From: Bacilli bacterium
Lineage (GTDB): Bacteria; Bacillota_I; Bacilli_A; RFN20; CAG-826
NCBI GenBank assembly: GCA_024408495.1
Contig: JAKSUY010000009.1
Coordinates: 1 to 37,150, forward strand
DNA: 37,150 bases
Direction: 5' to 3'
Below, piece after piece: positions 1-37,150 of the stretch. Under the pieces are notes generated by a model, which worked only from the letters and a program-made list of their open reading frames with translations, searched no databases and had not been told where the DNA came from. A program made the translations under genes and the position numbers. Every line of letters starts with the position of its first letter. The stretch's first letter is position 1.

Positions 1-490
1 TTTCTTTTAATTCATCTAACATCTTATCCATTTCGGTTCTTGGATGACCTTTAGCAATATTAGTGAACATTAAAATAAATCTACGATAGCAGTCGTAGGC
101 GAATCTTTCGTTGCCAGTTTCACGCGCTAAAGCAGAAGCGGTAGTATCATTTAAGCCGAGGTTAAGAATGGTATCCATCATACCTGGCATACTTTGGCGA
201 GCGCCGCTTCTTACTGAAACTAAAAGCGGATTATGGTCTCCACCAAACTTCTTACCAGTTTCTTTTTCTAATCTCTTAACGTTTTCAAAAATGTCCTTTA
301 CTAAGAATTCAGGAATCTTCTTTTTTGAATTGTAATAAAGCGTGCAAGCTTCGGTGGTGATAGTAAAACCTTGTGGAATCGGAATCCCCACGTGGGTCAT
401 TTCCGCTAACCCAGCGCCTTTTCCGCCTAATAATTCTTTCCCTAAACCAAAGGCGTTTTTAAAGTTGTAAACATAATTTTTGTTAGCCAT
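1..490 (-). CDS. ppdK: Pyruvate, phosphate dikinase, N-terminal part (cut by window edge)
   Basis: Reading the minus strand from ATG at 490 gives [20 protein letters not shown] followed by [23 protein letters not shown], the typical start of pyruvate phosphate dikinase (ATP-grasp, nucleotide-binding end). Further on come [16 protein letters not shown] and [11 protein letters not shown], also family hallmarks. About 163 residues of an expected 870-880 are present; the rest lies beyond base 1. A good Shine-Dalgarno (AAGGAG) sits a few bases before the ATG. The enzyme interconverts pyruvate + ATP + Pi and PEP + AMP + PPi in the cytoplasm. It fits with the malic enzyme at 30877-32049 as part of pyruvate/PEP metabolism. 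The identification is secure; the direction of flux is not visible from sequence. Confidence 0.95.
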
Positions 491-570
491 ATAATCTCCT
501 TAATAAAAAAATAATCATTTCTAACGTTTAATAGGATAACACAAATCAAATATATTTTTCTACTTTCTTA

Positions 571-592
571 TATAATAGATATAAGAATTGAT
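571..592 (+). promoter_or_regulatory. -10 box and very short leader of the split isomerase genes
   Basis: A consensus TATAAT (571-576) ends 16 bases before the ATG at 593. The expected transcription start is near 583, giving a leader of about 10 bases. No Shine-Dalgarno is present in ATAAGAATTGAT. I see no convincing -35. Confidence 0.5.
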
Positions 593-961
593 ATGAAAAT
601 TAAGTATTCTAAATTCAAATCAAATATTCATGAGGCTCATAATTTAAGTAAAAGCAGTCAATCTTTCTTAGATAAAATTAATAAAAAATTAGATAGTAAG
701 TTAATTTATACGGATGATTTAAGTGACTACGATTGCGACTTAAAACTTATTTATATTGAGTCTGGTGGTAGCGAAGGTTACTTCCTTAAAAGTTTTAAAA
801 AGTTTAAAGCACCTTATATTTTGTTAACTAGTGGCGAAAATAATTCATTAGCCGCCTCGCTTGAAATCATGCATTACCTTCATCTTAAACATTTAAAAGG
901 TGAAATATTACACGGAGACGTTGACTATATCGTTAGTCGGATTAAGAAATTATGCAAATAA
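593..961 (+). CDS. Fucose-isomerase-like protein, N-terminal fragment
   Basis: This 122-residue ORF contains IESGGSEGYFLKSFK and ILLTSGENNSLAASLEIM, which I recognise from the N-terminal half of L-fucose isomerase-like proteins of anaerobic bacteria. It stops at 961, ten bases into the next ORF (ATG at 952, one frame back). That ORF begins just where the family continues (FGIIGKPSDWLI). Together they give about 397 residues, somewhat short for the family. Either the gene is naturally split into two translationally coupled subunits, or a one-base indel or frameshift separates them. No stop codons or decay are visible in either half, which favours a working arrangement. The substrate is unknown. 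Confidence 0.7.
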   Translation: MKIKYSKFKSNIHEAHNLSKSSQSFLDKINKKLDSKLIYTDDLSDYDCDLKLIYIESGGSEGYFLKSFKKFKAPYILLTSGENNSLAASLEIMHYLHLKHLKGEILHGDVDYIVSRIKKLCK

Positions 962-1779
962 ATAAGATTAAACAAGAATTAAAAAAACAACGTTTTGGAA
1001 TCATTGGTAAACCATCGGATTGGTTAATCTCTTCAATTCCAGATTTAAAGAAAGCGCATAGTCTCTTTGGTATTACCTTTATTAATATAAAAATGGATGA
1101 AGTTGCTAGCTTAGCGAAAAAAGCTAAATTGCCTTATCAATTAAAAATAAAAGATAAGTTTAATCAAAAAGAATTAAAAAAAGCAGATTATATTTATCAA
1201 GCTTTAAATGTTTTAGTTAAGAAACATAAATTAACTGGTCTAACCACTAGATGTTTTGATTTATTAACATCTTTAAAATCCACTGCATGTTTAGCCTTAG
1301 CGGAGTTCAATAATCAAAAAATTATCGCTACTTGTGAAGGCGATGTAACCGCGATGATATCGATGAAAATTGCTAGTTTAATAGGAGATGGATATACCTT
1401 TCAAGCTAATCCAAGTTACATTGATGTAAAAAATAAAAAGATTATTTTGGCGCATTGTACCATACCCACTAAAATGACTATTTCTTACAAACTAGACACA
1501 CATTTTGAATCTGGTATTGGAGTAGCGATTAAGGGCAAATTAAAAACAACTGATATTACGATGTTTAGATTATCCAGCAACTTAAAAGATTATTTTGTTG
1601 CGGAAGGTAAAATTATAAAAAATGGGGATAATCCGCAAAGATGTAGAACACAAATTGAAGTTAAATTTAAAGATGATATTTCTTCTTTATTAACTAATCC
1701 GTGTGGTAATCACCATATTATCTTCTATGGTAAACATAAAAAAGAGATTCAACAGTTATTAGCGAAGATACTCGTTTAG
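952..1779 (+). CDS. Fucose-isomerase-like protein, C-terminal part
   Basis: 275 residues beginning MQINKIKQELKKQRFGIIGKPSDWLISS, continuing with RCFDLLTSLKSTACLALAEFNN, IIATCEGDVTAMISM and ILAHCTIP. The CFDLL and CEGD blocks resemble the metal- and sugar-binding part of L-fucose/L-arabinose isomerase family proteins. Its ATG lies inside the end of the upstream ORF (ATGCAAATAA), and no Shine-Dalgarno precedes it, so translation probably depends on re-initiation. The 3' end overlaps the convergent pseudouridine synthase gene by 21 bases. Likely a sugar isomerase acting with the upstream fragment; the exact substrate cannot be inferred. Confidence 0.7.
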   Translation: MQINKIKQELKKQRFGIIGKPSDWLISSIPDLKKAHSLFGITFINIKMDEVASLAKKAKLPYQLKIKDKFNQKELKKADYIYQALNVLVKKHKLTGLTTRCFDLLTSLKSTACLALAEFNNQKIIATCEGDVTAMISMKIASLIGDGYTFQANPSYIDVKNKKIILAHCTIPTKMTISYKLDTHFESGIGVAIKGKLKTTDITMFRLSSNLKDYFVAEGKIIKNGDNPQRCRTQIEVKFKDDISSLLTNPCGNHHIIFYGKHKKEIQQLLAKILV

Positions 1780-2460
1780 TTTATTAATTTCTTCTTCGTT
1801 TAATTCGTAATATTCGCCTGGTTTAAGGTTTTTAATCGTTAAGAACGCAAATAAATCACGGTTTAAATCAATAACTTCATAACCTACACTTCTCATCATT
1901 CTTTTAACTTGATGGTATTTACCTTCAGTTAATTCAAGCATAGCTTTTCTTTTGTTAATAATCGTTAATTTAGCGGGTCTACATCTTTCTTTATTTTCTA
2001 ATATAATTCCTTCTTTGAACGATTTCACTAATGAGTCATCTAAATCTTTATCAACGGTTAATGAATATATTTTTTTGACATTAGATTTAGGAGAAATTAA
2101 AAAGTGCCCTAATTTGCCATCATTAGTGATTAATAGCACTCCAGTAGTGTCTTTATCTAGTCTTCCTACGTGCGTTAATCCTTTAATATTTAAATCGCTA
2201 AAGAATTCCATTATGGTTGGATATTTATCATCTTCGTTTGCAGATACATATCCTTTAGGTTTATTTAAAACAAAATAATAGAAAGGTTTATATTTAATAA
2301 CTTCGTTATCAACTTTAATAATGTCTTTATTAGGATCAATTTGGGTTTTACCTTGTCTCACTAATTGATCATTCACCAATACGCGCTTATCTTTAAAGAA
2401 ATGTTTGATTTCACTACGAGACGCTAGGCCCGCGTTACTTAGATACCTGTCCAGTCTCAT
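1759..2460 (-). CDS. rRNA pseudouridine synthase, RsuA/RluB/RluF family
   Basis: 233 residues from MRLDRYLSNAGLASRSEIKH. Residues 1-60 are an S4 RNA-binding domain (VLVNDQLVRQGKTQIDPNKD); then comes the catalytic domain with HVGRLDKDTTGVLLITNDG, whose Asp in GRLDxDT is the catalytic residue, and EGKYHQVKRMM near the end. Length matches RsuA, which modifies a uridine in the small-subunit rRNA. An upstream in-frame ATG at 2511 would add 17 residues unlike the family; the ATG at 2460 has AAAGGAAA just before it and starts exactly at the S4 domain. The gene overlaps the end of the upstream DUF368 gene by 26 bases, so the two are probably co-transcribed. Confidence 0.93.
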   Translation of the reverse strand: MRLDRYLSNAGLASRSEIKHFFKDKRVLVNDQLVRQGKTQIDPNKDIIKVDNEVIKYKPFYYFVLNKPKGYVSANEDDKYPTIMEFFSDLNIKGLTHVGRLDKDTTGVLLITNDGKLGHFLISPKSNVKKIYSLTVDKDLDDSLVKSFKEGIILENKERCRPAKLTIINKRKAMLELTEGKYHQVKRMMRSVGYEVIDLNRDLFAFLTIKNLKPGEYYELNEEEINKLNEYLR

Positions 2461-3340
2461 TTTTATGTTTCCTTTGATAAATAACAAGATAGTAGCTACC
2501 AACAAATCCACCGATTAATAAGATGGTGCCGAGCAACCCTTCCCACCAAACAATGCCATGGGTTTGGTAATACGCCATCATATCGTGGTTATAGAACAAT
2601 GAGAAGATCGATCCAATTACTAAACCGATAATCCACACATAAGTAGCAATCTTATATTTCTTAAATAATTGTTTCATTAATTTAGAGAAGAAGAACATAC
2701 CGATAATGACACCTACTGCCATACATGCTAATACGCCAATCACTTGTCCTGGTTGGTCTTTAATACTATCAACCAACCTTAATATATTTGTGTAGAATCC
2801 TAACACTAATAAAAGCATAGAACCTGATATGCCAGGAACTACAACGCCGGCGCTTGCTAAGAAACCTATTGGAATGATAACTAGATATAATTGCCAACTA
2901 ATCGGATTAAACAAACTAGAGACATTAACATCTAAGTGATAAGACATAATACCTAAACTCATTCCTGCTAATATCGCTAATAATAAATATAGATAATGTC
3001 TTTTCTTAATTGGCTCATCTTTAATGTTATTAGCGACATCAGGAACGCTTCCAATCATTGAACCGGCGAATAAACAAACAATCGCAAATAAAATATGTTC
3101 AGTTGCTAGTTTTAGTGGAATCCACATGCTAACAATTGCAATAAGCACACCAACACCAATTGCAAGTAATGCTTTAAGCGACGGCCAGAAATTTTTTAAT
3201 AAAGAAGAAATATTTGTGATTAATTTATCATACACTTTAGTGACTAAAGCAATGGTTGCAGCGCTTACTCCAGGAATTAATAAAGCGGTACCGATAAAAA
3301 ACCCTTTAATCGCATCAAAGATGATATCTTTAATTTTCAT
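2435..3340 (-). CDS. popT: DUF368 membrane protein, probable undecaprenyl-phosphate translocase (PopT type)
   Basis: A 301-residue polytopic membrane protein opening with MKIKDIIFDAIKGFFIGTAL, then LIPGVSAATIALVTKVYD, and containing a second related motif VVPGISGSMLLLVLGFY; the two inverted PGxSG/A motifs are the DUF368 signature. About eight hydrophobic segments are visible. DUF368 proteins have been shown in other bacteria to return undecaprenyl phosphate across the membrane for reuse in envelope synthesis. No Shine-Dalgarno is seen; a -10-like TATAGT on the minus strand (3349-3354) lies only eight bases upstream of the ATG, suggesting a leaderless message. It is the first gene of a pair with the pseudouridine synthase. 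Confidence 0.88.
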   Translation of the reverse strand: MKIKDIIFDAIKGFFIGTALLIPGVSAATIALVTKVYDKLITNISSLLKNFWPSLKALLAIGVGVLIAIVSMWIPLKLATEHILFAIVCLFAGSMIGSVPDVANNIKDEPIKKRHYLYLLLAILAGMSLGIMSYHLDVNVSSLFNPISWQLYLVIIPIGFLASAGVVVPGISGSMLLLVLGFYTNILRLVDSIKDQPGQVIGVLACMAVGVIIGMFFFSKLMKQLFKKYKIATYVWIIGLVIGSIFSLFYNHDMMAYYQTHGIVWWEGLLGTILLIGGFVGSYYLVIYQRKHKNETGQVSK

Positions 3341-3371
3341 ATAAAATTACTATATACTATTTTTGATAGTT
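3341..3371. promoter_or_regulatory. 31-base divergent promoter region with overlapping -10 boxes
   Basis: The gap between popT (minus) and the flavodoxin gene (plus) holds TATACT at 3353-3358 on the plus strand and TATAGT at 3354-3349 on the minus strand. They share two bases. Both place transcription starts 0-8 bases from their start codons. Neither start codon has a Shine-Dalgarno. Confidence 0.5.
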
Positions 3372-3914
3372 ATGAAAACGATTATCTACTATTTTTCTAA
3401 GACTGGTCATAGCAAGAATTATGCGGAGTCTTTAGCGAGTCGAATTAATTGTGGATCCTTTAATTACAAAAAAATGAAATATAAGCATATGAAGGATTTT
3501 GATACGATTATTTTTGTCTCACCCGTATACGGAAATAAGATTCGCAAAGTAGCGAAATTTCTTAAACTTTATAAAAAAATTAAAGATAAAAATTTATTTA
3601 TAGTAGCGGTTGGTATGCAACCACCGGATCCTGAAAGAAGAAGATCGATTATCACTGTTAATCTATTAGATGATTACCATATTCGTTTATATGAATTAAT
3701 TGGTGGTTTTGATGCAAATAAACTATCGTGGATTATGCGCAAGGTCATGAAGATAGGAATGAAAGCGGCATTAGAAAAAGACCCTGCTTTAAAAGCGCAG
3801 GCTAATTTAGTTGGTAACATCTTTGATGTTCCGCGCGAGTATAATGATATTAACGGGATTGAACGTATTATGGATACAATCCATCGTTTAGAAAGAGAAA
3901 GTAAAGTGGTATGA
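3372..3914 (+). CDS. Flavodoxin-like protein
   Basis: 180 residues starting MKTIIYYFSKTGHSKNYAESLA: the YYFSKTGHSKNYA stretch is a flavodoxin FMN-phosphate loop, followed by IIFVSPVYGNKI, the second flavin-contacting loop. The C-terminal half (residues 90-180) is longer and more basic than in simple flavodoxins and resembles the HemG-like flavodoxin group. I chose ATG at 3372 over TTG at 3363 because it matches the beta strand that opens the fold. It overlaps pth by four bases (ATGA), so the two are probably cotranscribed. Likely a cytoplasmic FMN-dependent redox protein; the partner is unknown. Confidence 0.8.
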   Translation: MKTIIYYFSKTGHSKNYAESLASRINCGSFNYKKMKYKHMKDFDTIIFVSPVYGNKIRKVAKFLKLYKKIKDKNLFIVAVGMQPPDPERRRSIITVNLLDDYHIRLYELIGGFDANKLSWIMRKVMKIGMKAALEKDPALKAQANLVGNIFDVPREYNDINGIERIMDTIHRLERESKVV

Positions 3915-4450
3915 AACTAATTGTTGGTCTAGGTAATCCAGGAAGTAAGTATGAGCATACGCGTCATAACATGGGTTTTGATACGCTTGATTTATTAAAC
4001 GAAACGTTAAAGATTAAATTGGATAAAAATAAATTCCAAGGATTATATGGTAAAGGCGGAGATATTATTCTTTTTAAACCTGAAACATTTATGAATCTTA
4101 GTGGAATCGCGGTTAGAGAAATTATGACTTTCTATAAAATTGATATTAATGATTTACTAGTTATTAGTGATGATATGGCTCTTCCGGTTGGTAAAATTCG
4201 TTTAAGAGATAGCGGCTCTAGTGGGGGTCATAAAGGCTTACAAAACATTATTGATAATTTAGGGACTGATAAATTTAAAAGAGTAAGAATCGGTATTGGT
4301 GAACCTAAATTTAATACGATTGATTTTGTATTAAGTAAACCTAGTAAAGAAGAAGCGCCTTTAATAGATACATCGCAAAAGAAGGCAAAAGACGCTATTT
4401 TAGAGTATTTAAAGACTGATTTTACTCGTGCAATGAGTAAATTTAATTAA
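3911..4450 (+). CDS. pth: Peptidyl-tRNA hydrolase
   Basis: 179 residues, normal length. MKLIVGLGNPGSKYEHTRHN is diagnostic: Asn9 and His19 match the conserved substrate-binding Asn and catalytic His, and ISDDMALPVGKIRLR followed by GSSGGHKGLQNII are the other family blocks. It recycles peptidyl-tRNA released from stalled ribosomes. In Bacillus, pth lies directly before mfd; here mfd is 5 kb downstream. The start overlaps the flavodoxin stop (ATGA), implying translational coupling. Confidence 0.97.
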   Translation: MKLIVGLGNPGSKYEHTRHNMGFDTLDLLNETLKIKLDKNKFQGLYGKGGDIILFKPETFMNLSGIAVREIMTFYKIDINDLLVISDDMALPVGKIRLRDSGSSGGHKGLQNIIDNLGTDKFKRVRIGIGEPKFNTIDFVLSKPSKEEAPLIDTSQKKAKDAILEYLKTDFTRAMSKFN

Positions 4451-4478
4451 CGTCCTATTTGTTGGACATCCACTTTCC

Positions 4479-4512
4479 TATAATAATGCTAGAATTGAAG
4501 TGAGGTATTTAT
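4479..4512 (+). promoter_or_regulatory. -10 box and ribosome binding site for the DUF2130 gene
   Basis: TATAAT at 4479-4484 is followed by GTGAGGT about seven bases before the ATG at 4513. A small GTCC/GGAC inverted repeat (4453-4467) lies just upstream. No clear -35 at the usual distance. Confidence 0.45.
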
Positions 4513-5829
4513 ATGAGTAAAATTACATGTCCAAATTGCAAAAAAGAGTTTGAACCCAGCAACAACGAATATGCTGATTTAGTTAAGCAGGTTAGAAACA
4601 AGGAATTTAACGATGAATTAGAACGTAGAACAAAAGAAAATGACAAACTTTTAAAAGCAGCGGTTGAAAAAGCTGAATTAATTACAAATTCTAAGAATTC
4701 CAAAGAGATCCAAGAATTAAAAAATCAGATTATTGAATTAAAAACCATTAATGAGAACGCCAAAAAAATTCAAGATATGGCAGTCGAAAAAGCTTTGTCT
4801 GATTCAAAGCATCAAATTGAAACACTTAATAACAAGCTTTCTGATGAAAAAACTAGAATTGATTTAGCGGTTTCCAAAGCGGTTGATTCTTACAAAGAAC
4901 AATTGAATAGCAAAAATAGTCAAATTGTTGAACTGAATAATAAAGTTGATAGCATCAAGAAAGACGCTGCCCTTAATGAAAAGAACACTATAGAAAAATA
5001 TAAAACTCAAATTGAACTTAAAGATCAAGAAATTGAAAAGTGGAAGTCCTATCGTTATGGAGATTCAACCAAAGACCTTGGAGAATCGTTAGAAAAATAT
5101 TGTCACGATGCTTTTGAAGAAATACGTGCCGATGCTTATCCGCGCGCTTATTTTGAAAAAGATAATGAATCGGTTAAAGAAGATGGTGAATCCAAAGGAA
5201 CTAAAGGCGATTTTATTTTTAAGGATTATTCAACAGACGGCATTGAATTAGTTTCAATTTTGTTTGATATGAAGACTGAAAAAGACACCACTGAGACTAA
5301 AAAAACTAATGAGAGTCATCTAAAGAAATTAGATAGCGATCGTATTAAAAAGGGCTGCGAGTATGCTGTATTGGTTTCTACATTAGAAGCAGATAGTAAA
5401 TTGTATAATCGCGGTATTGTTGATGTGTCCCATCGATATCCAAAAATGTTTGTAATTAGACCACAATTCTTTTTAGCGATTATTGGACTTATTAGAAATT
5501 TAGCTTTAAAAAGTTATGAGTATAAAAAAGAAGTAGTAATATACAAAAACGAACATTTAGATATCACTAATTTTGAAGAATCGGTCAAAAATATAGCAGC
5601 CAAAATAGCAGGCGATTATGGTTTTGCTTCTCAAAAATATGATGAAGTCGATAAAATGTGTGATGACATTATTAATAAAGTTAATAACTTTAGAGAAGCG
5701 TTTAGAATCGCCAAGGGTCATATTAAAACCGCGCAAAATAGATTAGATGATTTGAGTATTAGAAAATTAACTAAAAATAATCCAACTATGAAAGAAAAAT
5801 TTGAAAAGCTTAAGAAAGAGGAAAACTAA
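4513..5829 (+). CDS. DUF2130 protein: coiled coil plus nuclease-like domain
   Basis: 438 residues. The N-terminus has a CxxC zinc-ribbon-like half (Cys6, Cys9 in MSKITCPNCKKEF). Residues about 15-180 are a long Lys/Glu-rich coiled coil. From about 185 comes the conserved DUF2130 domain (YGDSTKDLGESLEKYCHDAFEE, SKGTKGDFIF, ILFDMKTE). Asp233 and the Asp252-x-Lys254 motif look like a PD-(D/E)XK nuclease core; this is my inference, not an established activity. The coiled coil plus nuclease-like layout recalls RmuC. It ends one base before the convergent superoxide reductase gene. The function is unknown. Confidence 0.85.
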   Translation: MSKITCPNCKKEFEPSNNEYADLVKQVRNKEFNDELERRTKENDKLLKAAVEKAELITNSKNSKEIQELKNQIIELKTINENAKKIQDMAVEKALSDSKHQIETLNNKLSDEKTRIDLAVSKAVDSYKEQLNSKNSQIVELNNKVDSIKKDAALNEKNTIEKYKTQIELKDQEIEKWKSYRYGDSTKDLGESLEKYCHDAFEEIRADAYPRAYFEKDNESVKEDGESKGTKGDFIFKDYSTDGIELVSILFDMKTEKDTTETKKTNESHLKKLDSDRIKKGCEYAVLVSTLEADSKLYNRGIVDVSHRYPKMFVIRPQFFLAIIGLIRNLALKSYEYKKEVVIYKNEHLDITNFEESVKNIAAKIAGDYGFASQKYDEVDKMCDDIINKVNNFREAFRIAKGHIKTAQNRLDDLSIRKLTKNNPTMKEKFEKLKKEEN

Positions 5830-6198
5830 TTATTTCTTCCAGAGTGAGTGGATATTACAATATTCGTATACCGCAATAACTTCATCGCCGGGTAAAAGCG
5901 CAAAAGATACCTTTGGCTCTTGTCCAGGTTTTAATTCTTTTCTTTGATTGCCGAATTTAGTTTCTAGCGCAATCCACTCGATATAATGTTTTTCTTCCAT
6001 TGGATGTGGAACCGAGCCTATTTGAACATTAACGATGTTATCTTTAACTTCGTAAACTGGAACGTGTTTTTCAACCGCGGCATCAGTAGTACCCGGAATG
6101 ATTTCGCTCATAGGTTCTCCACAACAAACAATCGGGACTTTAGTGTCCTTAACTTTGGCAATAATTTGCCCACAATGTTTGCAACGATAAAATTTCAT
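5830..6198 (-). CDS. dfx: Desulfoferrodoxin (superoxide reductase, two-iron type)
   Basis: 122 residues with both iron centres. Cys6, Cys9, Cys25 and Cys26 (CKHC ... CC) form the rubredoxin-like FeCys4 centre. His45, His65, His71, Cys114 and His117 (EKHVPVYE, GSVPHPMEEKH, EYCNIHSLWK) supply the His4Cys catalytic iron, and Glu43-Lys44 match the conserved EK pair next to the active site. It reduces superoxide to hydrogen peroxide without releasing oxygen, typical of anaerobes. The start has AAGGAG upstream and a -10-like TATGAT (6224-6219). It is divergent from a small rubredoxin-like gene, a plausible electron donor. Confidence 0.97.
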   Translation of the reverse strand: MKFYRCKHCGQIIAKVKDTKVPIVCCGEPMSEIIPGTTDAAVEKHVPVYEVKDNIVNVQIGSVPHPMEEKHYIEWIALETKFGNQRKELKPGQEPKVSFALLPGDEVIAVYEYCNIHSLWKK

Positions 6199-6267
6199 AA
6201 CTATTTCTCCTTACTTTAATCATACCATCTCTAATGCTATAATTTAAATATATAAAAGGAGAACTTT
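6199..6267. promoter_or_regulatory. Divergent promoters between superoxide reductase and rubredoxin-like gene
   Basis: On the plus strand an extended -10, TGCTATAAT (6235-6243), is followed by AAAGGAG just before the ATG at 6268. On the minus strand TATGAT (6224-6219) precedes AAGGAG. A shared oxidative-stress operator could fit in 69 bases, but I see no PerR-box palindrome. Confidence 0.5.
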
Positions 6268-6375
6268 ATGGCTAAATATCATTGTCCAATCTGCGGTGCA
6301 GATGTCGAAGTCGAAAAAGGTGAAAATTGTCCAGTTTGTGGAGCGCCTTTTGAAAAACTTGAAAAGATTGATTAA
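6268..6375 (+). CDS. Rubredoxin-like two-CxxC mini-protein (35 aa)
   Basis: A short gene with a strong ribosome binding site encodes MAKYHCPICGADVEVEKGEN followed by CPVCGAPFEKLEKID. Four cysteines in two CPxCG knuckles and the CPVCGAPxEKxEKI ending match the rubredoxin-like domain at the C-terminus of rubrerythrins, here as a free protein. It could carry iron (an electron donor) or zinc (structural). The divergent position to superoxide reductase favours a redox role. It ends four bases before the S41 lipoprotein gene, so the two are probably cotranscribed. It is too short for many gene finders. Confidence 0.85.
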   Translation: MAKYHCPICGADVEVEKGENCPVCGAPFEKLEKID

Positions 6376-6379
6376 TTTT

Positions 6380-8266
6380 ATGAAAATCAACATTAAAAAA
6401 GTTGCATTGTCATCGTTTTTATTATTTGGTAGTTTAGCATCTCTTACTGGATTTGTTAGTTGCAATAATAACAATAGTAATGATATTAAAGAGCAAGCCG
6501 CTACTATTTATGAGTTAGGAGAATTAGGGCTTATTAAGCGCGGCAGTACACGTTATTATAAGATAAACAATTCCTCAATTCCTTATAAAAACTTAAATGA
6601 TTTTGTGAGCGAATATTTGTCGAATAGTTTAATAACTCATAAGGCTAGTTTTAAAGTTGAAACCAGTGGTAACAAAAGCGTTGTTACCAACCTATCTTCA
6701 AACGGAACCGCAATCATTGATTACAATAAACAGACAATTACATACCCAGATTTAACTGCTTATTTTAATGAGACTAATCGCATGGACATTCCAGTTGGTT
6801 GTGATTTTGGATACGATACTTATTTTATTGGTTCCACCACTTCAACACGAAGCGAACATAGAGAATGTGTCGTCTCTTTAAGTGATTATCATATTCATGC
6901 TTATTTAATTAATGAGATTGGCTATCTTCCCGAAACGTTTATGTTTCATGCGTTAGCGCCTACCACTGATTATGGAGTGGTATTTAATGGTCAAGATTGC
7001 TATTTAACTGATGGGCTACCAGGGACATCTGAAGTTTTTGATGATTCAATTCAGTATATACGTGAAACTGCCACTAATTTTGATAAAGAATTCATGGAAT
7101 ATAACTACGACACGACCGCTTTCTTAATGGATTTTCGTTTTGGTTTAACTGGATTAAGTCATATTAATCGTAACCCTAAAGCTTATGAACCTTCGCATAC
7201 TTATTTTAAAGATGGTGCTTACGCTACTTTAGAACAATATAAAGAGGAATTGTGTTCAACCCAATTAGATGATTCTAATAATACAATGTTAAAAATATTA
7301 TTAGATGAATTAGGAGATGGTGGGCATTCTTCTTATCTATGTCATGATATTCTTTCTACCGCTGAAGGATCTGCTATGGCGCTATTTTATATGATGTTTA
7401 GTTATGGTGGCGCACATGAACCAGACCAATATGAAAATTTTTATTCATTGACTATTGGCTCAGACTTACAAACTGAACGGGAGAACACGAAAGCCGATCC
7501 AACTCAAATGACCGAGGATTCAACCGCTAAAGCAGGTTTCCAAATTTATCCTAATGAAACTAACAATGGTCAAGTAGCATACATGGTATTTGATAGTTTT
7601 GAAATGCCGATTGATAATGGTGTTCGCGTTAAATCAGAAGACATTGATGAAGATAATTATTATAACAATACTTTATCATTAGTTCATTGGGCGGATAAAC
7701 AATTAAAAACCAACCCAAATGTTAAGGATTTAGTAATCGACCTTAGTTGCAATGGCGGCGGTGATGTTGCTGCGGAAGAATTTATTGCTTCGTGGCTTTG
7801 TGGTGGAACTTCAAAACTAAATATTTATAATCGACACGATGGTAGTATTCGTACATTAGAAAGACATGCTGATGTAAATTTAGATGGTAAGTTAGATGAA
7901 CAAGATTATTTGTCTAATGATTATAATGTGTATTGTATTTTCTCAAACGCCTCTTTCTCTTGTGGCAACTTATTACCATGTGATTTAAAAGATCATGCGG
8001 TTCCTACTATTCATTTACTTGGTACTAAGACCGGCGGCGGTTCTTGTTCAGTTGAGCCAAATCACTTTAATGCAATTGGTGGTTGTCTAATATTATCCAG
8101 TCTATATACTTTATGCCGCGAAAATTCGACTGTTGATAACGTTGTTACCGTTGAAGATGGGGTAACTGGCGACTTTGAAAAATATCCATTTTCAATCGGA
8201 GATGAAATCAATTATCCTGAAAAGTTTTTTGCAGTAGACAATATTATAAATGCAATACTTTCCTAA
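6380..8266 (+). CDS. S41-family (C-terminal processing type) peptidase lipoprotein
   Basis: 628 residues from ATG 6380, which starts a lipoprotein signal (hydrophobic stretch, then GFVSC with Cys28). A longer frame from 6296 would run through the upstream gene and is rejected. The C-terminal half carries the S41 domain: VKDLVIDLSCNGGGDVAAEE is the conserved strand and glycine turn, SNASFSCGN holds the likely nucleophile Ser527, and GTKTGGGSC holds the likely general base Lys550. A perfect 12-residue EF-hand loop (Asp498, Asn500, Asp502, Gly503, Leu505, Asp509) is inserted shortly before the active serine. Probably a surface protease; no PDZ domain is recognisable. Confidence 0.82.
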   Translation: MKINIKKVALSSFLLFGSLASLTGFVSCNNNNSNDIKEQAATIYELGELGLIKRGSTRYYKINNSSIPYKNLNDFVSEYLSNSLITHKASFKVETSGNKSVVTNLSSNGTAIIDYNKQTITYPDLTAYFNETNRMDIPVGCDFGYDTYFIGSTTSTRSEHRECVVSLSDYHIHAYLINEIGYLPETFMFHALAPTTDYGVVFNGQDCYLTDGLPGTSEVFDDSIQYIRETATNFDKEFMEYNYDTTAFLMDFRFGLTGLSHINRNPKAYEPSHTYFKDGAYATLEQYKEELCSTQLDDSNNTMLKILLDELGDGGHSSYLCHDILSTAEGSAMALFYMMFSYGGAHEPDQYENFYSLTIGSDLQTERENTKADPTQMTEDSTAKAGFQIYPNETNNGQVAYMVFDSFEMPIDNGVRVKSEDIDEDNYYNNTLSLVHWADKQLKTNPNVKDLVIDLSCNGGGDVAAEEFIASWLCGGTSKLNIYNRHDGSIRTLERHADVNLDGKLDEQDYLSNDYNVYCIFSNASFSCGNLLPCDLKDHAVPTIHLLGTKTGGGSCSVEPNHFNAIGGCLILSSLYTLCRENSTVDNVVTVEDGVTGDFEKYPFSIGDEINYPEKFFAVDNIINAILS

Positions 8267-8315
8267 TCGGTAACCGCTTACATTTTTTTATGGTGTTTTT
8301 ATTCTATGAATAAAG

Positions 8316-8349
8316 TATAATATTTTTGCTACTCATAAGGAGTTATCTT
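8316..8349 (+). promoter_or_regulatory. -10 box and ribosome binding site of prs
   Basis: TATAAT at 8316-8321, then AAGGAG with six bases to the ATG at 8350. The -35 is not clear. Confidence 0.45.
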
Positions 8350-9324
8350 ATGTTAAAAAGAGTTAAATTAATTAGTCTCACCGCTAATCCCAAAATGACT
8401 AAAGCGATTTCGCAACGTCTTGGAGTCCCGGTGTTAGATACAAAAGTCGCTCATTTCGCGGATGGAGAAATCTTATTTGAATGCAATGAAACCTTCCGTG
8501 GCGACGATGTGTATGTTGTTCAATCTACATGTTGTCCAGTGACTGAAAGATTAATGGAACTCTTAATTTGTATTGATGCCCTTAAAAGAGCGAGCGCAAA
8601 AAGTGTTAATGTGGTAATTCCTTATTATGGATTTGCTCGTCAAGAAAGAAAAGCTAAACCTCGTCAACCAATTACCGCTAAATTAGTAGCTAACTTATTA
8701 ACGACTGCTGGTGCAGATCGTATTATTTGTATGGATTTACATGCTGCTGCTATTCAAGGTTTCTTTGATATTCCAGTTGACGACATTAGTGCAATTAACA
8801 TCTTCTCTGATTATTTTGAAAGAAAACATTTAAATAACATAGCTTGTGTTTCTCCTGATCATGGTGGTGTTGTTCGTGCATCTCGTTTAGCAAGTAAATT
8901 AGATGCTTCATTAGTCATTATTGATAAACGTAGAACTAGACCAAATGTTAGTGAAATTGTCGCGATTGTTGGTGATGTTAAAGGCAAGAACTGCATTATT
9001 GTTGATGATATCGCTGATACTTGCGGCACTCTTTGCCATGCTGCGGATAAATTAAAAGAGTTAGGCGCAAAGAAAGTATTCGCTGTTGTTACACATGCCA
9101 TTTTATCTGGTAGTGCAATTGAACATATTAATCACTCAGCATTAGATGAAATGGTTATTACTGATACTATTCCACTTCCACCTGAGAAATGGTGCAAGAA
9201 GATTAAAGTGTTAAGCGTTGCACCTTTACTTGCAGATGTTATTAAATCAATTGCATTAGGCAAATCCCTATCCTTTACGTTACATGATTTCGCTAGTAAT
9301 GTTAGACAAGGTAAAAACAAATAA
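8350..9324 (+). CDS. prs: Ribose-phosphate pyrophosphokinase (PRPP synthetase)
   Basis: 324 residues from MLKRVKLISLTANPKMTKAI. Conserved blocks: VYVVQSTCCPVTERLMELLI, IPYYGFARQERKAKPRQPIT (Arg/Gln/Arg ATP-site loop), DLHAAAIQGFFDIPVD (metal-binding His), the flexible-loop KRR region, and the PRPP motif NCIIVDDIADTCGT. It makes PRPP from ribose 5-phosphate and ATP for nucleotide synthesis. I start at 8350, not 8326, because AAGGAG precedes it and the extra residues are unlike the family. It supplies the same nucleotide metabolism as the deoxyribosyltransferase at 33202-33693. Confidence 0.96.
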   Translation: MLKRVKLISLTANPKMTKAISQRLGVPVLDTKVAHFADGEILFECNETFRGDDVYVVQSTCCPVTERLMELLICIDALKRASAKSVNVVIPYYGFARQERKAKPRQPITAKLVANLLTTAGADRIICMDLHAAAIQGFFDIPVDDISAINIFSDYFERKHLNNIACVSPDHGGVVRASRLASKLDASLVIIDKRRTRPNVSEIVAIVGDVKGKNCIIVDDIADTCGTLCHAADKLKELGAKKVFAVVTHAILSGSAIEHINHSALDEMVITDTIPLPPEKWCKKIKVLSVAPLLADVIKSIALGKSLSFTLHDFASNVRQGKNK

Positions 9325-9332
9325 TTAACACA

Positions 9333-9348
9333 CAACTTTAGTTGTGAT
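9333..9348. other. Small inverted repeat after prs
   Basis: CACAAC-TTTA-GTTGTG, six base pairs with a four-base loop, directly after the prs stop. There is no T-run, so it is either a weak terminator or an operator for mfd. Confidence 0.35.
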
Positions 9349-9358
9349 ATATTACTAA

Positions 9359-9400
9359 ACTAAGTAAGGAGGTATCTTTACGAGCACTAACTTACTTAGT
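9359..9400 (+). promoter_or_regulatory. Stem-loop around the mfd ribosome binding site and start
   Basis: ACTAAGTAAG (9359-9368) is perfectly complementary to CTTACTTAGT (9391-9400). The 22-base loop contains the rest of a strong Shine-Dalgarno (AAGGAGG, 9366-9372) and the in-frame ACG at 9380, seven bases further on. The stem covers the first bases of the Shine-Dalgarno and codons 5-7 of mfd. This could modulate translation. Confidence 0.55.
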
Positions 9401-12400
9401 GTTTTAAAAGGCAATAATGCCATAGCCCCCCTAAAAACGAAATCGGGGATTTTTGTCGTGGATGATACTTTAGGGGTGTCGCTATTACTCGCTACTTATT
9501 ATCAAGAGAAGAAAGAAAACATCTTAGTCTTAGCCTCTAATTTATATAACGCGCAGAGAATCGCGAATTTATTATCTAGTTTAGTAGGTGACGAGAAAGT
9601 TATATTATTTCCTGCTGACGAATTACTTAGAGCGGAGAATCTAGCGACTTCAAAGGAATTAGTGTCCCATCGTTTATATGCACTTAACGAGATTATTCAC
9701 GCGAAGAATAAGATTGTAGTTGCGCATCCTGCTAGCGTGCTTCGTTATTTACCATCTCCCGAATTATTTAAAGATTTAACGATTAAATTAGAAGTAGGCA
9801 CGGAGATAAATGTCGATGAATTAATTAACAAATTACTTAGAAGTGGATATTATCGAGTTAACAAAATAGATCATTCATTAGAATTTGCGAAACGCGGAGA
9901 TATTATTGATATTTACTCAATTAATCATGATCAACCAATTCGTTTATCTTTATTTGATAACGAAATAGAATCAATTGCTTATTTTGATATCGCTACCCAA
10001 GAAAGCACAAAGAAGATTAATGAAGTAGAAATCGTTCCTGCTAGTGATATCTTGTTCTCTAGCAGTGAGTTCTCATTTATTAAACGTAAATTAACCTTAC
10101 AAGCTGAAGATGATAAAGATAATTTAAGTAACGAACAATACGAATCTTTAAAGAATAAAACTAATGAAGATATTGAAAGATTATTAAATTATGAATCTAG
10201 CGATAATCTTTATAAATATTATGGTTATCTACAAGATAAACATTATTCGTTATTTGATTATTTTGATGCGGATTTAGTGATCTATTCTAACGATGAGCAA
10301 TTTAGAACTTCAAGCGATTTACTTAGAAAAGAGAGCGTTGATTATTTAGATGAACTTAAAGATGATGGGAAAGTAATATCTCATCTAGAATTATTTCAAA
10401 AAATTGAATTATTAACTCAGCATAAGAAAATTATTCACACTAAAAAATATAAAGAAAATAATAACGATATTGTTTTTACAGTTCGTCCGATTATAACGGA
10501 TAGTAGTAATAATGCATTAAGCACGATTCTTACTTATTTAAAGAATAATCAAAAAGTAATTATCGCATTAGCGAACATCTCACAAAAGAAAAATATTGAA
10601 GCGATTTTAAATGAAAACAAAATTGATTTCGAAGAAATTAATGGACTAGATATTCCTACTAAAGATGTAGGTATTTCTATTTATTCCTTAAATGAAGGAT
10701 TTGAATTATATCAAGAAAAAATCGCGGTTTTAACCGCACGTGAATTATTTAATTTTAAAACTCAATCATCGAGGTTCACCGCTAAGTTTAAAGAAGGAGC
10801 AATTTTACATTCTTATGAAGATTTAAAACCGGGAGATTATGTTGTTCATGAATATAACGGCATTGGTAAATTTATTGATATTGAAACCCTTGAAGTTGAT
10901 GGAGTGCATCGCGATTTCCTACATCTAGAATACGCGAATGAAGATAAACTATATGTTCCTTTAAATCAATTTAGACTAGTAAGAAAATATGCAGGCAGAG
11001 AAGGTGTTACTCCTAAATTATCTAGTTTAAATAGTAAGACGTGGGATAAGACCAAAGAAAAGATTAAGGCTAGGTTAAATGAATTGACCCAACGTTTAAG
11101 TTCTTTATATAAAGAAAGAGCATCGATTCCAGGTTTTGCGTTCCCTGAAGATGATGAACTACAAGAAAAATTTAATAATGAATTTGTTCATCGTTTAACT
11201 GATGATCAAGAAGAAGCATATCGTGAAATAAGAGATGATATGGAGAAACCTTATCCAATGGACCGTTTATTATGTGGGGATGTTGGATTTGGTAAAACCG
11301 AAGTAGCATTTAGAGCAATATTTAAATGCATCAATGCTGGTAAACAAGCCGCATTATTATGTCCGACTACTTTATTATGCCGTCAACATTATGAATTAGC
11401 GAAAGTCCGTTTTGCATCTTTTGGGATTAAGATTGCTGTATTCTCTCGTTTAATTCCTTTGCACGAACAAAGACAATACATTAAAGAAATCAAAGAAGGC
11501 AAGACTCATTTAATAATCGGCACTCATAGATTATTAAGTAAAGATATCACCTTTAATAATCTAGGCTTGTTAGTAGTAGACGAAGAACAACGTTTCGGCG
11601 TTGAACAAAAAGAAAGGATCAAAGAAATTAAACATGATGTAGATGTGCTTTCTTTAAGCGCGACGCCTATTCCTAGGACATTACAGATGTCACTTGTAGG
11701 AGTGCGTTCTTTAAGCCAAATTAATACTGCGCCTAGAATGAGGAACCCAATTCAAACATATGTAACACCATATAGCGAACCGGTAGTAAAAGAATTGATT
11801 GAAAGAGAATTATCGCGTGATGGTCAAATCTTCTATGTTCATAATAATGTTTATTCCATTCATGCTGTCGCAGCAAGATTATCTACAATGGTTCCGCTTG
11901 CTAGAATCGGTGTAGTACACGGTCAAATGAGTCGTGAAGAAATAGAAGATGTAATGCTTCGCTTTTATGCAGGAGATATTAACTTACTTGTCGCAACATC
12001 AATTATTGAAAACGGCATTGATGTTCCTAACGCAAATATGATTATCGTGGAAAATGCCGATATGTTTGGTTTAGCGCAACTTTATCAAATTAAAGGAAGA
12101 GTCGGTAGAAGCGATAGAATTGCATATGCTTATCTTTTCTATAATCCAAGTAAGACTATGAATAACGAAGCGATGAAGCGTTTAAGAGCCATTCAAGAAT
12201 TTGCCGAATTAGGCAGTGGTTATAAAATCGCTCAACGTGATTTAATGATACGTGGCGCGGGTGATATGTTAGGAAGAGAACAAGCCGGTTTTATTGATTC
12301 AGTTGGCATTGATCTATACGTTAAATTATTAAATGAAGCTGTTAGTAAACATAAAAATGAAATCATTGTTGAACATAAGCCTAATAAGCTTCTATCCCTT

Positions 12401-12832
12401 GATGCGTATATTCCAAACGATTATATAGTTAAGAGCGAAAAAGTAGAAGTATATCAAGAAATAGAAAATGCGGAGGATATTAAAACGGTAAATAAAATTA
12501 AAAAGAAATTAAAAGATATTTATGGAAGAATCCCGTTAGAGGTTAATAATCTTTTAATTAAGAAGAAAGTTGATTTAATTACCGCATCTGAAGAATTTAG
12601 GAATATTAGAGAATTTGATAATCGCATTGTAATTTTCTTATCGGATTCATTTTGTTCTAAAAGCGGAATCGCAATTAAACTATTTGATGCTTTATATCCG
12701 TTTATGGATAAATTAAAAATCTCATATTTAAAGAAAGAACTCAGATTAGAACTTAAGAAAAACGAACTCTGGCTTAATGATTTAGAAAAAATTAGTGATA
12801 AAATTCATAAACTTTATTTAGAAGAAAGATAG
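9380..12832 (+). CDS. mfd: Transcription-repair coupling factor, apparently with ACG start
   Basis: About 1150 residues. The UvrB-like N-terminal module (LASNLYNAQRIANLL, LFPADELL, ANLAT-like block), the RNA-polymerase interacting domain (LKPGDYVVHEYNGIGKFIDIETLE), and a RecG-type helicase (MDRLLCGDVGFGKTEVAFRA Walker A, VVDEEQRFG, LSATPIPRTLQMSL) are all intact. The first standard start codon, GTG at 9458, has no Shine-Dalgarno and would drop residues that continue the family alignment. A perfect AAGGAGG at 9366-9372 points to ACG at 9380, in frame and open, giving TSTNLLSVLKGNNAIAPLKT upstream. Mfd releases stalled RNA polymerase and recruits UvrA. Confidence 0.93.
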   Translation, partial: TSTNLLSVLKGNNAIAPLKTKSGIFVVDDTLGVSLLLATYYQEKKENILVLASNLYNAQRIANLLSSLVGDEKVILFPADELLRAENLATSKELVSHRLYALNEIIHAKNKIVVAHPASVLRYLPSPELFKDLTIKLEVGTEINVDELINKLLRSGYYRVNKIDHSLEFAKRGDIIDIYSINHDQPIRLSLFDNEIESIAYFDIATQESTKKINEVEIVPASDILFSSSEFSFIKRKLTLQAEDDKDNLSNEQYESLKNKTNEDIERLLNYESSDNLYKYYGYLQDKHYSLFDYFDADLVIYSNDEQFRTSSDLLRKESVDYLDELKDDGKVISHLELFQKIELLTQHKKIIHTKKYKENNNDIVFTVRPIITDSSNNALSTILTYLKNNQKVIIALANISQKKNIEAILNENKIDFEEINGLDIPTKDVGISIYSLNEGFELYQEKIAVLTARELFNFKTQSSRFTAKFKEGAILHSYEDLKPGDYVVHEYNGIGKFIDIETLEVDGVHRDFLHLEYANEDKLYVPLNQFRLVRKYAGREGVTPKLSSLNSKTWDKTKEKIKARLNELTQRLSSLYKERASIPGFAFPEDDELQEKFNNEFVHRLTDDQEEAYREIRDDMEKPYPMDRLLCGDVGFGKTEVAFRAIFKCINAGKQAALLCPTTLLCRQHYELAKVRFASFGIKIAVFSRLIPLHEQRQYIKEIKEGKTHLIIGTHRLLSKDITFNNLGLLVVDEEQRFGVEQKERIKEIKHDVDVLSLSATPIPRTLQMSLVGVRSLSQINTAPRMRNPIQTYVTPYSEPVVKELIERELSRDGQIFYVHNNVYSIHAVAARLSTMVPLARIGVVHGQMSREEIEDVMLRFYAGDINLLVATSIIENGIDVPNANMIIVENADMFGLAQLYQIKGRVGRSDRIAYAYLFYNPSKTMNNEAMKRLRAIQEFAELGSGYKIAQRDLMIRGAGDMLGREQAGFIDSVGIDLYVKLLNEAVSKHKNEIIVEHKPNKLLSLDAYIPNDYIVKSEKVEVYQEIENAEDIKTVNKIKKKLKDIYGRIPLEVNNLLIKKKVDLITASEEFRNIREFDNRIVIFLSDSFCSKSGIAIKLFDALYPFMDKLKISYLKKELRLELKKNELWLNDLEKISDKIHKLYLEER

Positions 12833-12844
12833 TACAATAAGATT
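12833..12844 (+). promoter_or_regulatory. -10 box immediately before rqcP
   Basis: TACAAT at 12833-12838 begins right after the mfd stop and ends six bases before the ATG at 12845. A transcript from it would start at or next to the A of the ATG, i.e. leaderless. There is no Shine-Dalgarno. Confidence 0.4.
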
Positions 12845-13105
12845 ATGCGGCTAGATAAATATTTAAAATTAACTAGATTAATTAAAAGGCGCGGAGTGGC
12901 GAAAGTTTTAATTAATGAGGGCAAAATTTACGTTAATGATAAACCCGCGAAGCCTGCTTACGAAGTAAAAATAAACGATATGATTAAATTAGAGTTAGGA
13001 AAAAGAGTGATTTTAATTAAAGTCAAAAATATCAAAGAAGTAGTAACTAAAGAAAATTCCGATACGCTCTATACAATTATCAAAGATAGTTTAACTACAA
13101 AATAA
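12845..13105 (+). CDS. rqcP: S4-domain ribosome quality control factor RqcP (YabO/Hsp15 type)
   Basis: 86 residues, MRLDKYLKLTRLIKRRGVAK then EGKIYVNDKPAKPAYEVKIND, nearly colinear with Bacillus RqcP (YabO) including the MRLDK start and a C-terminal YTIIKD matching YTILKE. It binds the 50S P-site region during poly-alanine tailing of stalled nascent chains by RqcH. The place directly after mfd is like the Bacillus mfd-yabO neighbourhood with the sporulation genes missing. It works in the same ribosome-rescue area as the tmRNA at 24903-25303. No ribosome binding site is visible. Confidence 0.9.
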   Translation: MRLDKYLKLTRLIKRRGVAKVLINEGKIYVNDKPAKPAYEVKINDMIKLELGKRVILIKVKNIKEVVTKENSDTLYTIIKDSLTTK

Positions 13106-13176
13106 ACCAGGTTATAAAAGTAGTTAAAAATGATTATTATAAGTTTTTTCTTTTTAAGAAAAAGAGCAAAGTGTGA

Positions 13177-13229
13177 TATAGTATAAAGCAAGCAATGATA
13201 TAAATCATTGAACTTGTTATAGAGGTTTT
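13177..13229 (+). promoter_or_regulatory. Promoter and leader hairpin of the hydrolase-tilS-ftsH-dusB operon
   Basis: TATAGT at 13177-13182 is a plausible -10. Downstream, CAATGAT (13193-13199) and ATCATTG (13204-13210) form a perfect seven-base-pair hairpin with loop ATAA in the leader, before a weak AGAGGT Shine-Dalgarno and the ATG at 13230. Confidence 0.45.
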
Positions 13230-14135
13230 ATGTCTAAACAACTTATTAAATTCACTAATAGTTTCGGTGATACGCTACAAGGATATTGCTGGGCTACAAA
13301 AAAGCCAAAAGCTAATGTAATTATCATAACTGGTATGCAAGAAACTGCAGAACGTTACGATAATTTTGCGACTTTTCTTAATCAAAATGGTTATGATGTT
13401 TTTTGCATCGATCATTATGGTCAAGGTTTGAACATCAAGGATATAAAGGCTCCTGGTATATGGCCAGCAAGCGGCTTTTCTAAATCAGTAAAGACGTTTG
13501 GTGAATTTGAGCTCACTCTTCATAAGAGTAATCTACCAATTTATATTTTTGCGCATTCCATGGGTTCCTTTATGGCTCAAGATTACATTCAACGTATTCA
13601 CGGAAAAGTGACTAAAGTAATTTTATGTGGTAGCGATTATGCAAGTCCTGCCAAAATGGGTTTTGCTTATAGCTTATCTAAAATATTGGTCCCTTCTAGA
13701 AAGAGCGATCTTCCAAATTCAACTCTAGCTAATTTAGTTACTGGGGCTTTTGGGAAATCGGTTAAGAATCGTAAGACCGATTTTGATTGGCTAAGTTATA
13801 ACGAAGAAAATGTTAAGAAATATATGGCTGATCCAAAATGTGGTTTTGTCGCAACCGGTGGATTCTACCGTGAATTTCTTAAAGGTATGAGACGAATTGG
13901 TAAAAGGAAATTTCTTAATAAGATTGATTCAACTATGTCGATTTTCGTTATTGCTGGAATAGAAGATCCGGTTGGTCATATGGGCAAAGGTCCGAAGAAG
14001 CTTTATAACAAATACAAACAATTAGGAATTAAGAATGTTTCTTTAAAACTTTATGAACATATGCGCCATGAAATCTTAAACGAGAATGATAATAAAATTG
14101 TCTACAACGATATCTTGGAGTTCTTTAACAAATAA
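13230..14135 (+). CDS. Alpha/beta hydrolase, lysophospholipase / serine aminopeptidase S33 type
   Basis: 301 residues. IFAHSMGSFMAQDYI contains the nucleophile elbow (Ser110). Asp246 in AGIEDPVGHMG and His280 in EHMRHEILNE complete the triad. VIIITGMQETAERYDNFATFL is the oxyanion strand-turn typical of monoglyceride-lipase-like enzymes (usually HG; here TG), and FCIDHYGQG is the second family motif. No signal peptide, so it is cytoplasmic or membrane-associated from inside. It is followed two bases later by tilS and probably leads that operon. The substrate is unknown, likely a lysolipid or small ester. Confidence 0.85.
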   Translation: MSKQLIKFTNSFGDTLQGYCWATKKPKANVIIITGMQETAERYDNFATFLNQNGYDVFCIDHYGQGLNIKDIKAPGIWPASGFSKSVKTFGEFELTLHKSNLPIYIFAHSMGSFMAQDYIQRIHGKVTKVILCGSDYASPAKMGFAYSLSKILVPSRKSDLPNSTLANLVTGAFGKSVKNRKTDFDWLSYNEENVKKYMADPKCGFVATGGFYREFLKGMRRIGKRKFLNKIDSTMSIFVIAGIEDPVGHMGKGPKKLYNKYKQLGIKNVSLKLYEHMRHEILNENDNKIVYNDILEFFNK

Positions 14136-14137
14136 CT

Positions 14138-15409
14138 ATGGTTCATTTCTCATATAAATTTTCACCAAGTAAAAACTACATCTTAGCCTGTTCTTATGGG
14201 CCAGACTCGATGTCACTTTTTGATATGCTTTATAAAGCTAAGTGCCGTTTTATAGTTTGTTTTGTAAATTATCATAAGAGAAAAGAAAGTGACCAAGAGC
14301 AAAAAGATATTACCGCTTATTGTAAGAAATTAGGTGTGAAGCTTGAGGTTCTTGACACTAAAGGAATGAAACAAAAAGGTAATTTCCAAGAATGGGCGAG
14401 AGAAGCGCGTTATGACTTCTTCCAAAAAAATTATAAGAAATATAACGCAGCCGGTGTATTTGTTGCGCACCAACAAGATGATTTAATCGAAACTTTCTTA
14501 ATGCAAAAGATGCGAAACGCTCATGTCAAAGAATATGGATTAAATGAAATATCTATGTTACGTGACATGATTGTAATCCGTCCGCTTCTTATGTATACCA
14601 AAGAAGATTTATTAAATTATTGTCGAGAGAATCAAGTTCCATATTCAATTGATATGTCTAATTTTGAAACTAAATATTTACGTAATCAAATTCGAAAAGA
14701 TGTAATTAATCATTTGTCTGAAATTGACCGAGAAAATATCTTAAAAGAAATCCATGATTTAAATATGGAGCAAGAAGAATTCGTTAGTGGATTAGAAAAA
14801 AGAATTAGAATCGCTAACGAATTAGAGATTAGAGAATTAATTGCATTGGACCGTGATGAGTTCGCTGAAGTGTTAATGGAATTTGTGAGCGCTAACTCAC
14901 CAGTACATGTTGATTTATCCGCAGGTCGAATTCAAGAAATTCGTAAGATGTGTTTATCGCAAACCCCTAATATTCAAATGCCATTAGCGGATGGAGTATC
15001 TTTAGTAAAAGAATATGATATTATCACTTTAGGCGTTGACGAAATTGACAATTTAAAGCCATATTCATATATACTTAATAAACCAGGTAAATTATCAACA
15101 CCTGAATTTGATGTTGATTTTACCAACGGTGCGGAAGAAAGAAAAATCTTCCCTAAAGACTATCCAATCACCATTCGTTCTCCCTTACCTGGAGACATGG
15201 TAGAGATTGGTCACCACATCTGTGAACTTAGACGAGTCTTCATTGATTGGAAGGTTCCGACTAAGTACCGTAAAGTCTGGCCGGTGTTCTGCGATAAGAA
15301 AGGAAAAGTAATCTATATCCCAAGATATCGTAAGACCTTCGTTGATAATCATAAGTCAACATTTATCATAAAATTTACTAATACAAAGGAGATTAAAAAC
15401 AATGGATGA
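14138..15409 (+). CDS. tilS: tRNA(Ile)-lysidine synthase
   Basis: 423 residues. The N-terminal PP-loop domain has ILACSYGPDSMSLFDML, FVNYHKRKESDQEQ and FVAHQQDDLIETFLMQKMRN (matching the AHHxDDxxET block). The C-terminal part (LPGDMVEIGHHICELRRVFIDWKVP) fits the TilS C-terminal domain. It converts C34 of the AUA-reading tRNA-Ile to lysidine and is normally essential. The PP-loop usually reads SGGxDS; here it is Ser19-Tyr20-Gly21-Pro22-Asp23-Ser24. The gene overlaps ftsH by eight bases. The neighbouring hpt found in Bacillus between tilS and ftsH is missing. Confidence 0.93.
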   Translation: MVHFSYKFSPSKNYILACSYGPDSMSLFDMLYKAKCRFIVCFVNYHKRKESDQEQKDITAYCKKLGVKLEVLDTKGMKQKGNFQEWAREARYDFFQKNYKKYNAAGVFVAHQQDDLIETFLMQKMRNAHVKEYGLNEISMLRDMIVIRPLLMYTKEDLLNYCRENQVPYSIDMSNFETKYLRNQIRKDVINHLSEIDRENILKEIHDLNMEQEEFVSGLEKRIRIANELEIRELIALDRDEFAEVLMEFVSANSPVHVDLSAGRIQEIRKMCLSQTPNIQMPLADGVSLVKEYDIITLGVDEIDNLKPYSYILNKPGKLSTPEFDVDFTNGAEERKIFPKDYPITIRSPLPGDMVEIGHHICELRRVFIDWKVPTKYRKVWPVFCDKKGKVIYIPRYRKTFVDNHKSTFIIKFTNTKEIKNNG

Positions 15410-17522
15410 GAACAATAGAAAACCACAACCTGAACAGCCAAAGCGCAGTATATTTTTATCAATTCTTCCCTATATTCTAATTATTGCTGCGATTACTGGC
15501 ATTGTTATTTTAATGACGCAAAATATGTGGAATCGTGTCACAGTATTTGATGAAACTGAATTAGATATTAACGTTTTCACGAATAAAGAATACTACATTA
15601 AGAATGCATCTGTATCTACTAATTCACAAGCAACCACTGTTCGTGGAACTGCATATATTAAGGCTGAAGGAAAAACCTTTACTTTCCAGGTAAATGTTGA
15701 TAACGAAGAATATCGTGAAGATTTTAAGACTGCTCGTATAGATATCGCAGCTAATATTTCTTTCCCATATTACAGGGGCCAAAAGATAGAAGGAACTGAC
15801 AATTACGAAGTTTGGCACCACAACTATTTAACTTGTTTCAAAACTAAAGTTGAAGAGGCATATGCAGATTTCCCAACTGAACGTAATAACATCTATTTTG
15901 TCACCAATGATGCCTTCCAAGTCTCTTGGTGGGATGCATGGGGACCAACCATTATCATGTTAGCGATTACGGTTTTAGTAGCATTCTTCTTATTCCGTGG
16001 ATTATCTAGATCAATTGGTGGAACGAATGCGAAAGCCTTAAGTTTCAATCAAAGTAGAGCTAGACGCGTAGATCAAAGTAAAGTACGTTTTAAAGACGTT
16101 GCGGGATGCGATGAAGAAAAAGCCGAAATGGAAGAAGTGGTTCAATATTTAAAAGAACCAGGTAAATTCTCTAAATTAGGTGCTAAATTGCCAAAAGGTA
16201 TCTTACTTGTTGGTCCGCCAGGAACTGGTAAAACTTTACTTGCAAAAGCCGTTGCGGGTGAAGCCGGTGTTCCTTTCTATTCGATTTCTGGTTCAGATTT
16301 CGTTGAAATGTTTGTTGGTGTTGGTGCGGGTCGTGTTCGTGATATGTTCCAAAAGGCAAAACAAACCGCTCCGTGCTTAATCTTCATTGATGAAATTGAT
16401 GCTGTTGGTCGTCAACGTGGTGCTGGTTTAGGTGGTGGTAACGATGAACGAGAACAAACCCTTAACCAATTACTCGTTGAGATGGACGGGTTTGAAGATA
16501 ATTCAGGTATCATTGTTATTGCGGCTACTAACCGCGATGACGTTCTTGATCCAGCTTTACTTAGAGCAGGTCGTTTCGACCGTCAAATTACCGTTAGCTT
16601 ACCAGACAAGAATGGTAGAGAAGCAATCTTTAAGGTTCATAGCGCTAACAAGAAGATTGATCCAAGCGTGAACTTTGAAGCGTTGGCAAAACGCACGGTC
16701 GGATTCTCTGGTGCTGATATTGAAAATATTATGAACGAAGCGGCGATTTTAGCGGTTCGTGAACAACGTGAATTAATCCTCATGAAAGATATTGATGAAG
16801 CGATTGATAGACGAATTGCGGGTCCGGCTAAGAAATCTCGTTCAATGACCGAAAGAGAAAGAAAGACCGTGGCCTTCCACGAAGCTGGTCATGCGATTAT
16901 TGGTCTTACTTTACCAGATTCAGATAAAGTTCAAAAGATTACAATTATTCCACGTGGACAAACTGGTGGCCACGTTTTAATGACTCCAGAAAATGACCGG
17001 TTTATTCTTACTAAGAAAGAATTGTTCGCGCGTATTGTTGGTTATTTAGGTGGACGTAGCAGTGAGGAAATCTTCTTTAAAGATATTTCTACTGGTGCGC
17101 ATAACGATATTGAAGTCGCTACACGTATTGCACGTTTAATGGTGACTGAATATGGTATGTCTAAGTTAGGACCGATTCAGTACGAAAAAGATACTGGTAG
17201 CGTGTTCCTTGGAAGAGACTACACTAATAGCCAAAAGAACTTCTCAGCCCAAGTTGCAGAAGAAATCGATAAGGCTGTTCGTGAAATTATTGACGATGCA
17301 CACGAAGAAGCAAAACGAATCATCACCAAACGTAAAGCTGATGTTACTCTCATTGCTAATACCCTTCTTGAACACGAATCTATTACCGCTGAACAAATTG
17401 AATACTTATTAAAGAATAAAAAACTTCCTCCTGAAAAGAAGGCTAAGCCAGTTAAGGATGATGAACCTAAAGTAGAAGCTAAGCCTGAAGAAAAGAAAGA
17501 AGAAAAGCCAGCAAATAAATAA
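15402..17522 (+). CDS. ftsH: ATP-dependent zinc metalloprotease FtsH
   Basis: 706 residues. One transmembrane segment at about 17-40, an extracytoplasmic domain of about 135 residues, and a second membrane segment at about 180-200. The AAA+ module has Walker A GPPGTGKT (271-278), Walker [13 protein letters not shown] and the arginine-finger region RAGRFDRQI. The protease site is HEAGH (493-497). The tail (last 25 residues) is a Lys/Glu/Pro-rich extension. It degrades membrane and short-lived cytoplasmic proteins, including some tmRNA-tagged ones in other bacteria. AAAGGAG lies before the ATG, inside the end of tilS. The extracytoplasmic domain is larger than in Bacillus. Confidence 0.97.
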
Positions 17523-18499
17523 TGTGGAAGATTGGTAACGTTAAAATTAAATCACAAGTAGTGCTCGCCCCAATGGCGGGCATTACTTCTTTAAGTTACC
17601 GTGAATTCATGAAACCGTTCGGGGTCGGCTATTCAGTAACAGAAATGATAAGCGATGCTGGAATCGTTCATCATAATCAAAAGACCATTGATTATTTAAA
17701 GACCTCTAAATTAGATCGACCAGTCGCATTACAATTATTTGGAAGTAAAGTTGAAACCACATTAAAAGCGATTGATATTATCAATAAGGAATTAAAGATT
17801 CAATATGATTTTTTAGATTTAAACTTTGGTTGTCCAGTAAGAAAGGTTACTAGTTCAGGTGCAGGTTCATCGTGGCTTAAGGACCCTAAGAAATTAGAGA
17901 AGTATGTAAAAGCAATTGTTAAACATTCTAAAAAACCTGTAACCGCAAAGATTCGTTTAGGTATTGATAACGAACATATTAACGTTAAGGAAATAATTGA
18001 TGTTTTAACTAAGGCAGGAGTTAAGGCGATTGCGGTGCATGCTAGAACTACTAAAGAGTTATATAGTGGTAAGCCACATTTCGCTTTATTAAAAGATTTT
18101 GGTAAACATATGAAAGTACCATTAATCGTAAGTGGTAATATCTTCACTTTAGATGATGCGATTAATGCGCTAAAGATCACTAAAGCAGATGCAGTTATGG
18201 TCGCTCGTGGAGGGATCGGAAATCCTCATTTAATTACTCAAATTGATAGATATTTATCGAAAAAGCAAAAAATAGATAATGTAAGTCTATTAAAAAATAT
18301 AGAATATTGTCGTAAATTCGCTAGAATGTTGATTCAAGAAAAAGGTGAAAGAACTGCTATTTCAATATTAAGAAGTATTGCGCCTCGTTTTTTACAAGGT
18401 TTTAAAGATGCCAAGAAATATCGCATAATGCTCAGCCAAAACATCGATGTTTTTAGTGATTTAGATAAAATATTGAAGTCTGTAGAAGACTCTATCTAA
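17522..18499 (+). CDS. dusB: tRNA-dihydrouridine synthase (DusB type)
   Basis: 325 residues, a flavin-dependent TIM barrel. VVLAPMAGITSLSYREFMK, VALQLFGSK, DLNFGCPVRKVTSSGAGS (the catalytic Cys), KPVTAKIRLGID, AVHARTTKELYSGKPHF and VMVARGGIGNPHLI are the Dus blocks in order. It reduces uridines in the tRNA D-loop using NAD(P)H. The start overlaps the ftsH stop by one base (TAATG). In Bacillus dusB also precedes lysS; here a regulator gene has been inserted between them. Confidence 0.94.
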   Translation: MWKIGNVKIKSQVVLAPMAGITSLSYREFMKPFGVGYSVTEMISDAGIVHHNQKTIDYLKTSKLDRPVALQLFGSKVETTLKAIDIINKELKIQYDFLDLNFGCPVRKVTSSGAGSSWLKDPKKLEKYVKAIVKHSKKPVTAKIRLGIDNEHINVKEIIDVLTKAGVKAIAVHARTTKELYSGKPHFALLKDFGKHMKVPLIVSGNIFTLDDAINALKITKADAVMVARGGIGNPHLITQIDRYLSKKQKIDNVSLLKNIEYCRKFARMLIQEKGERTAISILRSIAPRFLQGFKDAKKYRIMLSQNIDVFSDLDKILKSVEDSI

Positions 18500-18530
18500 T
18501 TATTTCGATAAAAAAATAAATATCGACACA

Positions 18531-18587
18531 ATGCAACGGAAACATTTGAGTTGTATATTAAATGCAACGGAAACATTTGAGTTGCAT
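18531..18587. repeat. Two tandem 23-base repeats with internal dyad, putative operators
   Basis: Copies at 18531-18553 and 18562-18584 are identical over 23 bases. Each carries a dyad: CAAC, 12 bases (GGAAACATTTGA), GTTG; in the second copy the arms extend to ATGCAAC/GTTGCAT (18562-18587). Start-to-start distance is 31 bases, close to three helical turns. The second copy ends in TTGCAT (18582-18587), which sits as a -35 sixteen bases before TAAAAT (18604-18609). This layout fits repressor binding sites. Confidence 0.7.
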
Positions 18588-18624
18588 TAATTCTGTTTTA
18601 TTGTAAAATAAAATTAGCAGTGTT
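18582..18624 (+). promoter_or_regulatory. Promoter of the AlbA_2-type regulator gene
   Basis: TTGCAT, 16-base spacer, TAAAAT (18604-18609). The expected start near 18616 leaves about nine leader bases before ATG 18625, with no Shine-Dalgarno. Confidence 0.5.
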
Positions 18625-19875
18625 ATGGAAAGAGAAAATCAATTTTTAGAGTATAAAGAAATCGTAAATAAATCATATTTGAAAACTGTATCTGCTTATG
18701 CAAATTATCACGATGGTTTAATTATTTTTGGAGTAACCGATAAATTGAAAACTGTCGGAGTTGAAAGTCCTCATTCTGTTTGCTTAGATATCGAAAATCA
18801 AATTAATGATTCAATTAAGCCTAAACCAGAATATTCTTTAAAAATTAATAGCGATCATACCATCGCGTTATCGGTAAGGAAAGGTTTGTCAACTCCTTAT
18901 CGCTTAAACGGGAAAGCGTATTGCCGCCATGACACTTCTACAGTTGAAGTAGATACAGTAGAAGAAAATCGGCTTGTATTATTTGGTAAAAATCTAAGTT
19001 TTGAAGAATTATCAACAAATGAAGTTAATTTTAAATTCACCTATTTGGCTAAAGAATTAGTTAAGCGGCTGAAGTTATCTGATTTTAATATTGATACTTT
19101 GAAAAGTTTAAATCTTTATAGTAGTGACGGAAAATATAATAATGCCGCAGCGCTCTTAGCAGATAAAAATAGTTTTTCCGGGGTGGATATTGTCATCTTT
19201 ACCAATTCTAATAACGAAATGAAAAGTCGGTTTAATCTATCCGGACAATCAATTTTAAAACAGTACAGTATTGCTCTTGATATATATCAAAAAGAGTATG
19301 TTATAGAAACTATTGACAGTGGATATCGTCAACAAAAAGAATTAGTTCCTTTAGTTGCATTTCGCGAAGCGATTGCCAATGCATTGGTGCATAGAACTTG
19401 GGATATTCCCGCTAATATTAAAGTGGAGATGCACCCACATTCAATTATTATCACCTCTCCAGGAGGATTAAATACTAGGATGAGTAAAGAAGAATTTCTT
19501 AATGGTAGTTTTTCTTTATTACGTAATACAATTCTTGCTAATGTTTTTCATCGTCTCAATATAATTGAAGCTTTTGCGACTGGAATTAAAAGAATTAAAC
19601 GCTCATATGAAAATAGCATGCAAAAGCCATATTTTCGGATTGCTCCTAATTCTATATCAGTAATGCTACCAACTGTTAATTCGGTACAATTAACTAAACC
19701 AGAGCAAGTTGTTTTAGGCGCATTAAAAAACGTTCAATGGTTTAGTCGAGGCGATTTAGAAAATGCAACAAAATTTAAAAAAGATAAGTTGATACGAGTG
19801 CTAAACGGATTAATAAAGAAAAATTTAATTAAAAAAACTGGAATTAATCGTTCTACTTATTATCAGAAACTTTAA
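18625..19875 (+). CDS. AlbA_2 / RecG-like putative transcriptional regulator
   Basis: 416 residues in three parts. Residues 1-115 match the AlbA_2 (Schlafen-like) domain: ENQFLEYKE, VSAYANYHDGLIIFGVTDK, PYRLNGKAYCRH. Residues about 230-330 match the HATPase_c_4-type module found behind AlbA_2: VAFREAIANALVHRTWDIPA, IIITSPGGLNTRMSKEEF, NVFHRLNIIEAFATGIKRIK. The last 65 residues look like a winged helix (LGALKNVQWFSRGDLENATK). Such proteins are annotated as DNA-binding regulators; few have known targets. It stands alone between dusB and lysS behind two tandem dyad repeats, suggesting autoregulation. It may be a later insertion into a conserved cluster. Confidence 0.82.
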   Translation: MERENQFLEYKEIVNKSYLKTVSAYANYHDGLIIFGVTDKLKTVGVESPHSVCLDIENQINDSIKPKPEYSLKINSDHTIALSVRKGLSTPYRLNGKAYCRHDTSTVEVDTVEENRLVLFGKNLSFEELSTNEVNFKFTYLAKELVKRLKLSDFNIDTLKSLNLYSSDGKYNNAAALLADKNSFSGVDIVIFTNSNNEMKSRFNLSGQSILKQYSIALDIYQKEYVIETIDSGYRQQKELVPLVAFREAIANALVHRTWDIPANIKVEMHPHSIIITSPGGLNTRMSKEEFLNGSFSLLRNTILANVFHRLNIIEAFATGIKRIKRSYENSMQKPYFRIAPNSISVMLPTVNSVQLTKPEQVVLGALKNVQWFSRGDLENATKFKKDKLIRVLNGLIKKNLIKKTGINRSTYYQKL

Positions 19876-19914
19876 TAAATAATTAAACAAGTTATAATTA
19901 TTTAGGAGATATTT

Positions 19915-21402
19915 ATGGAAAACAATCTAACTGATCAAGAAAAAGTAAGAAGAGATAAACTCCCCAAGTATAAAGAATTAGGAGTTGATCCTTTTGGTCA
20001 TAAATTTATTCGCACTCATTTAATAAGCGAAGCGCGTAAATTGGCCGAAGGCAAAGATAACGCTAAATTAGAACAAGAAAATATCATTGTTACTTTAGCG
20101 GGTCGTATTAATGCTTTAAGACGTATGGGCAAGGCCTCGTTTATGAATATCCAAGATAAGACTGGTAAGATTCAAGCTTATGTTGGCATTGATATTATTG
20201 GCGATAAACCTTATGAATTATTTAAGTTAGCGGATATTGGCGATATCGTTGGTATCAAAGGTCGCTTAATGTTAACCCGTACTGGTGAATTAACTGTTAG
20301 AGTGACTGAATACACACATTTAACTAAATCACTTAGGCCGTTCCCTGAGAAGTATCATGGTTTAACTGATGTCGAAGAAAGATATCGTCATCGTTATGTT
20401 GATTTAATCGTAAACGAAAACGCAAAGAAGAATGCAATAATGCGTCCTAAAGTCATTAGAGCGATGCAAAAATATTTTGATTCATTAGGATTTATTGAAG
20501 TAGAGACTAGTGTATTATCGCCTATTTTAGGCGGTGCGAATGCTCGTCCGTTCGTGACGCATCATAATACTTTAGATAAAGACTTCTATCTTAGAATCGC
20601 AACCGAATTACCACTTAAGAAATTATTAGTCGGTGGTCTAGAACGTGTTTATGAAATAGGTAGATTATTCCGTAACGAAGGCATGGACACTACTCATAAT
20701 CCAGAATTCACAACTGTGGAATTATATCAAGCATATGGTGACTTACAAGATATGAAAGAAATATGTGAAGGTGTGATTAGAGAAATCGCTAAAACGGTGG
20801 TAGGCACTACTTCATTACCATACGATGATAAAACTATTGATGTGGGCAAACCATTTAGATGGGTATCTATGGCGGAATTAATTAAAGAAGCAACTGGTAT
20901 TGATTTTACTCAAGATATTAAATTTGAAGATGCTAAAAAATTAGCAGAACAGCATCAAGTTGAATATGATCCGAAACTTGTAACCTCTACTGGCCAAATT
21001 ATGAATGCATTCTTTGAAAAATTCTGTGAAGAGAAATTAATTCAACCAACCTTCGTTCATACTTATCCAATCGAAGTATCTCCTTTAACTAAGAAGAGTA
21101 AAGATCCTAGATTCGTTGAACGTTTTGAATTATTTATTGATGGTCACGAGATGGCGAATGCTTATACTGAACTTAATGATCCAATCGATCAAAAAGAAAG
21201 ATTCGTTGAACAATTAAAAGCCAAAGAAAGAGGCGATGAAGAGGCCAACGAAATGGATTATGATTTCTTAGAAGCTTTAGAGTATGGTATGCCTCCAGCA
21301 GGTGGTATTGGTATTGGAATCGATCGTTTAGTGATGCTTATGTGTAACGAAAAGAGCATACGTGAAGTCATTCTCTTCCCAACTATGAAAGATCGTAAAT
21401 AA
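19915..21402 (+). CDS. lysS: Lysyl-tRNA synthetase, class II
   Basis: 495 residues, normal length. An N-terminal OB-fold (residues about 55-150, VTLAGRINALRRMGKASFMN) is followed by the class II core: motif 1 around AIMRPKVIRAMQKYFDS, motif 2 FRNEGMDTTHNPEFTTVELY, motif 3 GGIGIGIDRLVMLM. It charges tRNA-Lys. TAGGAGA lies upstream of the ATG. The dusB-lysS association is kept as in Bacillus apart from the inserted regulator. Confidence 0.98.
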   Translation: MENNLTDQEKVRRDKLPKYKELGVDPFGHKFIRTHLISEARKLAEGKDNAKLEQENIIVTLAGRINALRRMGKASFMNIQDKTGKIQAYVGIDIIGDKPYELFKLADIGDIVGIKGRLMLTRTGELTVRVTEYTHLTKSLRPFPEKYHGLTDVEERYRHRYVDLIVNENAKKNAIMRPKVIRAMQKYFDSLGFIEVETSVLSPILGGANARPFVTHHNTLDKDFYLRIATELPLKKLLVGGLERVYEIGRLFRNEGMDTTHNPEFTTVELYQAYGDLQDMKEICEGVIREIAKTVVGTTSLPYDDKTIDVGKPFRWVSMAELIKEATGIDFTQDIKFEDAKKLAEQHQVEYDPKLVTSTGQIMNAFFEKFCEEKLIQPTFVHTYPIEVSPLTKKSKDPRFVERFELFIDGHEMANAYTELNDPIDQKERFVEQLKAKERGDEEANEMDYDFLEALEYGMPPAGGIGIGIDRLVMLMCNEKSIREVILFPTMKDRK

Positions 21403-21433
21403 AAATCTATATAATATATAAAGGAGAAAAAAT

Positions 21434-22003
21434 ATGGAATTATTAGTTAAAAACAAATTAGGTTCTATTACCGGTGGTAGTAAGGTCCTCGATGAAAAAG
21501 GCGAACAAGTCTATAAAGTTAAGGGTAGCTTTGGAAGCAATGCTTTTACCAAGAAATATAAGAAAACCATTATGACGATGGATAAAAAAGTTCTTTACAC
21601 GGTTTGTAATAAAAGAATCCACGGACTTCTTAAGCGTTCGGCAATTATTTATGATGCGAACAATAAAGAAATTGCGCGTGTTCATCAAAATGGTGCTTTT
21701 AAATGCGGGTATGAAATTGAAGGCGTTGAAAAGAAAATGGAAATTGTCGGTAGCTTTACCTTTGGCGGTGGTGCGCAAGTTATGTACGATGGTAAATCCA
21801 TTGGTAAGATTGTTAATGGTAATTTAAAGAAAGATACTGGTAAGGCTGTTGTGGTTGCTGGTATTACTGATAAATATAAAATTACTTTTGACGATAAAGA
21901 CGATGGGCCATTCTTAGTAGCGGTTATTATCGCAATTGATAATATTAATGATGCGGATAAAAGAAGAGCCTCGAGAAATTATCACTCTACCAATATTGGT
22001 TAA
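21434..22003 (+). CDS. LURP-one-related (Tubby-like fold) protein
   Basis: 189 residues. MELLVKNKLGSITGGSKVLDEKGEQVYKVKGSF, KKVLYTVCNKRIHGLLKRSAIIYDANNKEIA and a VAVIIAIDNI helix near the end fit the LURP-one/YxjI family, a beta barrel wrapped around a hydrophobic C-terminal helix. No signal peptide. The biochemical role of bacterial members is unknown. TATAAT (21410-21415) and AAAGGAG lie between lysS and this gene, so it may have its own promoter. Confidence 0.78.
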   Translation: MELLVKNKLGSITGGSKVLDEKGEQVYKVKGSFGSNAFTKKYKKTIMTMDKKVLYTVCNKRIHGLLKRSAIIYDANNKEIARVHQNGAFKCGYEIEGVEKKMEIVGSFTFGGGAQVMYDGKSIGKIVNGNLKKDTGKAVVVAGITDKYKITFDDKDDGPFLVAVIIAIDNINDADKRRASRNYHSTNIG

Positions 22004-22017
22004 TTATTAAAATATAT

Positions 22018-24030
22018 TTATCTATCTTCCTTGCGTTTTTTATTCACGAAGTGAAACACTAATCCGCCTATAATTGGAACAACAATTGTAACTGGTATAA
22101 TCCACACCATATGATTAAATGGTGTTTTATAATCGTTTATATTTAAATTAATATCACCTTTAATATATTTTGCTAAATTTTCTAGTGGGACATAAACATC
22201 ATAGTCTTTAATGACCATATCTATGTCCTCTTCGACATCACCATAACTAATCTTTCCGTGACTACGATAATCCTTACCGCTACCAGGATATTCTTCGCTC
22301 GTTAAAACTAGTGAATATTTTTCACTACCTTTAGAGAGCTTAATGGTTTTATTTATCTTCTCATAACTATAACCATATGTATGTGCATAGTTTTTAACGT
22401 TAACACAAGGTTTAAATGGTGTCGGGTCAGCCGTGCTAGATTGATCACTCATCATATGCCAAGTTAAATCGTCAATCATAAATAAAGCAGTTTTTATTAC
22501 ATTGTTTAAAGTTTTATTTATATAGTTACTTATATAATCACATCTTGTATCAATATCAAAACTTTTGATTTTATCCATTAATTGAGAATATTCAGTGTCC
22601 CAAATCTTCTCATATGATTCCCAGAACTCTTGAACATAGATTCCGTAATTAGGACGGTCGACTCTCGCTAAAGTATTAAGTTTCTTAAAAATATTAGCTG
22701 CCGACTTTTCATCATAGCCATAAACATCGGATACTTTTGTGTAATAATCAGGCAAACTATATACACCATTACTAATAGGCACAAACGGAGTGTAATTCGC
22801 ATTGGACATACTTACCCATTCAGTCGCAGCGATATATTTAGGTAGGTCAGGATTGGATTGAATAACATGGATTTGATAAGCAGTTTCTATTCCGATATAA
22901 CGTAAAACGTGGTCGTCGTAATCTTTTTTGAAATCACTATAATTAGGATTGTCTTCATTTTCTAAAATGTCTTCAAAACGATCGCGCATGAAAGTTTTTA
23001 CGCTATGAATATCTAATTTAGTGCCATCATTAATTTCATAAAAAGCCGGATATTTTATAATGCTATTATAGGTTTGATAATCCGGATATTTTTCTTTGGC
23101 GAATAAATTATATCCCCGCCAAGTACGACGATGGCAATTATCGTTAACAGCGCGTCCGCTTTCTTCATCGGTTAATGGTTTAGCATAAGTACCAAATAAA
23201 TTTAGATCCATCACATCATTGCAATTTTCTGGTTCTCTTTTTGTCTCAGGAATTTTAGTTAATAAGTTCTCACTTAATATAGCGTCATCTCTTTTAATTC
23301 CCATTGCTTTTAACGAATCAAATACGAATTCGTTACCAGCGGTTAGGATTTTATTGTCTGGCATTTTAACCGCAGCATATTGATGTCCGCTATATATTTC
23401 CATATACCATGCTTCGCTTTGGTCAACGGTCATGATAGCGTTACAATCACAGGCTCCTTGTTTATCAATAATATTAGCGATAATTTGAATTCCTTCACGA
23501 GCAGTGGTAGCAGTGGCGCCTACAATTTGAGTAATATTATCTTCGCCGATACCGGTTGGAACTAAAGGATCAAACCCGCCTTCGCCTACTATTTCAGGTT
23601 TACTATAACAAGATAAGGTTGCGGTAACACCCACACCTTTTTCGTTGATAGCGCTAACTTCCCAATGGTGGCCTTTATTTATAACTCGATTACGGGGAGT
23701 GGAAATATAACGATATGTAGTCGCAGGCATTTTATAAGTAAAACCATTTTTAGAATCAACAACCTTATTTGCAAGAACGTTATGATTAAAGATTGTCATA
23801 TTAAGATTCATTGCATTAGGACTTGAATCACCTGAACGTGCAATAATCGCTTTTCCATTCGTGCTCAAATTTTTGCCAACATACATAACAGTGCACGCTT
23901 CATTGCTAGGATCATCTTCGTTTATTGCTATTGGAGAAGATTGATAGTTCATTGTTGTAACTTTACCACTTTTATTGCATGAATAAAATAGCGGCAAAAG
24001 TCCTGCCAATAATAAATACTTCTTGTTCAT
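22018..24030 (-). CDS. C69-family dipeptidase, lipoprotein with C-terminal membrane segment
   Basis: 670 residues. The N-terminus is a lipoprotein signal (LLAGLLPLFYSC, Cys18). ACTVMYVGKNLSTNGKAIIARSGD matches the start of C69 (PepD) dipeptidases, with Cys46 as the N-terminal nucleophile of this Ntn-hydrolase family. EVSAINEKGVGVTATLS, AREGIQIIANIID and AWYMEIYSGHQYAAVKMPD are further C69 blocks. A membrane segment (about 642-662) followed by KKRKED ends the protein. It probably cleaves peptides at the cell surface. It ends 15 bases from the convergent LURP-one gene, and AGAGGT precedes the ATG. Confidence 0.88.
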   Translation of the reverse strand: MNKKYLLLAGLLPLFYSCNKSGKVTTMNYQSSPIAINEDDPSNEACTVMYVGKNLSTNGKAIIARSGDSSPNAMNLNMTIFNHNVLANKVVDSKNGFTYKMPATTYRYISTPRNRVINKGHHWEVSAINEKGVGVTATLSCYSKPEIVGEGGFDPLVPTGIGEDNITQIVGATATTAREGIQIIANIIDKQGACDCNAIMTVDQSEAWYMEIYSGHQYAAVKMPDNKILTAGNEFVFDSLKAMGIKRDDAILSENLLTKIPETKREPENCNDVMDLNLFGTYAKPLTDEESGRAVNDNCHRRTWRGYNLFAKEKYPDYQTYNSIIKYPAFYEINDGTKLDIHSVKTFMRDRFEDILENEDNPNYSDFKKDYDDHVLRYIGIETAYQIHVIQSNPDLPKYIAATEWVSMSNANYTPFVPISNGVYSLPDYYTKVSDVYGYDEKSAANIFKKLNTLARVDRPNYGIYVQEFWESYEKIWDTEYSQLMDKIKSFDIDTRCDYISNYINKTLNNVIKTALFMIDDLTWHMMSDQSSTADPTPFKPCVNVKNYAHTYGYSYEKINKTIKLSKGSEKYSLVLTSEEYPGSGKDYRSHGKISYGDVEEDIDMVIKDYDVYVPLENLAKYIKGDINLNINDYKTPFNHMVWIIPVTIVVPIIGGLVFHFVNKKRKEDR

Positions 24031-24169
24031 ATTAATTACCTCTATAAATATTTTATATTTATTTTCTATAAAGTTGTAATTTAATGATTAAGTATATCTA
24101 ATTATCTAACTTTCGTAAGAGGGTGTGTTATTTGTATACCTACCCCCAAATTTGAGTTCAAAATAATTG

Positions 24170-24210
24170 TTGATTTTTATATAAAATGTATTACAATGTA
24201 TTACAGAGGT
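24170..24210 (+). promoter_or_regulatory. relBE promoter with tandem palindromic operator
   Basis: TTGATT (24170-24175), 16-base spacer, TACAAT (24192-24197). Two copies of the palindrome TGTATTACA (24187-24195 and 24197-24205), repeating every ten bases, cover the -10. A close-packed pair of short palindromes is what ribbon-helix-helix antitoxins bind. AGAGGT (24205-24210) is the ribosome binding site. Confidence 0.6.
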
Positions 24211-24216
24211 TAAGTT

Positions 24217-24435
24217 ATGGTTATTTCTATTAGAATGAATGACGAAGAAAAACGTTTAGCGGATGCTTACGCTAAGATTAATGGCATATCTTTAAGCGAA
24301 GCCATAAAAAGAGCGTATTTTGAAAAAATTGAAGATGAATATGATTTAGCATTAGCAGATGCTGCATTAAAAGAGTATAAAAAAGATAAGAAAACCTACA
24401 CTCTTTCTGAATTTAAAAAGGAGTTAGGTCTTTAA
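24217..24435 (+). CDS. relB: Type II antitoxin, RelB-like ribbon-helix-helix protein
   Basis: 72 residues. MVISIRMNDEEKRLADAYAK then INGISLSEAIKRAYFEKIEDE is a typical ribbon-helix-helix (strand, helix, SLSEAI turn, helix). The acidic tail DEYDLALADAALKEYKKDKKTYTLSEFKKELGL matches the toxin-binding part of RelB antitoxins, ending in the common SEFKKELGL. It overlaps the toxin start by one base (TAATG). It neutralises the toxin and should repress its own promoter through the TGTATTACA palindromes. Confidence 0.9.
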   Translation: MVISIRMNDEEKRLADAYAKINGISLSEAIKRAYFEKIEDEYDLALADAALKEYKKDKKTYTLSEFKKELGL

Positions 24436-24701
24436 TGTATCATGTTGAGTTTATTAAATCAGTTAAGAAATCATTTTCTAAGCTTGATAAATATACTCAA
24501 ACTATGATTTTAAATTGGATTGAAAAGAATTTAGAAGGTTGTGATAATCCTCGATCGTTTGGTAAACCATTATCGGGTGACCGCAAAGGCCAATGGAGAT
24601 ATCGTGTTGGTGATTATCGTATTATCACACTTATTCAAGACAATAAACTTATCATTTTAGTAATCGCGATTGGACATCGTCGTGATATTTATAAAAAATG
24701 A
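24435..24701 (+). CDS. relE: Type II toxin, RelE/ParE family mRNA interferase
   Basis: 88 residues: MYHVEFIKSVKKSFSKLDKY, NPRSFGKPLSGDRKGQWRYRVGDYRIITLIQDNKLIILVIAIGHRRDIYKK. The GKPLSGDRKGQWRYRVGDYRII block and VIAIGHRRDIYK ending are diagnostic of RelE-type toxins that cut mRNA in the ribosomal A site; Arg residues of WRYRVGDYRI and the final HRRDIY are the usual active-site positions. It is translationally coupled to relB. Immediately downstream is tmRNA, which rescues ribosomes stalled on RelE-cut mRNA, a suggestive but possibly accidental neighbour. Confidence 0.93.
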   Translation: MYHVEFIKSVKKSFSKLDKYTQTMILNWIEKNLEGCDNPRSFGKPLSGDRKGQWRYRVGDYRIITLIQDNKLIILVIAIGHRRDIYKK

Positions 24702-24739
24702 ATGACTTTTTAGGATTGTTTTGCTAAATTATAAGTTAA

Positions 24740-24797
24740 GGTTGGCCTTCTGGCAGATGGATGCTGGATGTACGGTAAACGTAGGACCAATCTTTTT
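24740..24797 (+). terminator. Structured element after relE, probable terminator
   Basis: GGTTGGCC (24740-24747) pairs with GGACCAATC (24784-24792, one bulged A, one G-U pair), followed by TTTTTATTTT. The 36-base loop contains a further TACG/CGTA hairpin. The T-run makes it terminator-like for relBE, but the loop is unusually large, so a small structured RNA is possible. Confidence 0.5.
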
Positions 24798-24829
24798 ATT
24801 TTATAAATTTGCTTTTATTTAACATAGTG

Positions 24830-24902
24830 TATAATGTATATCACTCCGTAAGGGGTATTGTTCTTTAGATTACCGCCAAACATTTGGGGGTAAGTCCATT
24901 GT
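24830..24902 (+). promoter_or_regulatory. tmRNA promoter and leader with strong dyad
   Basis: TATAAT (24830-24835) preceded by TG; expected start near 24842, leaving a leader of about 60 bases to be removed before tmRNA. In the leader, TACCGCCAAA (24871-24880) and TTTGGGGGTA (24883-24892) are complementary except for one G-G mismatch, a tight hairpin just before the mature 5' end. AAGGGGTATTGTTC (24850-24863) is complementary to 25495-25508 beyond the 3' end. Confidence 0.6.
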
Positions 24903-25303
24903 GGGGTCGTCCTGGTTTCGACAGGATGAGTCCGGATAAGAAATACAGTAGCCTGGTAAACTTAAATACCAAACAGAAAATAACTGGCAAAAATTATTCA
25001 TTTGTGAATGCTCGTACGAGCAATGCACAACTTGCTCTTGCTTAATTTAGCCCTTAATTATTAGGCCGCGCCTAGCGCGGAGAGCACGCTCCCTAAGGTT
25101 TATAGAACCTCACGCTTAGGATCAGTGTCATAACAAGGTTTTGTAGGTGGTGAGATGGTTATAATCACTTCCCGAAACTTTATAACCTAGCTGATATTGA
25201 TTACGCTTATATATAGATATCAGTAAAGTAAGTGTAAGATAAACTGGACAAGTTCTTATGTGGTCCTTCTTGGACAGGGGTTCAACTCCCCTCGACTCCA
25301 CCA
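24903..25303 (+). ncRNA. ssrA: tmRNA (transfer-messenger RNA)
   Basis: The 5' end GGGGTCG, then TCCTGGTTTCGACAGGA, pairs with CGACTCC before ACCA at the 3' end to make the tRNA-like acceptor stem; the T-arm is GGGGTTCAACTCCCC. The tag reading frame starts at GGC 24986 and ends with TAA at 25043-25045, encoding GKNYSFVNARTSNAQLALA (19 residues, preceded in the protein by the alanine carried on tmRNA). The ALA ending is the usual protease degron. Several pseudoknot-like GC stems follow (25063-25110). Length is about 401 bases. It rescues stalled ribosomes and tags the broken proteins for degradation. Confidence 0.97.
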
Positions 25304-25304
25304 A
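25288..25304. repeat. Direct repeat copy 1 (attachment site at tmRNA 3' end)
   Basis: CCCCTCGACTCCACCAA, the final 17 bases spanning the T-arm/acceptor end of tmRNA, is repeated exactly at 26831-26847. tmRNA 3' ends are classical integration sites for tyrosine recombinases. Confidence 0.8.
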
Positions 25305-25344
25305 AACGAAAAAAGATTAGTAATAATCGTAGATATAGGCAATT

Positions 25345-25375
25345 CGCACTAAAATTCGTTTAGTGCGTTTGATTT
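25345..25375 (+). terminator. Hairpin 42 bases after tmRNA, likely its present terminator
   Basis: CGCACTAAA (25345-25353), loop ATTCG, TTTAGTGCG (25359-25367): nine perfect base pairs, then TTTGATTT. The T-run is imperfect. Confidence 0.55.
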
Positions 25376-25400
25376 CCCATTTTAATTAGCAACTATCGAA

Positions 25401-25425
25401 TGTTTAAAGGATTTAAACAATTTTT
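25401..25425 (+). terminator. Second AT-rich hairpin in the island's left end
   Basis: TGTTTAAA (25401-25408), loop GGA, TTTAAACA (25412-25419), then ATTTTT. Eight AU-rich pairs; a weak terminator or a recombination-related dyad. Confidence 0.35.
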
Positions 25426-25474
25426 CATTAAGGTAGGTTTTTGTTGCTCCTCCCCAAAGAACAAGAAGAAAGGG

Positions 25475-25512
25475 TAAAGTGTTCTTTCATCAAGGAACAA
25501 TACCCCTTTTTT
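25475..25512 (+). terminator. Imperfect hairpin with T-run before the HEXXH gene
   Basis: GGGTA-AAG-TGTTCTT (from 25472) pairs with AAGGAACA-A-TACCC (to 25505), followed by CTTTTTT. The 3' arm is also the inverse complement of the tmRNA leader segment 24850-24863. Confidence 0.45.
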
Positions 25513-25533
25513 ATAAAATGTATTACGATATAT
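25512..25533 (+). promoter_or_regulatory. relBE-promoter-like sequence upstream of the HEXXH gene
   Basis: 22 bases match the relBE promoter segment 24180-24201 at 20 positions, with 15 identical from the start (TATAAAATGTATTAC) and one half of the RelB palindrome nearly intact (TGTATTACG). The match ends six bases before the ATG at 25539. Confidence 0.5.
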
Positions 25534-25538
25534 GTGAT

Positions 25539-26765
25539 ATGAAAAAGGGTCTTATCATCACATCTATTGGATTTGCTTTTTTGTTCATAATGGTTATTGT
25601 AGGAGCGACTACTAACAATAACGCTTTTCTAATTATATGGTCTGTGTTTTGTTCAGGTTTTTTTATTTCTGTGATGGTATTCCTTATTAAATACATAATT
25701 GATAAGCGACAAGAAAAACGAAGTTATGAAGCGTACAAAAAGACCTTTCGTAAGGCTACCCCAGAAGAACAGGCGAGATATTCTAATAACGCAAAGCGCA
25801 CAAATAATAATTATTCTAATAATCAAAATAAAACAAAAACAGAAAAACACAGTGACTATTATGGTTGGGAAGAAACAGGCGCTGATGCTGAATATGAATT
25901 AATCAGAACGTTTGATGAGAGAATAAAAAAGGATTTTCCAGACTTACCATTAAAATCATTTGTTTTGCCGACAAGACTATTTCAAAAATTACAATATGAT
26001 ATTTCATCAAATAACATTCCGTCTGCTTTGACGCTTCAAGAAATAGCGCTACATATGGAAAAGCATATAGGTTTTTCTAATGATAAGGCTGTAGTTGAAG
26101 TTATAAAAACGGACAAGCCGTCGGGCTATACAGGAACACACGAAAGGTTTTTATCTACGTTAAGTAAAATCAAAATTTACTATTCGCCTGTGTTTAGCGC
26201 CTACAATGTTTTATCAATACTCGCTCATGAAATAGCACATGCCTATCAGCAATATTATAAGCACCCACATTATTCTAATGATGAAGTTATGAGTGAAAAG
26301 TTTACTGATGATATCGCTATTTACTTGGGATTTACTGATATATACAAAGAAGGTCAGCGATATAAAAATGGACGAATGGGATACTTATCAGACAATTCTC
26401 TTCGTTATATAGATGATTTAGTTAAAACACGATATACAGCAGAAGCACCATTAAGAGAAAATAAGAAAAAGTGGGAAAAAATAATTAAACAGGCGAATGA
26501 GACATTAGGAATTTTAAAAATGAATTTTGAAGCTTTCAAAAATGATTGTTCTGATAAAGAACTATGGAATAAACTAACAATAGCATCGCAGGAAGCGCTA
26601 TCCAAAAAGTATTTAAATGATGACTATATTAAATTTTGGACTGATAGAGTTAAGAAGATAACTCAATTAACTGAACCTGATGCTAATGCGCTTAATAATG
26701 AACTTTCACATGAAGTGATGGCGTTAATGACTTCTTACAAAGAACTTCAAAAGATAAAAGGATAA
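25539..26765 (+). CDS. Membrane-anchored HEXXH zinc metallopeptidase-like protein of the tmRNA island
   Basis: 408 residues from ATG 25539 (a GTG at 25479 would run through a terminator hairpin and is rejected). Two membrane segments (about 4-23 and 28-50) form a hairpin anchor; residues 55-115 are polar and Asn/Lys-rich; the rest is cytoplasmic. VLSILAHEIAHAYQQYY carries HEIAH (230-234), and Glu253 in SEKFTDDIAIYLGF is the likely third zinc ligand, in an ExxxD helix as in gluzincins. The C-terminal 130 residues are helical. I cannot assign a known family beyond zincin-like. It is the only gene of the island; a role in defence or host-protein cleavage is speculative. No Shine-Dalgarno is visible. 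Confidence 0.75.
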   Translation: MKKGLIITSIGFAFLFIMVIVGATTNNNAFLIIWSVFCSGFFISVMVFLIKYIIDKRQEKRSYEAYKKTFRKATPEEQARYSNNAKRTNNNYSNNQNKTKTEKHSDYYGWEETGADAEYELIRTFDERIKKDFPDLPLKSFVLPTRLFQKLQYDISSNNIPSALTLQEIALHMEKHIGFSNDKAVVEVIKTDKPSGYTGTHERFLSTLSKIKIYYSPVFSAYNVLSILAHEIAHAYQQYYKHPHYSNDEVMSEKFTDDIAIYLGFTDIYKEGQRYKNGRMGYLSDNSLRYIDDLVKTRYTAEAPLRENKKKWEKIIKQANETLGILKMNFEAFKNDCSDKELWNKLTIASQEALSKKYLNDDYIKFWTDRVKKITQLTEPDANALNNELSHEVMALMTSYKELQKIKG

Positions 26766-26830
26766 TTTCCTGCTCTTCTAAATACAATAAGTATCAAAAC
26801 TATATCAAAACCACTCTTTGCTCAGTAATG

Positions 26831-26847
26831 CCCCTCGACTCCACCAA
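26831..26847. repeat. Direct repeat copy 2 (displaced tmRNA 3' end)
   Basis: Exact 17-base copy of 25288-25304. Sequence on either side differs from the first copy, so the identity is limited to the core expected of an attachment site. Confidence 0.8.
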
Positions 26848-26858
26848 TTAAATGAAAT

Positions 26859-26910
26859 TGTCCCCTAAAATTGGACTTAAAGTACAATTAAAAAGGGGAT
26901 TTTTTAATGC
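26859..26910 (+). other. Dyad with T-run beyond the island; terminator or insertion-sequence end
   Basis: TCCCC (26861-26865) pairs with GGGGA (26895-26899), followed by six Ts; GTCC/GGAC forms an inner stem. It may be the original tmRNA terminator, displaced by the island. The string TGTCCCCTAAAATTGGAC (26859-26876) also resembles the terminal repeats of IS3-family elements as I remember them, and ATGCCTAA at 26907 is like the start of their first ORF. No transposase is present. Confidence 0.4.
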
Positions 26911-26933
26911 CTAATTAAATAATATGAAGAATC

Positions 26934-27515
26934 TTAGTTATTAGGCTTCTTATCAAAGTCTAAAGTAAGGTCATAATCTCCTAGATGCTTCATTTTAAAT
27001 CCGTTCTTTTTATACTCTTCGTAATCAAAGGCTTCTAGTTCATCAATTGCTAATTTATGGAATTCATAGAAGTTATGCCACCACTCCCAACCTGATCCAA
27101 GAGAATTAGATAGATATGCATCAGCGATATCACATGCAGTTTGAGGAGCAACATAGAACGCTCCCATTGCTAATACGTTAACACCATTACCAGTAATTGC
27201 TCTAATGGCGGCTGGAAGACTTTCAACTACGCCAGCATGTACATGTGGACATTTACTTGCCGCGATATGAATACCCATACCTGTGCCACAAAAGACAAGC
27301 GCACGCTCGTAATTACCTTCTGATATTTGTGCGCCTACTCTTAAGCCTACTCGATGGAACATATTCTCAGTATCATTAGGCTTAGAATCCTTAGTGACTC
27401 CTAAATCAAGGATTTCCCATCCTTTTTTTCTTAAATGTTCACACACTACTTCTTTAAGAGGGAAACCAGCGAAATCCGCTCCAACGACTAATTGTTTATC
27501 TTTTACCATTTTCAT
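26934..27515 (-). CDS. RpiB/LacA/LacB-family sugar-phosphate isomerase
   Basis: 193 residues. LVVGADFAGFPLKEVVCEHLRKKGWEILDLG, ALVFCGTGMGIHIAASKCPHVHAG and AITGNGVNVLAMGAFYV are the RpiB/LacAB blocks; the Cys in VFCGTGMG corresponds to the catalytic cysteine of RpiB. It is about 45 residues longer than RpiB, with a C-terminal tail rich in Trp, Phe and Tyr (GSGWEWWHNFYEFHKLAI). It may isomerise ribose 5-phosphate or another sugar or tetrulose phosphate. GAGGTG lies seven bases before the first ATG, favouring 27515, and TATAAT (27544-27539) is a -10. It stands alone. Confidence 0.85.
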   Translation of the reverse strand: MKMVKDKQLVVGADFAGFPLKEVVCEHLRKKGWEILDLGVTKDSKPNDTENMFHRVGLRVGAQISEGNYERALVFCGTGMGIHIAASKCPHVHAGVVESLPAAIRAITGNGVNVLAMGAFYVAPQTACDIADAYLSNSLGSGWEWWHNFYEFHKLAIDELEAFDYEEYKKNGFKMKHLGDYDLTLDFDKKPNN

Positions 27516-27587
27516 TTGATAGACACCTCACTAAACTAATTATATGCTGATTTTATCTATATATTTAAGTATTAAACTGGTTTTATT

Positions 27588-27644
27588 TTGACTTTTGCTC
27601 GCACATAAAGTAGATTTAATCTAATACATAAAAAGGATATCTAT
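27588..27644 (+). promoter_or_regulatory. Promoter of the surface protein gene at 27645
   Basis: TTGACT (27588-27593), 17-base spacer, TAGATT (27611-27616), then AAAAGGA about eight bases before the ATG. Confidence 0.45.
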
Positions 27645-29336
27645 ATGGCTAAACATGTAAAAATTTTAGAAGGACATTCAATTAATGAATGGGAAAGTAA
27701 GTTTAAAAAGAAAATTGAAAAAGGGAAATTAAGAACTTTTAATAGTGAAAAAGAATTAATTGATTTCGCTACTTATTGGAAGATTAATAATAAGTATTAT
27801 CAAGTGCCAACATTCTTTGAATGGTATAACAAATCATTAAGAAAATCAGTTGGTCTTACTGTTGCGTTAACTGCTACATCAGTTCTCGCAACTTTCTTTT
27901 TATGTGCCGCACTTATTCAATCGCAAATCAAATGGAATGAAGATCAAGGCTATACAGTCAGTTTGTATGCGGATGAAGGTGCATTTAAGGATGGTTCTAA
28001 AACAGTTAAAACCAAAACTATAAGCGGCATTAAGAAAGGAACTAAATTAAAAGATGTTAAAGGATATGATAGTTGCATTCCTATTAGAGATGATTATGAA
28101 TTTAAACATTGGCACGTAGATGATGGAGAAGAGATTCCTACTGAGTTTTCTGATGATATGGAAATTACTAGTAATGTATCTTTAAAAGCTTATTACGAAT
28201 TAAATCCAAGATCTCCAGATAAATTTGATGAAGATTCTTGGGAAACGGTTCTAAGTGTTATTAGACAAGGCAAAGCTGTGTTTATTGATACTTATTGTAA
28301 AGACCAGCCTAGTTATTCCACTGATAAGGAAAAGGCTTTACTTGAATTTATGGATAGCCCAACCAATTGGCGCATTATATCCGTTGGCAATGTCGGTGAT
28401 TATGGTGTAAGAATTATTGGCATTGGACAAGATAAGCTTTATTCTACTGAAGAGTCTCTTGATAGGGAACTATTTACTTTTGAATTTAACGAATGCATTT
28501 TCCCTATCTCTTATTCATTTGCGGAATATGGGACTCCGTTCTATACGAAATCTGGTTCAAGTGATCCGTATGAAATCCAAGAATATTGTGGTTTAAAAAC
28601 TTACACTGAGGATATTGTCCTTAATCAACTCCCGCTTCTTATTAGAGAAAATATGAAGACTGTTACTAAGAGAACGCTTCAAGTAAAAGGCGGATTTAAG
28701 TATCATTACAATGAGACATTACAAAGTTGGGTATTTGATAGAGAATGCCTTGATGGAAGCGCTGATGAAGATAACAAACTTGAAATAGTTAACACTCCAG
28801 AAAGATTATTCTCTTTAAGTCTTGATGAAATCGGTGCCACTAAGTATCAATTTAAATATGGTGATAAAGAAGAAGGACTTAAATTAATGGGCGAAACCAC
28901 TCAACACAACAAAGAGTTGATGGATAAAGTCGGTTTAAAAGTTGGCGAAGGTTTCTATGATGAAGAAACTGAAGACTATACTGGAGCGTATCCATTCTAC
29001 ACTCACGAATGGTATAATCCAGACGATCATACTGATGATATTAAAAGAATGAAAAGATACTTTATCGGTACCGGCGAAAAAAGTGTTAATGCTTTATATC
29101 GTCTGAGATCAATTTACATTCCTAATGAATACGATGCTGATGAAGATAATAGAGCAAGCGGTAATAAAGATTATAGTCCATTTGAAACTTGGAATATTTC
29201 CGCTGAAGGAACTATTGGTAACCGCAAAACTTCTGGCAGGATTAATCACGATGTTGAGCCCAATGATCGTTATCATTTCGCTGCTGGCGATATGGCTTGG
29301 AATTCAGCGTTCGTCGCTCCAGCGTTCTGCCTCTAA
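27645..29336 (+). CDS. Membrane-anchored surface protein with InlB-type repeat and AFCL C-terminus
   Basis: 563 residues. About 65 residues are cytoplasmic, then one membrane segment (70-92), then a large outside part. Residues about 103-180 (YTVSLYADEGAF ... EFKHWHVDDGEEI ... VSLKAYYE) look like a Listeria-Bacteroides (InlB B) repeat. The end, HFAAGDMAWNSAFVAPAFCL, resembles the (R/A)PAFCL ending of DUF6273-type surface domains common in related gut bacteria. No catalytic motif is visible. It has no LPXTG motif, so it is held by the membrane segment. Its function is unknown. Three small membrane-protein genes follow on the same strand. Confidence 0.65.
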   Translation: MAKHVKILEGHSINEWESKFKKKIEKGKLRTFNSEKELIDFATYWKINNKYYQVPTFFEWYNKSLRKSVGLTVALTATSVLATFFLCAALIQSQIKWNEDQGYTVSLYADEGAFKDGSKTVKTKTISGIKKGTKLKDVKGYDSCIPIRDDYEFKHWHVDDGEEIPTEFSDDMEITSNVSLKAYYELNPRSPDKFDEDSWETVLSVIRQGKAVFIDTYCKDQPSYSTDKEKALLEFMDSPTNWRIISVGNVGDYGVRIIGIGQDKLYSTEESLDRELFTFEFNECIFPISYSFAEYGTPFYTKSGSSDPYEIQEYCGLKTYTEDIVLNQLPLLIRENMKTVTKRTLQVKGGFKYHYNETLQSWVFDRECLDGSADEDNKLEIVNTPERLFSLSLDEIGATKYQFKYGDKEEGLKLMGETTQHNKELMDKVGLKVGEGFYDEETEDYTGAYPFYTHEWYNPDDHTDDIKRMKRYFIGTGEKSVNALYRLRSIYIPNEYDADEDNRASGNKDYSPFETWNISAEGTIGNRKTSGRINHDVEPNDRYHFAAGDMAWNSAFVAPAFCL

Positions 29337-29399
29337 TTTATTATTAAATAGCAAAATTATTGAATAAATTTAATCAATATGATTAAATATTTTAAGTGT

Positions 29400-29870
29400 A
29401 TGGAAAATAAAAAGTCATTAAGCACTATTTTATTCGGAGTGGCAATGCTCCTATTTGTGTGTGCTACATTTGCAATGTTTGGTAAGATTTATTCTTATAC
29501 TGGCGGAGAGCCTAATATGTTTCAAGCAGCGTTTGGCACATCTGGAGCGGATGGATATAGAACACCTGGATTAACTGCTATCTTTGCTTTCCAAATGATA
29601 ATTATTGCTGGTGTCATTGCAATTATTGTGGGTGCAGCAACTAATAAATTCCATTATGTTCTTATGATTGTCTTATACAGCATTGTTTGTTTATGTTCGT
29701 TTATTACATTTATCATTTCGTTTAATGCCGCTAATCTTTATTTATCTAGCCGCGGTACCATTCTACCAGGAGTAACCTTAGGCGCTGGTCCAATTATTTA
29801 TTCCATCATGCATATCTTAGGATTATTAGTTAGTGCTGGTGGACTTGTCTTATCCCGCCGTGGTAAATAA
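29400..29870 (+). CDS. Four-helix membrane protein, paralogue of the protein at 30232
   Basis: 156 residues from MENKKSLSTILFGVAMLLFV. Four hydrophobic segments. The opening parallels MKDKKSLVSKCLFGGGLLAL of the gene at 30232, and the general plan (short Lys-rich start, FG in helix 1, outside loop, three more helices, GLVLSRRGK / GLFLGKDA end) is the same. An ATG at 29379 would add seven residues; I prefer 29400 by comparison with the paralogue. Neither has a clear Shine-Dalgarno. It overlaps the next gene by one base (TAATG). I do not recognise a family. Confidence 0.6.
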   Translation: MENKKSLSTILFGVAMLLFVCATFAMFGKIYSYTGGEPNMFQAAFGTSGADGYRTPGLTAIFAFQMIIIAGVIAIIVGAATNKFHYVLMIVLYSIVCLCSFITFIISFNAANLYLSSRGTILPGVTLGAGPIIYSIMHILGLLVSAGGLVLSRRGK

Positions 29871-30196
29871 TGAAAAAGAAAATTAAGTTTTTTCCAGGTA
29901 TTCTTGTTTTAACTATATTAGCAGTAGTGTCTAGCATTATTGCAGGTTCGCTATTTGAATTAGCATTAAAGGCAATGAAAAACCCAGCTGGCATAATCGG
30001 TGCCATGCTTATCTTGGTACTGTTTATTCTTGTGCTTATCGTTAGTATTATTTTAACTTGTGTTGATTTACCACTCACAATAACCTCATTAACAAAAAGT
30101 GAGAAAAAGACTTTCCCACTAATTATGTTAATAGTTGAATCGATAATTTTAATTATCGTAATTATATTAGTAATTTTGTTCTTTACGCAACGTTAA
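29870..30196 (+). CDS. Small three-helix membrane protein
   Basis: 108 residues, MKKKIKFFPGILVLTILAVVSSII, with three strongly hydrophobic stretches (about 10-27, 40-64, 83-105) and short basic loops. Its start overlaps the stop of the upstream gene by one base, so both are probably translated together. No family recognised. Confidence 0.6.
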   Translation: MKKKIKFFPGILVLTILAVVSSIIAGSLFELALKAMKNPAGIIGAMLILVLFILVLIVSIILTCVDLPLTITSLTKSEKKTFPLIMLIVESIILIIVIILVILFFTQR

Positions 30197-30231
30197 TTTA
30201 TAGTAGTATATCTCCCAAAGGAGGAAAAAAT

Positions 30232-30819
30232 ATGAAAGACAAGAAAAGTCTAGTTTCAAAATGTTTATTTGGAGGTGGATTACTCGCATTAATTTGTGGT
30301 GTTTTCTGTTTCTTTGGTTCAGCAACCGTTGGTTCTACTAGTATGCCAATACCTGGTGGATTAATATCGATTTCAGTATCGGTTAGTAGTCTATTTTCAT
30401 TCATGTTTGGAAGCACGGCTACTATTAATGCCACAGTTGCGGCAGGATCGGAGTCCGAATCATTTTCTCAATCAGGTACTGTGGATTTAGTTGGCGGAAC
30501 AACTGCATTATTTGCAATTGAAATGGTAATCGTTGTTCTTGCTGCAATTCTTCTTGTTGGCGCTTTTACCAAAAAGTTGCAAAAGAAATACATTACCATA
30601 GGAAGTTGTGTTACTTGTATTTTAGCGATTGCTGCAGTAATCTTGGCATTCTGCTCAAAAAAGATGATTATAGATGCCATACCTGACATTGAAGGCACTT
30701 CAGTGGATATTTTCAAATTAGGTTCAGCCGGCATCAGCTATGGTGTTCTTGGTATTGTTGGTATTCTTGCTACCGGTGCTGGATTATTCCTTGGCAAAGA
30801 TGCAACAGTAACTGCTTAA
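30232..30819 (+). CDS. Four-helix membrane protein, paralogue of the protein at 29400
   Basis: 195 residues, preceded by AAAGGAGG, the strongest ribosome binding site of this cluster. Helices at about 12-30, 95-117, 126-146 and 170-190; between helix 1 and 2 is a Ser/Gly/Thr-rich outside loop of about 60 residues (VGSTSMPIPGGLISIS, AAGSESESFSQSGT). Similar in plan to the gene at 29400. It is followed by an intrinsic terminator. Function unknown; the cluster may act with the surface protein at 27645. Confidence 0.65.
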   Translation: MKDKKSLVSKCLFGGGLLALICGVFCFFGSATVGSTSMPIPGGLISISVSVSSLFSFMFGSTATINATVAAGSESESFSQSGTVDLVGGTTALFAIEMVIVVLAAILLVGAFTKKLQKKYITIGSCVTCILAIAAVILAFCSKKMIIDAIPDIEGTSVDIFKLGSAGISYGVLGIVGILATGAGLFLGKDATVTA

Positions 30820-30833
30820 GCTGATTTATTAAT

Positions 30834-30867
30834 TAAAAAAACAGGGATTTTTGGTCCCTGTTTTTTT
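30834..30867. terminator. Bidirectional intrinsic terminator
   Basis: ACAGGGA (30841-30847), loop TTTTTGG, TCCCTGT (30855-30861), flanked by an A-run on the left and a T-run on the right. It ends the membrane-protein cluster on the plus strand and the malic enzyme operon on the minus strand. Confidence 0.92.
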
Positions 30868-30876
30868 GTTTGTTAT

Positions 30877-32049
30877 TTACTTCAAACGAGCGACACCAGT
30901 TTTAATAGCGGCTTCAGCAACTGCTTTCGCTACTGCTTCGCCTACACCTTTATCAAACGCTTTAGGAAGAATGTTCTCTGCGGTTAATTCGTTAGCAGGA
31001 ACTAAATCCGCTAACGCATGAGCAGCGGCTAATTTCATTTCTTCATTAATCTCTTTTGCGCGTACTCTTAAGGCTCCTTTAAAGATGCCTGGGAAGGCTA
31101 AGACATTATTAACTTGATTTGGATAGTCACTACGGCCAGTGCCAACAACGGCTGCACCAGCTGCTTTAGCCACATCTGGCATAATCTCTGGAACCGGGTT
31201 TGCCATCGCAAAGACAATCGCACCTTTATTCATAGATTTAATCATTTCTGGAGTAACGATATTAGGAGCTGAAACTCCAACAAAGATATCTGCACCTTTC
31301 ATGGCATCCGCTAGTTTACCTTGGATATGATCCTTATTAGTTAATTCAGCAATCTCTTCATTACCTACCGGAACATTGCCGCCTTTACAGATAATGCCGT
31401 ATTTATCACTCATAATAACGTTCTTAGGATTAAACTTCATTAAGAGTTTAGCAATTGCGGTACCCGCAGCACCAGCGCCAGAAAAGACAATGGTACAATC
31501 TTCCATCTTCTTGCCAACTACTTTAAGAGCGTTCATTACACCTGCCGCAACAATAATGGCGGTGCCATGTTGATCATCATGGAATACTGGTATGTCACAT
31601 ACTTCTTTTAATTTACGTTCAACTTCAAAGCAACGAGGCGCTCCAATATCTTCTAAGTTAATGCCACCAAAACTGCCGGAGATTAATTGAACGGTTTTAA
31701 CAATCTCATCTACATTCTTACTCTTAATACAAATTGGGAAAGCATCGACATCGCCAAAGGCTTTAAATAATGCACATTTACCTTCCATAACAGGCATTCC
31801 TGCTTCTGGACCAATATCACCTAAGCCTAGTACCGCTGTACCATCAGTAACCACTGCGACTAAGTTCCAACGTCTAGTTAATTCATAAGATTTATTTATA
31901 TCTTTATTTATTTCTAGACAAGCTTCGGCTACACCTGGAGTGTAGGCTAAAGATAGTTCATCACGATTAGTAACCGGTACTCTTGAAATAACTTCAATCT
32001 TGCCTTTCCATTCGTAATGTTTCTTTAATGATTCTTTCTTGTAATCCAT
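30877..32049 (-). CDS. NAD(P)-dependent malic enzyme
   Basis: 390 residues, the short bacterial type. [47 protein letters not shown] (substrate and metal site), [49 protein letters not shown] (nucleotide-binding glycine loop) and [22 protein letters not shown]-like [13 protein letters not shown] are all present. It converts malate to pyruvate and CO2 with reduction of NAD(P). It lies four bases after the stop of the dehydrogenase at 32054, clearly one operon. The final GVARLK ending is intact and runs into the shared terminator. Confidence 0.96.
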
Positions 32050-32053
32050 TTAA

Positions 32054-33166
32054 TTATTTCTCCCATGGGAATTTGTATTTCTTTAATTTAAGTTGATCAC
32101 GTACGGCGTTCATTTCAGCTTGTACACTTTCGTTAATCGGAACACCTTTAGATTTTCTTTCTTGCCAAATTTCGTATTCTTTTTCTCCAGCAGTGTAAAT
32201 GCGTTTCGCGCCTGGCGCTTTCTTACTAGCACGAATCTTTCTCATAATATCGCCTGCTTTCTTACGGCAAAGTTTTTCGCCTAAGAAGTGGTTAGTATCA
32301 ATGGCGATAAAGAAGTGACCAATCTTTGGGTGAGTAGCCTTACCTTTCTTATCCTTACCATTTAAATCTTTTAAATTAACGTTATCTTGCAAAGCGGAAC
32401 AAAGTAGTTCTACTACCATCGCATAGCCAAAACCTTTATAACCTGCTAAAGATTCACCAATACCACCTAACGTACATAAAGCTGCAGTGCCTGCTCTAAT
32501 CGCTTTTAAAGCTTCTGCCGCATCACCTTCTACTGGCTTACCTTTTAAATCAATAATAGTTCCTTTTGGAACTGGATGTTTAATTCTTGCATAATATTCA
32601 ACCTTACCATTTTGAATAGTTGAAGTAGCGGCATCAAAATTAAAGTCAAACTTTTCATCAGTTGGAACACCAATAGTAAATGGATTAGTACCAAACATGC
32701 CTTCTACACCCCAAGTAGGCGCAACGCTTGGTCTTGCGTTTGTACCAGTCATACCAATACAACCAGCTTTCGTAGCCATACTAGTATAGTAACCAGCAAT
32801 GCCATAGTGAGTAGAATTTCTTACTACAACCATGCCCATACCATATTTCTTAGCTTTTTTAATAGCTAGACTCATAGCTTTATAGCCAATTACTTGGCCC
32901 ATTCCATGATTACCATCTACCACGGCAGTAGTAGGAGTTTCTTTGATAATTTGAAATTTGGTTTTTGGATATTGAACACCCGAATTAATACGATCAATGT
33001 ACATCGGTTTAAAACGGTTGCAACCATGGGATTCAATGCCGCGGCGATCACTTTCTAATAATACATCTGCGACAATTTTCGCCTCGTTACGGGGAACGCC
33101 AACTCCACTAAAAGCATCTATCATAAACGCATTTGCGGTTTTCCAATCTAGTATCATTTTAGGCAT
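32054..33166 (-). CDS. Ldh-family malate/L-lactate (2-hydroxyacid) dehydrogenase
   Basis: 370 residues of the YlbC/MDH type, unrelated to classical lactate dehydrogenase. ADVLLESDRRGIESHGCNRF, VDGNHGMGQVIGYKAMSLAIKKAKKYG, VVVRNSTHYGIAGYYTSMA (catalytic His) and GMTGTNARPSVAPTWGVEGMFGTNPFTIGVP are the family blocks. The operon partner is malic enzyme, so malate is the most likely substrate: oxaloacetate to malate to pyruvate, moving reducing power between nicotinamide pools. Other 2-hydroxyacids are possible. AAGGAGAG precedes the ATG and TATAAT (33199-33194) is the -10. Confidence 0.92.
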   Translation of the reverse strand: MPKMILDWKTANAFMIDAFSGVGVPRNEAKIVADVLLESDRRGIESHGCNRFKPMYIDRINSGVQYPKTKFQIIKETPTTAVVDGNHGMGQVIGYKAMSLAIKKAKKYGMGMVVVRNSTHYGIAGYYTSMATKAGCIGMTGTNARPSVAPTWGVEGMFGTNPFTIGVPTDEKFDFNFDAATSTIQNGKVEYYARIKHPVPKGTIIDLKGKPVEGDAAEALKAIRAGTAALCTLGGIGESLAGYKGFGYAMVVELLCSALQDNVNLKDLNGKDKKGKATHPKIGHFFIAIDTNHFLGEKLCRKKAGDIMRKIRASKKAPGAKRIYTAGEKEYEIWQERKSKGVPINESVQAEMNAVRDQLKLKKYKFPWEK

Positions 33167-33201
33167 AATTACTCTCCTTTATATCTACGATATATTATAG
33201 T

Positions 33202-33693
33202 TTATTTTTTAAGATATTTAATCGCTTTTTCTAGGCTATCGACCACTGTTCCGTATTTTTTAATAGCACCAATTGTGTATAAATTAATATAGGAATATTG
33301 CGATTCCGCAATGCCTTTCTTCATATCTTTATTTTTCGCATTTGACATAGTTTTGCTAGCATCACGACAATCCGTGTAAATGCCTACTAATATTTTCTTG
33401 TCCTTATGATATTCGTTATATGCGGCTAGATATCCGATTTCAGTAGCAACCCCTAAATCTTGACCATCAAGTACCGCAACTAAAGCATCGCACCATCTAA
33501 GTTTAGCGGTATCTCCTTCATAAATCGGAATGCTACCGGCACTAGCTTTTTTATTATTAATTGCTAAATTCTTTTGTGGAGCGTACACTTCGTATCCCGT
33601 TTTAGTTAATGCATCATAAATTACATCGTTATACATCCGATCCGCAATACCAAATAAGCCATTGGCTAAATATATTTTCATTTTCTTCTTCAT
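33202..33693 (-). CDS. Nucleoside 2-deoxyribosyltransferase
   Basis: 163 residues. KIYLANGLFGIADRMYNDVI, YEVYAPQKN, the Asp of WCDALVAVLDGQDLGVATEIGYLAAYN (the DGxxxDxGTxxExGxA-like signature with the nucleophilic Glu in ATEIG) match nucleoside deoxyribosyltransferases. It swaps bases between deoxynucleosides, a salvage route useful to organisms with few nucleotide synthesis genes. AGAGGT precedes the first ATG. It is upstream of, and may be read into, the dehydrogenase-malic enzyme operon, which has its own promoter. Confidence 0.9.
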   Translation of the reverse strand: MKKKMKIYLANGLFGIADRMYNDVIYDALTKTGYEVYAPQKNLAINNKKASAGSIPIYEGDTAKLRWCDALVAVLDGQDLGVATEIGYLAAYNEYHKDKKILVGIYTDCRDASKTMSNAKNKDMKKGIAESQYSYINLYTIGAIKKYGTVVDSLEKAIKYLKK

Positions 33694-33746
33694 AAATACC
33701 TCTTTCTAAATAATACTATGTTTATTTAGACCTTGGTATTTTTGTT

Positions 33747-33781
33747 ATATAATTAATAATAGATACAAAAGGAGAAATCCG
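33747..33781 (+). promoter_or_regulatory. -10 box and ribosome binding site of the phosphoesterase operon
   Basis: TATAAT (33747-33752), then AAAAGGAG seven bases before the ATG at 33782. No clear -35. Confidence 0.45.
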
Positions 33782-34990
33782 ATGAAATTAAATAAAGTAT
33801 TTTTACTAGCACCGGTTGCTTTGCTTTCGCTTGCAAGCTGCGCTATTATCAATCAACGTTATCCGATTGAGGATTATTTTATTGAGTACACTCAAGCTAA
33901 AAATCATAAGGAAATTGATGATACAGGTCGATTTAACATTCTTCAATTAAGTGATATTCATATGAGTGTAATGGACAATGCCAAAATTCATTATCAGTTT
34001 ATGAAGAAAACTATCGATGAAGCCAAAGCGATCGTTGGTGAAGATAAATTACATCTAATCGTAATTACAGGGGATGTCTTTACTTTCGCAAACAAAGATA
34101 CGGTTAAAGAATTGTGTAATTTCTTTGAATCACAAAACACACCTTGGACATTAACCTTTGGTAACCACGATGAACAAGGTTATTTCTCAATTGATTGGTT
34201 AACTGGCTATTTAACCTCGTTATCAAATAAAGAGGATTCAAATCTATTATTTAAAGATATGCCAAATGATGATGTGTTTGGTAGTGCGAACTTTGCTATT
34301 AATCTTCCAGATAATCATCGTCAAATCATTATGATTGATAGTAATCGTTATAACTATGGTCAATATTATGGTTATGATTCAATACACGCCGATCAAATTG
34401 ACTGGTATACAAGACTTGCTAATCACGCTCGTGAATTAGCGTATTTAAGTGAATCGAATAAACCTACTACCTCATTAGCGTTTTTCCATATCCCAGTTCC
34501 TGAATATCTAGATGCATGGAATGATGCCTCTAGCAATAAAAATAATTCTACTTTCTTAAAAAGCAGACCTTACGTTTATAACAATGGTTGGCCAACAAAT
34601 CCCGAACCTATCCAACGCAATGTCCATAATGATACCAGTGAAGGATCACCCGAAATAAATACTGGATTTTTTGAAACTGCAAGACATATTGAACTTGATG
34701 ATGACGCTGGTAGTTATACTAAGGGTATGTTTGTCGGGCATGCTCATACCAATACTAACTGTATGGATTACCGTCCAGCTAATTCACTAGAAGGGGATGA
34801 TAATAGTATTGCCCTTTGCTATGGTGTTAAAGCCACCGACCGTGTATATTGCGATGAAGAAATGATGGGTGGACAGTTAATTCATTATTTTGATACACCC
34901 GCTGTCGGTAGCGAAGCAAAGAAAGGATCTAGTTGGTTTACATTAGACCTCATCTATCATAAGTACTCTGATTTAAAGGAGGGTGAATAG
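33782..34990 (+). CDS. Calcineurin-like metallophosphoesterase lipoprotein
   Basis: 402 residues. A lipoprotein signal ends in LLSLASC (Cys20). Metal-site motifs follow in order: LSDIHMS (Asp58, His60), VITGDVF, TFGNHDE, FFHIPVPE and MFVGHAHTNTN. This is the PRP1/DCR2-like group of secreted phosphoesterases. It probably hydrolyses phosphate esters or cyclic nucleotides outside the cell. It is the first gene of an operon with a membrane protein (two bases later) and a flavodoxin. Confidence 0.9.
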   Translation: MKLNKVFLLAPVALLSLASCAIINQRYPIEDYFIEYTQAKNHKEIDDTGRFNILQLSDIHMSVMDNAKIHYQFMKKTIDEAKAIVGEDKLHLIVITGDVFTFANKDTVKELCNFFESQNTPWTLTFGNHDEQGYFSIDWLTGYLTSLSNKEDSNLLFKDMPNDDVFGSANFAINLPDNHRQIIMIDSNRYNYGQYYGYDSIHADQIDWYTRLANHARELAYLSESNKPTTSLAFFHIPVPEYLDAWNDASSNKNNSTFLKSRPYVYNNGWPTNPEPIQRNVHNDTSEGSPEINTGFFETARHIELDDDAGSYTKGMFVGHAHTNTNCMDYRPANSLEGDDNSIALCYGVKATDRVYCDEEMMGGQLIHYFDTPAVGSEAKKGSSWFTLDLIYHKYSDLKEGE

Positions 34991-34992
34991 TT

Positions 34993-36048
34993 ATGTTTAA
35001 GATTACTAAAAAACGTATAATCATTGCCCTTGCTATCTTAGTAGTATTAGGTGCATTAACGGCCTTCTATGGCACTAACTTAGTATTAAATAGTATCTTA
35101 GAGAAAGATTTACCATTTAAAACATTATTAGTTACTTTCTTCCCATCACTTACCTTTTTAATTGCAAGTATTGATATTACTTTGTTTATCTTCTACTTTG
35201 TGCGTTTATATTTGCATCCAACCCATGAGCAAAGAATGTTAAAAGTATATGGTATTACCCTAGCAAGTCTTTCTTTAGTTGGAATTGCGCTTAATACTTT
35301 ATCGGGCATTCTAACCTATGGTTCATTCTTAGAACCACGTCCGTTTGCGGGATTCCATATTATTATGTATATCTTCCATATTGCTATGTTAGCTTTAGGT
35401 TTCTTAATGATTTTCTATTTTAGAAAGAAGGTCATTAATGACGATATCATTATTCATAAGACTACCGTTGGTTATGTATTCTATACCATCCTTTGGTCAT
35501 TAATTTATTTCATTGCCTTAAATCGTTTAGGAGCATTCTTGTTATCTCCTGCTTATATTCAATGGTCAACTTTGTCATTAACTTATCCGGCTTATGTTGC
35601 ATTGTTGTTGCCTGCGATTATTTTGGCGAACGATTTAATTTATACTTTTAATGGTTATAAGAAATCACCAGTGGCAGGTATTACCGTTTCGTGCATTGTA
35701 GCGTTCTTAAGCATATTCTGTTTTGCCCAAATAATTGTTCGGGGTAGAAGCGACCCGTTGTTCATTCAATTAGTATCACCGATTAATCCAATCGGACGTC
35801 TATTAACTTTCCCAATTGATACCGCCTTACAAATGCTAGTTGCGGGCGGATTAAGTATTTACACCTTATTCAATTCTATTAGATTTAAACGCGCTTCGGA
35901 TTTTGAAAAATTACCATACGAAATTAGAAGAGCAAAGATGGAAGGCCGTCAAGCAAACTTTATTGAACCCGGTAAAAAAAGTAAAACGGATGATAAGCAT
36001 CCATTAAAAATTAGTATTCGATTCCGTAAGTCAAAAAAGGAGAAATAA
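34993..36048 (+). CDS. Polytopic membrane protein of unknown function
   Basis: 351 residues with about eight membrane segments (roughly 8-28, 48-70, 83-105, 122-143, 156-176, 192-212, 226-246, 275-293) and a basic cytoplasmic tail (KKSKTDDKHPLKISIRFRKSKKEK). Its ribosome binding site (AAGGAGGG) lies in the end of the phosphoesterase gene, so the two are coupled. I do not recognise a family. It may serve as a partner or transporter for the lipoprotein's product. Confidence 0.7.
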   Translation: MFKITKKRIIIALAILVVLGALTAFYGTNLVLNSILEKDLPFKTLLVTFFPSLTFLIASIDITLFIFYFVRLYLHPTHEQRMLKVYGITLASLSLVGIALNTLSGILTYGSFLEPRPFAGFHIIMYIFHIAMLALGFLMIFYFRKKVINDDIIIHKTTVGYVFYTILWSLIYFIALNRLGAFLLSPAYIQWSTLSLTYPAYVALLLPAIILANDLIYTFNGYKKSPVAGITVSCIVAFLSIFCFAQIIVRGRSDPLFIQLVSPINPIGRLLTFPIDTALQMLVAGGLSIYTLFNSIRFKRASDFEKLPYEIRRAKMEGRQANFIEPGKKSKTDDKHPLKISIRFRKSKKEK

Positions 36049-36050
36049 TT

Positions 36051-36497
36051 ATGGTTTTAGTAGCTTATTTTTCTGCGAGCGGTGTAACTAAGAAATATGC
36101 GATGTCATTAGTGGAGCATCTTAAGGCTGATTATTATGAGATTACTCCTCCAGTGTCCTATAGTAAGTCTGATCTTAACTATTTGAATCCGTTATCGCGT
36201 AGTTCAAAAGAAATGCGAAAGAAAGATTCTCGTCCAGAATTTATTAAACACGAATTAGATGTTAATAAATACGATACAGTTTATTTAGGCTTTCCGATTT
36301 GGTGGTATACTGCGCCTAGAATAATTAATTCTTTTTTAGAAACTTATGACTTCGCTAATAAAACCATTATCTTATTTGCGACTTCTGGTGGAACTAAAAA
36401 GTTTGGTAAAACTATTAGCGATTTATCGATAAGCGCTCCACAAGCAAAATTTATTGAAGGCCCAATTAATCCTAAAGATTTTAACTGGGTTAAATAA
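36051..36497 (+). CDS. Flavodoxin-family protein (Flavodoxin_4 type)
   Basis: 148 residues. VLVAYFSASGVTKKYAMSLV is the phosphate-binding loop; YDTVYLGFPIWWYTAPRIINSFLETYDF is the typical FPIWW block of the Flavodoxin_4 group; ILFATSGGTKKFGKTI is the third flavin-contacting loop. Soluble FMN protein. AAGGAGA precedes the ATG, two bases after the membrane protein gene. It is a different subtype from the flavodoxin at 3372. Confidence 0.88.
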   Translation: MVLVAYFSASGVTKKYAMSLVEHLKADYYEITPPVSYSKSDLNYLNPLSRSSKEMRKKDSRPEFIKHELDVNKYDTVYLGFPIWWYTAPRIINSFLETYDFANKTIILFATSGGTKKFGKTISDLSISAPQAKFIEGPINPKDFNWVK

Positions 36498-36511
36498 TTA
36501 TTTAATAATTC

Positions 36512-36552
36512 TTGATTTTCTTTTCTCCTTTTGTTATAGTATGAAAAGTAGG
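36512..36552 (+). promoter_or_regulatory. Promoter of the AbrB-ABC operon
   Basis: TTGATT (36512-36517), exactly 17 bases, TATAGT (36535-36540). Expected start near 36547. AGGA (36549-36552) is 13 bases from the ATG, rather far for a Shine-Dalgarno. Confidence 0.6.
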
Positions 36553-36565
36553 AAAAGTATAACTT

Positions 36566-36763
36566 ATGAAAAAGATCAAAAAAAATCGCTTTATTGTAAG
36601 CACTAAAGTTGGTAGTAAAGGCCAAATCGTGATTCCAATTGAAGCAAGAAAGATGTTTAATATTAATCCCGGAGATACAGTGATGGTATTAGGCGATATT
36701 AATCGAGGACTCGCAATTATGAAAGACGAGATTTTTTATAAAGTAGCGAAGTTTATTAAATAA
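36566..36763 (+). CDS. AbrB/SpoVT-type swapped-hairpin DNA-binding regulator
   Basis: 65 residues. RFIVSTKVGSKGQIVIPIEA then RKMFNINPGDTVMVLGDINRGLAIMK is a full AbrB/MazE swapped-hairpin domain. It overlaps the ABC transporter ATPase start by one base (TAATG), so it is probably the local regulator of that transporter. This is comparable to GntR-ABC pairs such as ytrA-ytrB, but with an AbrB-type protein. An antitoxin role is unlikely because the next gene is not a toxin. Confidence 0.88.
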   Translation: MKKIKKNRFIVSTKVGSKGQIVIPIEARKMFNINPGDTVMVLGDINRGLAIMKDEIFYKVAKFIK

Positions 36764-37150
36764 TGGAAAATATATTAGAAATAAAAGGATTATGTAAAAG
36801 TTATCCTAAGTTTAAACTTGAGGATGTTTCTTTTAATGTTCCAAGCGGAAGCATTACTGGTTTTATTGGACGTAATGGTGCGGGAAAGACTACTACTCTT
36901 AAATCTATTATGAATCTACTCCATTACGATAAAGGGGAAGTAATTGTATTTGGCAAGAACATGCTTACAAGTGAATTAGAGGCTAAACAAGATATTGCTT
37001 TTTCGCTTAGCGAAATCAATTATTATCCAAATGTTACAATTGATAAATTAACAAGAGTCACAAGTAAGTTTTATAAGAATTTTTCCTATGACACTTTTAA
37101 TAAATTATGCGAGCATTTTAAGCTTGATAAAAATAAGAAATTAGAACAAC
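36763..37150 (+). CDS. ABC transporter ATP-binding protein, N-terminal part (cut by window edge)
   Basis: 129 residues visible, beginning MENILEIKGLCKSYPKFKLE. Walker A is GRNGAGKTT (36-44). The following KSIMNLLHYDKGEVIVFGKNM and IAFSLSEINYYPNVTI match ABC-2/YtrB-type exporters; the signature and Walker B motifs lie beyond the window. Translationally coupled to the AbrB-type regulator. The permease should follow downstream. The substrate is unknown. Confidence 0.92.
   Translation, partial: MENILEIKGLCKSYPKFKLEDVSFNVPSGSITGFIGRNGAGKTTTLKSIMNLLHYDKGEVIVFGKNMLTSELEAKQDIAFSLSEINYYPNVTIDKLTRVTSKFYKNFSYDTFNKLCEHFKLDKNKKLEQ

Follow-up and report, generated by a model that had tools for sequence, protein, structure and literature searches.

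The locus between dusB and lysS in the window (the whole stretch of 37,150 nucleotides that was analysed, from contig JAKSUY010000009.1 of a Bacilli bacterium) is very probably a horizontally acquired, single-gene unit of the Schlafen type that represses itself, a reading that we draw from sequence comparison. Two nearly identical dyads precede the gene, the proximal one overlaps its predicted promoter, and the letters of the dyads change from lineage to lineage together with one helix of the encoded protein. The features of the locus are listed in Table 1.

Table 1. Features of the Schlafen-type unit and its flanks, in positions of the window.
Feature	Position	Strand	Basis
dusB, upstream flank of the inserted cassette	17522..18499	+	Pfam; empty-site comparison
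Operator dyad O2 (predicted), ATGCAAC-N12-GTTGTAT	18531..18556	+	ATGCAACGGAAACATTTGAGTTGTAT; predicted
Operator dyad O1 (predicted), ATGCAAC-N12-GTTGCAT, overlapping the promoter	18562..18587	+	ATGCAACGGAAACATTTGAGTTGCAT; predicted; layout recurs in relatives
Predicted -35 box TTGCAT, within the right half-site of O1	18582..18587	+	sequence; -10 geometry of relatives
Predicted -10 box TAAAAT, 16-bp spacer	18604..18609	+	sequence; -10 geometry of relatives
Inferred transcript start	about 18616	+	some 9 nt ahead of the ATG (18625)
Gene for the 416-aa protein with Schlafen AlbA_2, GHKL-like (HATPase_c_4) and winged-helix parts	18625..19875	+	intact frame; Pfam, model
Schlafen/AlbA_2 domain (aa 4-109) with E4, E9 and D39 as putative RNase triad	18634..18951	+	Pfam; SLFN13 5yd0 alignment
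GHKL ATPase-like domain, about aa 181-354	19165..19686	+	Pfam HATPase_c_4; SpoIIAB fold match
MarR/SarZ-like winged helix at the C-terminus (aa 355-416), proposed to read the operator	19687..19872	+	model, fold match, co-variation
Recognition helix, aa 386-398 (Arg391 codon 19795-19797)	19780..19818	+	model, co-variation
lysS, downstream flank of the inserted cassette	19915..21402	+	Pfam; empty-site comparison

O1 and O2 repeat 27 nt in direct orientation, with one mismatch between the copies, at a start-to-start distance of 31 bp, well beyond chance; the three helical turns given for the copies in an earlier note on this DNA agree with that measured spacing. The note had called the copies identical, which holds for the first 24 bases and fails beyond them, and the CAAC-N12-GTTG that it saw in each 23-base copy is present, albeit as part of a wider dyad, ATGCAAC-N12-GTTGCAT, with AAA and TTT inside. 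Its proposal that the second copy supplies the -35 box stands, as this box lies within the right half-site of O1, and a start about nine bases before the gene follows from the placement of the two predicted boxes relative to the ATG. Comparison with relatives supports this predicted promoter: in 26 dyad-bearing loci the right half-site and the -10 box keep a fixed distance, 24-25 bp from the first base of the one to that of the other, which makes the half-site the -35 box, with a 17-bp spacer. Between 18610 and 18624 the short leader (about 9 nt) has no clear Shine-Dalgarno sequence; most relatives have GGAGG instead.

Relatives of the gene were drawn from whole genomes and from species genomes. 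The case made in the earlier note hung on orthologues carrying such a repeat, and they do have a dyad of this kind upstream, again with N12 between its halves. Such a palindrome is present in nearly all close relatives across several phyla; the set comprises about 80, from Bacillota, Actinomycetota, spirochaetes and Chloroflexi, with the dyad at the matching promoter position. Of 75 non-redundant upstream regions, 34 have a perfect 7+7 dyad with a gap of 12, where dinucleotide shuffles give 1.2 on average; in the control, upstream regions of neighbouring genes, it occurs in 15 of 388. Convergent half-sites at the N12 distance are seen at 43 loci, and 22 loci share the window's arrangement of copies in one orientation at a 31-bp distance (ca. 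0.35 per spacing in mononucleotide shuffles); L106, L109 and L115 are without a clear dyad of the N12 form. The half-site letters differ by lineage, TGCAAC being the commonest beside TCAATC, CCGAC, GTACGAG, GACAC and others. The dyad-bearing relatives sit in unrelated gene neighbourhoods, and no conserved neighbour or partner gene is shared across them; since no neighbour family is common to the loci, the dyad travels with the window-type gene and not with a partner. Close relatives are rare in viral and plasmid records.

In distant paralogues (27-30% identity), one of which belongs to the same genome, the place of the dyads around the promoter is taken by arrays of 11-12-bp direct repeats, for example AAGTGTGGAAT; such arrays lie at about 3500-3620 (minus strand) of L128 and upstream of the genes in L027, L016 and L017, and are probably private operators of the same kind. 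Another subfamily (upstream regions of L022 and L024) has TGGGTCATTT...AAATGACCCA arms that flank the -10 box.

The half-sites vary with the C-terminal winged helix, in our view strong evidence for binding of the dyad by the gene's own product. With half-sites registered partly by eye and a partial correction for shared ancestry, half-site distance is correlated with winged-helix distance, given the rest of the protein, at a partial Mantel r of 0.364 (permutation maximum 0.163); the other domains give -0.18, 0.00 and -0.11. In a sliding window the co-variation peaks (0.49) at aa 381-395, the recognition helix of the structure model. Where the half-site has G at position 2, all 55 proteins have Arg391, against 2 of the other 25. 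Of the 67 columns conserved to at least 95% in this G2 class, column 391 is changed in 8 of 10 other lineages and every other column in one at most. At held-out loci, read by eye, 8 of 8 Arg391 proteins have G2 half-sites (L149 in one arm only), and proteins without this arginine mostly have none, the exceptions being L133 (Lys), L135 (Lys, mixed) and L151 (mixed). On the tree, half-site and residue change about 6 times each, and a sign test would need more than the 3 independent pairs that have support. The complete autoregulatory circuit that the earlier note had seen here is thus strengthened, and most probably the window protein itself reads the dyad and represses its own gene.

In Pfam the protein matches AlbA_2 (PF04326; aa 4-109, 57.2 bits, gathering cut-off 25.3) and HATPase_c_4 (aa 264-348), and NCBIfam has no family for it. 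The structure model (pLDDT 91) has three parts. A fold search with the model likens the Schlafen-like domain to the tRNase domain of SAMD9, to SLFN13 and to 2kyy, and fold comparison by range matches the GHKL domain to SpoIIAB (Z 10.9) and the winged helix to MarR/SarZ (Z 10.9, rmsd 1.2 over 63 residues), so that Pfam, model and fold matches give the order Schlafen, GHKL-like, winged helix. In a profile alignment to 5yd0, with a constant offset of 13, E4, E9 and D39 fall on E205, E210 and D248, the RNase triad of SLFN13 (PMC5862951); in the gene family E9 is invariant and E4 and D39 are conserved to at least 90%. By sequence and model, the AlbA_2 part looks like a Schlafen RNase domain with putative RNase activity, and the protein is probably a phage-defence or stress RNase. 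The earlier note had spoken of an AlbA_2/HATPase-like regulator: both domains are there, but the part that would read DNA is a previously unannotated C-terminal winged helix and not AlbA_2. In PADLOC the only matches are weak ones, to Argonaute-linked models, and they cover the GHKL part. A match to a PHROGs 'DNA helicase' family was set aside as annotation carry-over.

Regulon members, which the earlier note had hoped to find by a genome search for ATGCAAC-N12-GTTGCAT, did not appear: in 1,282,060 bases of a genome about 85% complete, only the two window sites match with at most one mismatch. Allowing two mismatches gives 7 places, and the reversed pattern used as control gives 0. In G000, G114, G124, G143, G193 and G196 the sites are confined to the surroundings of the own gene, and G151 has one weak extra match. 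We rejected a global or pathway regulator, as further operator copies are without support in the protein's own genome (at ca. 85% completeness) and similarly in relatives. Since the sites are confined to its own gene, the protein would probably be dedicated to its own locus, as an effector under its own repression rather than a protein in charge of a regulon; 'auto-repressed Schlafen RNase effector' is probably a better description than 'regulator'.

In the mechanism that we propose, the winged helix would bind, as a dimer, the TGCAACgnAAA half-sites of each dyad, and the two dyads, three turns apart, would place two dimers on one face of the DNA. At rest, dimers would occupy both dyads, with the promoter closed and the protein level low, a state that is well supported; because the proximal dyad covers the -35 box, dimer binding could block RNA polymerase. 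A signal, probably received via the GHKL domain (a nucleotide or something phage-derived), would then release the protein, giving higher expression together with a freed, potentially growth-arresting RNase. We infer this second step, from signal to derepression and RNase, from domain content and the literature (PMC12839542, PMC5862951, PMC7554251).

In sister genomes dusB and lysS abut, with neither gene nor dyads between them; the unit was therefore inserted into the operon, and the insertion asserted in the earlier note has its empty site in close relatives. In the window the unit (18499-19915) interrupts the row ftsH-dusB-lysS. As lysS starts 39 bp downstream of it, this essential gene may be partly under the unit's control.

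Patchy presence, unrelated neighbours and the empty site would also suit a mobile cassette of one gene whose ends or recombination sites are the dyads, with the promoter overlap secondary. So would the second, near-identical dyad found in direct orientation 35-146 bp past the stop codon at about 12 loci (L066, L077, L041, L042, L037, L036, L043, L046, L052, L072, L098 and L103), among which L066 and L077 have the gene flanked by ca. 60-bp direct repeats and L042 has four dyad copies around it. Simple promoter blocking does not need these downstream copies, which counts against our main reading; looping, duplication or cassette ends are possible explanations. However, most loci, the window included, are without a downstream copy, the unit holds no transposase or recombinase, and the fixed -35/-10 geometry and the match of half-site to recognition helix are typical of an operator, so that we consider it improbable that the dyads are primarily cassette ends. 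Second gene copies were rejected as the source of the downstream dyads, most of these loci having none (L098 has a distant relative downstream). A role of the dyad as terminator was likewise rejected: the upstream copies precede the -10 box, and of the loci with a downstream copy, L052 alone shows a T-run there.

Less probable still is a protein that activates its own promoter from the dyads. Two in-phase upstream dyads could help to recruit polymerase, and TTGCAT is a non-consensus -35 box; yet the proximal dyad lies on the -35 box itself in the window and in 26 relatives, the classical position of a repressor, and the -10 boxes of the relatives are near consensus, from which we infer repression over activation. 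It is very unlikely indeed that the repeats act as RNA (a hairpin leader, or the RNA antitoxin of a type III-like toxin unit): RNA antitoxins do have their repeats upstream of an RNase gene, and these repeats precede a putative one, but there is no Rfam match, the co-variation is with a DNA-reading helix, and the dyads, with the -10 box downstream of them, would be absent from the transcript of that promoter.

Self-repression, the reading that we prefer, bears on a group of proteins increasingly recognised as antiviral RNases, the bacterial Schlafens, for which a limited literature search found no description of a silencing mechanism; here the predicted control element of a Schlafen gene is visible from the sequence alone. 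The residue-to-base rule (Arg391 to G2 of the half-site) gives directly testable mutants, and the relatives offer about 80 natural protein/operator pairs with differing specificities. The common annotation 'transcriptional regulator / RecG-related helicase' is corrected in that the DNA-reading part probably serves self-control and not a regulon. More tentatively, and at somewhat under even chances, a whole clade of single-protein Schlafen effectors might regulate itself in this way, with RNase, GHKL sensor and DNA reader in one chain and a private, co-evolved operator in each lineage; the paired dyads on either side of the gene in some of them hint at looping or at a self-insulating mobile unit.

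Among known systems, proteins with a Schlafen RNase, a minimal histidine-kinase-like part and a wHTH are listed as auxiliary effectors for BREX and related systems in PMC12839542, a paper that refers to a preprint on anti-phage defence by bacterial Schlafens. The window protein has their domain order (Schlafen, GHKL/histidine-kinase-like, winged helix); unlike them, its gene stands alone between the housekeeping genes dusB and lysS, with no BREX core genes adjoining. The main text of PMC12839542 makes no mention of an operator or of autoregulation of these effectors. According to the available part of PMC7554251, TrlG of Photorhabdus has the same two Pfam domains (AlbA_2 and HATPase_c_4), restricts growth at higher temperature and is horizontally spread, but sits in an operon with trlF and a putative regulator, trlR, unlike the lone window gene; that part of the source gives no description of a self-operator. 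The best full-length fold match is DIP2311 of Corynebacterium diphtheriae (PDB 3lmm, a structural-genomics entry without function; Foldseek E 9.9e-23, Z 24.8), at about 16% identity and with large domain shifts. From general knowledge, the closest likeness in control is to BrxR/CapW of the WYL family, auto-repressors of defence operons that bind an inverted repeat over the promoter of their own unit. BrxR/CapW is a separate repressor protein, whereas in the window the proposed DNA reader and the putative effector are joined in one chain.
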